A stretch of DNA of 64,000 nucleotides, taken from assembly GCF_030219325.1 (NCBI RefSeq), contig NZ_CP126625.1, positions 434,001 to 498,000 of the forward strand, in the 5' to 3' direction. The position numbers were made by a program, and so were the translations under genes. This document shows, one piece after another, positions 1-64,000 of the stretch. A model generated the notes under the pieces. The model had not been told where the DNA came from. It ran no database searches and worked only from the letters and a program-made list of their open reading frames with translations. The first letter of the stretch is position 1. Each line of letters starts with the position of its first letter. The DNA comes from Geothrix sp. Lineage in GTDB: Bacteria > Acidobacteriota > Holophagae > Holophagales > Holophagaceae.

Positions 1-6
1 TCCGGG

Positions 7-36
7 TTGACTTTTCGGGGACTTCCCGGATGATTG
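7..36 (+). promoter_or_regulatory. Weak candidate promoter upstream of the thr leader
   Basis: A TTGACT hexamer at 7-12 resembles a sigma-70 -35 box. The -10 region about 17-18 bases further on (ATGATT/TGATTG) matches the consensus poorly, so this is only a candidate. Confidence 0.2.
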
Positions 37-107
37 CGGACATGCCGTTTTCGTTGAACCCCATGCCGTCCCGGTCCGCCAGCCCCGTTGGCGAGGGCAG
101 CCTCCGC

Positions 108-164
108 ATGGTCAACACCAATGGCATTACCACCACCACGCACACCGCCGTGCGGGGCACCTGA
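108..164 (+). CDS. Putative Thr-rich leader peptide of the thr operon
   Basis: This is an 18-codon reading frame starting ATG and ending TGA, rich in threonine (seven Thr, with a run ITTTTHT), lying 72 bases before thrA. A GAGGG stretch at 93-97 could serve as its ribosome site. A strong terminator hairpin follows at 188-216, just before thrA. This order (Thr/Ile-rich short peptide, terminator, thrA) is the classic layout of ribosome-mediated attenuation in enterobacterial thr operons. The same frame is open back to base 3, so it could instead be the end of a longer gene cut by the window edge; the Thr run and position favour a leader. Confidence 0.6.
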   Translation: MVNTNGITTTTHTAVRGT

Positions 165-187
165 CCTGATTCCACCCTTCAGATCTC

Positions 188-216
188 AGCCCCGCGAACC
201 CCACGCGGGGCTTTTT
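188..216 (+). terminator. Terminator/attenuator hairpin before thrA
   Basis: AGCCCCGCG (188-196) pairs perfectly with CGCGGGGCT (204-212) around a 7-base loop, followed by a T run (212-216). It lies only 20 bases before the thrA start and 24 after the leader-peptide stop, so it is likely the attenuator of the thr operon rather than the end of an unrelated gene. Confidence 0.8.
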
Positions 217-236
217 CGTTTCGACCCGGAGCCCCC

Positions 237-2714
237 ATGCAGCCCAGCCCCATCCGCGTCATGAAGTTCGGCGGCACCAGCCTGGCCGATGCGGCCCGGT
301 TCCGCACCGTGGCCGACCTGGTCGCAGCCGCCGGTGCGACTCACCGCGTCTGCGTGGTGGCCTCGGCCATGGCCGGCGTCACCAACCTGCTGCTGCACGG
401 GGGACGCGTCCCCAACCGCGAGGAGGCGGATCGCCTGCTGGAGGCGTTCCGGGACCGGCACGCCCAGGTGGTGGCGGACCTGGCGGAGGATCTGGGCGCC
501 GAGGCCGGCCCCGTGCGGGGTGAGCTGGAGGGCCTCGAGGCCGTGGGCCGCCGCCTCCTGCATGGGATGGCCCTGCTGGAGGAGGGACCGCCCTCGGTGC
601 TGGCCCAGGTATCCAGCCTCGGTGAGCGGGCCTCCTCCCTGATCCTGACGGCCCTGTTGAAAGCCCGTGGCCTGGCGCCCCGGTACCTCGATCCCGTGGA
701 GCACATCAAGGTCGAAGGCGATCCCCTGCAGGCCCGGCCCCGCATGGCCGACATCGAAACGGCCTTCGGCGCCGTGACGGCCGGTCCGGGCGGGCTCTGG
801 GTGCTGCCGGGCTTCTTCGGCGGAGATGCCCAGGGCCGCATCCTGTCCCTGGGACGGGGCGGTTCGGATCACAGCGCGGCCCTGGCCGCCGCGGCCCTGA
901 AGGCGGACCTGCTGGAGATCTGGACCGATGTGGCGGGGCTCTACAGCGCCGACCCCTCGCTGGTGCCCGAGGCCTTCCCGCTGCCCGAGGCCAGCTTCGA
1001 GGAGGCCATGGAGCTGTCCTTCTTCGGCGCCAAGGTCCTCCACCCGAAGACCATCCCACCCGTGCGGGAGCGGGGCATCCCCGTGCGCGTGTGCAGCAGC
1101 TTCGACCCCCTGCATCCCGGCACCGTGATCCGCGAGGAGGTGCCGCCACCACCCAGCGGCGTGCGCGGCCTCTCCTTCCTGCGGGACCTCACGGTGGTGA
1201 ACCTCACGGGCCCCGGCATGCCCGGCGTGCCCGGCATCGCGGGCCGCGTGTTCGGCGCCCTGGCGCGGCGGGGCATCTCCGTGGTGCTCATCACGCAGAG
1301 CTCGTCCGAACTCTCCATCTGCTTCGCCGTGCGCCGGGCCGATGGTCCGGGCGCCGTGGCGGCCATCCAGGAGGCTTTCCCGGCGGAGCTGTCGGCGGGC
1401 TTCATCGATCCGGTGCTCCTGCGCACGGGGCTCGCCGTGCTCAGCATCGTGGGCGACGGCATGCGCACGCGCCCCGGCGTGGCGGGCACCTTCTTCGACG
1501 CCTTGGCAGAGGTGGGCTGCAACGTGGTGGCCATCGCCCAGGGCGCCAGCGAGCGCATCATCTCCGCGGTGGTGGAGGAGGCGGATGGCGCCCGGGCCAT
1601 GGCCCACATCCACCGGCGCTTCTTCCAGACCCAGGTGGTGGTGGACGTGCACCTGCTGGGCGCGGGCAACGTGGGCGGCAGCCTGCTGGGCCAGATCCAG
1701 CGCCAGCATGACCAGCTGCTGGGCCTGGGCCTGGACCTCCGCGTGACCACCGTGGCCACCAGCCGGCGCATGAAGACGGACGCCAAGGGCATGGACCTCT
1801 CCCGCTGGCGGGAGGACCTGGCCCAGGGCGGCCCCATGGACCTGGACCTGCTGCTGGAATCGGTGCGCACGGGGCCGCCGGCCCTGTCCGTGCTGGTGGA
1901 CTGCAGCACCAGTGGTGAGCTGGCCGCCCGCTACCCCGACATGTTCGACGCGGGCTTCCACGTGGTGACGGCCAACAAGAAGGCCAACAGCAGCACCCAG
2001 GGTTTCTACCGCGAGCTGCGGACTCGCTCCTCGAAGCGGGGCCTGCGCTTCCTCTACGAAGCCAACGTGGGCGCGGGCCTGCCCATCATCGACACGGTGA
2101 AGAACCTAGTCATGACGGGGGACCGCGTGCTGCGGGCCGAGGGCATCCTGTCGGGCTCCATGTCGTACATCCTGGGCCTGCTGGGCGAGGGCGTGGCCCT
2201 CTCCGAGGCCGTGGGCCGGGCCAAGGAGAGCGGCTTCACCGAGCCCGATCCCCGCGATGACCTCAGCGGCATGGACGTGGCGCGCAAGCTGCTGATCCTG
2301 GCCCGGGAGCTGGGCCTGGAGCTGGAGCTGGACGACGTGGTCGTGGAGGGCCTGCTGCCCGCGGATTTCGACGCCACCGGCGACATCCCCTCGTTCATGG
2401 CACGGCTGCCGCAGCTGGATGCGCCCTTCCGCGAACGGCTGGCCACCCTGAAGGCCGAGGGGAAGACGCTGCGCTACGTGGGCTCGCTGTCCGAGGGCGG
2501 CTGCCGCGTGGGCCTGCTGCCCGTGGATGCGGACCATCCCTTCATCGCCATCAAGGGTGGCGAGAACGCCCTGGCCCTGCTCACGGAGCGCTACCAGCCC
2601 CATCCCATGGTCATCCGCGGCTACGGTGCCGGCGCCGAGGTGACCGCCGCCGGCGTGCTGGCGGACATCCTGCGGCTGGTGCCCCCGGGCGCCCGCCCGG
2701 CCCGGAGGCTGTGA
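237..2714 (+). CDS. thrA: Bifunctional aspartate kinase / homoserine dehydrogenase
   Basis: This protein of 825 residues catalyses the first and third steps of threonine and methionine synthesis from aspartate. The aspartokinase signature KFGGTS lies at about residues 10-15 and paired ACT-type regulatory segments at about 310-460. The homoserine dehydrogenase half begins at about 475 with a GAGNVGG nucleotide-binding motif and contains TANKKANS. The length matches ThrA/MetL-type fusions. GGAG about 6 bases before the ATG supports the start. The stop overlaps the start of thrB. The cytoplasmic enzyme is probably feedback inhibited by threonine through the ACT domains and, by inference, controlled by the upstream attenuator. 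Confidence 0.96.
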
Positions 2715-3730
2715 TGGCGGGCCTCTCGGACCTGCCGGCCACGGGCCTGGTGGCCTACGCCCCCGCCAGCATCGGCAACCTGGCCGCGGGCTTCGACCTG
2801 CTGGGCGCGGCCCTGGCGCCCCTGGACGGCAGCCTGCTGGGGGACCTGGTGCACGTGGACCATGCGCCGGAGTCCTCCTTCCAAATCACGGGCCCCTTCG
2901 CCGCGGCGCTGGCGGACGACATCCGCCCCAACCTCGCGCTGCGGGCCCGCGACCTCTTTGTCGAGGCGGTGCGGGCCGGGGGCGAGGAGGTGGGTCCCTT
3001 CGCCATCACGCTGGAGAAGCGCCTGCCCGTGGCCAGTGGCCTGGGTTCCAGCGCCAGCTCCATCGTGGCCACCCTGGTGGCGCTGCAGGCCCTCTGCGGC
3101 GAGCCCCTGAACGGCTCCGACCTGCTGGACCTGGCGGGTCGGGCCGAGGGGCTCACCAGCGGCGGCCGGCACCTCGACAACGTGGCGCCTTCGCTGCTGG
3201 GCGGGCTCCAGCTGATGGTGCCCGGGCGGGACGGCGCGCCCGCCACCCGCCGGCTGCCCTGGCCGTCGGACCTGCTGCTGGTGGTGGTGCATCCGGCCTA
3301 CCAGCTGTCCACGGCGAAGAGCCGCGGCGCGCTGCCGGAGCGCCCGGACTGGAGCGCCACCGTGGACTTCGCCGGCAACCTGGCGAGCCTGGTACAGGCC
3401 CTCCACAGCGGGGACCGCGCCCTCCTCGCCCGTTGCCTGCGCGATCCCATCGTGGAGGTCCACCGCGCACCGCTGGTGCCCGGATTCCACGCCGCCCAGG
3501 CCGCGGCGAGGCAGCTGGGCGCCCTGGGCTGCAGCCTGTCGGGCTCGGGCCCCTCGGTGTTCGCCGTGGCCGAAGACGAGGCCCAGGCCGCGGCCATGGC
3601 CGATGCCATCTGCGGGGCCTTCGCTGGGGCCGGACTGGAGAGCCGGGGCTGGGTCTGCGCCCTGGATCCCGATGGCGCCCGCGTGCTCACCCCCGGTTCC
3701 AGCCACCCAGGACGCGAGGCCCACCCATGA
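2714..3730 (+). CDS. thrB: Homoserine kinase
   Basis: This is a GHMP-family kinase that phosphorylates homoserine to O-phosphohomoserine, the substrate of ThrC. The ATP-binding motif PVASGLGSSASS is present about one third of the way in and a C-terminal GCSLSGSGPS glycine-rich segment is typical of the family. The ATG at 2714 overlaps the thrA stop (TGATG) and has GGAGG 5 bases upstream; a GTG at 2711 in the same frame is an alternative start one codon earlier. The stop overlaps the ATG of thrC (ATGA), indicating translational coupling in the operon. Confidence 0.95.
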   Translation: MAGLSDLPATGLVAYAPASIGNLAAGFDLLGAALAPLDGSLLGDLVHVDHAPESSFQITGPFAAALADDIRPNLALRARDLFVEAVRAGGEEVGPFAITLEKRLPVASGLGSSASSIVATLVALQALCGEPLNGSDLLDLAGRAEGLTSGGRHLDNVAPSLLGGLQLMVPGRDGAPATRRLPWPSDLLLVVVHPAYQLSTAKSRGALPERPDWSATVDFAGNLASLVQALHSGDRALLARCLRDPIVEVHRAPLVPGFHAAQAAARQLGALGCSLSGSGPSVFAVAEDEAQAAAMADAICGAFAGAGLESRGWVCALDPDGARVLTPGSSHPGREAHP

Positions 3731-4995
3731 GACTGGTCAGCACACGCACGCCCGACCTTGCCGCAACCTTCGTGGAAGCTGCGCAGATGGGCCTCGCCCC
3801 CGATGGCGGCCTCTTCGTGCCCGTCGAGATTCCGCGCTTCGCCGACGTGCCCGACCTGCTCAGGCTGGATTTCGCCACCCGCGCCACGGAGATCCTCCAT
3901 CGCCTGCTGGGCGACGAGTTCCCCCGTGCCGTGGTCGAGCAGCTGGCGTGCTCCGCCTTCACCTTCCCGGCGCCGCTGGTGCCGGTGGACGGGCGCAGCT
4001 CGGCCCTGGAGCTCTTCCACGGGCCCACTCTGGCCTTCAAGGACTTCGGCGCGCGCTTCCTGGCCCGGGTGCTGGCACTGGGTGCGGAGGGTCACCGCCG
4101 CACGGTGCTCACCGCCACGTCCGGCGACACCGGCGCCGCCGTGGCCAGCGCCTTCCACGGCCTGCCCGGCGTGGACGTGGTGGTGCTGTATCCAGCGGGC
4201 CGCGTGTCGCCCCTGCAGGAGCGCCAGTTTGCTACCTGCGGCGGCAATGTGCTGGCGCTGGCCGTGGACGGCGCCTTCGACGACTGCCAGCGGCTGGTGA
4301 AGGGGGCCTTCGAGGATGCGGAGCTGGTGGCGCGCCTGGGCCTGACGTCCGCCAACAGCATCAACATCGCGCGGCTCCTGGCCCAGACGCTCTACTACTT
4401 CGAGGCCGCGGCACAAGTTGAAAGCGACTCGCCCCTGGTGGTCTCCGTGCCCAGCGGCAACTTCGGCAACCTCACCGCGGGCCTCTGGGCGCAGAGGATG
4501 GGCGCTCCGATCTCCGCCTTCGTGGCCGCCACCAATGCCAACCGGGTGGTGCCGGACTACCTCGACACCGGCGTGTACCAGCCCAAGGCTTCGGTGGCCA
4601 CGCTGTCCAACGCCATGGACGTGGGCGCCCCCAGCAACTGGGAGCGCATCTTCGCGCTGTTCGGCGGCGACCACGATGCCATGGCCGGCGCCCTGCGCTG
4701 GGGCAGCTGCAGCGATGCGGAGACGGAACGGATCGTCATCGACCTGGATCGCGCGGGCTACCTGGCGGATCCCCACGGTGCCGTGGCCTACCACGTGCTG
4801 CAGGCCAACCTGCGCGAGGGCGAGCGGGGCATCTTCCTCGCGACGGCCCACCCTGCGAAGTTCATGGAGGCCCTGGCCCCGGCCCTGGGCCGTCAGCTCC
4901 CGCTGCCGAAGTCGCTCAGCGACCTCCTGGAGCTGCCGCTGCTCAACGAGCCCCTGGCCGCGGACCAGGCCGCGCTTCGGCGTCGACTGAGCTGA
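3727..4995 (+). CDS. thrC: Threonine synthase
   Basis: A PLP enzyme of 422 residues that converts O-phosphohomoserine to threonine. The PLP-binding lysine sits in the motif LAFKDFGARF, and phosphate-binding segments TSGDTGAA and SVPSGNFGN follow, as in the ThrC family. The start ATG overlaps the thrB stop by four bases; the open frame extends further upstream but only as a shadow of thrB. It is the last gene of the thrABC operon and converges on the cytochrome gene, with only five bases between the stop codons. Confidence 0.95.
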   Translation: MRLVSTRTPDLAATFVEAAQMGLAPDGGLFVPVEIPRFADVPDLLRLDFATRATEILHRLLGDEFPRAVVEQLACSAFTFPAPLVPVDGRSSALELFHGPTLAFKDFGARFLARVLALGAEGHRRTVLTATSGDTGAAVASAFHGLPGVDVVVLYPAGRVSPLQERQFATCGGNVLALAVDGAFDDCQRLVKGAFEDAELVARLGLTSANSINIARLLAQTLYYFEAAAQVESDSPLVVSVPSGNFGNLTAGLWAQRMGAPISAFVAATNANRVVPDYLDTGVYQPKASVATLSNAMDVGAPSNWERIFALFGGDHDAMAGALRWGSCSDAETERIVIDLDRAGYLADPHGAVAYHVLQANLREGERGIFLATAHPAKFMEALAPALGRQLPLPKSLSDLLELPLLNEPLAADQAALRRRLS

Positions 4996-5000
4996 GCTGC

Positions 5001-5420
5001 CTACTTGGCCTGCAGGCTCTCGATATGGCCCGTCAGATTGGCCACGCGGATGCGGACCACGGGCTCCTGGCTGTTGTTCAGGCTGAGGAAGAAGGGCCCC
5101 CACACGGGCATGTCCTTCAGGCCGTGGGTCTGGGTGCCCACCTCGCCGCGGATCACCTTCGCCACGTGGTCCTTGGGGAAGACGCCCTTGTTCTGGGCGG
5201 CCAGCATGGTCAGGTCGGGCACCGCCGTCTTCAGGTGCTGGGCCACGGGGCCATCGCCCAGGCCCTTGGGCCCGTGGCAGCTGGCGCAGTAGGCCAGGTA
5301 CATCTCCGAGCCCGAGGCCGGCGAGGTGTAGCGGGCAGGGACCTTCTTGATGGCCGGGCTCTGGGCCAGGACGGGCAGGGCGAAGGCGGCGAGGAGGAGG
5401 GCAACGACGGGCTTGGACAT
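5001..5420 (-). CDS. Small monoheme c-type cytochrome
   Basis: A 139-residue exported protein with an N-terminal signal sequence (VALLLAAFALPVLA) and one heme site CASCH in the context YCASCHGPKGLGDG, typical of class I cytochromes. A distal methionine could be supplied by the GLKDMPVWGP segment near the C-terminus. The ATG at 5420 has GGAG six bases upstream and is preferred over a GTG four codons earlier. It probably shuttles electrons in the periplasm; the partner is unknown. It lies downstream of and in the same direction as the M28 peptidase gene. Confidence 0.85.
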   Translation of the reverse strand: MSKPVVALLLAAFALPVLAQSPAIKKVPARYTSPASGSEMYLAYCASCHGPKGLGDGPVAQHLKTAVPDLTMLAAQNKGVFPKDHVAKVIRGEVGTQTHGLKDMPVWGPFFLSLNNSQEPVVRIRVANLTGHIESLQAK

Positions 5421-5508
5421 GGGGTGCTCCACGGAAACGGGGGAAGGAAGATGAGTCCGGCCTCTGGCGTGAGCCAGTAGAACAGGAGCCGCGGCTCCCG
5501 AACAGACC

Positions 5509-7647
5509 CTAGGAGCCCTGGACCGCCAGGACCTGCCGGATCACCCGCGTATCGGTGTAGGGGTCCACGGGGGCGGGGATCAGGTCCGCGGGACGGGCCG
5601 GCGTTCCGGGCGGCAGGCCGGGCAGGATGACGTCCACGGTCAGGTGGGATCCCGGCTGGGGTTCCAGCTCGAAGGTGAGGCTCGCCGGGGGGGCGAACCA
5701 GTGGAGCCGCCGGACGGCCGGGAGGGGTTTGCCATCCTGGGTCATCCCCGACATGGGCGTGTCCGCCGATAACACCAGGGCCAGCGCCCGTTCCGGGAGG
5801 GTGATGGTCAGGCGCTTCCCGTCCTGGAGCAGCGAGGGTCGGGGCAGATGGAAGACTGGGGCCGGGCTGGCGTGGGCGCGCCGCCCCCCGAAGCGGATGT
5901 CCTCGGCCGGCTCAGTCATCAGGGACCGGGTCCAGGCATCGGGCATGTGGAAGCTCACCCACTGCGCTTTCCCCGTGGCCGCGTCTTCGAGGTAGGCCAG
6001 GGTGCTGAGGCGAGGGCCGGTCCTGGTGGCTCCGACTGCGAAGCAGAGCACCGCGGCACTCAGGCCGGCGGCGGGCAGCACCCAGAGACGCGTCTGGAAC
6101 GGGCGCCGCAGGAGCGGCAGCAGTGGCATCAGCCCGAAGGCGACCAGAAGCCCCAGGAAGAACGGCAGGCCGAAGCCCAGCAGGAGGGCGAGGTTGTGCC
6201 AGACGGGGGGGAAGAGCAGCAGCAGTGGAAGGGCGGCGACCCAGGGCTTCTCCCACCAAAGCCCCAGCAGGGCGAAGAGCAGGGGCCAGAGCAGGAAGTA
6301 GGTGGCGCCGGGCAGGATGGCGGTGGCGGCCACGAGGGCCAGCAGCCACCAGAGCAGGGCCCCCAGGGTGAGGCCCCGGACTTCGAAGCGGCGGAGCGCC
6401 CAGCCCCACACCAAGGCCAGGGTGGTCAGCGCGGTGGCGAGCAGGGCCGCCTCGAACCAACGCACGCCGTAAGGATCCTGGTTGGGGATCCCCTGGCGGA
6501 AGGGCTTCACCAGGACTTCCAGGCCGCTCGCCGTGAGGGCGCCAACGATCAGGCTGCCGAGCGCCAAGCCCGTGCCGGCCAAGAAGCTTTTCAAGACCCC
6601 CGGCCCGCGCCGGAGGCGCCAGAGCAGGGCGGCGAAGGCGGCCAGGGCCAGCGCGGTCAGGGGCCAGGCCAGGGTGGCGGGATAGAGCAGCAGGATCCGG
6701 CCCAGCAGGTCGAAGTAGATGGCTTCGCCCCGTCCGGGTCGGGCGATGGCTCCGAGATCGGCGGCGAGGAAGTGGCGACCGAGGGCAAGGGCCGTGTCCC
6801 CGTGCTGCTGGAGACTGCCCTGATCCAGGCCATCCGGCGTGTCGAGCGCGGTGTGGTAGTGCTGCCAGCGGCCCACGAAGGCGAAGTTGAGCCCGGCCAT
6901 GCCCGCCTGCTTGAGCACGGTCAGGTCCGTGTCGTTGGGCAGCAGCTTGTAGAGAGCGTACATCAGGGAGGAGGCATGAGGCCTGGGGGCGGCCACGGCG
7001 AACTCGCGCATCAGGGGCAGGTTGCCCTCGCTGGTCTCGAACATGAAGACCGGCCCGCCACCGCCCCGCGCCTCAAAGTTGAGGGCCAGGGCGGGGGATT
7101 TCCCTTCGAGCGCATCGACATGGGCCTGGGCACCCAGGAGGCCCACCTCTTCGGCATCGGTGATGAGGATGCGGAGCGTGTTCCGGCTGGGCGCCAGGGC
7201 CCGGGCCGTTTCGAGCAGCGCAGCCACGCCGGCGGCATCGTCGCCCGCGCCGGGGCCGGTGCCATGCGAGTCGTAGTGCGCCATGAGCAGCAGGGTGCCG
7301 GTGGGGGCGCTGCCGGGCCTCTCGGCGACGATGTTCTCCACGGTCGCCAGAATCAAGTCACGGTCGCCGTGGACGCGCCAGGCCACCCGCTTCTGGACAG
7401 TGGTGGTGAATCCGAGCTGCCGGAAGGACGCGACCAGCTGGTCGCGGACGCGGTCATGTTCGGGCGTGCCCGGCGGGTGCGGCGCCCGTGCGAGCTCGCG
7501 CACGTGGACCATGGCCCGCTCCGCGGAGAAGCGATCGGCGGGGGCGCTGGCCGGGACCGGGTCCGGCGGTGCCTGCAGGACCATCACGCCGGCGGTGATG
7601 AGGCCCAGCAGCAGCAGGGTGGCGAGGGGGCGCTGCAGCAGGTTCAT
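5509..7647 (-). CDS. M28-family zinc peptidase with C-terminal membrane domain
   Basis: A 712-residue protein with one N-terminal membrane anchor, an extracytoplasmic M28 aminopeptidase-type domain (about 40-310) and then about eight hydrophobic segments (about 320-560) followed by a soluble beta-rich tail. Metal-ligand motifs are visible: AHYDSHG (H124, D126), GAGDDAAGV (D136) and DAEEVGLLG. The overall plan resembles the ER/vacuolar membrane M28 peptidases (ERMP1/Pff1 type) found sporadically in bacteria. It probably cleaves peptides outside the cytoplasm; the substrate is unknown. Its start is 18 bases from the GDPD stop, so the two are likely cotranscribed. Confidence 0.85.
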   Translation of the reverse strand: MNLLQRPLATLLLLGLITAGVMVLQAPPDPVPASAPADRFSAERAMVHVRELARAPHPPGTPEHDRVRDQLVASFRQLGFTTTVQKRVAWRVHGDRDLILATVENIVAERPGSAPTGTLLLMAHYDSHGTGPGAGDDAAGVAALLETARALAPSRNTLRILITDAEEVGLLGAQAHVDALEGKSPALALNFEARGGGGPVFMFETSEGNLPLMREFAVAAPRPHASSLMYALYKLLPNDTDLTVLKQAGMAGLNFAFVGRWQHYHTALDTPDGLDQGSLQQHGDTALALGRHFLAADLGAIARPGRGEAIYFDLLGRILLLYPATLAWPLTALALAAFAALLWRLRRGPGVLKSFLAGTGLALGSLIVGALTASGLEVLVKPFRQGIPNQDPYGVRWFEAALLATALTTLALVWGWALRRFEVRGLTLGALLWWLLALVAATAILPGATYFLLWPLLFALLGLWWEKPWVAALPLLLLFPPVWHNLALLLGFGLPFFLGLLVAFGLMPLLPLLRRPFQTRLWVLPAAGLSAAVLCFAVGATRTGPRLSTLAYLEDAATGKAQWVSFHMPDAWTRSLMTEPAEDIRFGGRRAHASPAPVFHLPRPSLLQDGKRLTITLPERALALVLSADTPMSGMTQDGKPLPAVRRLHWFAPPASLTFELEPQPGSHLTVDVILPGLPPGTPARPADLIPAPVDPYTDTRVIRQVLAVQGS

Positions 7648-7665
7648 CGCGGGGGCCGGCTGTCG

Positions 7666-8325
7666 TCAGATCCCGTCCGCGATGAGCACCGCCGGGATGA
7701 AAGGCAGGTCCCTGGCTTCGGCCGGCGTCTTCATGCCCCACAGGGCCAGGCGGTCGGCATGGGGCGCCCAGAGTTCGGGCCGGGCCTTCACGGCCTTGAG
7801 GGGCGGGTGCAGCCAGAGGGCTTCGGGCAGGTCGGCCAGTTCCTCCGCGGTGAGGTCCAGGGCCTCGTCGGTCTCCCAGAGGAAGCCGCAGCGGGCAGTC
7901 TCACAGGCGGCCCACAGCTGCAGGACTTCGCTGTGCTCGAAGCTGCTGAACAGCACGCGGTCCAGGGCCTCGGCGGCCTCCACCGTGGCCAGGGCCTGCT
8001 GCCAGCCGGGCTCGCCCTTCAGTTCGACGTTGATGAGCCTGGCGGGCAACTCCAGGGCGTCCGCCAAGTGGGGCACGGCCTCGCCGTTCTTCAGGGGCGG
8101 CAGCTCGGCTGCCTTCATCTGCCGCAGGTGCCCGGAGCCTTTCGCCGTGCGGGCCAGGTCCTCGTCGTGGAGTACGAGGCAGACGCCGTCCCGGGTGGGC
8201 TGGACGTCCAGTTCGAAGCCGTCCATGCCCGCGGCCAGGGCCGCGCGGAAGGCCTCCAGGCTGTTCTCCAGGTGCTTCGAGGACAGTCCCCGGTGGCCAA
8301 GGATGAGGGAACGGGTGGAGGGCAT
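7666..8325 (-). CDS. Glycerophosphodiester phosphodiesterase family protein
   Basis: A 219-residue GDPD-domain protein. Family catalytic residues are visible: H11 (GHRG), E20-N21 (HLEN), E38 and D40 (FELD) and H53 (LHDED). It would hydrolyse glycerophosphodiesters to glycerol-3-phosphate and an alcohol. No signal peptide is seen, so it is probably cytoplasmic. The start has GGGAG five bases upstream. It is the first gene of a two-gene unit with the M28 peptidase and is divergent from the HDOD regulator. Confidence 0.85.
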   Translation of the reverse strand: MPSTRSLILGHRGLSSKHLENSLEAFRAALAAGMDGFELDVQPTRDGVCLVLHDEDLARTAKGSGHLRQMKAAELPPLKNGEAVPHLADALELPARLINVELKGEPGWQQALATVEAAEALDRVLFSSFEHSEVLQLWAACETARCGFLWETDEALDLTAEELADLPEALWLHPPLKAVKARPELWAPHADRLALWGMKTPAEARDLPFIPAVLIADGI

Positions 8326-8462
8326 GGCGACTCCCGGATCAGAGGTTGATTCTGCCTGGAAAGCCCGTCGCGCGGGGCCCCCCCCGCACGGGATTCCACC
8401 TTTGGCCGGATGATGCCGATGATATGAGTCTGCACTTGGGCGCTCGCGGAGAGGAATCTAGA

Positions 8463-9587
8463 ATGCGGATCCTGCTGGTGGACGGCAATGCGGACCTGCT
8501 CCAGGAGATCCGGCGCGCCTTCTGGAAGCGCCATCGTTCCTGGGAGGTCCTCCTGGCCCAGACGGGAGCCGAGGCCGTCCAGGCGCTGGCCCGCGACCCC
8601 GTGGACATCGTGATCTCGGACATGGCGCTGCCGGACATGGAGGGCGCCGACCTGATCCACCAGGTGCGGGACCTCCAGCCCGGGGCAGTGCGCATCGCGC
8701 TGGCCGACCACCCCCTCGCCGAGTGGCTGGAGCGGGTGGAAGGGGACCTGCACCGCCTCTTCATCAAGCCGCTGGATCCGGAGTTCCTCATCGGGGCCGT
8801 CGAAAGCCTGGACATCGAGGACGATGAGGCGAGCGTCCGGGCGGTACGCGCCTTCGTGGGCGGCCTGGGCCGGATCCCGAGCCTGCCGAGCCTCTACTCG
8901 GAGCTGGTGGCGCTTCTCCAGCGCGAGGATGCCGGCATGAACGACGTGGCCCGCCTCATCCGCAGGGATCTCGGCGTGGCGAGCCAGGTCCTGAAGCTGG
9001 CCAACTCGGTCCACTGCGCCTCGGACCGCCCCGTGGCGGAGCTGGGCCGGGCCGTGGCCATGCTGGGCGTGGATTCGCTGCGCTCCCTGGTGCTGTTCCG
9101 GGGGCTCATCTCCGGCGTGGATTCCCCGCGCCCCCAGGGCCTCGACCTCGAGAAGCTCTGGTTCCATTCCTTCGAGGTGGCCACGGGAGTCCGCAAGCTG
9201 GTGGTCCTGGAGGGTGAGACGCAGCTGGCCGACCTCGCCTTCTCCGTGGGACTGCTGCATGACATCGGCCTGGTGGTCCTGGCCACCGATCCGTCGGGCC
9301 GCTACCGGGCCATCCTGGAACAGGCGCAGACGAGCCGGACCCCATTGGCGGTGCTCGAGCACGACACCTACGGCGTGGATCACGCCCAGGTCGGTGCCCA
9401 CCTGCTCAACCTCTGGGGCCTGCCGCCCGCCTTCTGCCGCCCCGTCCGGGAACACCATGCACCGCCCCCGGGGGGAGAGGGCTTCCCCCTGTCCGCCGCG
9501 CTGCACCTGGCGGACGCCCGCCACGGCGGGGCAAGACCGCGGGCATCTTCGCCGATGGAAGGTGGGGTCTGCATCCGCATGTGCTGA
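8463..9587 (+). CDS. HDOD-domain response regulator, apparent 3' frameshift
   Basis: The N-terminal receiver-like domain (about 1-115, MRILLVDGNADLL with the phospho-acceptor region IVISDMALPDMEG) is followed by an HDOD domain (about 130-330, with LHDIGLVVL). Such proteins act in signalling, often with cyclic nucleotide pathways. GGAGAGG precedes the ATG at 8463; an ATG at 8424 is possible. The annotated frame ends with an unlikely tail after residue LHLADARHGG. Adding one G to the GGGG run at 9528-9531 would extend the protein in a GC3-rich frame to a TAG at 9650-9652, just at the next gene. I infer a sequencing error or a real frameshift. Confidence 0.85.
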   Translation: MRILLVDGNADLLQEIRRAFWKRHRSWEVLLAQTGAEAVQALARDPVDIVISDMALPDMEGADLIHQVRDLQPGAVRIALADHPLAEWLERVEGDLHRLFIKPLDPEFLIGAVESLDIEDDEASVRAVRAFVGGLGRIPSLPSLYSELVALLQREDAGMNDVARLIRRDLGVASQVLKLANSVHCASDRPVAELGRAVAMLGVDSLRSLVLFRGLISGVDSPRPQGLDLEKLWFHSFEVATGVRKLVVLEGETQLADLAFSVGLLHDIGLVVLATDPSGRYRAILEQAQTSRTPLAVLEHDTYGVDHAQVGAHLLNLWGLPPAFCRPVREHHAPPPGGEGFPLSAALHLADARHGGARPRASSPMEGGVCIRMC

Positions 9588-9648
9588 GCGATCCCGTGCG
9601 CTTCGCCCGCTGGAAGGCCTGCCTGGCCATGGACGGCGGAGACTCTGC

Positions 9649-10986
9649 CTAGAGCACCTTTCCCGGGTTGAAGATGTTCTGCGGATCCAGGGCCTGCTTG
9701 ATGGCGCGCAGGGCCCGCAGCTGGGCCGGATCAGCCAGGGCCAGGAAGGCCTTGCGTTTGGCCAGGCCGATGCCGTGTTCTCCGCTGAGGGTGCCGCCCA
9801 GGCTGAGGGCCAGCCGGAAGAGATCCATGAGCTGCTGCTCCAGCTGGGTGGGCTCGGCCTCGCCCGCGGCCAGCAGGTTCACGTGCAGGTTGCCGTCCCC
9901 CAGATGGCCGTAGGTGACGGCGGGAATGCCGAGGCGGTCGAGCCCGGTGAAGAACTCCCGGAGGCGGCTGCGGGGCACCACGATGTCCTCGCTGACCTTC
10001 TTCGGATGGCGCTCCTTCAGGAAGGCGCTGGTCATGCGGCGCACGGCCCAGATGCCCTGGCGCTGGCGCGCATCGGAGGCGATCTCCAGGCCGTCGGCCA
10101 GGGGCCCCAGCAGGTCGAGCAGGCCCTCGAGGAAGGGTTCCGAGGTGCAGCCGCGCTCATCGAATTCGAGGATGGCCAGGGCCTCGCCGGGCAGGCGCCG
10201 GGCCTCCTCCGGGCCGTGGGCGCGCAGCTCCGCCAGCACGGCGGGGTCGAAGAACTCGAAGGCGCTGGGCAGGTAGCCCGCGCCGCAGAGGCGCCCCGGC
10301 AGATCCAGCAGATCCTCCCAGCGTTTCACGGGAAGCAGGAGGGTGGCGAATTCCCGCGGCAGGGGCGTGAGGCGCAGGGTGGCGCCCACGATGAAACCGA
10401 AGAGGCCCTCACTGCCGATGAGCAGCTGGCCGAGGTTGGGGCCGGCGTTGGCCTTCACGCTGCTGATGCCGAAGGTGTGCACCTCGCCATCCTCGAGCAG
10501 GGCGTCCACGGCCAGGACCCAGTGGCGGGTCATGCCGTACTTGCAGGCATTGGGGCCGCCGGCGTTGGTGGCGAGGGTGCCGCCCAGGGCACAGCTCTCC
10601 CAGGAGTTCGGGTCCGGCGGGTAGAAGAATCCCTGGGCTTCGGCCGCAGCCTTCACCTCGCGGAGGGGCGCGCTGGCCGGGGCGCTGAGGCAGAGGTCCT
10701 GGGGCGACACCTGGATCTCGCCGGGCCACTCGGAGAAGTCCACCACCACGGAGCGTCCGGTGGGGAGGCAGCCGCCGGCCTTGCCGGTGCCGGCGCCCCG
10801 GGGCACGAGCCCGAAGCCTTCGGACTTGGCCCGGGAGACCAGCTCGCGGAGGGCCCGGGGACCGTGGGGCTTCACCACCGCCAGGGGCAGGACGCCGCGC
10901 AGGTGGGATTCGTCCTGGAGGAAGGGCGCCAGATCGCCCGGATCCAGGAGGACCTTGGCCTCGGGTAATTCCAGGAAGGCGTTCAT
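9649..10986 (-). CDS. FAD-linked oxidase, glycolate/D-lactate dehydrogenase type
   Basis: A 445-residue flavoprotein of the GlcD/D-lactate dehydrogenase family. The PCMH-type FAD-binding domain covers about 35-215, with the pyrophosphate-binding segment PRGAGTGKAGG and GGTLATNAGGPN. The C-terminal FAD-oxidase domain contains YGHLGDGNLHVNLL and GEHGIGLAKR. It oxidises a 2-hydroxyacid; which one cannot be told from sequence. No iron-sulfur domain and no adjacent glcE or glcF is present. It converges on the HDOD gene, overlapping the predicted true end of that gene by a few bases. Confidence 0.88.
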   Translation of the reverse strand: MNAFLELPEAKVLLDPGDLAPFLQDESHLRGVLPLAVVKPHGPRALRELVSRAKSEGFGLVPRGAGTGKAGGCLPTGRSVVVDFSEWPGEIQVSPQDLCLSAPASAPLREVKAAAEAQGFFYPPDPNSWESCALGGTLATNAGGPNACKYGMTRHWVLAVDALLEDGEVHTFGISSVKANAGPNLGQLLIGSEGLFGFIVGATLRLTPLPREFATLLLPVKRWEDLLDLPGRLCGAGYLPSAFEFFDPAVLAELRAHGPEEARRLPGEALAILEFDERGCTSEPFLEGLLDLLGPLADGLEIASDARQRQGIWAVRRMTSAFLKERHPKKVSEDIVVPRSRLREFFTGLDRLGIPAVTYGHLGDGNLHVNLLAAGEAEPTQLEQQLMDLFRLALSLGGTLSGEHGIGLAKRKAFLALADPAQLRALRAIKQALDPQNIFNPGKVL

Positions 10987-11032
10987 GGATCCAGTGTGAC
11001 GGATTCAACTTCCCCCAGGTAAGCTGGCCCTC

Positions 11033-13546
11033 ATGTCACCGTCCTACGCGCCGTCCCCCCGGGCCCGCCGGGGCCGGTATTTGCAGATCCTGGGCCATGT
11101 GACGCCTTGGCTTGTGCTGATGCTGGGACTCGGCGGGACGATCTGGGCCTGGCGCGCCCTGACGCTGCAGGAGCGCTCGTTCCAGACCAGCCGCCTGGAT
11201 GGGGCTCTGGCCCAGACCCGGGAGGCGGTGGAGCACCGCGTCGAGGAGCAGACCAAGCTGCTGCTCGGGGCCCAGGGCCTGGTGGTGGGGCGGCCCCACC
11301 TGGTGGCCGAGGATTGGCGGGCTTTCGTCGCCAGCCTGGACCTGCGGCGCCTCTCGCCGGGGACGCGGCTGCTGGGCTTCGTGCCCCGCGGGGTCTTCGA
11401 AGGGCGACCGGGCGCCTCGCCCATGCTGGAGCGGGAAGGGGACGCGGTCCTGATGGGGTCCAGGGGGCTGCTGAGTCTCCCCGGCTTTCAGGAAGTGGCG
11501 GCCAGGGCGAGGGACCTGGGTGAGCTCTCGGTGTCCGGGCGGCTGGATCTACCGGGCGAGCAGGTGCCCTCCATCGCCTTCGTGTTCCCCGTCTTCCGGG
11601 ATTTTGCCGTTCCGGCCGATCAGGCGGCCCGCCGGGCGGGCTTCCAGGGGCTGGTGGTCTGCCTGGCCGATGGCCATGAGATGTTCCGGTCCATGTATGG
11701 AGCCAGCCCCATCGCCGACCTGGACGTGGAGATCTATGACGAACCGTCCTGCCGGGCGGAGGGGCTGCTCTACGACCGCGATCTGTGCATGACGAGGCAG
11801 GGTTCGGCCACCGCCTACCGCTCCGGGGCCAGACACACGCTCATGTCGGTGGGCGGCAAGCGATGGACGCTCGTGGTGGGCTTCCTGCCGGCCGAGGCGG
11901 GCCCCCTTGTCGACCGGCCGCGCATGGTGGCGATCGGGGGGGCCTTGGCGAGCCTGCTGGCCTTCGGGTTGACCCTGTTCCTGGCCTATGGCCGCTCAAA
12001 GCTGGAAGGGCTGGCGCACCAGCTCCGGGAGAGCGAGGCCAGGTTCCGGTCCGTGGCAGAGACGGCCTCCTGCGCGATCTTCATCTATTCCGACCGCATC
12101 GAGTACATGAACGAGGCCGGCTCCCGGATCACCGGCTTCTCCCTGGGCGAGATCGTGGGACTGCCCTTCTCGAAGCTGGTGCATCCCCTGGACCAGGAGC
12201 TGGTGTCCTCCCGCGCCAGGGCCCGACTTCGGGGCGATTCCGTGCCCCTCCGGTACGAGTTCCGGCTCCAGACCAAGCAGGGTGAGACCCGGTGGATCGA
12301 TTTCGCCGCCGGAACGGTGACCCTGGGTGATCAGGTATATGGCCTGGGCACGGCCTTCGACGTCACGGAGCGCGTGAAGGCCAACGAAGCCCGGCTCAAG
12401 GTCGAACGCAAGCTGCTGGAGGCGCAGCGGCTGGAGAGCCTCGGACTGCTGGCCGGGGGCGTGGCGCACGATTTCAACAACCTGCTGACGGTCATCCAGG
12501 GTAATGCGGGCATGGTGCGCGAGGCTGTGGACGATCCGGAGCTGGCCCAGACCTGCCTCTGGAACATCGAGGAGACCTGTCGCCGGGCCTCGGACCTCGT
12601 GCGGCAGATGCTCGCCTACTCGGGACGGGGCACCGTCCAGTTCCAGCGGCTGGACCTGAACCGCCTGATCCAGGACATCGCGCAGCTGCTCAGCGTGTCC
12701 ATCGCAAAATCCATCACCCTGAAGTACGACCTGGCCGAAACCCTGCCCCCGGTCTCGGCCGACGCCGCCCAGCTCCAGCAGGTGGTGATGAACCTGGTCA
12801 CCAACGCAGCGGAGGCCATCGGCGAGGCGGAGGGCACCGTGACCCTGCGCTCCGGGGTCCGCGAACTCGGCGAGACCGATGTGACCGGCCTGCGCGTGGC
12901 CGAGGCCCTGAATCCCGGTCTCTTCGTCTTCCTGGAAGTGGTGGATACCGGCTCGGGCATGGACGGGGAGACCCAGGCCCGCATCTTCGATCCCTTCTTC
13001 ACCACCAAGTTCACGGGCCGCGGCCTCGGCCTGGCGGCCATGCAGGGCATCGTCCGAAGCCATGGCGGTGGCGTGGACATCCAGAGCCGACCGGGCACGG
13101 GAACCCTCTTCCGGGTCTACCTGCCCGCACAGAGCGGGGCGGTCCACCCCGTGGCGGTCCCGGAGCCTGCCGCGGACCAGACCAGGGTGGTTGGAGAGGG
13201 CCTGGCGTTGGTGGCCGATGACGAGCCGGGCATCCGCGATTTCGCCCGGCGCGTCCTGGAGCGCACGGGGTTCGAGGTCATCGTCGCGGAGGATGGCCTC
13301 GAGGCCATCGAGCATGTGCGCGCCCATCAGGGGGAGCTGCGCCTCGTGCTGCTGGACCTGACCATGCCGAAGCTGGGGGGCGAGGAGGCCCTGCTGGACA
13401 TGCGGGCCATGGGGTACGCCGGCCCGGTCATCCGGTGGAGCGGGTACGTCCTGAACGAGGTCGCACCGGACCCCAAGGCCCCCTTCCTGCGGAAGCCCTT
13501 CAGCGCGGGCGAATTGCTGGCGGCGGTGGGAAGGGTCCTGAGCTGA
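11033..13546 (+). CDS. CHASE-PAS hybrid sensor histidine kinase
   Basis: An 837-residue membrane sensor. A first membrane segment (about 20-45) and a second (about 300-325) bracket a periplasmic CHASE domain. A PAS domain (about 335-450) follows, then HisKA with the phospho-acceptor in [17 protein letters not shown], an HATPase domain with MNLVTNAAEAI and GRGLGLAAMQGI, and a C-terminal receiver with the acceptor Asp in LVLLDLTMPKLGG. The ligand is unknown. It closely parallels the kinase at 45376-48009 in domain order. It is divergent from the FAD oxidase and has no adjacent response regulator. Confidence 0.9.
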   Translation: MSPSYAPSPRARRGRYLQILGHVTPWLVLMLGLGGTIWAWRALTLQERSFQTSRLDGALAQTREAVEHRVEEQTKLLLGAQGLVVGRPHLVAEDWRAFVASLDLRRLSPGTRLLGFVPRGVFEGRPGASPMLEREGDAVLMGSRGLLSLPGFQEVAARARDLGELSVSGRLDLPGEQVPSIAFVFPVFRDFAVPADQAARRAGFQGLVVCLADGHEMFRSMYGASPIADLDVEIYDEPSCRAEGLLYDRDLCMTRQGSATAYRSGARHTLMSVGGKRWTLVVGFLPAEAGPLVDRPRMVAIGGALASLLAFGLTLFLAYGRSKLEGLAHQLRESEARFRSVAETASCAIFIYSDRIEYMNEAGSRITGFSLGEIVGLPFSKLVHPLDQELVSSRARARLRGDSVPLRYEFRLQTKQGETRWIDFAAGTVTLGDQVYGLGTAFDVTERVKANEARLKVERKLLEAQRLESLGLLAGGVAHDFNNLLTVIQGNAGMVREAVDDPELAQTCLWNIEETCRRASDLVRQMLAYSGRGTVQFQRLDLNRLIQDIAQLLSVSIAKSITLKYDLAETLPPVSADAAQLQQVVMNLVTNAAEAIGEAEGTVTLRSGVRELGETDVTGLRVAEALNPGLFVFLEVVDTGSGMDGETQARIFDPFFTTKFTGRGLGLAAMQGIVRSHGGGVDIQSRPGTGTLFRVYLPAQSGAVHPVAVPEPAADQTRVVGEGLALVADDEPGIRDFARRVLERTGFEVIVAEDGLEAIEHVRAHQGELRLVLLDLTMPKLGGEEALLDMRAMGYAGPVIRWSGYVLNEVAPDPKAPFLRKPFSAGELLAAVGRVLS

Positions 13547-13558
13547 CCTGGTCTCCGG

Positions 13559-13627
13559 TCAATTGACCAGCGTCCCCACAGGCTCCCCATTGACCGCGGC
13601 CACGAGGTTGCCAGGCTTGTTCATGTC
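13559..13627 (-). pseudogene. Displaced copy of the last 22 codons of pyrH
   Basis: This 69-base stretch reads on the minus strand as the last 22 residues of PyrH ([18 protein letters not shown] then TLVN) plus a TGA stop, and aligns base for base with 13795-13863, the real 3' end of pyrH. The two copies differ at five bases, all at third codon positions and all synonymous. Similarity stops abruptly at 13628, where it enters unrelated sequence. It has no start and is not expressed as a gene. The pattern resembles the old gene end left behind by an element that integrated at the 3' end of pyrH. Confidence 0.85.
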
Positions 13628-13794
13628 GCGACCACCGGGTGACGGAGCAGGCTCCTGTGGAGCCTGCGTAGTCGGGACCCGGTGAGGAGCGAATCAGGCT
13701 GGAGTGGGTCGGGAACGGACGCCGGTTGAGCCCGTGGAATCGGGATCTTGTAAGGAGCGAATCACGCTTACCCGTGCACTGGAATTTTGAGGTT
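13628..13794. repeat. Non-coding scar with two 29-base imperfect direct repeats and a hairpin
   Basis: Between the two pyrH ends lie two similar 29-mers at 13672-13700 and 13740-13768, both beginning TCGGGA and sharing AGGAGCGAATCA. A perfect 9-base hairpin (GCAGGCTCC 13647-13655, GGAGCCTGC 13659-13667) precedes them. A looser third copy may lie at 13627-13653. I see no believable coding frame here. Confidence 0.6.
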
Positions 13795-14499
13795 TCAGTT
13801 GACCAGCGTCCCCACAGGCTCGCCATTGACCGCGGCCACCAGATTGCCGGGCTTGTTCATGTCGAAGACGAGGATGGGGAGCTTGTTGTCCATGCACAGC
13901 GCGATGGCGGGCGCGTCCATGACCTTCAGCCCCTTCTCGAGCACGTCCTGGAAGCTGATGTGGTCGAAGCGGGTGGCGGTGGGGTCCTTCTTGGGGTCGG
14001 CGGTATAGATGCCATCCACGTTGGTGGCCTTCATGACCACTTCGGCGTTGACCTCGTTGGCCCGCAGCGCGGCGGCGGTGTCGGTGCTGAAGTAGGGGTT
14101 GCCGGTGCCCGCGCCGAAGATGACCACGCGGCCCTTCTCCAGGTGGCGCGTGGCGCGGCGGCGGATGTAGGTCTCGGTGACCTTGGGCATCTCCAGGCCG
14201 CTGAGGGTGCGGGTGTGCACCCCTTTGTGCTCTAGCGCGTCCTGCAGGGCCAGGGCATTGATCATGGTGGCCAGCATGCCCATGTGGTCGGCGGTGGTGC
14301 GGTCCATGCCCTTGGTGGCGCCGGCCACGCCGCGGAAGATGTTGCCGCCGCCGATGACGAGGGCCACCTCCACCCCCATCTCGCGGATGGTCTTCACCTG
14401 GTCCGCGATCATGGACACCACGGCGGGATCGATGCCGCCCTTCTGCTCGCCCATGAGGGCCTCGCCGGAGAGCTTGAGGAGGATGCGCTTGAATCTCAT
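13795..14499 (-). CDS. pyrH: UMP kinase
   Basis: A 234-residue amino-acid-kinase-fold enzyme that phosphorylates UMP to UDP in pyrimidine nucleotide synthesis. Family motifs are KLSGEALMG at the N-terminus, [10 protein letters not shown], and the [12 protein letters not shown] segment. The ATG at 14499 begins [14 protein letters not shown] and has GGAG upstream; the longer open frame to 14547 is not supported. It follows tsf on the same strand, the common bacterial order rpsB-tsf-pyrH. Its last 22 codons have a synonymous twin 236 bases downstream of its stop. Confidence 0.95.
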
Positions 14500-14530
14500 G
14501 GGTGCTCCGGGAACTGGGTAAAGCCTAGCC

Positions 14531-14558
14531 CAAAAAAAGGGCGGCACGGATGCCGCCC
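14531..14558 (-). terminator. Rho-independent terminator after tsf
   Basis: Read on the minus strand, GGGCGGCA and TGCCGCCC (14539-14558) form a perfect 8-base stem with a 4-base loop, followed by seven T (14532-14538). It separates tsf from pyrH, so pyrH may depend on readthrough or on its own promoter. Confidence 0.88.
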
Positions 14559-14579
14559 TCGTTCGGTCGATTCAAAACC

Positions 14580-15230
14580 TTACTTGGCGGCGGCAACTTC
14601 CGCGGCGAAGTTCTCGCTGCGCTTCTCCAGGCCCTCGCCCATGATGTACTTCGTGAAGCGGCGGATGCTGAGCTTCTCGCCGATCTCCGCGGTCTTCTGC
14701 GACAGGTACTGCTGGATGGTGAGGTCGGGGTTCATGATGAAGGGCTGCTCGAGGAGGCAGACCTCCTTGAAGATGCTGTTCATCTTGCCCTCGACGATGC
14801 GCTCGACGATGTTGGCGGGCTTGCCGGTGGCCAGGGCCTGCTCGGTGGCGATGCGCTTCTCGGTGTCCAGGAAGTCCTGGGTGACCTCGTCCTTGGTGAC
14901 GAAGCGGGGCGCGGGATCGGCGGCCGCGATGTGCATCGCGATCTCCTTCACCAGGCGCTGGAAGGCCTCATTGCGGGCCACGAAATCCGTCTCGGAGTTC
15001 ACTTCGACCAGCACGCCCACGCGGCCGCCGGGGTGGATGTAGGCTTCCACGATGCCTTCGGCGGCGATGCGGTCGGCCTTCTTGGCGGAGGCCGCCAGGC
15101 CCTTCTTGCGGAGCCACTCGTTGGCCTGCTCCATGTCGCCGTTGCTCTCTTCCAGGGCCTTCTTGCAGTCCATCATGCCGAGGCCGGTCTTCTCGCGCAG
15201 TGCCTTCACGTCTAGGGCGGTGAATGCCAT
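14580..15230 (-). CDS. tsf: Elongation factor Ts
   Basis: A 216-residue translation factor that exchanges GDP for GTP on EF-Tu. The N-terminal signature LREKTGLGMMDCKKAL is clear, followed by the conserved NSETDFVARN. The ATG at 15230 has AGGAG upstream; 18 further in-frame codons upstream are not part of the protein. The protein is shorter than the E. coli form and corresponds to the compact form seen in many phyla. It sits between rpsB and pyrH. Confidence 0.96.
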   Translation of the reverse strand: MAFTALDVKALREKTGLGMMDCKKALEESNGDMEQANEWLRKKGLAASAKKADRIAAEGIVEAYIHPGGRVGVLVEVNSETDFVARNEAFQRLVKEIAMHIAAADPAPRFVTKDEVTQDFLDTEKRIATEQALATGKPANIVERIVEGKMNSIFKEVCLLEQPFIMNPDLTIQQYLSQKTAEIGEKLSIRRFTKYIMGEGLEKRSENFAAEVAAAK

Positions 15231-15313
15231 GTCATCTCCTGATCGTTGGGGATTCAGAGCATCAGCCATCAGCGGGTGGACCACCGATGGCTGACGAATG
15301 GGTGGGTTTGGGT

Positions 15314-16066
15314 CTAGCCCTCGACTTCCATCTTTTCGGCCATCATCTTCTTCATGTCGTCGCTGTCGCCCTTGTCCCGGAAGGACTGGCGCCCCTCGAG
15401 GATGGAGTCGGCCACGCGCTCGGAGAAGAGCAGGATGGAGCGGATCGCGTCGTCATTGGCGGGGATCACGTAGTCCACCATGTCGGGATCGCAGTTGGTG
15501 TCCACGATGCCCACGACCTTGATGCCGATCTTCTTGGCCTCGGTGACGGCGATGTCCTCGCGGTGCGGATCGATGACGAAGATGACGTCGGGCAGGGCGC
15601 GCATGTCGCGGATGCCGTGGAAGGAGGCCTCCAGCTTCAGGCGGGTGCGGTTCAGGGTGAGCAGTTCCTTCTTGGAGAGCAGGGCCGTGCGGGCGGGATC
15701 GGCCAGGGTGGCCTCGATCTCGCGGAACTTCTCTAGGCTCTTCTTGATGGTGGCGAAGTTGGTCAGCATGCCGCCCAGCCAGCGGTTGTTCACATAGAAG
15801 GCGCCGCAGCGGGCGGCCTGCTCGGCGATGAGCTCCTGGGCCTGGGGCTTGGTGGCCACGAAGAGGAAGTTCTTCCCCTCGGAGGCGGACTTGGTGAGGA
15901 AGTTCGCGGCGGTGTTCCAGAGGCGCAGGGTCTTCTGGAGGTCAATGATGTAGATGCTGTTGCGGGCCCCGAAGATGTACTTCTTCATCTTGGGGTTCCA
16001 ACGCTTGGTCTGGTGTCCGAAGTGGGCACCGGCCTCGAGGAGTTCCTTCATCTGGATGGCAGCCAT
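15314..16066 (-). CDS. rpsB: 30S ribosomal protein S2
   Basis: A 250-residue ribosomal protein with the typical start MAAIQMKELLEAGAHFGHQT and the RWLGGMLTNF and VDTNCDPD motifs. The ATG at 16066 is preceded by GGGAGG; the open frame runs six codons further but lacks a ribosome site there. It heads the rpsB-tsf pair. Two hairpins in its leader may relate to S2 autoregulation. Confidence 0.97.
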   Translation of the reverse strand: MAAIQMKELLEAGAHFGHQTKRWNPKMKKYIFGARNSIYIIDLQKTLRLWNTAANFLTKSASEGKNFLFVATKPQAQELIAEQAARCGAFYVNNRWLGGMLTNFATIKKSLEKFREIEATLADPARTALLSKKELLTLNRTRLKLEASFHGIRDMRALPDVIFVIDPHREDIAVTEAKKIGIKVVGIVDTNCDPDMVDYVIPANDDAIRSILLFSERVADSILEGRQSFRDKGDSDDMKKMMAEKMEVEG

Positions 16067-16084
16067 GCTGGCCTCCCTGGTCAA

Positions 16085-16159
16085 GCGGCGAAGGCGCCGC
16101 GGGTGGGATGAAAGGCTTTGGGTTGGTTCCCTCGGCCCGAATCGTCCGCTTGCGCGGAC
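16085..16159 (-). promoter_or_regulatory. Structured rpsB leader
   Basis: Two perfect 6-base hairpins lie in the rpsB 5' region: GTCCGC/GCGGAC at 16144-16159 and GCGGCG/CGCCGC at 16085-16100, the latter shortly before the ribosome site. S2 is known to repress its own mRNA in other bacteria; whether this structure does so is inference. Confidence 0.35.
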
Positions 16160-16162
16160 CGG

Positions 16163-16198
16163 AAAAAGCAGAAGGGGGAACCGGTTGGCTCCCCCTTC
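16163..16198 (-). terminator. Terminator after rpsI
   Basis: On the minus strand GAAGGGGGA and TCCCCCTTC (16171-16198) form a 9-base stem with a 10-base loop, followed closely by five T (16163-16167). It ends the rplM-rpsI transcript before rpsB. Confidence 0.8.
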
Positions 16199-16208
16199 CA
16201 GAGAACGA

Positions 16209-16601
16209 CTAGCGCTTGCTGAACTGGAAGCGGCGACGGGCGGCCTTGCGACCGGGCTTCTTGCGCTCCTTCATGCGGGGGTCGCGGGTCAGGAGACCGG
16301 CGCCGCGCAGGAGGGACTTGAGCTGGTCGTTGTAGCCGAGCAGGGCGCGGGAGATGCCCATGCGGATGGCCGAGGCCTGGCCGGCGGGGCCGCCGCCGCA
16401 CACGCTGATGATCATGTCGAACTTGCCGTCGAGGTCGGCCAGCACCAGGGGCTGGTGGACCATCATGCGGAGCACGGCGTTCGGGAAGTAGTTCTCGAGG
16501 CTGCGGCCGTTGACGGTGATCTTGCCGGTGCCGGGGCGCAGGAAGGCGCGGGCGGCCGCGCTCTTGCGGCGACCGGTTCCGTAGTTCTGGGAAATGGCCA
16601 T
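16209..16601 (-). CDS. rpsI: 30S ribosomal protein S9
   Basis: A 130-residue protein with the conserved [17 protein letters not shown] start and the basic C-terminal tail ending QFSKR, whose last residues reach the decoding site. The length is normal. It follows rplM by 13 bases, the near-universal L13-S9 operon. Confidence 0.97.
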
Positions 16602-16614
16602 GGGGTCCTCGCCT

Positions 16615-17049
16615 CTACTTCTGGATGGTCAGGATCTGGGGCTGCTGGGCGGACTGATCGTGCTCGGGGCCCGCGTAGACCTTGAGCTTGCGATACATCG
16701 CCCGGCCGAGGGGGCCCTTGGGCAGCATGCCCTTGACCGCGCTCTCGATGATGCGCTCGGGGAAGGTCGCCTTCATCACCTCGGCGCGGACTTCCTTCAT
16801 GGAGCCGGGCTGGGTGGTGGTGCGGCGGTAGAACTTCTGCACGCCCTTCTTGCCCGTCAGCACGGCCTTGTCGGCGTTGATGACGATCACGTGGTCACCG
16901 GTGTCGAGGAAGGGGGTCCAGGTCGGCTTGTTCTTGCCGGAGAGGACGTCCGCCACGGCGGTGCTCAGGCGGCCCACGGCGACGCCGGTGGCGTCGACCA
17001 GGAACCACTGGCGCTTGACATCATTGGCTTTCGGGAAGTACGTGCTCAT
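16615..17049 (-). CDS. rplM: 50S ribosomal protein L13
   Basis: A 144-residue protein with the family signatures [16 protein letters not shown] and [19 protein letters not shown]. The ATG at 17049 has a purine-rich site (GGAGCAGG) upstream; the frame continues to 17109 but those codons overlap leader sequence. It is the first gene of the rplM-rpsI operon and has a good sigma-70 promoter 70-100 bases upstream. Confidence 0.96.
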
Positions 17050-17085
17050 GGCCTGCTCCGGAATCACGTTCGATCCGCAAACACA

Positions 17086-17100
17086 CCACCCCATGGGTGG
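17086..17100 (-). promoter_or_regulatory. Hairpin in the rplM leader
   Basis: CCACCC/GGGTGG form a perfect 6-base stem with a 3-base loop in the 5' leader, about 37 bases before the rplM start. It could be an autoregulatory L13 target; this is inference from position only. Confidence 0.25.
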
Positions 17101-17118
17101 AGAATTCACAGAAGGGAA

Positions 17119-17147
17119 AGCTTATCGCTGGCGGCCCGGAGGGTCAA
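17119..17147 (-). promoter_or_regulatory. Sigma-70 type promoter for rplM-rpsI
   Basis: On the minus strand TTGACC (17147-17142) and TAAGCT (17124-17119) are separated by exactly 17 bases, a good match to the housekeeping consensus, in the gap between the PseG-like gene and rplM. Confidence 0.6.
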
Positions 17148-17157
17148 GCCGGGATTT

Positions 17158-18237
17158 CTAGGCCTGGCCGCCGGCGAGGCGCCACAGCTCCTGAACGATG
17201 CGGGAGGCGGCCATGCCGTCCACCAGGGCCATGCCGTCCCGGACCTGCTCCTGGCGGTTGTCCTGGCCCTCGGGGCCCAGCCACTGGGCCAGGGCCTCCC
17301 GCACGATGGCCAGGTCAGCCTCGGGGCCCATGCCCAGGTCGAAGCAGCCATTGGCCAGGGCCAGGTCGGAGAGGATGCCGTGCTGGCGTTCGTTCTGGCC
17401 CCAGACGGTGGCGGGGACGCCCATGCAGAGGGCTTCCGCGAGGGTCACCCCGGCCGAGCACCAGATGGCGTCGAACTCCGGAATGCGGCGGGTGAGGCCC
17501 GGCAGGCTGCGCACCACGGTGCAGCCCGGGAAGGGATCTCCCTGGATGCCGTTGGGGGCGAGTACCGTGCAGGCGCCGCGCCAGCGGTCCTCGGCCGCGA
17601 GCCGGGCCAGGGTGTCGTAGGCCTTCTGGGCCAGGTTGGGTCCGTCGCTGCCGCCGAAGGTGACCAGCAGCTTGTGGACGGCCAGGGGCTGGAGCGGCAT
17701 CCGCTTGGGCCGCAGGCCCAGGGCCGCCTTGTCGACCACGATGAAGTGCGAACCTCGCAGCACGCGACAGGGGCCGGAGGTGGTCTCGAAGGGGCGCACC
17801 TTGCAGCCGTTCACCACCTTCACGGGATGGTCCGGCCAGCGCACGCCCTCGAGGAAGGGCTGGAAGAGGAGGTCCGCCGACTCATGGGCATCGGTGTCGT
17901 CCTCCATCACGGCCACCTTCAGGGGCCGCAGGGCCTGGAGGAAGGCCGCGGTGGTGTCCCACTGGTCCACCAGGACCACGGCGGCGCGGGCCTTGAGCGC
18001 TTCGGGCAGCGGCGCGTGGAGGGCCTCGCCGAGGTCGCTCACCTCGCAGGCGAGGGGCTCGTCCAGGAAGGGATGGGTGCCGCCGCCCACGCGGCGGGCG
18101 CGGTCATCGCCCGTGATGGCGAGACAGACCTGGCCGCCGAGGCCGCGCCAGGCCTCCTGCAGGGCGAGGGCCCGGGCCACATGGCCCAGCCCAAGGCGCA
18201 GATCGGCGTGGACGCGGAGGATCAGCAGGGGGGACAT
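17158..18237 (-). CDS. PseG-like nucleotide-sugar hydrolase
   Basis: A 359-residue GT-B-fold protein resembling UDP-2,4-diacetamido-trideoxy-altrose hydrolase PseG and related SpsG proteins. Family signatures are GLGHVARALAL near the N-terminus, LVTFGGSD in the middle and CSAGVTLAEALCMGVPATVWG. PseG removes UDP in pseudaminic acid synthesis. No other pse gene is near, so the actual sugar is uncertain. It lies upstream of rplM on the same strand but is separated from it by the rplM promoter. Confidence 0.7.
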   Translation of the reverse strand: MSPLLILRVHADLRLGLGHVARALALQEAWRGLGGQVCLAITGDDRARRVGGGTHPFLDEPLACEVSDLGEALHAPLPEALKARAAVVLVDQWDTTAAFLQALRPLKVAVMEDDTDAHESADLLFQPFLEGVRWPDHPVKVVNGCKVRPFETTSGPCRVLRGSHFIVVDKAALGLRPKRMPLQPLAVHKLLVTFGGSDGPNLAQKAYDTLARLAAEDRWRGACTVLAPNGIQGDPFPGCTVVRSLPGLTRRIPEFDAIWCSAGVTLAEALCMGVPATVWGQNERQHGILSDLALANGCFDLGMGPEADLAIVREALAQWLGPEGQDNRQEQVRDGMALVDGMAASRIVQELWRLAGGQA

Positions 18238-18333
18238 GATCCGGAGAGTCTACCCGTCCTTTCAATGGAGGGGGAAGGGGATGCTCTTGGCCTGGGATTC
18301 GTGGAATGCTGGAGGCATCCACTGGAGATCGAC

Positions 18334-19059
18334 ATGTCCGATGCTTTTCTGACGCCCGCCCCCGGCGCCAAGGCTGCCAAGCTCTGCGGCATCCTGGCCA
18401 TCGTCTTCGCCCTGACCTGCGTCGGCTTCCCCATCGCCATCGCCCTGGGCATCGTCGCGCTGGTGCAGCAGGCCAAGGCCAAGCGCCTCGCCAAGGCGGA
18501 GCCTCAGACCTACCAGCCCGTGCCGGCCACGGGCCTGGTCACGGGCATCATCGGGCTGGTGCTCCCGGTCCTGATGCTCCCCTTCGTCGGCATCGTCAGC
18601 GCCATCGCCATCCCGGCGCTTCTCGGCCAGCGCGAGCGGGCGCGGGAGGTGGCCGTGCAGGCCATGGTCGAGGCGGCCCGGCAGCAGGCGGAACTCATCG
18701 TGACGGACCTGCATGCCAAGGCCCCGGGCCAGGTCCCCTCCCAGGATGTGGTGATCCAGGCCCTGTCGCGGGATCCCGGAATCCTGGCCTTCAAGAACCC
18801 CTACAATCCCGCGGCGCCGGCCTTCAAGCGGGGAAAGGAAGGGGTGCTGGGCACCGTGACCGTCTATCCGGACATGGAGGAGGTGGGTGGCGTCACCACC
18901 TGGTCCGTCAAGTTCCGGGGGACCATCCGACGCGGCGGGCAGGAGCGACTGATCGAGGCCGAGGTCATCACCCACACCCAGGAGAAGGTCCACGGCCGCA
19001 CCGAGGATGGCTGGGAGGTGGTCCAGCCGCCGGCGGAGCCCCCAGCGCAGAAGAATTGA
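18334..19059 (+). CDS. Membrane protein of DUF4190 type with pilin-like segment
   Basis: A 241-residue protein with two hydrophobic segments (about 15-45 and 65-95), the second containing SAIAIPALLGQRERA, which resembles the hydrophobic N-terminus of type IV pilin-like proteins. The rest is soluble and mostly extracytoplasmic. The DUF4190-like double-membrane start is my recognition, not a search. GGAG lies six bases before the ATG. It is divergent from the PseG-like gene and convergent with the hexapeptide protein. Function unknown. Confidence 0.7.
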   Translation: MSDAFLTPAPGAKAAKLCGILAIVFALTCVGFPIAIALGIVALVQQAKAKRLAKAEPQTYQPVPATGLVTGIIGLVLPVLMLPFVGIVSAIAIPALLGQRERAREVAVQAMVEAARQQAELIVTDLHAKAPGQVPSQDVVIQALSRDPGILAFKNPYNPAAPAFKRGKEGVLGTVTVYPDMEEVGGVTTWSVKFRGTIRRGGQERLIEAEVITHTQEKVHGRTEDGWEVVQPPAEPPAQKN

Positions 19060-19062
19060 CGA

Positions 19063-19644
19063 TCACGGATACGGATGCCCCTCGGCGAAGCCGGGCCGGG
19101 GGGCATCGATCTTCGGGGCCTCGGCGATGGGCCAGCCATCGGCGAAGTAGGCCTCCTTGTAGCGCACGTAGCGAGCCCAGACGCTGGTCGCGATCTCGCG
19201 CTGGCGGTCGCTGAGGGGCCCCTTCACGACCGCGGGCCAGCCCGCCACGAGGCTGTGGGGCGGCGCCTGGAAGCCTTCGCGGACCAAGCTGCCGGCGGCC
19301 ACCAGGCAGCCCTCTCCGATCTCGGCACCATCCATGATGGTGGTGCTCATGCCGATGAGGGCGCCCCTGCGGATGGTGCAGCCGTGCAGCATGACGTTAT
19401 GGGCCACGCTCACCTCCTCCTCGATCAGGAGAGGGCGGATCGTATTGGAGACGTGCAGGCAGCAGGCGTCCTGGATGTTGGCGCGGGCGCCGATGCGGAT
19501 CCAGTTCACGTCGCCCCGGATGACGCAGTTGAACCAGATGCTGACGTCGTCGCCGATGCTCACGTCACCCAGGATCAGCGCACTGTCCGGGATGAACACG
19601 CGGCTTCCGATCTGAGGAACCATGCCTTGGAAAGGACGGATCAT
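19063..19644 (-). CDS. Gamma-carbonic-anhydrase-like hexapeptide protein
   Basis: A 193-residue left-handed beta-helix protein. Hexapeptide repeats run through most of the sequence (SIWFNCVIRGDVNWIRIG, EVSVAHNVMLHGCTI). The three zinc-ligand histidines of the gamma-CA/YrdA/PaaY group appear as the His in CLHVSN and the two in AHNVMLHGC. It may bind zinc and hydrate carbon dioxide, but many family members are catalytically weak. GGAG seven bases upstream supports the start. It is divergent from the aminotransferase. Confidence 0.85.
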   Translation of the reverse strand: MIRPFQGMVPQIGSRVFIPDSALILGDVSIGDDVSIWFNCVIRGDVNWIRIGARANIQDACCLHVSNTIRPLLIEEEVSVAHNVMLHGCTIRRGALIGMSTTIMDGAEIGEGCLVAAGSLVREGFQAPPHSLVAGWPAVVKGPLSDRQREIATSVWARYVRYKEAYFADGWPIAEAPKIDAPRPGFAEGHPYP

Positions 19645-19762
19645 GCGCGTTCTCCGGGGTCTGAGTCTAGCTGGGGCCGGGTATCTCCGCCTCCCGGAGC
19701 CCGCCCGGGCGCCTGGGAAAGCGGCCGCGGACGGGTCCCTGGCTTCAGAGTACCCTGAGGGG

Positions 19763-20980
19763 ATGACTGATCAGCTCATCCCCACCCGGCGTGCCTTCCC
19801 CGCGGACGACCCGATCTTCGCCCTGAATGCCGAAGCCCAGGCCCGCAAGGCCACGGGCGAGTCGATTCTCAACGCCACGGTGGGGGCCCTGCTGGATGAA
19901 TCCGGGCAGCTGGTGGTGCTCGATTCGGTCATGGACCTGTGGCGGGAGCTGACGGCCCTGGAAGTGGCACCCTACGCCCCCATCGCCGGGGACCCCACGT
20001 TCCTGAATGCCCTGGTCCAGCGGCACTGGCCCTCGCTCCGTTCCGCCGGCGCCGCCTGCGCCACCCCGGGCGGCAGCGGGGCGATCTCCCTCTCCATGCG
20101 CAATTTCCTGGAGGCCGGCCAGAAGGTGCTCACCACCGCCCCGTACTGGGGGCCCTACGCCACCATGGCCGCGGAGAACGGCCTGAGCCTGGTCACCGCA
20201 CCCTGGCCGGAGGCCAACCAGGCTCTGGACGCGGCCGCCTGGACCGGGGCCCTGCAGGCCCTGCTGAGGGATCAGGGGAGGGCGCTGATCATCCTCAATG
20301 ATCCCTGCCACAACCCCACGGGGCGCAGCCTGAGCGTCGCGGATCGCCGGGCGTTCGCGGACCTTTTGCGCACCTGCTCCGCCCTGGGGCCCATCACCCT
20401 GCTCCTGGACTTCGCCTACCTGGACTACACGCGTGACCCGGCCTTCGTGGCGGCCGCACTGGCCGACTACGCGGTGCTGGGAGCCGAAGGCCGCATCCTG
20501 GTCGGGGCTTCCATGTCCCTGTCCAAGTCGATGACGCTGTATGGCGCGCGCTGCGGCGCACTGGCCTTCCCCTGGTGCACGGACCCGGCCCTGCAGGCCG
20601 CGCTCACCCAGTCCTGCCGCGGCACCTGGTCCAACTGCGCCAAGGCTCCCCAGGCCCTGCTCCTGCGTCTGGCGAAGGAGGGCAAGGCGCAGGAACGCCT
20701 GGCCGCCGAGCACCGCCACTGGTCCGACTTGCTGTCGGCCCGGGCCACGGCCCTGGATGCGGCCCTCGTCGAGGCGGCCATGCCGCCGGTCCACTGGATG
20801 GGGGGCTTCTTCGTCTGCGTGTCCGCGCCCGACCCCGAGGCCGTCTGCACACAGCTGAAGGCGCAGGGCGTCTTTACGGTGCCCCTGCCCGAGGGCCTGC
20901 GCGTGGGCCTCTGCGGCCTGCGGGCCTCGGAGGCTCCGCGCTTCGCCCAGGCGCTCCGGCAGGTCCTGTCGGTTCGCTGA
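19763..20980 (+). CDS. PLP-dependent class I/II aminotransferase
   Basis: A 405-residue fold-type I aminotransferase. NDPCHNPTG is the substrate/PLP-binding motif, and the Schiff-base lysine is in MSLSKSMTLYGARCGAL. The layout and the Tyr/Asn motifs resemble aspartate or aromatic aminotransferases; the substrate is not determinable. The ATG at 19763 with GAGG just upstream is chosen; the open frame extends back through the divergent promoter region. An aromatic role would fit the nearby indolepyruvate oxidoreductase, but that is inference. Confidence 0.85.
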   Translation: MTDQLIPTRRAFPADDPIFALNAEAQARKATGESILNATVGALLDESGQLVVLDSVMDLWRELTALEVAPYAPIAGDPTFLNALVQRHWPSLRSAGAACATPGGSGAISLSMRNFLEAGQKVLTTAPYWGPYATMAAENGLSLVTAPWPEANQALDAAAWTGALQALLRDQGRALIILNDPCHNPTGRSLSVADRRAFADLLRTCSALGPITLLLDFAYLDYTRDPAFVAAALADYAVLGAEGRILVGASMSLSKSMTLYGARCGALAFPWCTDPALQAALTQSCRGTWSNCAKAPQALLLRLAKEGKAQERLAAEHRHWSDLLSARATALDAALVEAAMPPVHWMGGFFVCVSAPDPEAVCTQLKAQGVFTVPLPEGLRVGLCGLRASEAPRFAQALRQVLSVR

Positions 20981-21026
20981 TTCGGACTTGGAAAGGCCCC
21001 CATCCTGGGGTATTCTGATCGACCGC

Positions 21027-21101
21027 GGGCGTATAACTCAGCGGTAGAGTGCTACCTTCACACGGTAGAAGTCCCAGGTTCGAATCCTGGTACGCCCACC
21101 A
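21027..21101 (+). tRNA. tRNA-Val (CAC)
   Basis: A full cloverleaf is visible: acceptor GGGCGTA/TACGCCC, D-arm with CTCAGCGGTAGAG, anticodon stem CTACC/GGTAG around TTCACAC giving anticodon CAC, T-loop GGTTCGAATCC, discriminator A and an encoded CCA end. Confidence 0.96.
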
Positions 21102-21110
21102 CTCCAAGCC

Positions 21111-21143
21111 AAGGCCCTGATCGTGATCGGGGCCTTTTCTTCT
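21111..21143 (+). terminator. Terminator after tRNA-Val
   Basis: AAGGCCCTGATC (21111-21122) pairs with GATCGGGGCCTT (21125-21136, one G-U pair) and is followed by a T-rich run, ten bases after the tRNA. Confidence 0.8.
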
Positions 21144-21193
21144 TCCCGCCTGTTCTCTTTTCCCCGTCAGTCCTCCATCCCTCGGGAGCCTCC

Positions 21194-21760
21194 ATGCCAC
21201 TGATCCTCGCCACCCAGGTTCGCGCCGGGATGATCGTCAACTTCGAGAACGAACTCTGCCGCGTCATCAGTGTCGAGCACCAGACCCCCGGCAACCTGCC
21301 GGCGCGGGTCCAGGTCAAGATGAAGCGCCTGAAGGACGGCATCAACCGCGAGAACCGCTTCGGCAGCTCCGACAAGGTGGACAAGGCCAGCCTCGAGCAG
21401 CACATGCTCGAGTTCCTCTACGAGGACGGGGACAACCTCGTCTTCATGAACAACGAGACCTACGAGCAGCTCGAAGTCAGCAAGGACATCCTCGGCGAGG
21501 ACATGGTCTTCCTCGAGCCCAACATGCAGGTGGAGATCGAGTTCTACGAGGGCCAGCCCATGGGCGCCACCCTGCCCCCCAGCGTGGTCCTGGAGATCGT
21601 GGAGACCGATCCCGTCATGAAGAACGCCAACGCCACGGGCTCGTACAAGCCCGCCAAGCTGAACAACGGCATCAGCGTGGGCGTACCCCCCTACATGGAA
21701 GCGGGGCAAAAGATTCGTGTGAACACCGTCGACCGCACCTTCATGGAGCGGGTGAAGTAG
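21194..21760 (+). CDS. efp: Elongation factor P with Asn at the tip position
   Basis: A 188-residue EF-P, which rescues ribosomes stalled at polyproline. The length and three-domain layout fit, with LEIVETDPVMKNA and the C-terminal INTVDRTFMERVK-like end. The loop that reaches the peptidyl-transferase centre reads HQTPGNLPARV, so the residue equivalent to the beta-lysylated Lys34 (E. coli) is Asn34. Some bacterial EF-P groups carry PGN here and are presumed unmodified or modified otherwise. No epm or earP-like gene is in the window. GGAG precedes the ATG. Confidence 0.93.
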   Translation: MPLILATQVRAGMIVNFENELCRVISVEHQTPGNLPARVQVKMKRLKDGINRENRFGSSDKVDKASLEQHMLEFLYEDGDNLVFMNNETYEQLEVSKDILGEDMVFLEPNMQVEIEFYEGQPMGATLPPSVVLEIVETDPVMKNANATGSYKPAKLNNGISVGVPPYMEAGQKIRVNTVDRTFMERVK

Positions 21761-22060
21761 CTGTCTGGATCTCGAGCCTGACGAGGCTGGTTCCCGGACC
21801 GGGCCACGCCTCATCTCCGGGTTTGGATGGGGAGGGTCGGCGCCCTTCGGAACGGAATCAGCCACCCTCAAGGTGACCTGATCAAATGCCGATACAGAGC
21901 AGTAGGCAGAAGCCGCCGGGACCTTGTCCTTTATGATTTTCCCCGGACGAAATTCCAACCCCGCGGTAAAGTACTGGTCGGTTGGTTCCCGGGGGCGTGA
22001 CCTAGGTCACAATCGGACGGGAATTATGCGATAACAGACTGATTCACCCGGTGGAGCCCC
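21761..22060. other. Intergenic region between efp and the Crp-like gene
   Basis: About 300 bases with no believable gene. It holds a weak hairpin after efp (AGCCT/AGGCT, 21775-21788) and the palindrome at 21997-22010. A promoter for the Crp-like gene is presumably in the second half but I cannot assign hexamers with confidence. Confidence 0.6.
21997..22010. promoter_or_regulatory. Crp/Fnr-type operator before the Crp-like gene
   Basis: GTGACCTAGGTCAC is a perfect 14-base palindrome 50 bases before the start of a Crp-family regulator, matching the TGTGA-N6-TCACA pattern of Crp-type sites in its inner part. It suggests autoregulation. The same motif recurs elsewhere in the window. Confidence 0.7.
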
Positions 22061-22735
22061 ATGCCTCAAGCAGTCCTCAACCTGAGAAGGATCGAGTTCC
22101 TGGCCGGGCTGCCGATGAACGCGGCCGAGGAGATGGCCAGCATCGCCGAACTCCGTCGCTTCCCGGATGGCGCCCGCGTCTACACCCAGGGCGACCTGGT
22201 CTCGGGGATCTACGTCGTGGTCAAGGGCGGGCTGAAGGTCTTCCGCACCGATGGCCGGGGGCGGGTTCAGGTGCTCCAGTTCCTCAAGGTGGGCGACTGC
22301 GTGGGTGAAGTGCCGGTCTTCGACGGCGGCCCCACACCCTCCAGCGCCGAATCCCACGGCGAGACCGAGTGCTGGCTCATTCCCGCGGCACCGCTGCGCC
22401 AGATCGTGCATCGCCATCCCGAAGTGGCCGAGATGATCATCCACCACTTCACCGCCAAGGTGCGCCACCTGGTGACCCTGGTCGAAACCCTCAGCCTGCA
22501 CAGCGTCCCCGAGCGCGTGGCCCAGCTGCTGCTGGAGGCCCACGAAGCGAATCCCATGCGATCCCTGGTGGAGTTCCAGGAAACGCAGGAGGACTTGGCC
22601 CAGTGCATCGGCGCCAGCCGCGAAGCCTTCAGCCGCGCCCTGCGCCTGCTGACGGACCTCGGACTGATCCAGAGCACCTTCCCGGTGGTGCGCATCCTCG
22701 ATCTCGGGAAGCTGCAGCGCTACGCCAAGGGCTAG
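22061..22735 (+). CDS. Crp/Fnr-family transcription regulator
   Basis: A 224-residue protein with an N-terminal cyclic-nucleotide-binding-type beta-roll (about 10-120), a dimer helix (about 120-145) and a C-terminal winged helix. The recognition helix reads GASREAFSRAL, with the R-E-x3-R residues that contact GTGA in E. coli CRP. The FNR N-terminal cysteine cluster is absent, and the Arg of the cAMP phosphate-binding motif is not evident (TPSSAES), so the effector is unlikely to be oxygen through an Fe-S cluster and may not be cAMP. A perfect palindrome upstream suggests autoregulation. Confidence 0.92.
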   Translation: MPQAVLNLRRIEFLAGLPMNAAEEMASIAELRRFPDGARVYTQGDLVSGIYVVVKGGLKVFRTDGRGRVQVLQFLKVGDCVGEVPVFDGGPTPSSAESHGETECWLIPAAPLRQIVHRHPEVAEMIIHHFTAKVRHLVTLVETLSLHSVPERVAQLLLEAHEANPMRSLVEFQETQEDLAQCIGASREAFSRALRLLTDLGLIQSTFPVVRILDLGKLQRYAKG

Positions 22736-22740
22736 CCTCT

Positions 22741-22817
22741 GCTCCAAAAACGCTGCGCGTTTTTGGAGCTAGGAAAAGCTCTCTTTCTATCTCCAAATCG
22801 CCGCAGGCGATTTGGAG
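22741..22817. terminator. Pair of related hairpins between convergent genes
   Basis: Two near-perfect hairpins lie between the Crp-like gene and moeA: GCTCCAAAAACGC/GCGTTTTTGGAGC (22741-22769, 13-base stem, 3-base loop) and CTCCAAATCGCC/GGCGATTTGGAG (22791-22817, 12-base stem, 3-base loop). They share CTCCAAA/TTTGGAG ends and inverted central triplets TGC and GCA. They could stop transcription from both sides or be copies of a small palindromic repeat. Confidence 0.65.
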
Positions 22818-22827
22818 CAGGGAACGG

Positions 22828-23961
22828 CTAGATGACGGGCAACCACCTCACCTTGGCCCCGGCCTCCTGGCCGGGGCTGTCGATCCAGGCGAAGCCATCG
22901 GCCCTGGCCAGGGTGATCAGGTCTGCGGAGCCCTTGCCCGGCAGTGGCTCGAGGCGCCCCTCCACCAGGCGGCAGGGATGGAGCAGGGGGCGGTCGCCCT
23001 TGTGCTTCACGGGGGCGCTCAGGCGGCCCCTGCGCCACGGATCCGGCGCGTCGCGGCCCTCCAGCCGGGCCAGGGCCGGTCGCAGGAAGAGCAGCGCATT
23101 CAGGTAGGCCGATACCGGATTCCCCGGCAGGCCCAGCACCAGCAGGTCCCCCAGCAGGGCGGCCAGCATGGGTTTGCCGGGCTTGAGGCGGATGCGGTGG
23201 AAGAGGACCGTTGCGCCGAGATCCCTGAGCACCGCAGGCAGGTGGTCGTGGTCCCCCATGCTCACGCCGCCGGAGGTCAGCAGGATGCGGATGTCCCCTG
23301 GGTTTCGCAGGGCCGCCGCCAGGGTCGCGGGGTCGTCCGCCAGGGCCGGGCGGAGGTCCACCTCGGCACCAAGGATGTGGGCCAGGGCCGCGAGCATGGG
23401 GCCGTTGGAATCCCGGATCTGATGCGGGGCCGGCGATGGCACCAGCTCGTCGCCGGTGGAGGCCACGCCCACCCGGATCCGGGACCGCGCGGGCATGGGC
23501 TGGCCCTCCTGCGCCAGGAGGGCGATGCGGGCGGCATTGAAGGGGGTTCCCGCGGGCAGCAGCAGGTCTCCGCCGCGGGCCTGGTCGCCCTGGCGGCGGA
23601 CATGGTCCCCGGACGTCGGGTCGATGGCCGGGAGGACCAGCCCCCCGACGGGCTCGAGCTGCTCGACCGGGACGATGGCATCGGCCCCTGCGGGCAGCGC
23701 GGCGCCGGTCATGATGCGAACGGCTGTGCCGGGCGTGACGGTGAAGGCCGCGGGATCGCTGCCGGCGAACAGGGTGCCCAGGATCCGTCGTGGCGCGCGG
23801 CCCTCCGAGGCCTTCAGCGCGATGCCGTCCATGCTGGCGCGGTCCGTGGCGGGGTCGTCCCGCTCGGCGCGAACCTCCGGCAGCGAGGGGGCGGGCAGGG
23901 CCTCCCATAGGCGCTGGAGGGCCTCCTCCAGAGGCAGCAGGTCGGGGTGGTCGCAGCTCAT
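22828..23961 (-). CDS. moeA: Molybdopterin molybdenumtransferase
   Basis: A 377-residue MoeA that inserts molybdate into adenylylated molybdopterin. Motifs: ATDRASMDGIAL, IMTGAALPAGADAIVPVE, LTSGGVSMGDHDHLP and LPGNPVSAYLNALLF. The ATG at 23961 has GAGG seven bases upstream; the ATG two codons earlier has it too close. The product is needed for molybdoenzymes such as nitrate reductase or formate dehydrogenase, none of which is in the window; moaA is 28 kb away. Convergent with the Crp-like gene. Confidence 0.95.
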   Translation of the reverse strand: MSCDHPDLLPLEEALQRLWEALPAPSLPEVRAERDDPATDRASMDGIALKASEGRAPRRILGTLFAGSDPAAFTVTPGTAVRIMTGAALPAGADAIVPVEQLEPVGGLVLPAIDPTSGDHVRRQGDQARGGDLLLPAGTPFNAARIALLAQEGQPMPARSRIRVGVASTGDELVPSPAPHQIRDSNGPMLAALAHILGAEVDLRPALADDPATLAAALRNPGDIRILLTSGGVSMGDHDHLPAVLRDLGATVLFHRIRLKPGKPMLAALLGDLLVLGLPGNPVSAYLNALLFLRPALARLEGRDAPDPWRRGRLSAPVKHKGDRPLLHPCRLVEGRLEPLPGKGSADLITLARADGFAWIDSPGQEAGAKVRWLPVI

Positions 23962-24047
23962 CGCCATGCCTCGATCATAGGGGTTCCAGGCTCAACGGAG
24001 TTTTTCCGCCCGGTCCGCCGCGGGCTCCCTCGGCCACTGGGGGAGCC

Positions 24048-24491
24048 TCAGCCGTTCTTCGAGGGACGCCCTTCCGCTTCCTTCTGATGGCGGATGTCCA
24101 TGAGCTGGAGGTCCCGGATGGTGGCCTCGGTCATGGAGGAGGTCACCTGGGTCTTCACGGCGGCCCAGGCATCGTGCAGCGGGCAGGGGTGATCGCCGCC
24201 GCAGGTGGGGAAGCCCATGATGCAGCCCTCCATCGCGTCCGGGCCCTCCAGGGCCGCCACCACTTCGCCGACGGTGATGCGGTGGGAGGGGCGAGTGAAT
24301 CGGAAGCCGCCCTTCGGACCGCGCACGGATTCGAGGATGTCCGCCTGGACGAGGCCCTGCAGGATCTTCGCGAGGTAGGGGCCGGGCAGGTCCAGCTTGG
24401 AGGACAGATCCTTCGCCAGGCTGAAGGACCCGTCTTCGGGCAGGGCCGCGAGGGCGCGGAGGGCATAGCCGGTGGCCGTGGAGTAGAGCAT
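24048..24491 (-). CDS. Rrf2-family regulator with Cys cluster (copy 1)
   Basis: A 147-residue winged-helix regulator starting MLYSTATGYALRAL. C90, C97 and C103 with H106 (C-x6-C-x5-C-x2-H) match the iron-sulfur-binding arrangement of IscR/NsrR-type Rrf2 proteins. It may sense iron-sulfur status, NO or redox; which cannot be told. ATTCAG/CTGAAT half-sites overlap its own start and promoter, and a Crp-type site lies 61 bases upstream. It precedes moeA on the same strand with 80 bases between. Confidence 0.9.
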   Translation of the reverse strand: MLYSTATGYALRALAALPEDGSFSLAKDLSSKLDLPGPYLAKILQGLVQADILESVRGPKGGFRFTRPSHRITVGEVVAALEGPDAMEGCIMGFPTCGGDHPCPLHDAWAAVKTQVTSSMTEATIRDLQLMDIRHQKEAEGRPSKNG

Positions 24492-24536
24492 TCAGGAATC
24501 CTTGTTCTGAATCGAGCATCCGACTCAATGATTCAG
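24490..24536. promoter_or_regulatory. Cluster of ATTCAG half-sites at the Rrf2 (copy 1) promoter
   Basis: ATTCAG (24490-24495), CTGAATC (24507-24513) and GATTCAG (24530-24536) form two overlapping inverted repeats; the outer pair is a perfect 7-base repeat with a 16-base spacer. The first half-site overlaps the start codon, so binding would block expression. Likely an autoregulatory operator. Confidence 0.5.
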
Positions 24537-24551
24537 GAGTCCAGCCCCCTT

Positions 24552-24565
24552 GTGACCGATGTCAG
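24552..24565. promoter_or_regulatory. Crp/Fnr-type site before Rrf2 copy 1
   Basis: GTGACCGATGTCAG matches the GTGAC-N4-GTCAC palindrome in 9 of 10 arm bases, 61 bases upstream of the Rrf2 start. Confidence 0.5.
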
Positions 24566-24574
24566 GGATCCAGG

Positions 24575-25342
24575 TCAAAGCAGCGCGCGCCAGAGCAGGG
24601 CGAGCCCGATGACGCTCAGGCCGCCCTCGCGCCAGCCGAGGGTGCGGGCCGGGACCAGGCGGTACGGGGCCAGGGCCCGCAGGTAGAGCAGGACCGTCCA
24701 GGCGGTCCACAGGATTCCCGCCACCCCGCGGGTTGCCAGCAGGAGGGCCGATGAGCCGACCAGCAGGGCGTGGAGGACATGGACGATGATCATCCGCCGC
24801 CGCAGGTCCGAATGCCCAATCCCGTGGGCCTGGCCCAGCCACCGGCGCACGTGGGCCAGGTTGGCGCTGCCGACGAGGGTGACGAACCACCAGGCGCGGA
24901 GGGCTCCCGGCAGCGGATCGCCGCCCGCCGCGAGCATGGCGGCCGCCAGTCCGGCAAAGGCGCCCTGGGCCGCCATCTCCACGGCCAGGGACCGCGTCGT
25001 CCGGGTCAGGTCGGCCCGCAGGGCGAGGAGGACGAGCGGCGCGACGCAGGCCAGGGGAATGAGGAACCGGGCATCAGCAATCGCCAGGGCCAGGACACCG
25101 AAGGCGATGGCCAGGGCGCCCAGCAGGAGGAGCGCTCGGATCTGGGCGGGATCCCTCTGCCCGAGGAGCACGCGCCGGAGGGGCGGTCGGCCCAGAAAGA
25201 TGGAGAGCGCCGCGAGACCCAGGCAGAGCCCGGCGAGACTGGGACGCAACAGAAGGCCCAGCACCAGCGGGAATCCGAGCATGAACCAGCTGCCGTGTTC
25301 AGCGGGCAGGATGGAGCGGAGGGGCGGCAACCATTTGGTCAT
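24575..25342 (-). CDS. YwiC-like integral membrane protein
   Basis: A 255-residue protein with about seven or eight hydrophobic segments. The N-terminal LPAEHGSWFMLGFPLVLG is the mark of the YwiC-like family, named from a B. subtilis gene next to the fnr/nar cluster. The molecular function of the family is not established. The frame is open far upstream but codons before 25342 are a shadow of the acyl-CoA synthetase gene. A perfect inverted repeat spans the start codon and there is no close ribosome site, hinting at translational or repressor control. Confidence 0.75.
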   Translation of the reverse strand: MTKWLPPLRSILPAEHGSWFMLGFPLVLGLLLRPSLAGLCLGLAALSIFLGRPPLRRVLLGQRDPAQIRALLLLGALAIAFGVLALAIADARFLIPLACVAPLVLLALRADLTRTTRSLAVEMAAQGAFAGLAAAMLAAGGDPLPGALRAWWFVTLVGSANLAHVRRWLGQAHGIGHSDLRRRMIIVHVLHALLVGSSALLLATRGVAGILWTAWTVLLYLRALAPYRLVPARTLGWREGGLSVIGLALLWRALL

Positions 25343-25364
25343 TTCGGTATCTAAACTCCGAAAT
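25341..25364. promoter_or_regulatory. Inverted repeat over the YwiC-like start
   Basis: ATTTCGG (25341-25347) and CCGAAAT (25358-25364) are perfect 7-base inverted repeats 10 bases apart, covering the start codon. It could be a repressor site or an mRNA hairpin. Confidence 0.4.
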
Positions 25365-25404
25365 AGAGTGTGGCCCCTTTGCGGGCCTCTGGCCATGCGT
25401 CCCG

Positions 25405-27543
25405 TCACACCTCGGAGGCGATGAGGCGCAGGCCCTCCAGGGCCTCCTCCATGGTCAGGAAGACGGGTAGCCCGGCCGCGCGGAGCTCCTGACGGTAGAG
25501 GTCGAAGAGGGCGCCCCCCTCCACCGCCACGCCCAGCCATTTGCCGGAGGCCTGAGCCAGGCGGGTCAATTCGGAGGCAAAGGCCCGGATGGCTTCTGGC
25601 TGTCTTGTGTCGAGGCGTACCGTGAGGGGCACCAGACCCACGACCACGGCTTCGGCCTCGGAACCCAGGAGCACTCTGGCCGCGGCCAGGTAGGCGGACT
25701 CGTTGGCCATGGGCGTGAGGTCCAGGGGCAGCCGGGCGCTGACGAGGCCCGCCAGACCCTCGGCCTCGATCGTGGCCGCCAGGGTGGCGGTTTCGGACTC
25801 CGACAGCTTGGCGCCCCGGAACGGCCCGCTCAGCAGATCGGCCGAGGCCACCGACTCGAAGCCCGCATTGGTCATGATGGCCACGGAGGTGGGTCGGCCC
25901 TCGGGATAGGCACCGAGCCAGGCGAGGGCCGCATCGAAGGTCTCCATCCGCTCGGCGAGCATCGCGCCCGCGCGGCGCAGCAGGGCGGCCTGCAGGGCGT
26001 GGTCGCCCGCGAGGGCGCCGGTGTGACTGCTGGCGGCGGCCATGCCCTCCTGGCTGCGGCCCCCCTTGTAGAGGAGGACGCGGCGGCCGGCACTCCGGAG
26101 GGTCCGGGTGGCCTGGGCGGTGGCCTGGAGGTCGGCGGGAGCGAAGCCCTCCAGGTAGGCGCCCACCACCTTCACGGCGGCATCCGTGGCGAAGCCGTGC
26201 AGGAAATCCGAGCAGCGCACGTCCATCTGGTTGCCGATGGCGATGGCGGCGCGCAGGCCCAGCTCGGGGCGGCGGCTGAGCCGCGTGATGAGGAAGGCGC
26301 CGCTCTGGCTGACCAGGGCCAGGTGGCCGGGCTTGGCCGTGAGCGGCAGCTTCACCTCGGGAATGAAGAGCGTGTTGAGGGCCAGGTCGGGACTGAAGAG
26401 CCCCAGGCCGTTGGGACCCACGACGGCGGGCGCCCACTTCCCGGCGCGGCGATGCTCCTCCAGGCAGGCCACGAGCCGCTTGCCGAGGCCTTCGGTATCG
26501 GCGCCATCGCCCAGGCCGCCGGCCACCAGGTAGACCACGGTGGCACCGCCGCCCTGGTGGCAGAGCTGCTCCACCACTTCAAGGGTCTGCGGTGCGGGCA
26601 ACGACAGGATGAGCTGATCCGCGGGGGCCGTTGCAAGCTCGGCTACGGACGCGAGACAGGGCAGACCCAGGAACTCGGAAGAGCCCGGCTTGATGAGCCG
26701 CAGCGAAGACTCCGGCAGCTTCGACTTCCGAACGTTCTCGAGGATGATGCGCCCCACGGTGCCTTCGCGGCTGGAGACGCCGGCGATGACGAGGCTGCGG
26801 GGATTCAGCAGGGCCTGGTACCAGGCTGGGTCCGGGGAGGCCGGAGCGGGAAGCGCGGTGGCATCCAGCGTTCCGACGCCATCCAGCGCGGTGGGCAGGC
26901 CCTCGCTGTCCAGCACGATGGGATTGAGCTCGAGCAGGGTGACGCCCTCGCGCTCCAGGCCTTGCACGGCGCGCCAGAGGCCCTGGAGGAAGGCCAGCAG
27001 CTTCGCCTCGTCCGTGAGCGCTTCCGTGCCACGCTGCCGGCCGAGCCAGGTGCGGCCCAGCCAGTGGCCGCAGAGGTCCACCAGGGCCTGTTCCGGCGTG
27101 GTCAGGGCGATGGGCCAGATCAGGGGCGGCGCCATGGCGGCCCAGGCGTCCGCCTGGAGCCCCCCGATGCCGCACACCACCAGCCAGCCCGCGTCGGGAT
27201 CCCGCTTCAGCGACATGAGGGCTTCGGTGGGCAGGCCGGTCAGCTTCTTGAAGGCCACCTTCTCGCAGACGAGACCGCCGATCCAGGGATGCTCGGGGAC
27301 GCGCTGGCGCATGGCCGCCGCCTCGGCCCTCAGGGCCTCCACCTCGAAGGCGCCGAAGCGCACCGCGCCCCGGTCCGACTTGTGCCAGAGCTGGTCCGCG
27401 ATGCCCTTGAGCACGATGGGCTCGCCGGGGGCGAAGGGCAGGTTGCCGGACTCGATGAAGCCGTGCCGGGGGACCCGCAGGCCCGCGGCGGCGAGCAGGC
27501 CGTAGGCCCGCCCCTCGTGGAGGAATCCCGTGGCCGTGTGCAT
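25405..27543 (-). CDS. ADP-forming acyl-CoA synthetase (single chain)
   Basis: A 712-residue NDP-forming acyl-CoA ligase that makes ATP from acyl-CoA, ADP and phosphate. The ATP-grasp (beta) part is N-terminal (about 1-225), followed by the CoA-binding Rossmann domain (LVIAGVSSREGTVGRI), a ligase domain (VVGPNGLGLFS, ALVSQSGAF) and the segment SSHTGALAGDHALQ that holds the phosphorylated-histidine loop. Fused chains of this family usually have the alpha part first, so the order here is notable. It follows iorB with a one-base gap, so it probably converts the aryl-acetyl-CoA made by IorAB. Confidence 0.85.
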   Translation of the reverse strand: MHTATGFLHEGRAYGLLAAAGLRVPRHGFIESGNLPFAPGEPIVLKGIADQLWHKSDRGAVRFGAFEVEALRAEAAAMRQRVPEHPWIGGLVCEKVAFKKLTGLPTEALMSLKRDPDAGWLVVCGIGGLQADAWAAMAPPLIWPIALTTPEQALVDLCGHWLGRTWLGRQRGTEALTDEAKLLAFLQGLWRAVQGLEREGVTLLELNPIVLDSEGLPTALDGVGTLDATALPAPASPDPAWYQALLNPRSLVIAGVSSREGTVGRIILENVRKSKLPESSLRLIKPGSSEFLGLPCLASVAELATAPADQLILSLPAPQTLEVVEQLCHQGGGATVVYLVAGGLGDGADTEGLGKRLVACLEEHRRAGKWAPAVVGPNGLGLFSPDLALNTLFIPEVKLPLTAKPGHLALVSQSGAFLITRLSRRPELGLRAAIAIGNQMDVRCSDFLHGFATDAAVKVVGAYLEGFAPADLQATAQATRTLRSAGRRVLLYKGGRSQEGMAAASSHTGALAGDHALQAALLRRAGAMLAERMETFDAALAWLGAYPEGRPTSVAIMTNAGFESVASADLLSGPFRGAKLSESETATLAATIEAEGLAGLVSARLPLDLTPMANESAYLAAARVLLGSEAEAVVVGLVPLTVRLDTRQPEAIRAFASELTRLAQASGKWLGVAVEGGALFDLYRQELRAAGLPVFLTMEEALEGLRLIASEV

Positions 27544-27544
27544 G

Positions 27545-28144
27545 TCAGACTCCCACTGCTTCCTGGACCAGGCCCCGGCCCGCGTTGAAGGCCTCGATGT
27601 TCTTCTCGGTGACCCGGGCGCCCTTGGCGGCGAAGCGCTCGGTGATCACGTCGTGCCAGACGGCATCCGGCACGGGCAGGAACTTGGAGGCCATGCCCAG
27701 CAGGGCCATGCCGCCGGCCTGGCGGTGGTTGAGCTTGCGGGCCAGGTCCTCGGTGTCCACCAGGTGGCAGCCGCGGACCTTCTTCAGGGCGGCATAGACA
27801 TCATCCAGGGGCGGGTAGCCCTCCATGTTCACCTGGGGTTCCTCGGACACCACCAGCTGCCCGTTCATGCGCAGCATGGCCACGTAGCGCAGGGCCTCCA
27901 GGGGTTCGAGGGCGATGAGCAGGTCAGCACAGCCCTCGTCGATGATGGGTGAGCTGAGGGGAACCTCCGAGAAGCAGACCTGGGCATGGACGCTGCCGCC
28001 CCGCTGGCTCATGCCGTGGATCTCGGACTGCAGCGCATGGAGGCCGCTGCGGCGCAGCGCTTCGAGGACGATCTGGGCGAGGGAGAGGACCCCCTGGCCG
28101 CCGACGCCGCCGAAGACAATGCCGTGAATGCGGGGTTCGCTCAT
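27545..28144 (-). CDS. iorB: Indolepyruvate:ferredoxin oxidoreductase beta subunit
   Basis: A 199-residue gamma-domain-type subunit of 2-oxoacid:ferredoxin oxidoreductases, with GIVFGGVGGQGVLSLAQI and SEIHGMSQRGGSV as family motifs. With IorA it oxidatively decarboxylates indolepyruvate and other aryl-pyruvates to acyl-CoA, reducing ferredoxin. Its ATG overlaps the iorA stop (ATGA). It is the middle gene of iorA-iorB-acyl-CoA synthetase. Confidence 0.93.
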   Translation of the reverse strand: MSEPRIHGIVFGGVGGQGVLSLAQIVLEALRRSGLHALQSEIHGMSQRGGSVHAQVCFSEVPLSSPIIDEGCADLLIALEPLEALRYVAMLRMNGQLVVSEEPQVNMEGYPPLDDVYAALKKVRGCHLVDTEDLARKLNHRQAGGMALLGMASKFLPVPDAVWHDVITERFAAKGARVTEKNIEAFNAGRGLVQEAVGV

Positions 28145-29802
28145 GGGCGGGCCTCCGTGCTGCAGCAGGCCTGCTCCGCGCAGGCCTTCAGTTCCTGGTC
28201 GTGTTCTTTCAGGACGCCCCGGCGGATGGACTGGATGCATTCCCGGCGGAAGACGACCACCGAGGGGCCGGGGTGCTGAAGGGCGGTTTCCATGGCCTTC
28301 ACGTTGGCCTCGTGCTGCCGGGGCAGGGGCGTGAGGACCTGGACCTGGGCGGCGGGGATGCCCATGCCGAGCACCATGCGCTCCACCTGGTCGAGGGCCT
28401 GGCTGGGCTGCTGGCCCGTCATGCCCACCACGCGGTTGTCGAGGATCATGACGGTGACGTTCACGCCGGAATCGGCGGCGGTCAGCAGGGCCGGCAGGCC
28501 GCTGTGCCCGAAGGTGGAATCGCCGATGACGGCCACGGAGGGCGTCTGGCCGGCCATGGCGGCACCCACGGCCATGCTGATGCTGGCGCCCATCTCGACG
28601 ACGGCGTGGATGGCGCTCATGGGCTCCTGTGCGGCCAGGGTGTAGCAGCCGATGTCACCGAAGACCCGGGCGTCGGGCACGCCGAGGTTCCGCAGGGCCT
28701 CCTGCATGGCCTCATAGGCATCCACGTGGCCGCAGCCGTCACAGAAGCGCGGGGCGCGGATCGGCAGATCCAGGCTGCTGGCCGGCTTGCCGTCGGCGGT
28801 GAGCAGACTCAGGGCCTCCTTCAGCAGGCGCGGGGTCAGTTCGCCGGTGCGCGGCAGGGATCCATCCATGCGGCCGTGGATCTTCCCGGCCCGCTGGAAG
28901 GTCAGACGCTCCTCCAGCACCGGGTAGTCCTCTTCGAAGACGAAGACCTCGTCCACCTGGGCCAGGAAGGCCGGCTCGAGGCCGGGATCCATGGGGTAGG
29001 CGGCCACTTCCAGGCGGGGCATGGCCTTCAGCTCGGGGTGCTCGAGGGAGAGCTGCTCGAAGTAGGCGCGGCCCATGCCGGCCACCGCCACGCCCTGGCG
29101 GCCGCTGCCTGCCACGAGGCGGTTCATGGGCGCCAGCGCCTCGACCATGCGCGGCTGCTTGGCCAGCAGGTCCACATAGCGGCGGCGGGCGTTGGACGGG
29201 ATGAGCACCCAATCCTGGATGGTCTCCCTGGGGGCGACGCCAAGGCCGGTGGGCGTGAGCACGTCGCGCCGGACCAGGTGGGCGCGGCAGTGGGCCAGGC
29301 GGGTCACGAGCCGCACCATCACGGGCACCTGCAGGGACTCGGACAGCTCGAAGGCGCGCCAGGTGAAGTCGTAGCACTCCTGGACGGTGCTGGGCTCGAG
29401 CACGGGCAGCCAGGCGAACTTGGCCAGGCGGCGGCTGTCCTGCTCGTTCTGGCTGCTGTGCATGCCGGGATCATCCGCCACGAGGAGGACGAGGCCGCCC
29501 CGGACGCCGGTGAGGGCGGAGTTGGCGTAGGCGTCCATGGCCACGTTCAGGCCCACGTGCTTCATGGTCACCAGGGTGCGGTGGCCGGCGTAGCTCACGC
29601 CCAGGGCCAGGTCGTAGGCCACCTTCTCATTGGCGGCCCACTGGGCCACGCGGCCCTCGGGGGCGGCGTGGATCATGGCCTCCACGAACTCGAAGCCCTC
29701 GGTGGACGGCGTGCCCGGGTATCCGAACGCGCCCTTGATGCCGGCATCGAAGGCCGCACAGCCCACCGCCTCCACGCCTAGCGCCAGGGTGCCCTGAGCC
29801 AT
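28141..29802 (-). CDS. iorA: Indolepyruvate:ferredoxin oxidoreductase alpha subunit, no ferredoxin domain
   Basis: A 553-residue thiamine-diphosphate enzyme subunit. The pyrimidine-binding part (GAFGYPGTPSTEGFEF, VTMKHVGLNVAMDA) is N-terminal; the TPP pyrophosphate-binding part (CDGCGHVDAYEAM, VAVIGDSTFGHSG) is C-terminal. Typical IorA continues into a two-cluster ferredoxin domain with CxxCxxCxxxC motifs; here the chain ends shortly after VVVFRREC in a short tail with isolated cysteines (ACAEQACC). GGAGG lies five bases before the ATG at 29802, preferred over 29820. Confidence 0.9.
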   Translation of the reverse strand: MAQGTLALGVEAVGCAAFDAGIKGAFGYPGTPSTEGFEFVEAMIHAAPEGRVAQWAANEKVAYDLALGVSYAGHRTLVTMKHVGLNVAMDAYANSALTGVRGGLVLLVADDPGMHSSQNEQDSRRLAKFAWLPVLEPSTVQECYDFTWRAFELSESLQVPVMVRLVTRLAHCRAHLVRRDVLTPTGLGVAPRETIQDWVLIPSNARRRYVDLLAKQPRMVEALAPMNRLVAGSGRQGVAVAGMGRAYFEQLSLEHPELKAMPRLEVAAYPMDPGLEPAFLAQVDEVFVFEEDYPVLEERLTFQRAGKIHGRMDGSLPRTGELTPRLLKEALSLLTADGKPASSLDLPIRAPRFCDGCGHVDAYEAMQEALRNLGVPDARVFGDIGCYTLAAQEPMSAIHAVVEMGASISMAVGAAMAGQTPSVAVIGDSTFGHSGLPALLTAADSGVNVTVMILDNRVVGMTGQQPSQALDQVERMVLGMGIPAAQVQVLTPLPRQHEANVKAMETALQHPGPSVVVFRRECIQSIRRGVLKEHDQELKACAEQACCSTEARP

Positions 29803-29850
29803 GTCAACCTCCACCTTCATTCCAGCGGGGAAGTATGTGGGGGCTGGCCC

Positions 29851-29864
29851 GTGTCAGGGGTCAC
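29851..29864. promoter_or_regulatory. Crp/Fnr-type site, imperfect, 50 bases before iorA
   Basis: GTGTCAGGGGTCAC matches GTGAC-N4-GTCAC with one arm mismatch. The position would suit control of iorA. Confidence 0.4.
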
Positions 29865-29888
29865 ACGGGAGTGCCTGGGCCTCCCGGT

Positions 29889-29902
29889 GTGCACGGGGTC
29901 AC
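29889..29902. promoter_or_regulatory. Crp/Fnr-type half-site in the ior/porin gap
   Basis: GTGCACGGGGTCAC has one perfect GTCAC arm and two mismatches in the other. Confidence 0.3.
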
Positions 29903-29957
29903 AGCCCCTTCGGGGGCCCCCCCAAAAAACAGCCGGAAGTCCCGGGAACCTTTCCCA

Positions 29958-29971
29958 GTGCCACAGGTCAC
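29958..29971. promoter_or_regulatory. Crp/Fnr-type site in the ior/porin gap
   Basis: GTGCCACAGGTCAC matches GTGAC-N4-GTCAC with one arm mismatch and is followed by AA as in the two perfect sites. It could act on iorA or on the porin cluster. Confidence 0.45.
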
Positions 29972-30295
29972 AACTTTGTCCCCCGAGGGGTGCGTGATTC
30001 GAATTCAAAACAATGTTAATGCATATTTTTTACCATTATTTCATCCATTAAATTAATGAAAAAAATAAACTTAAAATTTTTTTTGAATTGTCACGAATGC
30101 GTGATGATGCCCCTCTGTAGAACCATTCGGGCATATCTGTTTGTGCATTCTCTCTCTTGAGGTCGGCTAAATAGCGGCCTACTGTCGATCCTGACCTGAC
30201 GATCAGCTAGACCGCCATTCCGAGTCCCCCGCACCACGCACCACTCGTCTTCTGAAACGGCCAAACGCACAGCGCACTGCGAGATGAGGCGAACC

Positions 30296-31675
30296 ATGAA
30301 ACGACACAATCTTGTGGCCCTGCTTGCCACCCTGATGTCAGCCACGGCTTGGGGCCAGGAGGTCAGCCTCTACGGCACCACCATGGCCCAGATGTGGAAG
30401 TCGGAGGTCGGGTTGGACAAGGCCACCTACACCCCCGCGACCCAGTACCTGGGCATCGATGCCAACAAGCTGGGCTCCGACAACCTGTCGCTGCACCTCT
30501 TCGGGTGGGGGCGGACGGACCTATCGGACTCGAGCAACCTGGATGGCTCGAAGACCGCGGGCTACCTGAACTTCGGGTACCTGCAGTACCGGTTCAACCA
30601 GGCGAATGCCGAGGTCAAGGCCGGCCGGTTCACGGTGAACCAGGGCACGGGCTTCGAGCAGGTGGACGGCGTCAGCCTGCGGACCGACCTCCGCGGCGGC
30701 TTCACCCTCTCGGCCTTCGGCGGCAAGCCGGTCCTCTACAAGACGGTGGATCCCACCGCCCAGAAGGACTACGACCTCCAGCGCGATTTCATCTTCGGGA
30801 CCCGGTTGGGCTGGCGCATTCCCAAGATCGGCGAGATCGGCCTCTCTTACCTCCAGGACGGCACCAAGGCCGCGAAGGATCTGACCATCCCCTCTTCCGT
30901 GGACTACACCCGGAAGCAGATGGGCGTCGATCTCCTGATCGCGCCCGCCCCGGCGTTCCAGCTGCGTGGCCGCACGATCTTCGACCTGGCCGATCACCTG
31001 GCGCTGCCCGCTGGAACCGAGAAGCCCTCCAACATCGCCGAGCATGACTACACCGCCATCTTCAAGTTCGGTTCCAAGGTGACCCTCAGCGCCAACGTCG
31101 CGGAGCGGAACTTCTACGCCTACTTCGCGGGCACCAACCTGCCTTCGCTGTTCCGCCAGGACGAGAAGGACAAGTACAAGGGCTACGGCGGCGCCCTGAC
31201 GGTGAGCGCCACGGACAACCTCCAGCTGATCGGCGATTTCCGCCACATGAACCGGGAGTCCTTCGGGGACGTGAACCGGGTCGGCGGCGAGGTCCGCTAC
31301 GCCTCCACCGAGAAGCACTACATGGCCGGCCTGGGCGCCCGCTCCGTGAGCGCCAGCAAGACCATCCAGGTGGATCCCACTGCCCCGGGTCGCAGCCTGT
31401 CCCACACGGAATTCCGGGCCTGGACCATGATCGAGCGGAAGAAGCTCTCGCTGAGTCTCGATGGCATCGTCCAGCAGTTCAAGGAAGGCAACCCCTACCT
31501 GAACGGGCTCACCAGCCTCTATGAAGTGGTGGCCTCGGTGGGATTCAAGGCGACCGAGAATCTGAAGGTAAGCGGAGACATCAGCCGCGGCAGCACGCCG
31601 GTGGCCAAGGATGAGACCCGTGGTCTGCTGCGTGCCGAGTACCGGTTCGGCTTTGGTAAGAAGGGAGGTCAGTAA
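30296..31675 (+). CDS. Outer-membrane beta-barrel porin of a porin-cytochrome cluster
   Basis: A 459-residue exported protein with a signal peptide (KRHNLVALLATLMSATAWG) and then alternating short amphipathic strands ending in the aromatic terminal strand RAEYRFGFGKK. No heme motif. The size is below the 26-28-strand MtrB porins and nearer the smaller Geobacter-type porins. It is followed at once by two multiheme lipoproteins and a decaheme cytochrome, so it may hold cytochromes across the outer membrane. The ATG at 30296 is preferred (TGAGG seven bases upstream) over 30284. The TAATG junction couples it to the next gene. Confidence 0.82.
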   Translation: MKRHNLVALLATLMSATAWGQEVSLYGTTMAQMWKSEVGLDKATYTPATQYLGIDANKLGSDNLSLHLFGWGRTDLSDSSNLDGSKTAGYLNFGYLQYRFNQANAEVKAGRFTVNQGTGFEQVDGVSLRTDLRGGFTLSAFGGKPVLYKTVDPTAQKDYDLQRDFIFGTRLGWRIPKIGEIGLSYLQDGTKAAKDLTIPSSVDYTRKQMGVDLLIAPAPAFQLRGRTIFDLADHLALPAGTEKPSNIAEHDYTAIFKFGSKVTLSANVAERNFYAYFAGTNLPSLFRQDEKDKYKGYGGALTVSATDNLQLIGDFRHMNRESFGDVNRVGGEVRYASTEKHYMAGLGARSVSASKTIQVDPTAPGRSLSHTEFRAWTMIERKKLSLSLDGIVQQFKEGNPYLNGLTSLYEVVASVGFKATENLKVSGDISRGSTPVAKDETRGLLRAEYRFGFGKKGGQ

Positions 31676-32148
31676 TGGCCCGCAAGTCCGTCCTCCAGTT
31701 TTTCGGCGTCCTGTTCGGCCTGGGCCTGCTCATGGCCTGCAGCCTGATCTCCCCTGAGACCAGCTTCGCGGCGACCCATCCGGAAGGACTGGGTGCCGGC
31801 CGGCCCATGTGCTCCGAGTGCCACACCACGGATGTGTCGAAGGGCGCCCTCAAGCCCTACGCCTCCTTCGATCACACACAGACGTTCGTGAAGAGCCACA
31901 AGTACCAGGCGAACCAGGACGCCAACGCCTGCGCGTCCTGCCACGCCCAGTCCTTCTGCTCGGACTGCCACGGCGGCAAGGTGCCGATGAAGCCCGCGAT
32001 TCGCCTCAGCGACAGTCCGGATCGCCTGGCGCCGCACCGGGGCGACTATCTGACCCTCCACAAGATGGAAGGGAAGATGGATCCGTCGAGCTGCTACACC
32101 TGCCACGGCCGGGCCAACAACGACAAGTGCCGCGCTTGTCATCGGTAG
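31675..32148 (+). CDS. Pentaheme c-type cytochrome lipoprotein
   Basis: A 157-residue protein with a lipobox ending LLMAC (C22) and five CxxCH heme sites beginning at C46, C86, C95, C140 and C152 (CSECH, CASCH, CSDCH, CYTCH, CRACH). The heme density suggests an electron-transfer chain rather than an enzyme. Its start overlaps the porin stop by one base. It probably sits on the periplasmic face of the porin or passes electrons to it. The exact family is not recognised. Confidence 0.9.
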   Translation: MARKSVLQFFGVLFGLGLLMACSLISPETSFAATHPEGLGAGRPMCSECHTTDVSKGALKPYASFDHTQTFVKSHKYQANQDANACASCHAQSFCSDCHGGKVPMKPAIRLSDSPDRLAPHRGDYLTLHKMEGKMDPSSCYTCHGRANNDKCRACHR

Positions 32149-32177
32149 TCATCCGCTGAGTCTCGAAGGGGAATACG

Positions 32178-32822
32178 ATGAGCAACGTTAAATGGATGGC
32201 CGGCAGTTGTTTCGCGATGGCCCTGGCGCTCCTCGCCTGGGGCTGCGCCGGGAAGGCCCAGAAGGCGGTTCCGTTCGAAGAGGTCAAGGGCCAGCATCCG
32301 GCCAACTGGATCCAGGTCCACTACGCCGGCTATGCCGCGACGCCCGAACAGTGCCAGACCTGCCACGGCTCCACCACTGATCCGGCCCTGGCCGGTGGCA
32401 TCTCCAAGGTGAGCTGCTTCACCTGCCACCCCGGCGGCGTGAACCACCCTGCCGGCTGGGCGGATCCCATGGCGCATGGCCGCCATGCGGCGCAGCTGGC
32501 GGTGAACACCTCCGACATGTTCGCCATGGCCGGCTTCGCGCGCTGCGCGAAGTGCCACGGCTCCAACTACGACAATGGCCCGGCCATTTCGTGCAAGACC
32601 TGCCACACCAAGGCCCCGCATCCGGCCAAGCCCTGGACCAGCACCACCCTCTCGCTGCCCAACCACACGCAGACGGATGTCTCGAACGCTCCGGAGTGCG
32701 CCAAGTGCCACACCGCTGGCGCGAATTCAACCATGAAGCCCCTGACGACGCCGCCTGCCGGAACCGCACCGGGCTGCTTCAACGAGACCCTCTGCCACGG
32801 CACCAACATCGCCCGTCCGTAA
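32178..32822 (+). CDS. Multiheme c-type cytochrome lipoprotein, five CxxCH plus one CX5CH
   Basis: A 214-residue lipoprotein (lipobox LLAWGC, C23) with five canonical sites beginning at C59, C80, C123, C139 and C174, and a sixth, non-canonical CFNETLCH at 200-207 in which five residues separate the cysteines. Such spaced motifs occur in some Geobacter-type cytochromes; whether heme is bound is unproven. It lies 29 bases after the pentaheme gene and upstream of the decaheme gene in the same unit. Confidence 0.9.
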   Translation: MSNVKWMAGSCFAMALALLAWGCAGKAQKAVPFEEVKGQHPANWIQVHYAGYAATPEQCQTCHGSTTDPALAGGISKVSCFTCHPGGVNHPAGWADPMAHGRHAAQLAVNTSDMFAMAGFARCAKCHGSNYDNGPAISCKTCHTKAPHPAKPWTSTTLSLPNHTQTDVSNAPECAKCHTAGANSTMKPLTTPPAGTAPGCFNETLCHGTNIARP

Positions 32823-32948
32823 GTTCCAGTCGCGGACCGTTCCGACTCATGAAGCCAAAGGAGGTGCCCCATTTCCTTTAGTGAACCAGGACTTTCACGC
32901 TTTGCCTTTTTCCACCGCTTCACCACCTCAATTCAAGGAGAACTGAAC

Positions 32949-35834
32949 ATGAAGCATCGTCCTCTGAAACAGCTCTGCGGGCTTCTCGCCACCGCAGCGA
33001 TCGCCCTTGTGCTGATCGGTTGTAACGGAAAGGCCGGCCAGAACGGCGCCACCGGCGCCACTGGCGCCACCGGCCCCACCGGCCCCACGGGCCCCACCGG
33101 CCCCACGGGCCCCACGGGCCCCACCGGCCCCTCCGGCGCGACCCTGATCAACGCCGCCGCCATGACCCCCGACGAATGGGCTGCCCAGTCCTTCACCGGG
33201 ACCATCACCAGCGCCACGGTATCCGCCGCCGCCGGTAAGCCCGTCGTGAACTTCAAGGTCACCGACAAGTACGGCGTGCCCGTCATCGGCCTCGGCTTCA
33301 CCGCCAAGTCCGCCACGGCCCTCTTTCCCGCCTACCAGAACCTCTCCCTGAGCATCGCCAAGCTGGTGCCCGGCGCCAATGGCAGCCCCAGCATCTGGGT
33401 CAACTACATCGTGACCTCGACGCCGAGCACCACCACCGCCGCCGCCCCCTCCAAGCCCAGCACCGACAGTGTCGGCACCCTGGTGGACAACGGCGATGGC
33501 AGCTACAAGTACACCTTCTTCCGTGACATCACCGCTGCCCAGGCCTTCCTGGACGCGGCGACCTACACGGGCAACAACAAGCGCGCCGATCTCGGCGACG
33601 TGACCTTCGACGGCACCCTGGTCCACCGCGTCAGCATCCAGATCGGCGGCAACGCCCGCGGCACCGGCTCCAACACGCCTGACGGCTCCAACACCGCCAT
33701 CCCCGGCGTGCCCGTCAAGAACCCCGCCAACATCCTCTACGACTTCGTGCCCGCCACGGGCCTCGTGGCCGCTCCCGCCGCCACCCGCACCATCGTGGAC
33801 ATGGCCGCCTGCAACCAGTGCCACACCGAGCTCGTCGTGCACGGCGGCAGCCGCGTCGATCCCAACTACTGCGTGGTCTGCCACACCGACCAGCGCAAGT
33901 ACGGCAATGCCGAAGCCACCACCGTCGCCGGCGGCTACTCCGGCAACACCTACAAGATCAACGGCCTGGCCGTGGGCGAGTTCACCGCCTTCATCCACCG
34001 CATGCACATGGGCGAGGGCCTGACCAAGACGGGCTACAACTACGCCAACATCCTGTTCAACGAAGTCACCTACCCCCAGGACCAGCGGAACTGCGTCAAG
34101 TGCCATGACGGCGCCCGCAGCCCCGAGGGTGACAACTGGAAGAACGTGCCCAACCGCAAGGCCTGCGGCGCCTGCCATGACGCCGTGGACTTCGCCACCG
34201 GCACCAACCACGGCACCATCGGCAACGGTGGCCCCCAGCTTGACGACCACCTCTGCACCACCTGCCACACCGCGACCGCCATCGACCTCTACCACACCCC
34301 GGTCGTGGCCCCCAACGCGAACAACATCTTCCTGACCACCCAGACCGCGGCTGTTCCCAGCCCCGGCAACAACAACACCAACGCCTCCTTCGTGGCGGCC
34401 TACACCAACAGCCTGCCCCTGGGCGCCCACAAGCCCACCTGGGACATCAAGAGCTTCACCCTGGATGCCACCGGCCACCCGGTCTTCCTCTTCCGCTTCC
34501 TGGAAGATGGCCTCCGCAAGGACTTCCGCACCTACGCGGCCGGCACCGTGCCGACCTTCTGGGACAAGTACGTGGGCGGCCCCAGCTTCTACGTCGCCTT
34601 CGGCATGTCGCAGGACGGCATCACCGCTCCCGCCGACTGGAATACCACTCTGAGTGTCTACTTCCCCAACATCTGGCGCGCGGATCACCTCACCGCCGAC
34701 GGCAAGGCCCTGGCTGCCACGGCCGACGGCACCCTGTCCGCCACCCCCGATGCCAATGGCTACTACACCCTGACCTTCACCGGCGTGACCGTTCCCGCCA
34801 CCGCCACCATGGTCACCGGCGGCATCGGCTACACCTACGGCCTGCAGACCACCCAGCCCCTGACCCAGACCGATCTGGCTGCCTACCCCTACACGCCCAT
34901 CGCGTGGACCGGCCCCGGCACCTGGACTGGCCCCTCCGGCCAGGGCGGCCTGAGTGTTCCCGCTCCCAACGCCTGGGTCAAGGTCAGCGGCACCCTGCCC
35001 GCCGGCTTCACTGCCAACGCGACGGCCAGCCGCCGCGCCATCGTCACCAATGCCAAGTGCAATGACTGCCACGCGGCCCTCGGCGAATTCACCGACAAGG
35101 GCTACCACGCGGGCCAGCGCAACGATGTGCCCACCTGCTCCTTCTGCCACAACGTCAACCGCATCAACAGCGGCTGGGCCGTGAACATCAAGGAAGCCAT
35201 CCACGGCATCCACGCCTCCGCCAAGCGGGTGAACAAGTACTCGTGGGAAGTCACGGCCGGCGACAAGTACTGGAACACGACCTACCCCGCCGTCCTGAAC
35301 AACTGCGAAGCCTGCCACGTCACCGGCTCCTTCGACTTCACCAACAGCGCCAGCGCCTCCGCGCTGCCGAACCTGCTCTGGACCGGCGTCGCCGCCGGCG
35401 CCCAGACCACCGCCACGGCCTACTCCATCGTGACCGGCGCCGAGACCGTGCTCGCCACGGACAAGGTGATCGCTCCCTGGATCAACCCGACCATGAACCC
35501 CGCGTTCAACCCCGCGCTCACCGGCACGGTCAACAGCAACCCTGCTGTCCTGCCCCTGAACACGGCTTATCCCGCGGGCTGGTCCTACGCTGCCGCCACC
35601 GGCGCCGTCACCCAGGCCAAGGCTGGCTCTCTCGTGATCTCTCCGATCACGGGCGCCTGCTCCGCCTGCCATGACACCCCGGTTGCTGTTGCGCACTTCC
35701 GTGCCAACGGTGGCTCGTTCTACGCGCCCCGCCCGGCCGATGGTGCGCTGCCTGCCAACGTCGAGCAGTGCTTGATCTGCCACGGCAACGGCAAGGTCGC
35801 GGACATCCGCGTCGTCCACCTGAGCTTCAAGTAG
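32949..35834 (+). CDS. OmcA/MtrC-family decaheme c-type cytochrome
   Basis: A 961-residue surface cytochrome of the extracellular-electron-transfer type. The lipobox VLIGC places the lipid anchor at C25. Residues about 32-64 are a collagen-like tether of Gly-Ala-Thr then Gly-Pro-Thr triplets. Ten CxxCH sites follow in two groups of five: CNQCH, CVVCH, CVKCH, CGACH, CTTCH, then CNDCH, CSFCH, CEACH, CSACH, CLICH, as in OmcA/MtrC. AAGGAG precedes the ATG. It is probably the terminal, outward-facing member of the cluster, reducing metals or extracellular acceptors. Confidence 0.93.
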
Positions 35835-35844
35835 CCTGATCCCT

Positions 35845-35866
35845 GGGGCCCGGTCCGCCGGGCCCC
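35845..35866 (+). terminator. GC-rich hairpin after the decaheme gene
   Basis: GGGGCCCGG/CCGGGCCCC form a perfect 9-base stem with a 4-base loop, 10 bases after the stop. No T run follows, so it may protect the mRNA 3' end rather than terminate. Confidence 0.5.
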
Positions 35867-35887
35867 ACCGATCACCACCGCATGATC

Positions 35888-35927
35888 AAGGGACCCGGCC
35901 GCCCCAGGCTGCCGGGTCCCTTGTTTT
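35888..35927 (+). terminator. Rho-independent terminator of the porin-cytochrome unit
   Basis: AAGGGACCCGGC (35888-35899) and GCCGGGTCCCTT (35911-35922) form a perfect 12-base stem followed by GTTTT. Confidence 0.85.
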
Positions 35928-35991
35928 GGCCTCCTGGTAAACTTCTCGCCAGGATTGGCCCGAGGATGATCCTGTTCCGAAGAGGTAATTC

Positions 35992-36360
35992 ATGACTGGA
36001 AAAATAGTTGGTTTGTTCCTCGGCCTGGCCCTGGCCGTCCACTCCGTCGGTGTCACGGCCCAGGAGGACGCCCCAAGCAAGAAGCGGGTCCCATCCAAGG
36101 AGGAACTGGAGGCCAAGGCCAAGGTCCGCCAGCAGCGTTGGCAGGCCAAGAAAAAGGCAGATGCCGAGCTCAAGGCCAAGGCCGTGGACATCAACCACGC
36201 CACCAAGGCGGAGCTGATGAAGCTCCCAGGCATCCCGGCGGAATTCGCTGCCGCGATCATCGCCAAGCGGCCCTACAAGTCCAAGGCCGAGCTGGTGACC
36301 AAGAATGCGATCCCCAAGGGCACCTACCAGGGCCTCCACAGCTTGGTCGTGGCCAAGTAG
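35992..36360 (+). CDS. Exported helix-hairpin-helix (ComEA-like) protein
   Basis: A 122-residue protein with a signal peptide (MTGKIVGLFLGLALAVHS), a Lys/Glu/Ala-rich, probably coiled linker (about 30-62) and a C-terminal ComEA-like HhH domain (VDINHATKAELMKLPGIP). ComEA binds DNA in the periplasm during natural transformation. This protein could do so, but no other com gene is near and many small HhH proteins of this kind are uncharacterised. AGAGG lies before the ATG. Confidence 0.8.
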   Translation: MTGKIVGLFLGLALAVHSVGVTAQEDAPSKKRVPSKEELEAKAKVRQQRWQAKKKADAELKAKAVDINHATKAELMKLPGIPAEFAAAIIAKRPYKSKAELVTKNAIPKGTYQGLHSLVVAK

Positions 36361-36392
36361 GACCCACATCCCGGGGCAGATCCTGGTTTCAG

Positions 36393-36420
36393 AGCCCCCC
36401 TTCGGGGGCTTTGTTTTTTC
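36393..36420 (+). terminator. Terminator after the HhH gene
   Basis: AGCCCCC/GGGGGCT (36393-36410) with a 4-base loop, followed by TTGTTTTTT. Confidence 0.88.
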
Positions 36421-36447
36421 CATCCGGCGCCCCCGTCCGCGACTGAG

Positions 36448-36461
36448 GTGACGCAGGTCAC
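36448..36461. promoter_or_regulatory. Crp/Fnr-type operator before Rrf2 copy 2
   Basis: GTGACGCAGGTCAC is a perfect GTGAC-N4-GTCAC palindrome followed by AA, 80 bases before the start of the Rrf2 gene and just upstream of a TTGACT hexamer (36469-36474). Confidence 0.6.
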
Positions 36462-36540
36462 AACGGAGTTGACTCGTTAGATTACCGGAGCATCTTCATT
36501 AACAAGGCCTGTTCTGGCAAGCTCTTTCATGGAGGTTCAG

Positions 36541-37035
36541 ATGCTCCCACTGTCCCAGACCACGGGCTATGCAGTGCGGGCGTTACGCTGCCTTCAGGAG
36601 CCCGGTGGCCATCCAGTGCTGGTCGAAGAGGTGGCCGAGTACACGGGCATCCCACGGTCGTACCTCTCCAAGCTGATCCACAAGCTGGCAAAGAAGGGGC
36701 TGGTGGTGGCCCGCCGGGGACATCATGGCGGCGTGGTGCTGGCCAGGCCTTCCACCGAGATCACCCTCGAGGATCTGTCCGATGCCATCGACGGCTCGGC
36801 CTGGCGGAACCGCTGCCTCATGGGCCTGCTGGGCTGCTCGGATCACACGCCCTGCGTCCTCCACGAGTTCTGGCACACCACGCTGGATCAGATCATGGCG
36901 CGGCTGCGCTCGGTGACCCTGGCGGACCTGGCGCAGAACCACGATCCCGGTGTGGAGAGCTTCCGGGCCACCCACGGTCTTGTGAATGAGCCTCATGCAG
37001 CGGCTTGCGAGTGTGAGCACGCCAGCGTGCATTGA
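36541..37035 (+). CDS. Rrf2-family regulator with Cys cluster (copy 2)
   Basis: A 164-residue regulator with the winged-helix start MLPLSQTTGYAVRAL and C92, C99, C105 and H108 in the C-x6-C-x5-C-x2-H arrangement. GGAGG five bases before 36541 decides the start over the ATG at 36529. The C-terminus adds further Cys and His (ACECEHASVH). It is strongly similar to copy 3, which faces it across a shared terminator, so the two look like an inverted duplication that has diverged. Confidence 0.9.
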   Translation: MLPLSQTTGYAVRALRCLQEPGGHPVLVEEVAEYTGIPRSYLSKLIHKLAKKGLVVARRGHHGGVVLARPSTEITLEDLSDAIDGSAWRNRCLMGLLGCSDHTPCVLHEFWHTTLDQIMARLRSVTLADLAQNHDPGVESFRATHGLVNEPHAAACECEHASVH

Positions 37036-37056
37036 CCTTTCCATCCCCCTGAACGC

Positions 37057-37083
37057 AACAGGCCGCCCTGGGGGCGGCCTGTT
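37057..37083. terminator. Bidirectional terminator between the convergent Rrf2 genes
   Basis: AACAGGCCGCCC and GGGCGGCCTGTT form a perfect 12-base stem with a TGG loop, 22 bases after one stop and 21 bases before the other. Confidence 0.75.
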
Positions 37084-37103
37084 GGCTTCTGAAGGGCCCT
37101 AGA

Positions 37104-37637
37104 TCACGCCTTCTTGACCGGCGCCTTCTTGGGGGCGGCCGGCTTCTTGGCGGCGGGCTTGGCGGCCTTCTTGGCCCGGGGCTTCACCTTCTTCTCGGGC
37201 AGGGCATCGGCCAGGCGCCAGCCCCGGCTCTGCTGCTCGAAGGTGCGGATCTCCTCGAGGGTGATGTCCTTCAGGCAGCGGTAGATGTGGTCGCGCTCAG
37301 CCTTCCAGAAGGTGTGGGAGGGGCAGGCGCGCTCATCCGAGCAGTCCTTGAAGCCGAGGAGGCACTGGTTGCGCCACTCGGAGCCATCCACGGCCTCGGC
37401 GATGAGGTCCAGCGAGATCTCCTTGGCAGCCAGGGAGAGCACCACGCCGCCCTTGTTGCCGCGCTTGGCCATGACCAGGCCGACCTTCGCGAGCTTGTGG
37501 ATCATCTTGGAGAGGTAGGGCCGGGGGAAACCCGTGCGGGCCGCGACGTCGACGACGAGGGTGGGCTTGCCACCCGGGTCTTCGAGGCAGCTCATGGCCA
37601 GGACCGCGTAACCGGAGGACTGGGACAGAGGAAGCAT
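37104..37637 (-). CDS. Rrf2-family regulator with Cys cluster and histone-H1-like tail (copy 3)
   Basis: A 177-residue regulator. The winged-helix part starts MLPLSQSSGYAVLAM and carries C92, C99, C105 and H108. After about residue 145 it ends in a Lys/Ala/Pro tail with KKAAKPAAKKPAAPKK, like histone H1 or other bacterial DNA-binding tails, which Rrf2 proteins normally lack. The tail probably adds non-specific DNA affinity. The ATG at 37637 is preferred over a GTG two codons earlier. An inverted repeat lies 59 bases upstream. Confidence 0.9.
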   Translation of the reverse strand: MLPLSQSSGYAVLAMSCLEDPGGKPTLVVDVAARTGFPRPYLSKMIHKLAKVGLVMAKRGNKGGVVLSLAAKEISLDLIAEAVDGSEWRNQCLLGFKDCSDERACPSHTFWKAERDHIYRCLKDITLEEIRTFEQQSRGWRLADALPEKKVKPRAKKAAKPAAKKPAAPKKAPVKKA

Positions 37638-37695
37638 GGTCACCTGCGCTGATGAGGTTGGATGGATGCTACAGATAATAGACGATCTTCAGGTC

Positions 37696-37718
37696 AATCA
37701 CATTCAAAGACTGTGATT
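37696..37718. promoter_or_regulatory. Inverted repeat upstream of Rrf2 copy 3
   Basis: AATCACA (37696-37702) and TGTGATT (37712-37718) are perfect 7-base arms with a 9-base spacer, 59 bases before the start. Likely an operator; the regulator is unknown. Confidence 0.45.
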
Positions 37719-37735
37719 CTGCGCACAATACACGA

Positions 37736-37757
37736 AACCCCCGGTCGCCCGGGGGTT
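37736..37757 (-). terminator. Terminator of the Nfn-nifJ-DHOD operon
   Basis: AACCCCCGG/CCGGGGGTT form a perfect 9-base stem with a 4-base loop, 20 bases after the DHOD-like stop; only a short T run (TTT) follows on the minus strand. Confidence 0.65.
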
Positions 37758-37776
37758 CCTTGGGAAAAATCCCCAC

Positions 37777-38769
37777 TCAGGGCTTCCATCCGTTCAGGAT
37801 GCGCATGTAGTTGGCGCGGGTGAAGGCCTGGGGGTTCGGGGACTTGACCAGGCTCATGCTGCCCCGGGCCTGGGCCAGGGACTCGTATTCGTGCTCCTCG
37901 AGCCACTCGGCGAGGGTGGCCCGGCTCTGGGCCAGGCGGTCGGGGCCGTGGATCAGCAGGGCCGAGACCATCTGGACCGCGTCCGCGCCGGCCATGACGG
38001 CCTTGAGGGCGCCGATGCCGTCATGCACACCTCCGGTGACGGCGAGGCTGCCCTTGATGTGCCCGTGAAGCACGGCAAGCCAGCGCAGGCGGAGCAGCAG
38101 GTCCGAGGGGCCGGACAGCTGCAGGCTGGGCTCGGCGACGAGCTCCTCGACGTTGATGTCGGGCTGGAAGAAGCGGTTGAAGAGCACCAGGCCGTCGGCG
38201 CCCGCGCCTTCCAACTCCACGGCAAAGTGCGCCAGGGCGGAGAAGAAGGGCGAGAGCTTCACGGAGACGGGGATCTTCACTTCGGCCTTCACCGCCCGGA
38301 CGATGTCGAGGGTGCGCTTCTCCACCTCGGAGGCGGATTCCTTCGCGTCCGTGGGGATGTAGTAGACGTTGAGCTCCAGCGCATCGGCGCCGGCATCCTG
38401 CATCAGCTTGCCGTAGTGCAGCCAGCCCGCAGGGGTGGTGCCGTTCAGCGAGGCGATGACGGGAACAGACACGGCGTCCTTGATGCGCCGGATCTGCTCC
38501 AGGTACTTCTCAGGACCCAGGCGGAAGTCATCAGGCTGGGGGAAGAAGGACAGGGCCTCAGCGCTGGTGCTCGAGCTGAGCTGCATGTCCATGATGGTGC
38601 CCTGCTCTTCGCGGGTGATCTGCTCCTCGAAGAGGGAGTGCATCACGATGGCCGAGGCGCCGGCGTCTTCCAGGCGCTTGACCATGCCCATGTCGTCGAC
38701 CATGGGGGAGGCGCCCGCCATCAGGGGGTGGGCGAGCTTGAGGCCGAGGTAGGTGGTCGAGAGGTTCAT
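37777..38769 (-). CDS. Dihydroorotate dehydrogenase-like flavoprotein
   Basis: A 330-residue TIM-barrel FMN protein of the PyrD-like group. Motifs: NLSTTYLGLKLAHPLMAGASP at the start (split here as the FMN-binding entry), VPVIASLNGTTPAGW, VSVKLSPFF and the FMN phosphate-binding end VTGGVHDGIGALKAVMAGADAVQ. It lies 10 bases after nifJ, a pairing known in other anaerobes where it is annotated as DHOD-like and its substrate is not established. A role in central ferredoxin/pyridine nucleotide flow is as likely as one in pyrimidine synthesis. Confidence 0.8.
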   Translation of the reverse strand: MNLSTTYLGLKLAHPLMAGASPMVDDMGMVKRLEDAGASAIVMHSLFEEQITREEQGTIMDMQLSSSTSAEALSFFPQPDDFRLGPEKYLEQIRRIKDAVSVPVIASLNGTTPAGWLHYGKLMQDAGADALELNVYYIPTDAKESASEVEKRTLDIVRAVKAEVKIPVSVKLSPFFSALAHFAVELEGAGADGLVLFNRFFQPDINVEELVAEPSLQLSGPSDLLLRLRWLAVLHGHIKGSLAVTGGVHDGIGALKAVMAGADAVQMVSALLIHGPDRLAQSRATLAEWLEEHEYESLAQARGSMSLVKSPNPQAFTRANYMRILNGWKP

Positions 38770-38779
38770 GTCATCACCC

Positions 38780-42340
<3,561 letters not shown>

Positions 42341-42457
42341 GGTTGGCTCCTCCCGGGGGCCCTCTACGGGGTTCCGGCAATGGGTATCAGGACAGGATTC
42401 GTGCCTGCCATATCATACCTGATGAAACGGTCGATTTGATCACAAACGGTCCAGTGG

Positions 42458-45232
42458 TCAGACCGCCGCCTGGGGCTCCCCCATGAGGCGATTGTGAATG
42501 GCTGCGGCCGCCCGGCGGCCCTGGCCCATGGCCAGAATCACCGTCGCGCCGCCGGTGATGACGTCGCCACCGGCGAAGACGCCGGGAATGGAGGTCTCAC
42601 CGGTTTCGTTGTCAACCACAACAACTCCACCTTTGAGGGTCTTCAGCCCCTTGTCGGTCATGGCCAGGAGGGGGTTCACGTCGAAGCCCAGGGCGACCAC
42701 CAGGGTCTCGCAGGGGATCATGATGCGCTCGTCGGTCATCTTGGGGCTGCGGCGGCCATCGGGTCCGGGCTCGCCCAGTTCCATGACGGCGCACTCGGCG
42801 TGGGTCATCCAGCCCTTGTCGTTGCCATGCAGCTGCACGGGGGTGGTGAGGAACTTGAACTCCACGCCCTCCTCGTGGGCATGCTCCAGCTCCTCCTTGC
42901 GGGCGGTGGATTCCTTGATGGTGCGGCGGTAGACGATGGTGACGTGCTCGGCGCCCATGCGGCGGGCGGCGCGGGCGGCGTCCATGGCGGTGTTGCCGGC
43001 GCCCACGATGATGACGTTCTTCCCGACGGTCACCGGGGTGCCGTACTGGGGGAAGAGGTCGGCGCGCATGAGATTGATGCGGGTGAGGAACTCATTGGCG
43101 GTGTAGACGCCCTTGTACTCCTCGCCCGGGATGCCCATCATCTTGGGCAGGCCGGCGCCGGTGCCCATAAAGAGGGCGTCATTCTCCTTGCGCAGGTCCT
43201 CCAGCGTCATGCTGCGGCCCACCAGGGTGTTCATGATGAATTTCACGCCCAGGCGGCGGAGGTTGTCCACTTCCTGGTCCACGATCTTGTTGGGCAGGCG
43301 GAACTCGGGGATGCCGTAGAGCATCACGCCGCCGGGCTTGTGGAAGGCATCGTAGACCGTGACCTGGTGACCCTTCTTGACCAGCTCGCCGGCCACCGTG
43401 AGACCCGCGGGACCGGCGCCGATGACGGCGACCTTCTTGCCCGTGGACGCCTCGACGGGGGGCAGCTCGGTGGAGCCCAGCATCGAATCGGCGGCGAAGC
43501 GCTCCAGGCGGCCGATGGAGACGGGATCACCCTTGATGCCCACCACGCACTTGATCTCGCACTGCTTCTCCTGGGGGCAGACGCGGCCGCAGACGGAGCC
43601 CAGGGAGGAGCTCTCCTTGATGACCCGGGCCGCGGCCTGGGGGTCGTCGTTGACGATCTGCTGCAGGAAGGCCGGGATGTTGATGCTGACCGGGCAGCCG
43701 TCGATGCAGGCGGGGTGCTTGCACATGATGCAGCGGGCGGCTTCGAGCTTGGCCTGTTCGGGCGACAGCCCGAGGCTCACCTCGTCGAAGTTGCACACGC
43801 GCAGCTCGGGCGGCTGGCAGGCCATCTCCTGGCGGGGGATCTTCATCTTCTGGCTGGGCTTGATGGTGCCCAGGTCCAGGGTCTTCCAGTCGGCCAGGTC
43901 GGTGACGGGGGCGTTCAGGTACTGCGAGTAGTCCACGGGGCCCGTGGCGGCCACCCGCCCGATCTTGCACTCGCTGGGGTCGCACTGCTCTTCCGCCTTG
44001 TACCAGTCCTGGCGGTTGCGCAGCATGGCGAAGTCCACCTTGTGGCCGTCGAAGTCGGGGCCGTCGAAGCAGGCGAACTTGGTCTCGCCGCCCACGCTGA
44101 CGCGGCAGCCACCGCACATGCCGGTGCCGTCCACCATGAGCGCGTTGAGGCTCACCAGCGTGAAGATGCCATGGGGCTTCGTGAGATCGGAGACGGCGCG
44201 CATCATGGGCAGCGGGCCCACGGCCACCACTTCGGCGACGGATTCCCGGGCGATGACGTCCGCGAGGGCGTCGGTGACCAGGCCCTTGCGGCCCAGGCTG
44301 CCGTCATCGGTGGTGACGATCAGTTCGGCCGAGGCCGCCCCCAGCTCATCGGCCAGGAGGACGCGCTCCTTGCTGCGGCCGCCCAGGATGGTGATGACAC
44401 GGCGACCCTTTGCATGGAGCTCTTCGGCGGCGGGGAGGATGGCGGCGGAACCATAGCCGCCCGCCATCAGCACGATGGTGCCCTCCTCGACCAGTTCCGT
44501 CGGGGCGCCCATGGGGCCGGCCACGGCGTAGAGGCGGTCGCCCGCGCTGAGCTTGCCCATGGCCTGGGTGGTGGAGCCCACCTCCTGCATGATGAAGTGG
44601 ATGTAGCCCTTGCGCGCGTCACCGCCGGCCAGGGTGAGGGGGATGCGCTCGCTCTCGGGGAAGGGGGCCACCATGAAGAACTGGCCGGGCTTCCGGCCCC
44701 GGGCCACCTGGGGCGCCTGCACGATGAAGGACCAGGTCTCGGGGGCGACGAGCTTCTTCTCCAGGATCAGGTAGCCGTCCTGGGTCTCGTCGTCGGAGCA
44801 GTAGAGGGACTTGCCCCTGAGCAGGGGCAGCATGAGGAATTCTTCCGCCTCGATGTGGTCCCGGATGAGGTCCACCAGGCGCTGGCCCAGCAGTGTGAGG
44901 GAGCGCGGCGCCCGCACCTGGCCTTCGCTGATCTCGGTGAGCAGCTGGAGGGTGAGGTCCCACATCTGGCGGTGGTCCTCGTGGAGGCGCAGGTGCAGGG
45001 CTTCGGCGCCCAGCTCCTCCAGCAGCGGGAAGAGCTCCCGCTCCTCGGCCTCGTTGTGGGGCCGCAGCACTTCGTAGATCCACTTGGCGCCCTTGTCCAC
45101 CTCCTTCCAGTCCCCGGCCCCCAGGGCCTCGGCCATGCGGGTCAGCCGGGCCTGGGCCTCCTCGTGGGTGGCATGCCAGTTGGGGGCAGGCAGGTTGCCG
45201 GCACTGATCAGCAGAGGAGCGGACTCGGACAT
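42458..45232 (-). CDS. Hemerythrin-NfnB-NfnA-like triple fusion flavoprotein
   Basis: A 924-residue protein with three parts. Residues 1-140 are a hemerythrin-type HHE four-helix domain (LRPHNEAEERELFP, LRLHEDHRQM, IRDHIEAEEF). Residues about 150-430 are an NfnB/SudB-type FAD/NAD(P) module of the DHOD electron-transfer type, with CGGC and a fourth Cys for a 2Fe-2S cluster. Residues about 450-924 are a GltD/NfnA-like NADPH module with CIMCKHPACIDGCP and VIGAGPAGLTVAGEL. The last two make a ferredoxin:NADP transhydrogenase-like enzyme. GGAGG five bases before the ATG. It heads the operon with nifJ. Confidence 0.88.
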   Translation of the reverse strand: MSESAPLLISAGNLPAPNWHATHEEAQARLTRMAEALGAGDWKEVDKGAKWIYEVLRPHNEAEERELFPLLEELGAEALHLRLHEDHRQMWDLTLQLLTEISEGQVRAPRSLTLLGQRLVDLIRDHIEAEEFLMLPLLRGKSLYCSDDETQDGYLILEKKLVAPETWSFIVQAPQVARGRKPGQFFMVAPFPESERIPLTLAGGDARKGYIHFIMQEVGSTTQAMGKLSAGDRLYAVAGPMGAPTELVEEGTIVLMAGGYGSAAILPAAEELHAKGRRVITILGGRSKERVLLADELGAASAELIVTTDDGSLGRKGLVTDALADVIARESVAEVVAVGPLPMMRAVSDLTKPHGIFTLVSLNALMVDGTGMCGGCRVSVGGETKFACFDGPDFDGHKVDFAMLRNRQDWYKAEEQCDPSECKIGRVAATGPVDYSQYLNAPVTDLADWKTLDLGTIKPSQKMKIPRQEMACQPPELRVCNFDEVSLGLSPEQAKLEAARCIMCKHPACIDGCPVSINIPAFLQQIVNDDPQAAARVIKESSSLGSVCGRVCPQEKQCEIKCVVGIKGDPVSIGRLERFAADSMLGSTELPPVEASTGKKVAVIGAGPAGLTVAGELVKKGHQVTVYDAFHKPGGVMLYGIPEFRLPNKIVDQEVDNLRRLGVKFIMNTLVGRSMTLEDLRKENDALFMGTGAGLPKMMGIPGEEYKGVYTANEFLTRINLMRADLFPQYGTPVTVGKNVIIVGAGNTAMDAARAARRMGAEHVTIVYRRTIKESTARKEELEHAHEEGVEFKFLTTPVQLHGNDKGWMTHAECAVMELGEPGPDGRRSPKMTDERIMIPCETLVVALGFDVNPLLAMTDKGLKTLKGGVVVVDNETGETSIPGVFAGGDVITGGATVILAMGQGRRAAAAIHNRLMGEPQAAV

Positions 45233-45375
45233 GAATGCCTCCAGATCCGTTCAGCATGCGACGATCAAGGTGCGATTTCAGTGTTTAAAAACTTAATCAA
45301 GTACCACTTGTGACTCATGCCACAGGACGCTGTTGTGGCAAGGATTTAGCCCATATTTTAAATATTCCTTATTGT
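45233..45375. promoter_or_regulatory. AT-rich promoter region of the Nfn-nifJ operon
   Basis: This gap of 143 bases is AT-rich over its distal half (about 45350-45380). A Crp/Fnr-type site, GTGACTCATGCCAC (45310-45323, one arm mismatch), is centred about 84 bases before the fusion gene start. Confidence 0.5.
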
Positions 45376-48009
45376 TTATTTATTCTTAGATTTGCCGGTG
45401 GGCCCGCGGAGGATTTCCCGGACCTTGCCCACCAGTTCGCGAACCCTGAACGGTTTCTGCAGAAACCCGTCCGGAGGGAGGTCCGCCAGGGACTCCAGGG
45501 ATTCCTTCTGGGTGTAGCCGCTGGTCAGGAGCACCTTGATGCCGGGCGCCAGGCTCCGGATGCGTCGGAAGGTCTCGGCGCCGCCCATCCGGGGCATGGT
45601 CATGTCGAGCAGGACCAGGTCGATGGACCCACGCTCCTGCTCGAAGCGCTCCACGGCCTCCAGCCCGTCCCGGGCCTCCAGCACGCTGAAGCCGGCGGTC
45701 TCCAGGGCGCTCCGGGCCAGGTCGCGGATGATGCTCTCGTCGTCGACCACCAGGACCGTGCCGGACATCGGCACCGGCGGTTCGGCCTCGGGGATGAGCT
45801 GGGCGACGGTGGATTCGGAGGCCGGGAACAGAAGGATGAAGAGGGTCCCCTCACCCGGGTTGCTTTCCACCCGGATCCCGGCCCGGTGGCCGCGGACGAT
45901 GCCCAGCATGGCCGAGAGGCCCAGGCCCCGGCCGGTGAACTTGGTGGTGAAGAAGGGGTCGAAGATGCGGCCGATGGTCTCGGCATCCATGCCGCAGCCA
46001 TCGTCCTCGACCTCCAGGCGCACGTAGGGGCCGGGGTCCAGCACCTGGCCGGGGAAGGTGGAACTGAGCTCGGCCCGGCCGTAGGACACGCTCCGCGTGC
46101 GGACGACGACCCGGCCGGGCTGGTCCCCGATGGCCTCGGAGGCATTGATCACGAGGTTCATGACCACCTGCTGGAACTGGGCACTGTCGGCGTCCACGGG
46201 TGGCAGGCCCGGTTCCAGGTCGGTCGTGACCGTGACCTTCTTGGAGATGGACACGGAGAGCAGGTCGCCCATCTCGAGGATGATGGCGTTCAGGTCCAGG
46301 GGCCGGACGGCGAAGTGGGCCTTGCCGGCGTAGGCCAGGAGCTGCCGGGCGAGATCCGATCCGCGCTGGGTGGTGGCCTCGATGCGCTGGATGGCGCTAC
46401 GCAGGGCGGGGTCGTCCGGGATGCGGTCCAGCGCCACCTCGGCATTGCCGAGGATGGCCGTCAGCAGGTTGTTGAAGTCATGGGCGATGCCGCCGGCCAG
46501 CACGCCCAGGCTCTCCAGCTTCTGGGCCTGGCGCAGGGCGCTTTCGGCGCGGCGGCGCTCGGTGACGTCATCGGCCAGGTAGATGGCCCCGATGAACCGC
46601 CCCCGCTCGTCCCGGAGGGCGGTGTTGTACCAGTCGCACAGGATCCGCTGGCCGGTGCGGGTGAGGTTCTCCATGGTGACGCGGGTGCCGGTCTCGCTGG
46701 CGAGCAGGGCTTCGCGGCGCGAGGGCACCTCGTCCTGGCCCTCCGGCGGGATGATCAGGGCCCGGGGGTCCTGGCCCAGCGCCGCCTCCCTGGAGAACCC
46801 GAAGATGCGTTCCGCGGCGGGGTTCCACTCGCTCACCTTGAACATCGAGTCCGTCTCGATGACCGCCAGGGGCGTGTACATCAGGTGGCTGCGGTTCCGG
46901 TGCAGCGCCTCGCGGAGGGAGGCGTTCATCGAGTGGGCCAGCTCCAGTGCCCGCCGGCGAGTGCCGGCGAGGGACCAGACGACGGCGGCCAGGCAGACGC
47001 TCACCAGGAGCCCGCCCACCAGGAGGATGAGGGGCTGGTTCCGGCCCTCGACCTTGTAGAAGTCGGGCTTGATCGCGTAGCGGACCTGCCAGCCGCGTCC
47101 CCCGATGTCCAAGGTGCGGATGACGTCGGCCCCGCCGCCCTTGGGCCAGTCGGAAGTCGCGTAGAGCCACCGGGGGCCCTGGGCGGCGAAGGCGTCCACC
47201 ACTTCGAAGGCCACGCCCTGATCCTCACCCCTGAGCACGTCCTCGATGAGGGGCTTGATGAGGATGCCGGCGGAGATCCAGCCGCGGAGCAGCTGGCGGC
47301 GCAGGGCCGGGCTGCCGGGGGTGCCCTCGTAGACGGGCACGAAGAGGGCCACGGCGTCCTCCCGGCCCAGGGGCCGGGTGAAGTAGAGCAGCCCCGACAG
47401 CGCTGGCTGGCCGGTGTCCCGCGCCCGCTCGGCGGCCAGCCGCTGGGTGGCGCTGGTGCCCACGTCCAGGCCGAGGCCCGCGGCGGCACGCTCGCCGGGT
47501 TCGCAGAGCTCGATGATCAGGTGGTCCCCATGCTGGCCGGGGTCGTGCAGTGGCATCGGGTCCGAGATGGGCCGGTGGTAGCGGCCCGCGAGCTGGGGCC
47601 TGTGCGTCAGGAAGGCGTCCAGATCGGCGGAGGGGACCGGGGTGATGAAGGCGAGGCTCGTCAGGCCCGGGTGGCGGCCGGGCAGGTCGAGCCTGTCCAC
47701 GTAGGTCCGCCACTGCTCGACCGCCAGGGGCGAATTCCCGCCCACGAAGAATCCCTGGGCGCCGCGGGCGATGTCCTCGTAGCGACCCAGCCGGTTCCGG
47801 AGGCTCTGCTCGGTGCGTCCCACGAACCGGTTCAAGCGGGCCTGGTCGCGCAGCAGCTGGTTCTGCCGTGAATTCAGCCAGGCCACCATCGTGACGGCCA
47901 GGCTCAGCAGCAGGACCGCCAGCGTCGGCACCCAGGGGCGCTGGGCGTCGGCTTCGGGATCGGATGGGTCGGAGAAAACGGGCATCGAGGGGCTCGGGAA
48001 TCGGTTCAT
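45376..48009 (-). CDS. CHASE-PAS hybrid sensor histidine kinase
   Basis: An 877-residue membrane sensor with a transmembrane segment at about 28-48, a periplasmic CHASE domain (about 70-310), a second segment (about 320-345), a PAS domain (about 365-485), HisKA with [17 protein letters not shown], an HATPase domain ([26 protein letters not shown]) and a receiver with [13 protein letters not shown]. Its domain order and kinase motifs parallel the protein at 11033-13546. It lies upstream of the Nfn fusion on the same strand, but a separate promoter region intervenes. Confidence 0.9.
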
Positions 48010-48097
48010 GTTAGCGGTCTTTGAGAGGTGTAGCGGCAGGTCGGAAGGATGTCCACCCTTCCTGCCTGCGGTAGGGTGGAGGACGCCGGAGATCGCC

Positions 48098-48544
48098 GTG
48101 GACCTGCTTGATGAATTCCTGCCCTACGCCCAGAGCTGCCTGAGGCACCCCTCCGAGCGGGCCCGTCTGGCGGTCATCCTCACCCAGTGGGCCGCCAAGT
48201 GGCAGGGGAAGCAGCGGCTCTTCGACTATTCCCGCAGCCACCATGGGGCCTACCTCCACTTCAACCAGCTCATGGGCGGGAAGTGGGTCCAGGCCTTCAC
48301 CTTCGTGGCCACCCGGCGCGAGGGCGTCTGCCTGCGCGGCCCCGAGCCGGATCGCACCCGCAAGGCCCACAAGTTCCGCCACAACCCCCTGGATGCCGCC
48401 CCTCTGGAGGCCCTCTTCGAGGCCTGGTCCCTGCATCCCGAAGCCCGGCCGGCCGGCCACGCCGTGGAATTCTTCCTGGAGGAGACCCCGGATGACGTGT
48501 GGGCCGCCTGCCTGGCGGAAACATTGACCCACCTCGGCACCTGA
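48098..48544 (+). CDS. Hypothetical protein
   Basis: A 148-residue soluble protein, rich in Trp, Phe and His, without signal peptide or membrane segment. I do not recognise the family. The GTG at 48098 with GGAG six bases upstream is the best start; no in-frame ATG is well placed. The reading frame upstream overlaps the divergent kinase gene and is probably not coding. It lies just before the phe leader and ends 20 bases before it. Confidence 0.65.
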   Translation: MDLLDEFLPYAQSCLRHPSERARLAVILTQWAAKWQGKQRLFDYSRSHHGAYLHFNQLMGGKWVQAFTFVATRREGVCLRGPEPDRTRKAHKFRHNPLDAAPLEALFEAWSLHPEARPAGHAVEFFLEETPDDVWAACLAETLTHLGT

Positions 48545-48564
48545 AGTAAGGTGTCAGGACCGCC

Positions 48565-48633
48565 ATGCTGATCTCCCGCCGCTTTTTCGCCTTCAGCTTT
48601 CGCACCTCGGGTGCGAGGCCGGGCGGCGTCTAG
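48565..48633 (+). CDS. Putative Phe-rich leader peptide of pheA
   Basis: A 22-codon reading frame, ATG to TAG, with four Phe in six codons (RRFFAFSF, two of them TTT codons that are rare in this GC-rich genome). It ends 68 bases before pheA and is followed by a terminator hairpin. This is the layout of the attenuators of enterobacterial pheA. Ribosome stalling at the Phe codons would decide whether the terminator forms. Confidence 0.75.
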   Translation: MLISRRFFAFSFRTSGARPGGV

Positions 48634-48655
48634 AACGAAACCGCTTCCGCCATCG

Positions 48656-48684
48656 CCCCCGAGACCTCACGGCTCGGGGGTTTT
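48656..48684 (+). terminator. Attenuator/terminator hairpin before pheA
   Basis: CCCCCGAG (48656-48663) and CTCGGGGG (48673-48680) form a perfect 8-base stem with a 9-base loop, followed by TTTT. It sits 18 bases before the pheA ATG. A smaller hairpin in the leader (CGCACC/GGTGCG, 48601-48615) could be the pause or part of an alternative fold. Confidence 0.8.
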
Positions 48685-48701
48685 CGCATTCAGGAGTAAC
48701 C

Positions 48702-49808
48702 ATGATTCAGCCTGATCCCCAGTCTCTCGCCGGCCTCCGCCAGGCCATCGACGCGGTGGATGACCAGGTGCTGGCCCTCCTCAACCGGCGGGCGGGCCTC
48801 GCCGCGGAGGTGGGGCGCCTGAAATCCGAGGCGGCTCCGGAGGCCCTCTTCCACGCGCCCAAGCGCGAGCGGGAGATCCTCGCACGGCTGGAGGCGGCGA
48901 ATGCCGGCCCCTTCCCGGATGCCGCCGTGCGCACGATCTTCCAGGAGATCATGAGCGCCTGCCTGAGCCTGGAGAAGCCGCTGCGGGTGGCCTTCCTGGG
49001 GCCCGAGGGCACCTTCACGCACCTGGCAGCCCGGCACCAGTTCGGCGGCTCCAGCCAGGCCCTGCCCCAGGGCACCATCCAGGCCGTGTTCCAGGCCGTG
49101 GAGCGGGACCGGGCGGACTATGGCGTGGTGCCCGTGGAGAACGCCACGGAAGGGGCCGTGGATTCCACCCTCGATGCCTTCCTCGACAGCCCGCTGCGCA
49201 TCTGCGCGGAGATCCTGCTCCCCGTGGACCAGGCCCTGCTGGTGCACCCGGGCCTGGATCTCGGCAGCGTCCGGCGGGTCTATTCCCATCCCCAGGCCCT
49301 GGGCCAGTGCCGACGCTGGCTGGAGACCCACATGCCCCAGGCGGACCGCATCGAGGCTCCTTCGACCTCCGAAGCCGCCCGTCTCGCCCGGGAGGACGGC
49401 GAGGGGGCGGCCGTGGCCTCGGAGCTGGCCGCGGAGCTCTTCGGCCTCCGCGTGGCGGAGACGCGGATCCAGGACCTCGCCGCCAACGCCACCCGCTTCG
49501 TGGTGCTGGGGCCCAAGGCCGCAGAGCCCACGGGCCGGGACCGCACCACCCTGCTGGCCATGGCGCAGGATGGCCCGGGTGCCCTGCTGCGCCTGCTGGA
49601 ACCCCTCGCCCGCCGCGGCCTGAACCTGAGCCGCATCCAGAGCCGGCCCACCCGGCGGAAGCTCTGGGAGTACGCCTTCTTCCTGGACGTGGAGGGCCAC
49701 GCCGAGGATGCCCCCATGGCCGAGGCCCTCGTCGAACTCCAGACCGCCTGCGCCTCGCTGAAGGTGCTGGGCAGCTACCCGCAGGCCCCCATGGAAGGTG
49801 CGCGATGA
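48702..49808 (+). CDS. pheA: Bifunctional chorismate mutase / prephenate dehydratase
   Basis: A 368-residue P-protein that turns chorismate into phenylpyruvate for phenylalanine synthesis. The AroQ chorismate mutase domain is at about 1-85 (LRQAIDAVDDQVLALLNRR), the dehydratase domain at about 92-275 (VAFLGPEGTFTHLAA, VPVENATEGAV, ANATRFVVLG) and a C-terminal ACT domain (GALLRLLEPLA, then IQSRPTRRKLWEYAFF) that binds phenylalanine. AGGAG precedes the ATG. The stop overlaps the start of aroF-type DAHP synthase. Expression is probably set by the Phe-rich leader and hairpin upstream. Confidence 0.95.
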   Translation: MIQPDPQSLAGLRQAIDAVDDQVLALLNRRAGLAAEVGRLKSEAAPEALFHAPKREREILARLEAANAGPFPDAAVRTIFQEIMSACLSLEKPLRVAFLGPEGTFTHLAARHQFGGSSQALPQGTIQAVFQAVERDRADYGVVPVENATEGAVDSTLDAFLDSPLRICAEILLPVDQALLVHPGLDLGSVRRVYSHPQALGQCRRWLETHMPQADRIEAPSTSEAARLAREDGEGAAVASELAAELFGLRVAETRIQDLAANATRFVVLGPKAAEPTGRDRTTLLAMAQDGPGALLRLLEPLARRGLNLSRIQSRPTRRKLWEYAFFLDVEGHAEDAPMAEALVELQTACASLKVLGSYPQAPMEGAR

Positions 49809-51127
49809 AGCCCTGGACCCCCGATTCCTGGCGGGGTCTGCCCGCCGCCCAGCAGCCCGTCTACCGCGATCCCGCCGCCGTCGACACCGTGCTGGCGGAG
49901 CTGCGCGAGCTGCCGCCCCTGGTGGTGGCCGAGGAGGTGGATTCCCTCCAGAAGCTGCTGGCGGAGGCCGCGGCGGGTAGGCGCTTCCTCCTGCAGGGGG
50001 GCGACTGCGCCGAGGCCTTCCGGGACTGCCGCGGTCCCATCATCCAGGACAAGCTGCGCGTGCTGCTGCAGATGTCCGTGCTCATCACCCACGGCGGCCG
50101 CACCGGGGTCATCCACCTGGGGCGCATCGCGGGTCAGTACGCCAAGCCCCGCAGCGGCCTCACCGAGCAGGTCAACGGCCAGGAGGTTCCGGTCTACCGC
50201 GGGGACCTCATCAACGGGCTGGCCCCGGACCAGCGGGAGGCGGATCCCGGCCGGCTGCTGGAGGCCTATCACCGGGCCGCGGCCACCCTGAACCACCTGC
50301 GGGCCCTGGTGGATGGCGGCTTCGCGGACCTGCACCATCCCGAGCACTGGGACCTGTCCTGGAGCCGGGAGGATGCGGGCCACTACCTGGAGACCCTGGA
50401 CCAGGTGCGGAACTCGCTGGATTTCGTCCAGCGCCTGGGCGGGCTGCCGGAGCACCTGCGGACCGGCGAGCTGTTCACCAGCCACGAGGCCCTGCACCTC
50501 CCCTTCGAGGCGGCCCTCACCCGCTTCGTGCCCGAGTTCGACCGCCACTACAACCTGGGGGCCCACTTCCTCTGGATCGGCGAGCGCACCCGGCAGCTCG
50601 ATGGCGCCCACCTCGAGTACATCCGGGGTCTCGCCAATCCCATCGGCCTGAAGGTGGGTGCCTCCATGACGCCCGACCAGCTGCGGCAGGTGCTGGCGAA
50701 GCTGGATCCCGAGCGGAAGGCCGGCCGCCTCACGCTCATCACGCGCTTCGGCGCGGGGCGGGCCGAAGCCGTGCTGCCGGCCCTCATCGAGGCGGCCCGC
50801 GCCGAGGGCCATCCCGTCCTGTGGAGCTGCGACCCCATGCACGGCAACGGCCGCCAGGCCGCAGGCGGACTTAAGACCCGGGCCTTCGGGGACATCCTCC
50901 AGGAGCTGCAGGAGGTCGCGGCCCTCCATCGGGTCCACGGTTCGCGCATGGGGGCGGTGCACTTCGAGCTGACCGGCGAGCCCGTCACCGAGTGCACCGG
51001 CGGCATGGAAAAGCTGAACGAGGCGGACCTCGAACGGGCCTACCGCAGCGGCTGCGACCCCCGGCTGAACCGCAGCCAGAGTCTGGAGATGGCCTTCCTC
51101 ATCGCGCAGATGATCCGGGAGTCGTGA
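49805..51127 (+). CDS. Class II DAHP synthase
   Basis: A 440-residue class II 3-deoxy-D-arabino-heptulosonate-7-phosphate synthase, the first enzyme of the shikimate pathway. Motifs: FLLQGGDCAEAF, THGGRTGVIHLGRIAGQYAKPR, HFLWIGERTRQLDGAHLEY and SCDPMHGN. It condenses phosphoenolpyruvate and erythrose-4-phosphate. The ATG overlaps the pheA stop by four bases (ATGA), so it is translated with pheA and probably shares its attenuator. Confidence 0.95.
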   Translation: MKPWTPDSWRGLPAAQQPVYRDPAAVDTVLAELRELPPLVVAEEVDSLQKLLAEAAAGRRFLLQGGDCAEAFRDCRGPIIQDKLRVLLQMSVLITHGGRTGVIHLGRIAGQYAKPRSGLTEQVNGQEVPVYRGDLINGLAPDQREADPGRLLEAYHRAAATLNHLRALVDGGFADLHHPEHWDLSWSREDAGHYLETLDQVRNSLDFVQRLGGLPEHLRTGELFTSHEALHLPFEAALTRFVPEFDRHYNLGAHFLWIGERTRQLDGAHLEYIRGLANPIGLKVGASMTPDQLRQVLAKLDPERKAGRLTLITRFGAGRAEAVLPALIEAARAEGHPVLWSCDPMHGNGRQAAGGLKTRAFGDILQELQEVAALHRVHGSRMGAVHFELTGEPVTECTGGMEKLNEADLERAYRSGCDPRLNRSQSLEMAFLIAQMIRES

Positions 51128-51131
51128 CGGC

Positions 51132-52118
51132 TTATTTCGCCAGGCTCCAGGCCATCTGGTTTCGGTAGTCCTTCACGAACTGCTTCGTCTCAGCGGAGAA
51201 GTTGCAGCCACCGCCGGTGCTGTCCGGGCCGATGGCGACCAGGCCGAGGTCGATGCGCGCGGGGAAGGCGGCGAGGGTGCGGTCCACGGCCTGCTGGGCG
51301 GAGAGGCCCTTCGCCAGCAGGTCGTAGGCGGCCTTGGCCACCAGGTGTTTGACGATGTCCTCGCCGTTGCCCGTGCAGGCCACGGCGCCCTTGGGCCCGG
51401 CGTAGATGCCCGCGCCGTACATGGGCACGTCGCCCACGCGGCCGTAGAAGGTGATGGTGGTGCCGCCGGTGCTGATGGCCGCGGCGAAGCGACCCTTCGC
51501 GTCGCGCGTGACGCAGCCCACGGTGTCGGGCGAGCCCAGGGCCTCCTTCAGCGGCGTGGGGAAGTTCCACCCCTTCTGCCAGTCGTAGCGCTTCCAGGCC
51601 TCGATCTGGCGCGGGTCGCTGCCCTGGAGGATGTCCTTCACGCGCTTGAAGCGGGCCAGGTTCTCGGGGCAGGTGGGGTCGTAGTCGGGGAAGCCCATGG
51701 CGCGGGCGAAGCGGGTGGCGCCTTCGCCCACGATGAGGAGGTGGGGCGTGTCCATGACCTTCCGCGCCACCAGCACGGGGTTCTTCACCCGCTCGAGGGC
51801 GGCCACGGCGCCGAAGGCCCCCGTGCTGCCGTCCATGCAGGCGGCATCCATCTGGATGGTCTTGCCGTCCAGACGGATGTTGGCGCCGGTGCCCGCGTTG
51901 AAGCGGGGGTCGTCCTCCAGGACCACCACGCCGGCCAGGGCCGCGTCGAGCGCGGCGCCGCCAGACTTCAACTCCGCCAGCGCCTTCGCCGCGGCGCGGT
52001 CCGTGCCGTCCATGCGGGCGCGGGGGCTGCCGGCACCGCCATGGACCACCGCGGCGGGCGGCGCGGCGGCGAGCAGGGCGGCCAGGGCCGCGAACAGGAA
52101 GGGACGAAGTGCGTTCAT
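51132..52118 (-). CDS. Exported isoaspartyl peptidase / L-asparaginase
   Basis: A 328-residue Ntn-hydrolase of the plant-type asparaginase family with an N-terminal signal peptide (LRPFLFAALAALLAAA). T199 in GSPDTVGCVTRD is the nucleophile that is freed by self-cleavage; HGGAG and the STGGTT segment are family motifs. It hydrolyses asparagine and isoaspartyl peptides, probably in the periplasm. Its start follows moaA by 13 bases on the same strand, so they may share a transcript although the roles are unrelated. It converges on the aroF-type gene. Confidence 0.88.
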   Translation of the reverse strand: MNALRPFLFAALAALLAAAPPAAVVHGGAGSPRARMDGTDRAAAKALAELKSGGAALDAALAGVVVLEDDPRFNAGTGANIRLDGKTIQMDAACMDGSTGAFGAVAALERVKNPVLVARKVMDTPHLLIVGEGATRFARAMGFPDYDPTCPENLARFKRVKDILQGSDPRQIEAWKRYDWQKGWNFPTPLKEALGSPDTVGCVTRDAKGRFAAAISTGGTTITFYGRVGDVPMYGAGIYAGPKGAVACTGNGEDIVKHLVAKAAYDLLAKGLSAQQAVDRTLAAFPARIDLGLVAIGPDSTGGGCNFSAETKQFVKDYRNQMAWSLAK

Positions 52119-52131
52119 GGGGTTCCTTGGA

Positions 52132-53136
52132 TCAGCCGCCGATGTGGGACATCTCGATGCGGGGGAGGCCCGGGGTCGCGCTGCGCCGCAGCTCGGAATA
52201 GCGGTCCCCGCGGCGCTTCCAGTGGGAGGCCAGCAGCGAGGTGAGGTCGGCATCCCCGTGGCCGCTCCGGAGGAAGCCCTTCAAGTCCAGGCCCCCCTTG
52301 GCGAAGAGGCAGGTGTAGAGGTGCCCGTCGGCGGAGAGGCGGGCGCGATCGCAGCTGCGGCAGAAGGGGGCCGTGACCGAGGCGATGAGTCCCACCTCGC
52401 CCTTGCCGTCGGCGTACTGCCACCCCCGGGCCACGGCGCCCTGGGTGGTGTGGAGGGGGGCCAGGGGCCAGCGGGCGTGGAGGGTGCGATGCACCTCGTC
52501 GGCGGGGACCACGGATTCCAGGCGCCAGCCGTTGGTGGTGCCCACGTCCATGAATTCGATGAAGCGCAGGGTGTGGCCCCCCTCCCGGGCGAAGGTGGCC
52601 AGTTCCAGGATCTCGTCCTCGTTCACGCCGCGCTGCAGGACGCAGTTGAGCTTGAGGGGGCCGAACCCGGCAGACCGGGCGGCCTCGATACCCGCCAGCA
52701 CCCGGGACAGGGGCAGGTCCGTGTCGCTGAGGGCCTGGAACCGGTCCGGCCGCAGGGTGTCCAGGCTCACGGTGAGGCGTTTGAGCCCGGCGGCTCGCAG
52801 GGCCGGCGCCAGCTCCGGCAGCAGGACCCCATTGGTGGTCAGGGCCAGATCCTCGATGCCGGGCACGGCGGCCAGCATCCGCACCAGGGCCGGCAGCTCC
52901 CGGCGCAGGAGGGGTTCGCCCCCCGTGAGGCGGAGCTTGGTGACGCCGAGCTCCGCGAAGATCCGCACCAGGCGTGCGATCTCCTCGAAGCTGAGCAGGG
53001 CCTCCCGGGGCAGGAAGGCGTAGTCCGGCCCGAAGACCTCCCTGGGCATGCAGTAGGTGCAGCGGAAGTTGCACCGGTCGGTGACCGAGAGGCGGAGGGC
53101 CTTGAGGGGTCGGCCCAGGGAGTCGAGGGGCTGCAT
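52132..53136 (-). CDS. moaA: GTP 3',8-cyclase
   Basis: A 334-residue radical-SAM enzyme that starts molybdopterin synthesis. C22, C26 and C29 (CNFRCTYC) bind the SAM cluster; a second cluster uses Cys in CRSCDRARLS and the later HLYTC. The conserved C-terminal GG, needed for catalysis, is present (SHIGG). The frame is open well upstream but the ATG at 53136 gives the normal MoaA N-terminus. MoeA is elsewhere in the window. Confidence 0.95.
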   Translation of the reverse strand: MQPLDSLGRPLKALRLSVTDRCNFRCTYCMPREVFGPDYAFLPREALLSFEEIARLVRIFAELGVTKLRLTGGEPLLRRELPALVRMLAAVPGIEDLALTTNGVLLPELAPALRAAGLKRLTVSLDTLRPDRFQALSDTDLPLSRVLAGIEAARSAGFGPLKLNCVLQRGVNEDEILELATFAREGGHTLRFIEFMDVGTTNGWRLESVVPADEVHRTLHARWPLAPLHTTQGAVARGWQYADGKGEVGLIASVTAPFCRSCDRARLSADGHLYTCLFAKGGLDLKGFLRSGHGDADLTSLLASHWKRRGDRYSELRRSATPGLPRIEMSHIGG

Positions 53137-53197
53137 ATCCCACAAGCATAAATCCCCCCGTGCGGTCACAATGGATTGTTTGGGTGGATACGCAGAT

Positions 53198-54430
53198 ATG
53201 GGCTTGTTTGATCGATTCTTCTCCCGCGCCGACGAGGCGCCCCTGCCGGGCCTGGCGGCCCTGCTGGAGGCCCGGGGTCTGCCCGCGGAGCTTCCCGGAC
53301 TGGCGGCGCTGGCCCCGGGCTTCGAAGCCCACCGCAAGGCTGGGGAGCGGGAGGCCTGGGTCGCGGCCGTGGCCGAGCTCCACGGCCAGAACCTCCCCCT
53401 GCCCGAGCCCTGGATCGATGCCCAGGACCACCTTCTTCCCGAACTGGTGCCCTCCTGGCAGGCGGAGCGCGAAGGCCGCTGGTGCCGCGGCTTCATCGAC
53501 GGCCTGAGCCAGCGGATCCGGGTGGGCGACATGATCATGCCCGCCGCCTGGCTGACGCTCTGGGACCAGTCCGCCGATGACGCCATGGAACTGGCCCTGG
53601 ATCACCTCCGGCACCGGAGCGAGGGCAGCTTCGAGCGCCTGCCGTCGGGCGCCTACCGCAGCCCCTGGCGGGATGGTCTGGATGCGGCGCGACTGCTGCT
53701 TCCCGAGCTCTGGCACGGGCTCTTCAAGGACCAGCATCCCTTCCTCGCCATCCCCTCCGCCGACACCCTCCTCGCCGTGCCGCAGATCCTGCTGCCCAAG
53801 CTCATGGATGAGGTGGGCCGCAGCCTCCAGTCCGGCGCGAAGCCGTTGCAGCTGGCGGTCATCGAGCGCATCGGCGACCAGCTGATGACCGCCCGCCTGC
53901 AGGACCCCCACCCCATGTCGGCGCCCCAGCGGGAGCTGAAGCACATGGACCTGCTGCAGGCCCTGCGCGAGCAGGAGCGGGACCTGGATCCGGCCCTGGG
54001 CCTGCCCGCCACGGTCTCCCTGGTGAAGACCAGCCAGGGCAAGCCGCTCACCATGGCCCTCTGGAACGAAGGCGCGCCCATCCTGCTGCCCGAGACCGAT
54101 CTCATCGCCTTCTCGGCGAGGAATGGCGAGCCGCTGGGCATCTTCGCGCGCCAGACCCTCCCCCGCATCCATGAGATCAGGGGCGAGGCCGTCGCCATCT
54201 GGGGGCCGCGCCGGGTGCGCTATGAGGGCTTCCCGTCCGCGGAGCAGCTGTCCCGTCTGGAGCAGTTCGCCACGGCCGAGCAGATGAAGTCCCTCCAGAC
54301 CCCCACGGGCAACCGCGGCGCAGCGCCCCGGCCGGGGCCTGGTCCCGGTGCGCCTTTCAACGCCCAGGGCGCCGCGCCGCTGCCACGCCACCTCCAGGGC
54401 GCGGGATTGGGTGTGCAGGACCCGGAGTGA
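53198..54430 (+). CDS. Unknown soluble protein
   Basis: A 410-residue cytoplasmic protein starting MGLFDRFFSRADEAP, with no signal peptide or membrane segment. Its middle and C-terminal part (TMALWNEGAPILLPETDLIAF, HEIRGEAVAIWGPRRVRYEG) is a compact beta-rich region, followed by a Pro/Gly-rich low-complexity tail. I cannot assign a family. An in-frame ATG at 53171 is an alternative start. The stop overlaps the start of the protease-TPR gene, so the two are coupled. A GGTCACAA half-site of the Crp-type motif lies just upstream (53164-53171). Confidence 0.7.
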   Translation: MGLFDRFFSRADEAPLPGLAALLEARGLPAELPGLAALAPGFEAHRKAGEREAWVAAVAELHGQNLPLPEPWIDAQDHLLPELVPSWQAEREGRWCRGFIDGLSQRIRVGDMIMPAAWLTLWDQSADDAMELALDHLRHRSEGSFERLPSGAYRSPWRDGLDAARLLLPELWHGLFKDQHPFLAIPSADTLLAVPQILLPKLMDEVGRSLQSGAKPLQLAVIERIGDQLMTARLQDPHPMSAPQRELKHMDLLQALREQERDLDPALGLPATVSLVKTSQGKPLTMALWNEGAPILLPETDLIAFSARNGEPLGIFARQTLPRIHEIRGEAVAIWGPRRVRYEGFPSAEQLSRLEQFATAEQMKSLQTPTGNRGAAPRPGPGPGAPFNAQGAAPLPRHLQGAGLGVQDPE

Positions 54431-55794
54431 TCCTGCCGGGGTGGCCGTTCCTCCTGATGCTTCAGGTCGCGCCGCCTCCGCCAGCGAATCCGGACCCGGT
54501 CCGCGCCCAGGCCTCCGTGGTCCTGGTGCAGGGCCGGCTGGGCGGCTCCCGCGTCCAGCAGGGCAGCGGCGTGGTGATCGCGCCCTTCCTCGTGGCCACC
54601 AATGCCCACGTGGTGGAACGGACCCAAGGACTCACCGTCAGGCAGGGACAGTCCACCTGGGCCGTGAGCGAGGTGCGGCTGGACCGGAGCCGGGATCTCT
54701 GCCTGCTCACGGTGCCCGGCCTGACCCTCCCCCCGGCCGATCCCGCCCCGTTCCCCGTCGAACCGGGCCAGAAGGTGCTGGCCGTGGGCTATCCAGGCGG
54801 CCAGGGTCCCGTGGTATCCCGGGGGCGCCTCCGGGGCATCTGGCACCACGGTGAGGGGCACCTGCTCCAGAGTGATGCCATGACCTTGCCCGGGAGCAGC
54901 GGCGGTGGCCTGTTCGACGAGGCCGGCCGCCTGCTGGGCCTCACGACCCTGACCTTTACGCCGAGCCCCCGGCTGAACTTCTCCGTGCCCCTGGACCGGC
55001 TTGAGGCGTTGATGCTCCAGCCGGAGGCGGTGCTGGAAAACCGGATCGAGGAAGGCCGTCGCAAACGGAGCGACGACTGGTTGGAGGGGCTCTGCGAGGA
55101 TCCCCGCAACTGGCCCGCCTGGGAAGTCGCGGCCCGGCAGTGGGTCCAGGACCTGCCCAGGGACGAGAACGCCTGGCTGGCCCTGGGCCTGGCCCTGGAC
55201 CGGGCGGCCCGGGCTTCGGCCGGTTCCGGCTCCTCGCCCAACCTGCTGCCGGAGGGGGTGGAGGCCTACCGCCGATCCCTGGCCCTGCGGCGGAGCCCCA
55301 AGACCTGGAACAACCTGGGCGTCGCCCTGGATCTGCTCAACCGCTTCGAGGACGCCGAGCTGGCCTTCCATGAGGCCCTCGACATGGAACCGGGCTACGC
55401 CCTGGCTTGGTTGAACCTGGGCTGCGCCCGGATGAACGCACACCGGTTTCCCGAAGCCGCCGAGGCCTTCCGGAAGGGGCTGGCCCTGCGTCCCGACGAG
55501 GCGGATGCCTGGCTCCGGCTCGCCCATTGCCAGCGGAGCGCGGGGCGGCGGGAAGCTGCCCTGGCGAGCCTGCGGATCGCCCTCCGTTATCGGCCCCTCG
55601 TCGGCGAGCATTGGCTGGATCTCGGCCTGCTGCTGGTGGACCTGGCGCGCCTTGACGAAGCCCGGGAGGTGGGGGCGAGGCTCGACGCGATGAATCCCGA
55701 ACTGGCGGAGCGGCTGCGGGCCGCGCTGAGCCGGGTCAGATCAGGTCGTTCTTCCGCTGGCGCGGGAGCAAAAAGGCCTGGCCATCAAGGCTGA
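54427..55794 (+). CDS. Trypsin-like protease with TPR repeats
   Basis: A 455-residue protein with an N-terminal hydrophobic segment and a trypsin-like serine protease domain (about 28-200). The triad is visible as H61 (TNAHVV), the Asp in RSRDLCLLTV and the Ser in LPGSSGGGL, as in the HtrA group. At about 230-440 are TPR-like repeats (LGLALDRAARA, NNLGVALDLL, LNLGCARMNA, LRLAHCQRSAG). No PDZ domain is seen. The GTG start overlaps the stop of the upstream gene (GTGA). The likely role is proteolysis of envelope proteins; the targets are unknown. Confidence 0.85.
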   Translation: MILPGWPFLLMLQVAPPPPANPDPVRAQASVVLVQGRLGGSRVQQGSGVVIAPFLVATNAHVVERTQGLTVRQGQSTWAVSEVRLDRSRDLCLLTVPGLTLPPADPAPFPVEPGQKVLAVGYPGGQGPVVSRGRLRGIWHHGEGHLLQSDAMTLPGSSGGGLFDEAGRLLGLTTLTFTPSPRLNFSVPLDRLEALMLQPEAVLENRIEEGRRKRSDDWLEGLCEDPRNWPAWEVAARQWVQDLPRDENAWLALGLALDRAARASAGSGSSPNLLPEGVEAYRRSLALRRSPKTWNNLGVALDLLNRFEDAELAFHEALDMEPGYALAWLNLGCARMNAHRFPEAAEAFRKGLALRPDEADAWLRLAHCQRSAGRREAALASLRIALRYRPLVGEHWLDLGLLLVDLARLDEAREVGARLDAMNPELAERLRAALSRVRSGRSSAGAGAKRPGHQG

Positions 55795-55827
55795 CGCGAC
55801 GGGAATTCCTCCCGCGCGACCCAGGCC

Positions 55828-55867
55828 AAAAAAACGGCGGCGGCCCCCGAAGGGCACCACCGCCGCC
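55828..55867 (-). terminator. Terminator of recA
   Basis: On the minus strand GGCGGCGG (55860-55867) pairs with CCGCCGCC (55836-55843) around an inner hairpin-like loop, followed by seven T (55828-55834). Confidence 0.8.
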
Positions 55868-55903
55868 TGCCGACCCCTTCCAAAAGGCCGCAGCTGATGC
55901 GTT

Positions 55904-56962
<1,059 letters not shown>

Positions 56963-57064
56963 GGGGTCCTCCGGAAGGGGTGACTCCCAGTTTGAGGTAA
57001 AAAGCGAAAAAAACAAGAAATCTTTTTTCAGGTCCCGGTCCAGGCCGGCCGAAGAGGAACTGGC

Positions 57065-59466
<2,402 letters not shown>

Positions 59467-59470
<4 letters not shown>

Positions 59471-60648
59471 GTCGCTCCACCGCCCTGCTCGAGGACGCCA
59501 CGGGCATCCGCATGGCCCTGCAGCGGCTCTGCGTGGCCGGCGCCCGCCTGGACGTGGCCTACAAGGCCCAGCGGTCGGCCTACCCGATCCTCACCGAGGA
59601 CGGGGAGCGCTTCGCCTTCCGCATGCCCCATGAGGAGATCGGAGCCTGGGGCCTGAAGGCGGGGGAGAACCTGGCGGTGAAGCTCAAGGACCGCGGGCTG
59701 GAGTACGACTGCGTGGTGGCCTGCGCCGGACAGGAGATCCTGGAGGGCGTAGAGGCCTGCCTGGCCAGCATTCCCCGCGTGCTGCGCCGATCCGATCTGC
59801 ACCGCCTGGCGGATTTCATCCCGGACCGCCCCCCCAGCCAGGCCCACGCGGCCACCTTCACCAACACCCGCAACGCCCTCATCGACGGCACCGTGCAGAG
59901 CTTCGGCGAAGAGGGGCTGGAACTCGTCCTGCGCAACACCAAGCAGGACATCCGGGAGCTGCTGCGCATGGGGGAGGAGTCGCTGCTCGACGTGCCCCTG
60001 GAAGACGACTTCCGCCTGCGTGCGGCCACCACCGTGGCCTACTTCGGCGACAACCTGGTGGGCCTGCGCTTCACCAAGCAGGCCGATCCGAAGATGCTCG
60101 ACCAGTACCGCACCTGGATCCAGGACCAGCAGGTCCTCCAGGCCCAGCAGGACAAGGAGGAGTTCACGCCCCGCGGGTTCCAGGAGGCGACGGCGCGGAT
60201 CAACCGGACGGCGGCCCTGCCCACCCTCAAGCTCATCGTGGACCGGGATCCCATGATCCTGCTGCTCACGGAGAAGGAGGACTTCGCCCGCCGGCTCGGC
60301 GAGGCCCTCAGCCGCAAGTTCGGGCTGGCCTCGCTGGATCACATCAAGGGGCCGGTGAAGACGCAGCTGGGGGAAGCCGGCGGAGAGACCGGCTGGGGAC
60401 GCGTGCGCATGGTGCTCATCCACAACCAGCTGCGCCTGGCCAGCCCGCTGGAGCTCTGCCGCCAGCTCGTGGAGCAGGAGGGCTGCCCCGTGCCCGTGAT
60501 CCTCCTGGGCACCGAGGAGGAGGAGGCGAAGAAGCGCCACCACGCCGTGGCGGCAGGCGGCGTGGACTACGTGGTCGTGGAGCCCTTCAAGATCCTCGGC
60601 ATCCTGCGCAGGCTCGACGAGACTCTCAGGCTCTTCGAGGGGGTCTGA
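59467..60648 (+). CDS. PilZ-like plus receiver-like protein of unknown function
   Basis: A 393-residue soluble protein. The first half has a motif [20 protein letters not shown] that resembles a PilZ cyclic-di-GMP-binding motif with its upstream Arg residues ([10 protein letters not shown]), so it may bind a second messenger. The second half (about 275-390) looks like a receiver-fold remnant ([30 protein letters not shown]) without an obvious acceptor aspartate. Both calls are pattern recognition, not searches. The ATG overlaps the kinase stop, so the two probably act together. Confidence 0.6.
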
Positions 60649-60666
60649 GCTCCAATGGGCTGGCTG

Positions 60667-61794
60667 CTACCGCAGGGCCACGTCCCGGCCCCGCCAGTGG
60701 TTCACGCCGCGGACGCGGTCCCACAGGGCCCAGGCGGTGCCCGCCGCGAAGACCAGCGCGTTCAGGGGCCACAGGGCCCAGAGCAGGTCCATGGGGCGCC
60801 CCGTCATGCGCTGCTGCACGTCCCCAGCCAACGTCGGGACCAGCAGCCAGAGCAGGAGCGCGAGGATCGGGTGGCCGGCGCAGGGCAGCCAGAGCGGCGC
60901 GAGGCCGATCATGAGGGCCAGTGGCAGCAGGGGCGGCAGCAGCCACCAGAAGGGCAGGGCCGCCGAGTTCTTCCGCATGGCCCGCACCAGCTCCCGAAGA
61001 CCGTGGTACATCCGCAGGTGCAGGTCCGGGCCGCCCTTGGCCACGCGGTTGATGAAGCCCGCGGCCTTCACCCGGCGGGCCAGCATCATGTCGTCGATGG
61101 CCTCCAGGGGCGCCCCCGCGTGGCCGTCCACGGCGTCGTAGGCCTCGCGACGCACCAGCGTGAAGCCACCCACGCCGCAAAAGGCCGGATGCCGGGGGTT
61201 GGGCACCTGGTGCGGGGGGACCAGCAGGAGGAAGGCCGAGGCCGCGATGGGCAGGATCACGCGCTCCGCCGGGCTGATGGCGTCGATGGCCGGCACCAGG
61301 GCGAGGATGTCCGTGGGCTGGGCCTGGGCGAAGGCCATGGCCCGGCGCAGCAGACCGGGCGCCGCCTGCACGTCGCCATCCGCAAAGAGCAGCCAGGCCG
61401 CGGCCAGGGCCTCGGGCTGACGCGAGGCCAGGTCCAGGGCATGGTTCTTCCCCAGCCAGCCCGGCGGCAGGGCATCGTTGCGCAGCACCCGCAGGCGCTC
61501 CGGCTGGGCGGTCTGGCGTTGCTGGAGGATCTCCGTGCTGCCGTCGGTGGAGCCATCGTCCACCACGAGGATCTGCAGGGCCGGGTAGTCCTGGGCCAGC
61601 CAGGAATCCAGGGCCGCGGGCAGCTCCGCCGCCTCATTGCGCACGGGGATGCAGAGACAGACCGTGGGTGGCTGTGGTGGGAGCGCCGGATCCGGCTCCA
61701 GCTCGGGCAGCCGGGCCCAGTGGCGGCGCAGGAGGGCCAGCGCGGCGAGGATGCTGCCCGCCGAACCCCAGGATGCCGCTTCCAGCCAGACCAT
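60667..61794 (-). CDS. Membrane-associated GT2 glycosyltransferase
   Basis: A 375-residue family 2 glycosyltransferase with an N-terminal hydrophobic helix, a GT-A domain (about 45-270: CIPVRNEAAELPAAL, VVDDGSTDGS, LFADGDVQ) and two to four C-terminal membrane segments (about 285-365). The layout resembles the CrtQ/HpnB group that acts on carotenoid or hopanoid-type lipids, but the acceptor cannot be told. It is convergent with the PilZ/receiver-like gene and divergent from the antiporter. Confidence 0.8.
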   Translation of the reverse strand: MVWLEAASWGSAGSILAALALLRRHWARLPELEPDPALPPQPPTVCLCIPVRNEAAELPAALDSWLAQDYPALQILVVDDGSTDGSTEILQQRQTAQPERLRVLRNDALPPGWLGKNHALDLASRQPEALAAAWLLFADGDVQAAPGLLRRAMAFAQAQPTDILALVPAIDAISPAERVILPIAASAFLLLVPPHQVPNPRHPAFCGVGGFTLVRREAYDAVDGHAGAPLEAIDDMMLARRVKAAGFINRVAKGGPDLHLRMYHGLRELVRAMRKNSAALPFWWLLPPLLPLALMIGLAPLWLPCAGHPILALLLWLLVPTLAGDVQQRMTGRPMDLLWALWPLNALVFAAGTAWALWDRVRGVNHWRGRDVALR

Positions 61795-61831
61795 GCTTCA
61801 GCCTAGCCTGAGGGGTCACCCCCGAGGCAGC

Positions 61832-63073
61832 ATGTCCTTCGCCCTCCTGATGCACGACCCCCTGGCCGGCACGCTGATGCTGCTGGCGCTGCTGTGGCTG
61901 TCGGCCAAGGTGGGGGGCGAGCTGGCGGTGCGCCTGAAGCTTCCGGCGGTCACGGGGGAACTGGCGGTGGGGCTCGCGCTCACGGCGCTGCACCGCTCCT
62001 GGCCCCTGTTCCCGGACGTGGCGGCCTCCCCGGCCACGGAGCTGCTGGGCGGGCTCGGCGTGGTGGTGCTGATGTTCGCCGTGGGCCTGGAGTCCACGGT
62101 GCCGCAGATGCTGAAGGTGGGCGTGGCCTCCCTGCGGGTCGCGCTGATCGGCGTGGTGGTGCCCATGGCCGCGGGCCTCGCCGGGGCCTGGCTGCTGCTG
62201 CCCCAGCGCTCGCCCTTCGTGCTGGACCTCTTCATCGGCGCCTGCCTCTGCGCCACCAGCATCGGCATCTCCGCCCAGGTGCTGCGGGAGAAGGGCGCCT
62301 CGGATTCCCTGGAGGGCCGCATCATCGTGGGCGCCGCCGTGGTGGACGACGTTCTGGGCCTGCTCGTGCTGGTGGCCGTGTCCGGCCTGGTGGGCGCGGC
62401 CGCTGGTGGCGGCGCCGTGGGGCCGGATCTGGCGAAGACCCTGGCCCTGGCCCTGGGTTTCCTGGCAGCGGCGCTGACGCTCGGCCGCCTGCTCACGCCG
62501 AGGCTCTTCCAGCTGGCCAGCCGCTTCCGGGGCGAGCAGGTGCTGCTGCCGCTGGGACTGGGCTTTGCCTTCCTGCTCGCCTGGCTGGGCAACCTCGCGG
62601 GGCTGGCCTCCATCGTGGGGGCCTACGCCGCCGGGCTCATCCTCGAGCCGGCGCACATCGTGGATCTGGAGCACCGCGAGCGGCACACGCTGGAGGAACT
62701 GGTGCATCCGCTGGTGACGGTGCTCTCGCCCCTCTTCTTCGTGCTCATGGGCGCCAAGGTGGATCCCGGCGCGCTCTTCAAGCCCGCGACCCTGGGCTTC
62801 GCCCTGGTGCTGGCCCTGCTCGGCGTGGTGGGGAAATACGTCGCCGGCTACGGCGGGGGTCGGGGTATCCGCGCCGCCGTGGTGGGCTGGGGCATGGTCC
62901 CCCGGGGCGAAGTGGGCCTCATCTTCGTGGCCGCTGGCGCCCAGCTCCATCTGAACGGCGTGCCCCTGCTCAGCGCCGAGGTCCAGGCCGGCATCATCGG
63001 CGCCCTGCTGCTCACCACCGTGGCCGGGCCCGTGGGGCTGGGGTGGGTGCTGCGATCGTCCCCTTCCGCCTAA
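61832..63073 (+). CDS. Kef/CPA2-type monovalent cation:proton antiporter
   Basis: A 413-residue membrane protein with about 12 hydrophobic segments. Family marks are GVVVLMFAVGLESTV, GACLCATSIGISAQVL and the following VVDDVLGLL that holds the ion-binding Asp pair. No cytoplasmic TrkA domain is attached. It exchanges protons for Na+ or K+. GAGG precedes the ATG at 61832; the frame runs upstream over the glycosyltransferase gene and is not coding there. Confidence 0.88.
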   Translation: MSFALLMHDPLAGTLMLLALLWLSAKVGGELAVRLKLPAVTGELAVGLALTALHRSWPLFPDVAASPATELLGGLGVVVLMFAVGLESTVPQMLKVGVASLRVALIGVVVPMAAGLAGAWLLLPQRSPFVLDLFIGACLCATSIGISAQVLREKGASDSLEGRIIVGAAVVDDVLGLLVLVAVSGLVGAAAGGGAVGPDLAKTLALALGFLAAALTLGRLLTPRLFQLASRFRGEQVLLPLGLGFAFLLAWLGNLAGLASIVGAYAAGLILEPAHIVDLEHRERHTLEELVHPLVTVLSPLFFVLMGAKVDPGALFKPATLGFALVLALLGVVGKYVAGYGGGRGIRAAVVGWGMVPRGEVGLIFVAAGAQLHLNGVPLLSAEVQAGIIGALLLTTVAGPVGLGWVLRSSPSA

Positions 63074-63086
63074 AGGAGTCGCTGCG

Positions 63087-64000
63087 ATGACCACCATCTC
63101 CTCGAGCCTCAGAACGGTCGTCGTGGCCCTCCTCTGGACCGGAATCCTGGCTGCCCAGCCCACCCTGCAGCAGGTGTGGGCGCGCCATGACCAGCTAGCG
63201 CTCCAACTCACCGAGAACCCTGCTCCTTTTGATCCGGGATGGGCCCATGTATTCACAGGACGGCGGGGTCGGACTGTCCGGGGCTGGGATGTGGGGGCAC
63301 CGACAGCCCCGGTGGTATTGCACTGGGGCGGAGGCCCTGGGTTGGAACTGCGACCCGACCACTACCTCTCCGGGCATAGCGTGGGGGTGGCCCTGCGGCA
63401 CGTGTCTGTGGACCAGCCAGGAACCGGCGGCTCCGCCTGGATACCCGGCTGGAAACCTGAGGACACGGTGGATGACGCCGCCGAGTTTCTCCGCCTGCGG
63501 GGCATCACGGAGCCGGTACTGCTGGAGGGATGGAGCTGGGGTTCCACCATGGCCCTGCTTTTCGCGCAGCGGCATCCGCGCCTGGTGCGGGGGATCGTCA
63601 TCGGTGGTATGTGGACCAACACAAGGAAGGAAGTCCGGGCCTACCTTGATGCCGATGGTGCCCGAGCCTGGATGCCCGGCTGGACGGAGCAGTTCAGTGT
63701 CTTCACGAATGGACACGGCTCCGCCTGCGACCTGCATCGGGCCATCCGCGAAGGTGCGGGCGGCGGGACCCTGGCGGAAGCCTACGACGCGGCGGAGTCC
63801 GAACAGGCTGGTTCTGGCCAGATTCCCCGCCAGCCCCTGCCAGGGCCAATTCCGCGCGTTTCATCGCCGACCCCAGTGGACATGGAGACCGAATCCGACG
63901 AGACCATTCGATTCGCCTACATCGAGTCCGAGATGATGTGCCGCGGCCAGAGAGGGATATGGCGCCTTCGGCTGCAGTTTCCTAGGCGCCTGGCCTCCGT
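63087..64000 (+). CDS. Proline iminopeptidase-like alpha/beta hydrolase (cut by window end)
   Basis: A partial protein of at least 304 residues with a signal-like start (VVVALLWTGILAAQ). Alpha/beta-hydrolase motifs are visible: HWGGGPG for the oxyanion hole, DQPGTGGS and the nucleophile elbow GWSWGSTMALLFAQRHP, which is the arrangement of S33 proline iminopeptidases. It would release N-terminal residues, mostly proline, from peptides. AAAGGAG precedes the ATG. The frame is still open at the end of the window. It is 13 bases downstream of the antiporter. Confidence 0.8.
   Translation, partial: MTTISSSLRTVVVALLWTGILAAQPTLQQVWARHDQLALQLTENPAPFDPGWAHVFTGRRGRTVRGWDVGAPTAPVVLHWGGGPGLELRPDHYLSGHSVGVALRHVSVDQPGTGGSAWIPGWKPEDTVDDAAEFLRLRGITEPVLLEGWSWGSTMALLFAQRHPRLVRGIVIGGMWTNTRKEVRAYLDADGARAWMPGWTEQFSVFTNGHGSACDLHRAIREGAGGGTLAEAYDAAESEQAGSGQIPRQPLPGPIPRVSSPTPVDMETESDETIRFAYIESEMMCRGQRGIWRLRLQFPRRLAS

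Follow-up and report, generated by a model that had tools for sequence, protein, structure and literature searches.

Nfn, the NADH-dependent ferredoxin:NADP+ oxidoreductase, is a model enzyme of flavin-based electron bifurcation. Four patterns of Nfn have been described, none of them with an HHE or di-iron domain, and electron bifurcation is not readable from sequence alone (Liang 2019). The survival of such anaerobic-type low-potential enzymes in O2-respiring bacteria is a wider question, which the locus described here touches. The canonical bacteriohemerythrin site is built from five His, one Glu and one Asp, with HxxxH in helix 3 and HxxxxD in helix 4, and the canonical O2-carrier pattern requires the second His of helix 3. 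RIC/YtfE proteins have been linked to Fe–S repair and to the chemistry of NO and nitrite, and most bacterial RICs carry a ScdA_N domain with a CC motif. YtfE relies on an external reductant, for which a ferredoxin together with a reductase has been proposed (PMC9052748). For YtfE, potentials of +110 and +260 mV and slow reductase rates are reported (PMC9052748, PMC9268430). Moreover, a fusion of flavodiiron protein, rubredoxin and reductase from T. vaginalis is a self-sufficient oxidase (PMC9364112).

The window analysed here, a stretch of 64,000 nucleotides from Geothrix sp. (contig NZ_CP126625.1), contains the minus-strand ORF 42458-45232(-), which encodes a chain of 924 aa and has an ATG start with a GGAGG ribosome site ahead of it. 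The chain is composed of an HHE domain (aa 18-138), NfnA (154-421) and NfnB (467-918), arranged in the DNA as follows.

44797-45232, minus strand: HHE (hemerythrin-like) predicted di-iron domain, aa 1-145; PF01814 match, ligands conserved in 47 of 47 sequences, AF2 bundle, structural matches 3cax and 2p0n.
44771-44818, minus strand: HHE–NfnA linker, aa 139-154; same length in 47 of 47 sequences.
43970-44773, minus strand: NfnA-like part (DHODB/FNR-like) with a-FAD, NAD site and [2Fe–2S]; PRK06222; P. furiosus NfnI small subunit at E 6.8e-77.
42461-43834, minus strand: NfnB-like part (GltD-like) with two [4Fe–4S] clusters, b-FAD and NADP site; TIGR01316; T. maritima NfnB at E 3e-147.

The stretch 44770-45232, singled out by the first-pass annotation, is the HHE part of this ORF. 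PF01814 matches aa 18-138 with 45.4 bits (Pfam gathering cut-off 25.3), PRK06222, an NfnA-like model, matches aa 154-421, and the NfnB-like model TIGR01316 matches aa 474-914 with 559.7 bits against a cut-off of 471.75. The score for PRK12778, the single-chain Nfn model, is 947.9, under its cut-off of 1103. The closest solved structures to the Nfn part are the Nfn subunits of T. maritima and P. furiosus. These matches to PF01814, PRK06222 and TIGR01316 bear out the first-pass annotation, which had seen a hemerythrin-type domain and both Nfn halves in one chain. Its order of the halves, NfnB before NfnA, has to be reversed: by the naming of Liang 2019, NfnA (FAD/[2Fe–2S]) comes first and is followed by the GltD-like NfnB.

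The source genome is one 3.73 Mb contig, and 47 distinct full-length fusion sequences were found. Isolates with the fusion include G. fermentans DSM 14018, G. limicola, G. rubra, G. oryzisoli and G. campi, as well as G. fuzhouensis, G. paludis and G. terrae. The number of distinct sequences, the named isolates and the single-contig source genome together dispel the concern that the fusion might be an assembly artefact. The whole fusion, defined as a match with query start <= 18 and end >= 900, is present in at least 46 of the 77 genomes sampled from the Geothrix family, whose members live in soil and sediment, and in many of the remaining genomes the match is cut by contig ends. A sample of 396 genomes from across the phylum yielded the HHE part in this family alone, and the plasmid collection gave no match to the fusion; beyond the phylum, the scope is a single pattern scan of genome contigs. 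Thus, as to how widespread the architecture is, a point raised in the first-pass annotation, it is, within the sampling, confined to a single family. Transfer to Deltaproteobacteria was also considered, on account of a fusion-bearing MAG contig with that title (L076, JAIFMW010000192.1), and was rejected; the MAG is apparently the same as a genome of the Geothrix family (G060). Their matches, at a contig end, are equally long, on which basis the title is probably a mislabel.

The HHE domain has the four His and two Glu of RIC/YtfE. The predicted di-iron ligands H23, H59, E63, H87, H126 and E130 are invariant in all 47 distinct sequences and follow the pattern H / HxxxE / H / HxxxE (H59xxxE63, H126xxxE130), while only ~22% of HHE positions are invariant and most others vary. 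In YtfE, the ligands are H84 with H204 and H129 with H160, bridged by E133 and E208 (PMC9268430). Read in sequence order (H84, H129, E133, H160, H204, E208), they agree in kind and order with those of the fused domain. The positions at −4 and +4 of H87 are L/I and W, the second helix-3 His being absent, and H84 of the fusion is His in just 13 of the 47 sequences. In addition, Glu stands at +4 of H126 in 47/47. The bacteriohemerythrin model TIGR02481 gives 15.4 bits against a cut-off of 51.75, and the RIC model TIGR03652 (cut-off 204.7 bits) does not report the domain at E 0.1. No ScdA_N domain precedes the HHE domain, which begins at about aa 18. The ligand set, read from the sequence, is of RIC/YtfE type, from which we infer di-iron binding. 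The first-pass annotation had proposed an oxygen- or NO-binding hemerythrin. The di-iron ligand set stands, as one of RIC/YtfE type, and the O2-carrier type does not; because O2-carrying hemerythrins have a 5-His/Asp set and this one is 4-His/2-Glu, the oxygen-binding reading needs correcting.

The predicted fold is in line with this family assignment. An AF2 model of the HHE domain alone is a four-helix bundle with a mean pLDDT of 85.8; the full-length model of the fusion has a pLDDT of 49.9 and is unusable for domain placement. For the HHE model, Foldseek found nothing at E <= 0.001, and the HHE profile had no significant match among PDB sequences. When the Foldseek list was aligned with VIA-align, PF0695 (3cax) ranked first (Z 14.2, rmsd 2.7 A, 133 aligned residues) and NMB1532 (2p0n) second (Z 13.1, rmsd 3.2 A, 132 aligned residues). 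Both, which we take to be HHE-family proteins, rank above designed and unrelated helical bundles, and DcrH-Hr has Z 11.3; these structural matches are supportive only, since helical bundles can reach Z values close to these by chance.

The Nfn part harbors the predicted cofactor ligands of both halves, as judged by published motifs for the Nfn [2Fe–2S] and FAD sites (PMC6405883). The [2Fe–2S] ligands D368, C373, C376 and C388 of NfnA (DGTGMCGxCRx10C) and its FAD motif ERxPxT (E195, R196, P198, T200) are present in 47/47 sequences. Equally constant are the [4Fe–4S] ligands of NfnB (C501, C504, C509, C513; C548, C552, E555, C558, C562) and the b-FAD N5 arginine R645, which corresponds to R187 of T. 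maritima, again in 47/47. By these motifs, the fusion is predicted to contain both an NfnA and an NfnB. The HHE–NfnA linker, L138-Y154, has 17 residues in every one of the 47 sequences; the NfnA–NfnB spacer varies in length from 45 to 47 residues.

Median pairwise dN/dS, calculated for the window protein and 16 relatives, is ~0.17 for the HHE domain, 0.12 for NfnA and 0.11 for NfnB. The HHE domain is therefore under purifying selection, somewhat looser than that on the enzyme part. A decaying or neutrally evolving HHE domain was considered and rejected, as both this ratio and the invariant ligands are against it.

In the NfnAB tree, one clade (100/100) unites all family members of this type, 14 of them fused to HHE and three, from genus g11, without it. 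Outside this clade lie a PRK12775-like chain (L132) and the split nfnA/nfnB of genomes G069 and G072. One contig of G069 (L098) carries a stand-alone HHE gene of 167 aa (8329-8832), 52 bp after a split nfnB (nfnA/nfnB 6013-8277) that is not orthologous to the Nfn of the fusion. This HHE protein keeps all six di-iron ligands and nests in the clade of fused HHE domains (whole clade 100/99; within genus g9 100/95). Its C-terminal residues GAGYLMLPAP are similar to the linker and the beginning of NfnA in the fusion (DGYLILEKKLVAP). Given its nesting and its linker-like C-terminus, it looks like a fission product retained beside the Nfn of another lineage, in one MAG with 8% contamination and with the gene close to a contig end. 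A second HHE–NfnAB copy is present in genome G070 (L087), with a faster-evolving HHE domain and intact ligands. The nearest branch to the Nfn-associated HHE domains is formed by those of L144 and L145. In these two (L144:3396-4232(+) and L145:3855-4700(-)), the HHE domain follows an N-terminal region that is cupin-like by eye, and Pfam reported Hemerythrin alone.

The source genome is hemerythrin-rich, with 22 PF01814 loci in 3.7 Mb, RIC-like proteins and canonical bacteriohemerythrins among them; a RIC-like protein separate from the fusion is encoded at L154. It encodes oxidases of the aa3, cbb3 and bd types, the aa3 and cbb3 ones scoring below the cut-offs of TIGR02891 and ccoN. It also has a NorB-like NO reductase that includes the NorB cytochrome c-like domain, and a match to cytochrome c552 nitrite reductase. 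PF00115 heme-copper oxidases and/or NO reductases are present in 11 of 11 fusion-bearing genomes tested, whereas they were found in none of the three plain-NfnAB genomes of g11, one of which is 69% complete. The bd oxidase is retained in two of these three. Hemerythrin genes number 0-1 in the two g11 genomes tested, compared with 4-22 in the fusion genomes. The oxidase/NO-reductase contrast links the HHE domain to O2 or NO exposure through one phylogenetic contrast, that with g11.

Three minus-strand genes accompany the fusion in the window.

38780-42340, minus strand: PFOR, downstream of the fusion after a 117 bp gap; TIGR02176, 1787.8 bits.
37777-38769, minus strand: dihydroorotate-dehydrogenase-like (DHOD-like) protein, 10 bp after PFOR; PRK07565, 427 bits.
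45376-48009, minus strand: CHASE-PAS-HisKA-receiver hybrid histidine kinase, upstream of the fusion; Pfam.

Wherever a Geothrix locus extends far enough downstream, PFOR comes after the fusion on its strand, mostly at 107-153 bp. In one genome of another genus (G052), PFOR and the DHOD-like gene are located upstream of the fusion instead, and in the other genera neither gene was seen within ~5 kb of it. PFOR and Nfn have ferredoxin as a common partner. In C. jejuni, hemerythrins (HerA) protect Por/Oor, pyruvate oxidoreductase, from O2 (PMC4257069). Protection of the PFOR next door, as the first-pass annotation had suggested, is consistent with the adjacency in Geothrix and made plausible by the C. 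jejuni precedent, but the adjacency is absent from most other genera. With PFOR adjacency limited to Geothrix and one further genus, protection of a neighboring PFOR cannot account for the fusion in general. The hybrid kinase adjoins the fusion in many, though not all, Geothrix, and a link between it and control of the fusion locus is possible.

We tentatively favor a role of the HHE domain as a catalytic sink or scavenger of O2, NO or peroxide that is fed by Nfn, and give it somewhat less than an even chance. The domain would bind two irons and would reduce or scavenge O2, NO or peroxide (or nitrite) reaching the enzyme, with electrons coming from the Nfn flavins and Fe–S clusters, and so from NADH, NADPH or reduced ferredoxin. 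The fusion would then be a self-sufficient reductase, which during exposure to air or NO might shield the labile low-potential clusters in Nfn itself and in partner enzymes like PFOR. The invariant di-iron and Nfn ligands, the purifying selection and the constant linker all point to this role. It also agrees with the oxidase/NO-reductase contrast and with the precedents of YtfE, of the T. vaginalis flavodiiron fusion (FDPF) and of HerA. The high potentials and slow rates of YtfE count against an HHE reductase fed by Nfn. A tethered di-iron center might also be wired to the a-FAD or the [2Fe–2S] cluster of NfnA, so giving HHE–NfnAB, as a bifurcating transhydrogenase, a third outlet for electrons. 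Such an enzyme would be a soluble ferredoxin/NAD(P)H-dependent O2/NO/nitrite reductase diverting low-potential electrons to detoxification on exposure, which we regard as unlikely. In either form, the fusion could serve as a natural experiment on the direct feeding of a hemerythrin-like site by a ferredoxin/NAD(P)H reductase, as proposed for YtfE.

The same ligand set, which matches that of YtfE in kind and order (PMC9268430), would also suit a domain that draws no electrons from Nfn at all. Such a domain would trap O2 or NO passively, or would act like RIC/YtfE as an iron reserve or repair factor for the Fe–S clusters of Nfn (and PFOR). Geothrix does encode two enzymes with many labile Fe–S clusters next to each other. 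However, the fusion lacks ScdA_N and leaves the RIC model (cut-off 204.7) unmatched, the same genome has L154 as a separate RIC-like protein, and an iron donor has no need of a constant linker, so that this role appears unlikely. A short linker of constant length would rather suit allostery, with binding of O2, NO or iron shifting the conformation of the HHE domain and gating Nfn, as in chemoreceptors and FBXL5. Hemerythrin-domain sensor fusions are common, and 56 architectures have been recorded, many with signalling domains (PMC4919030). The chain has no signalling partner, though, and its ligands differ from those of the O2-sensing 5-His hemerythrins; we likewise consider a sensor unlikely, and slightly less probable than repair or trapping. 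Most Nfn, and those of the sister group g11, function without HHE, which would fit a mainly structural domain, acting in assembly or oligomerisation with a metal of no consequence. This is highly improbable in view of the six ligands, which are invariant amid mostly variable HHE positions and are all retained even by the stand-alone descendant in L098.

Compared with known systems, the Nfn chain itself is of a familiar kind. An NfnA-then-NfnB chain is common to NfnAB/NfnI (T. maritima 4YLF/4YRY; P. furiosus 5JCA) and to pattern B Nfn (PRK12778; C. autoethanogenum), and the motifs ERxPxT, DGTGMCGxCRx10C, RCx2Cx4Cx3CPV and GRVCPQExQCx3C and the b-FAD Arg are shared. Unlike NfnI and PRK12778, the fusion has an N-terminal HHE domain of ~140 aa. 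With RIC/YtfE/ScdA (TIGR03652, PRK10992) it shares the four-helix HHE fold and the 4 His + 2 Glu set with HxxxE in helices 2 and 4, but it is without ScdA_N and without a significant RIC match, is fused to a reductase and occupies a separate branch of the HHE tree. Bacteriohemerythrins and C. jejuni HerA (TIGR02481) belong to the same superfamily, whereas their set is the 5-His one. The flavodiiron–rubredoxin–NROR proteins (T. vaginalis FDPF, C. difficile FDP) share the concept of a self-sufficient di-iron reductase equipped with an NAD(P)H dehydrogenase of its own, built from domains unrelated to those of HHE–NfnAB. A search of the literature on hemerythrin with NfnAB, glutamate synthase or Geothrix, largely confined to papers outside subscription, found no description of the fusion. 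This agrees with the novelty claimed in the first-pass annotation and with the absence of HHE from the Liang 2019 patterns, and HHE–NfnAB is apparently a conserved, undescribed architecture of the Geothrix family.

NfnAB with a candidate di-iron domain at the opposite end is already catalogued as model PRK12775 (NF009413). Two loci of the same phylum (L132:1492-4497(-) and L133:1-2757(+)) encode PRK12775-like NfnAB with C-terminal Cys pairs and ferritin/rubrerythrin-like ExxH motifs. The ferritin assignment of L132 rests on NF009413 coverage 1-1003 (below cut-off) and on ExxH motifs read by eye, Pfam reporting no ferritin domain in it at E 1e-4. The fusion has no C-terminal ferritin domain; its PRK12775 match stops at position 753 of the 1006 in the profile, and the protein at aa 924. 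PRK12775 thus likewise joins an Nfn chain to a candidate di-iron domain, but with another fold, a C-terminal ferritin end and a different Nfn lineage, as an independent construction. The presence of HHE–NfnAB and NfnAB–ferritin in one phylum suggests repeated selection for a di-iron center on Nfn, and such a tethered domain may protect oxygen-sensitive metabolism.

Follow-up and report, generated by a model that had tools for sequence, protein, structure and literature searches.

Results

Genes and leader reading frame at the pheA locus

The window, the whole stretch of 64,000 nucleotides analysed here, comes from a Geothrix genome of 3.73 Mb in a single contig and carries pheA followed by a class-II DAHP synthase gene (Table 1). 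Upstream of pheA lies a short open reading frame, the leader, in which four of the six codons of the run TTT TTC GCC TTC AGC TTT (FFAFSF) specify Phe. Its stop codon is followed after 22 bases by the stem of a hairpin with a perfect 8-bp stem and a 9-base loop, and the T run behind this stem ends 17 bases before the pheA start. A preliminary description of this DNA had proposed just such a Phe-rich leader with a perfect 8-bp hairpin before pheA, and direct reading of the open reading frame, the stem and the TTTT confirms it. The same description assigned the leader jointly to pheA and the class-II DAHP synthase. This arrangement holds at the present locus, and most Geothrix loci have the class-II gene 3' of pheA, but several Geothrix genomes keep the leader without a class-II DAHP synthase gene beside pheA; judged by gene neighborhoods, the leader travels with pheA and not with the class-II DAHP synthase.

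Table 1. Features of the pheA locus and of further leaders in the same genome (positions refer to the window unless a contig or locus is named)
Feature	Position	Strand	Remarks
Putative promoter	48524..48552	+	-35 TTGACC 48524-48529, 17-nt spacer, -10 TAAGGT 48547-48552; recurs in relatives
Leader peptide ORF	48565..48633	+	reads MLISRRFFAFSFRTSGARPGGV, then stop
Phe control codons	48583-48588, 48592-48594, 48598-48600	+	within leader ORF
1:2 (protector) hairpin	48601..48615	+	CGCACC-TCG-GGTGCG; 96.5% of cells paired, 38 distinct sequences
Antiterminator 5' strand	48606..48618	+	CTCGGG.GCGAGG; overlaps 1:2 hairpin
Small nested hairpin	48623..48644	+	GCGG/CCGC around leader stop codon; 96.1% of cells paired
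Antiterminator 3' strand	48650..48663	+	CC.TCGC.CCCGAG; overlaps terminator 5' arm
Terminator hairpin	48656..48684	+	CCCCCGAG (48656-48663), 9-base loop, CTCGGGGG (48673-48680), TTTT (48681-48684); 99.7% of cells paired
Shine-Dalgarno of pheA	48692..48696	+	AGGAG; outside terminator and antiterminator hairpins
pheA	48702..49808	+	chorismate mutase - prephenate dehydratase - ACT; Pfam CM_2, PDT, ACT
Class-II DAHP synthase	49799..51127	+	Pfam DAHP_synth_2, E 9e-176; start overlaps pheA end
Thr-rich leader before thrA	108-164		MVNTNGITTTTHTAVRGT, then stop; terminator ~189-216; gene at 237
Asn-rich leader before asnB	G000:C1, asnB at 1943741; leader ~L153:1346-1432		MTLSHQRFNRNTNRLPRADRAWAGKGLS, then stop (RFNRNTNR); terminator
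Pro-rich leader before proB	G000:C1, proB at 2631497 (L207; L176:1401-1540)		MKSTQNLIPRPGHPIPAAGGLQV, then stop (IPRPGHPIP)
Trp leader before trpE	G000:C1, trpE ~1858407; leader L205:1279-1371		MLLSFPIPCQGLSSEAWWWRTGSDGSLCEA, then stop; terminator

The putative promoter has counterparts elsewhere, with a TTG-17-(C/T)A..GT pair present in most of 40 leaders and the -10 element ending 12-13 nt 5' of the leader ATG. If the TTGACC/TAAGGT pair is the promoter, transcription would start at about 48558-48560 and the 5'UTR would be some 5 bases long, giving an almost leaderless transcript. A generic sigma-70 promoter scan found no promoter and no strong consensus before the leader, and a generic terminator scan did not list the 48656-48684 hairpin. 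We attribute both omissions to the fixed rules of these scans, and for the terminator we infer that the 9-base loop and the presence of only four Ts were responsible.

Conservation of the control codons

In 37-38 of 39 aligned leaders, Phe occupies codons -4, -2 and 0, with TTT and TTC both in use. The end product of the operon is thus encoded by a cluster of codons that change synonymously in relatives; at codon -5, Tyr is the main substitute for Phe. The preliminary description had named a lack of conserved Phe codons in relatives as evidence against its reading, and the codons prove to be conserved. The residues 3' of the Phe codons vary freely (V/A/L/P/T at +7, then G/S, and V/I/Y/F/H at +10) except where codons build RNA helices, and the codons GGT GCG are nearly fixed. 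Because the residues drift except at control codons and helix-forming codons, the pattern fits selection on the leader for codons and RNA and not for the peptide product.

A functional small protein, with the hairpin as an ordinary terminator or intergenic structure, is in our judgment a very improbable account of the same reading frame. Its frame, its length and part of the peptide (FSFR..GA) are indeed conserved across the Geothrix genus, and some leader peptides act in trans, as does Sinorhizobium peTrpL (PMC7298713). The conserved residues, however, coincide with control codons and RNA helices while other positions change freely, the reading frame is always the immediate 5' neighbor of pheA and disappears or decays where pheA is lost, and the hairpin falls within the putative transcript, 17 bases from the pheA start. 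A scan of the 64-kb window for a residue-rich short reading frame followed by a terminator and then a gene returned only the Phe leader and a Thr leader; since only these two were found and the Phe leader recurs in 37/37 pheA-bearing genomes, it is more than a chance arrangement.

Mutually exclusive RNA structures

In nearly every leader the 1:2 hairpin opens with CGCACC, its 5' strand, at the base directly adjoining the final Phe codon, and the control codons are thereby placed for a stalled ribosome to mask this strand. An antiterminator can be drawn that pairs 48606-48618 with 48650-48663 and encloses the small nested hairpin, and for it 93.9% of cells in the alignment are paired, compared with 39-49% in slid controls. 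It shares bases with both the 1:2 hairpin and the terminator and therefore excludes each of them; classical attenuation requires mutually exclusive structures of this kind. In prefix folding, a transcript extending to 48664, with ribosome masking up to 48605, folds into the antiterminator at -33.0 kcal/mol. Such prefix folds are more stable than those with shuffled upstream sequence in most leaders tested (z -1.2 to -4.5), and the count of paired terminator-arm bases is often not extreme on its own because the sequence is GC-rich. The terminator hairpin by itself has an energy of -20.9 kcal/mol (z -4.4 against shuffles), and thermodynamics favor it in the full-length RNA if ribosome masking and the order of folding during transcription are left out of account. 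The preliminary description had pointed to competing terminator and antiterminator folds as the structures to look for; computationally, by prefix folding and alignment counts, they are present, mutually exclusive and conserved.

Compensatory changes are few, with one in the 1:2 hairpin (A-U to G-C, in L043) and four double-change cells in the antiterminator alignment, where L043 also shows changes; the covariation is thin because the leader sequences are very similar. The hairpin has the form of an intrinsic terminator with a U-run before the first structural gene. This U-run is short here (UUUU) and weaker in some relatives, with only CUUCG or CUUUC in L022, L025, L028, L017 and L026, CUUCG being the form in the first three. 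The structural case is weakest in its thin covariation and its short U-run. The weak U-run, here and more so in those relatives, also favors another idea, in which translational control or termination by Rho plays the main part at pheA and the hairpin is no intrinsic terminator; the cys operons of Mycobacterium offer examples of leader peptides without clear terminators (PMC1262725). We nevertheless regard this idea as unlikely, given that the Shine-Dalgarno sequence of pheA lies outside both the terminator and the antiterminator hairpins and that most leaders retain a GC-rich hairpin with T3-T5 behind it.

T-boxes control aromatic amino acid genes in Firmicutes, and a tRNA-sensing T-box or a metabolite-binding riboswitch in place of a translated leader was a further candidate. 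Comparison with Rfam gave no known leader, T-box or riboswitch over the window at the gathering threshold, or over 48400-48900 at E values up to 10, and the predicted transcript before the terminator is only ∼100 nt long and mostly coding. Judged by Rfam models, the candidate is refuted, and its remaining probability is close to nil.

Distribution among relatives

The leader stands before pheA in 37/37 pheA-bearing genomes of the Geothrix genus, of which 36 have a full-length pheA and one has a pheA whose reading frame is broken, and it is also recognizable in three genomes of two other Holophagaceae genera, g24 and g19 (L037, L041 and L042). A leader motif scan of named genomes retrieved only Geothrix (including the laboratory strain Geothrix fermentans, L059), Holophagaceae and one unplaced Acidobacteria record. 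No intact leader was found in the nine Geothrix-genus genomes without detectable pheA, of which some are incomplete assemblies and some nearly complete; in one of these, G021 (L140), the leader is decayed and has no terminator. In G011 (L134) the leader is kept and pheA is deleted after its first codons. Leaders are absent from the pheA loci read in genera g18 and g20 (L038-L040) and in other families of this class (L030, L054 and L056), and a covariance model of the leader gave no match in the two families that the class contains besides Holophagaceae.

Fused enzymes and relocated leaders in sister genera

In genera g23, g21 and g17, a single gene encodes a fusion of chorismate mutase, prephenate dehydratase, ACT domain and type-I DAHP synthase (670-680 aa). 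In several genomes the next gene encodes an aminotransferase, and in g17 the fusion gene is also followed by genes that we take, from our own reading of the sequences, to be aroB and aroA. The partner fused to pheA in g23 is this type-I DAHP synthase and not tyrA, as had first been expected. The fusion genes are likewise preceded by leaders with Phe codons, to which Tyr codons are added in g23 and g21 (TFTFTPAARRYYYGGGGG). In the latter leaders (L045-L050 and L052), the Phe codons precede the 1:2 hairpin and the Tyr codons lie in its loop, an arrangement that makes a dual Phe/Tyr sensor possible. When prefixes of the fusion-gene leaders are folded with the control codons occupied by a ribosome, leader sequence pairs with the terminator 5' arm, and the fold energy is clearly better than that of shuffles in 5/8. 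In genus g20, a Phe/Tyr leader (TFFYYFGF) stands before the class-II DAHP synthase gene (G080 and G082; L125 and L126), and pheA of this genus, in G078 and G079, has no leader.

Further leaders in the same genome

Peptide-coded attenuation of more than one amino acid operon had also been part of the preliminary description, and this genome supports the idea with further leaders for Thr, Asn, Pro and Trp (Table 1). The Thr-rich leader precedes thrA, a bifunctional aspartokinase-homoserine dehydrogenase gene, and a simple script found related Thr leaders in several, not all, relatives. An Asn-rich leader with a terminator is present at 30/30 asnB (asparagine synthetase) loci examined in the genus, and in a masked fold the antiterminator arm of the asnB leader pairs 11/12 bases. 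Pro-rich leaders precede proB (glutamate 5-kinase) in 25/27 loci of the genus by the rule of the script; the terminator here is CCCCCGA..TCGGGGG, and a CCCCCG..GGGGG(T/C)TTT-type terminator is found in most proB loci, where fold support is weak. The Trp leader before trpE is identified by three Trp codons (WWW) and a terminator only, a simple masked fold having given no antiterminator support. No obvious leader was seen before leuA, and hisG lies inside an operon. Beyond the window, the analysis covered stretches of the genome and targeted searches; a script run over 400 kb of this sequence yielded no additional convincing leader, so such attenuators are not dense in the genome.

In G004/G067 (L133 and L139), a single Ile leader (VFISMISIPHGG) precedes a threonine dehydratase gene, and a single leader with Phe, Tyr and Trp (RFTHRYW) precedes a class-I DAHP synthase gene.

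A search of the open-access literature turned up no description of an Asn leader at asnB or a Pro leader at proB, and Asn at asnB may be an addition to the amino acids sensed by leader peptides. Earlier predictions may exist in a comparative study of bacterial attenuation from 2010 (Lopatovskaya et al., doi 10.1134/S0026893310010164, cited in PMC4833913).

Discussion

The Phe leader of Geothrix is very probably a classical ribosome-mediated transcription attenuator that senses Phe-tRNA, a reading drawn from codons, predicted RNA structures and gene position. RNA polymerase would start just 5' of the leader reading frame, and a ribosome would translate the peptide behind the polymerase. With ample Phe-tRNA, the ribosome would pass the Phe codons, reach the stop codon and leave; the 1:2 hairpin (48601-48615) could then form, region 3 would be free, and the 3:4 hairpin (48656-48680) with its U-run would stop transcription before pheA-aroF. 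With scarce Phe-tRNA, the ribosome would stall at the Phe codons, its footprint would cover CGCACC (region 1), and CUCGGG.GCGAGG would pair with CC.UCGC.CCCGAG to form the antiterminator, blocking the terminator and allowing pheA and the DAHP synthase gene to be transcribed.

The closest parallel is the enterobacterial pheL-pheA system (Rfam Phe_leader), in which, as here, a Phe-rich leader peptide is combined with alternative 1:2, 2:3 and 3:4 hairpins and a terminator directly before the chorismate mutase-prephenate dehydratase gene. The Geothrix leader, however, has no sequence or covariance-model match to Phe_leader and is not a member of that family by sequence; it differs further in its acidobacterial host, in the DAHP synthase gene that overlaps the end of pheA, in its shorter U-run and in its very short predicted 5'UTR. 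The same logic of cognate codons and exclusive hairpins operates in the trp, his, thr, leu and ilv attenuators of Proteobacteria and in the trp and ilvB attenuators of Actinobacteria (PMC1262725), the amino acid and the lineage being different, whereas the T-box leaders of Firmicutes act on the same kind of target pathways but respond to uncharged tRNA and have no leader reading frame. Attenuation of this kind is thus an established mechanism, and what appears new is the lineage together with some of the amino acids sensed. A survey of premature terminators listed almost no predicted Acidobacteria attenuators with an assigned function (PMC2965389), and the pheA leader supplies a well-supported mechanism for one attenuator in that phylum.

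With moderate confidence, we further propose that Holophagaceae possess a multi-amino-acid system of leader attenuators for Phe, Phe plus Tyr, Thr, Trp, Asn, Pro and perhaps Ile, including a Phe/Tyr OR gate at the fused gene, where stalling at either Phe or Tyr codons would free the antiterminator. If true, such a gate would match a fused enzyme that feeds both pathways. One acidobacterial lineage would then carry several leader-peptide attenuators, and the greater novelty of the findings lies in this lineage-wide set and its candidate leaders for Asn, for Pro and for Phe together with Tyr; the Asn and Pro leaders, if true, would widen the set of amino acids sensed by leader peptides. The loci also form a natural series, with Phe only at pheA, Phe plus Tyr at the trifunctional fusion, Phe/Tyr moved to the DAHP synthase gene, and relics after the loss of pheA, which allows the gain, retuning and loss of such switches to be studied.
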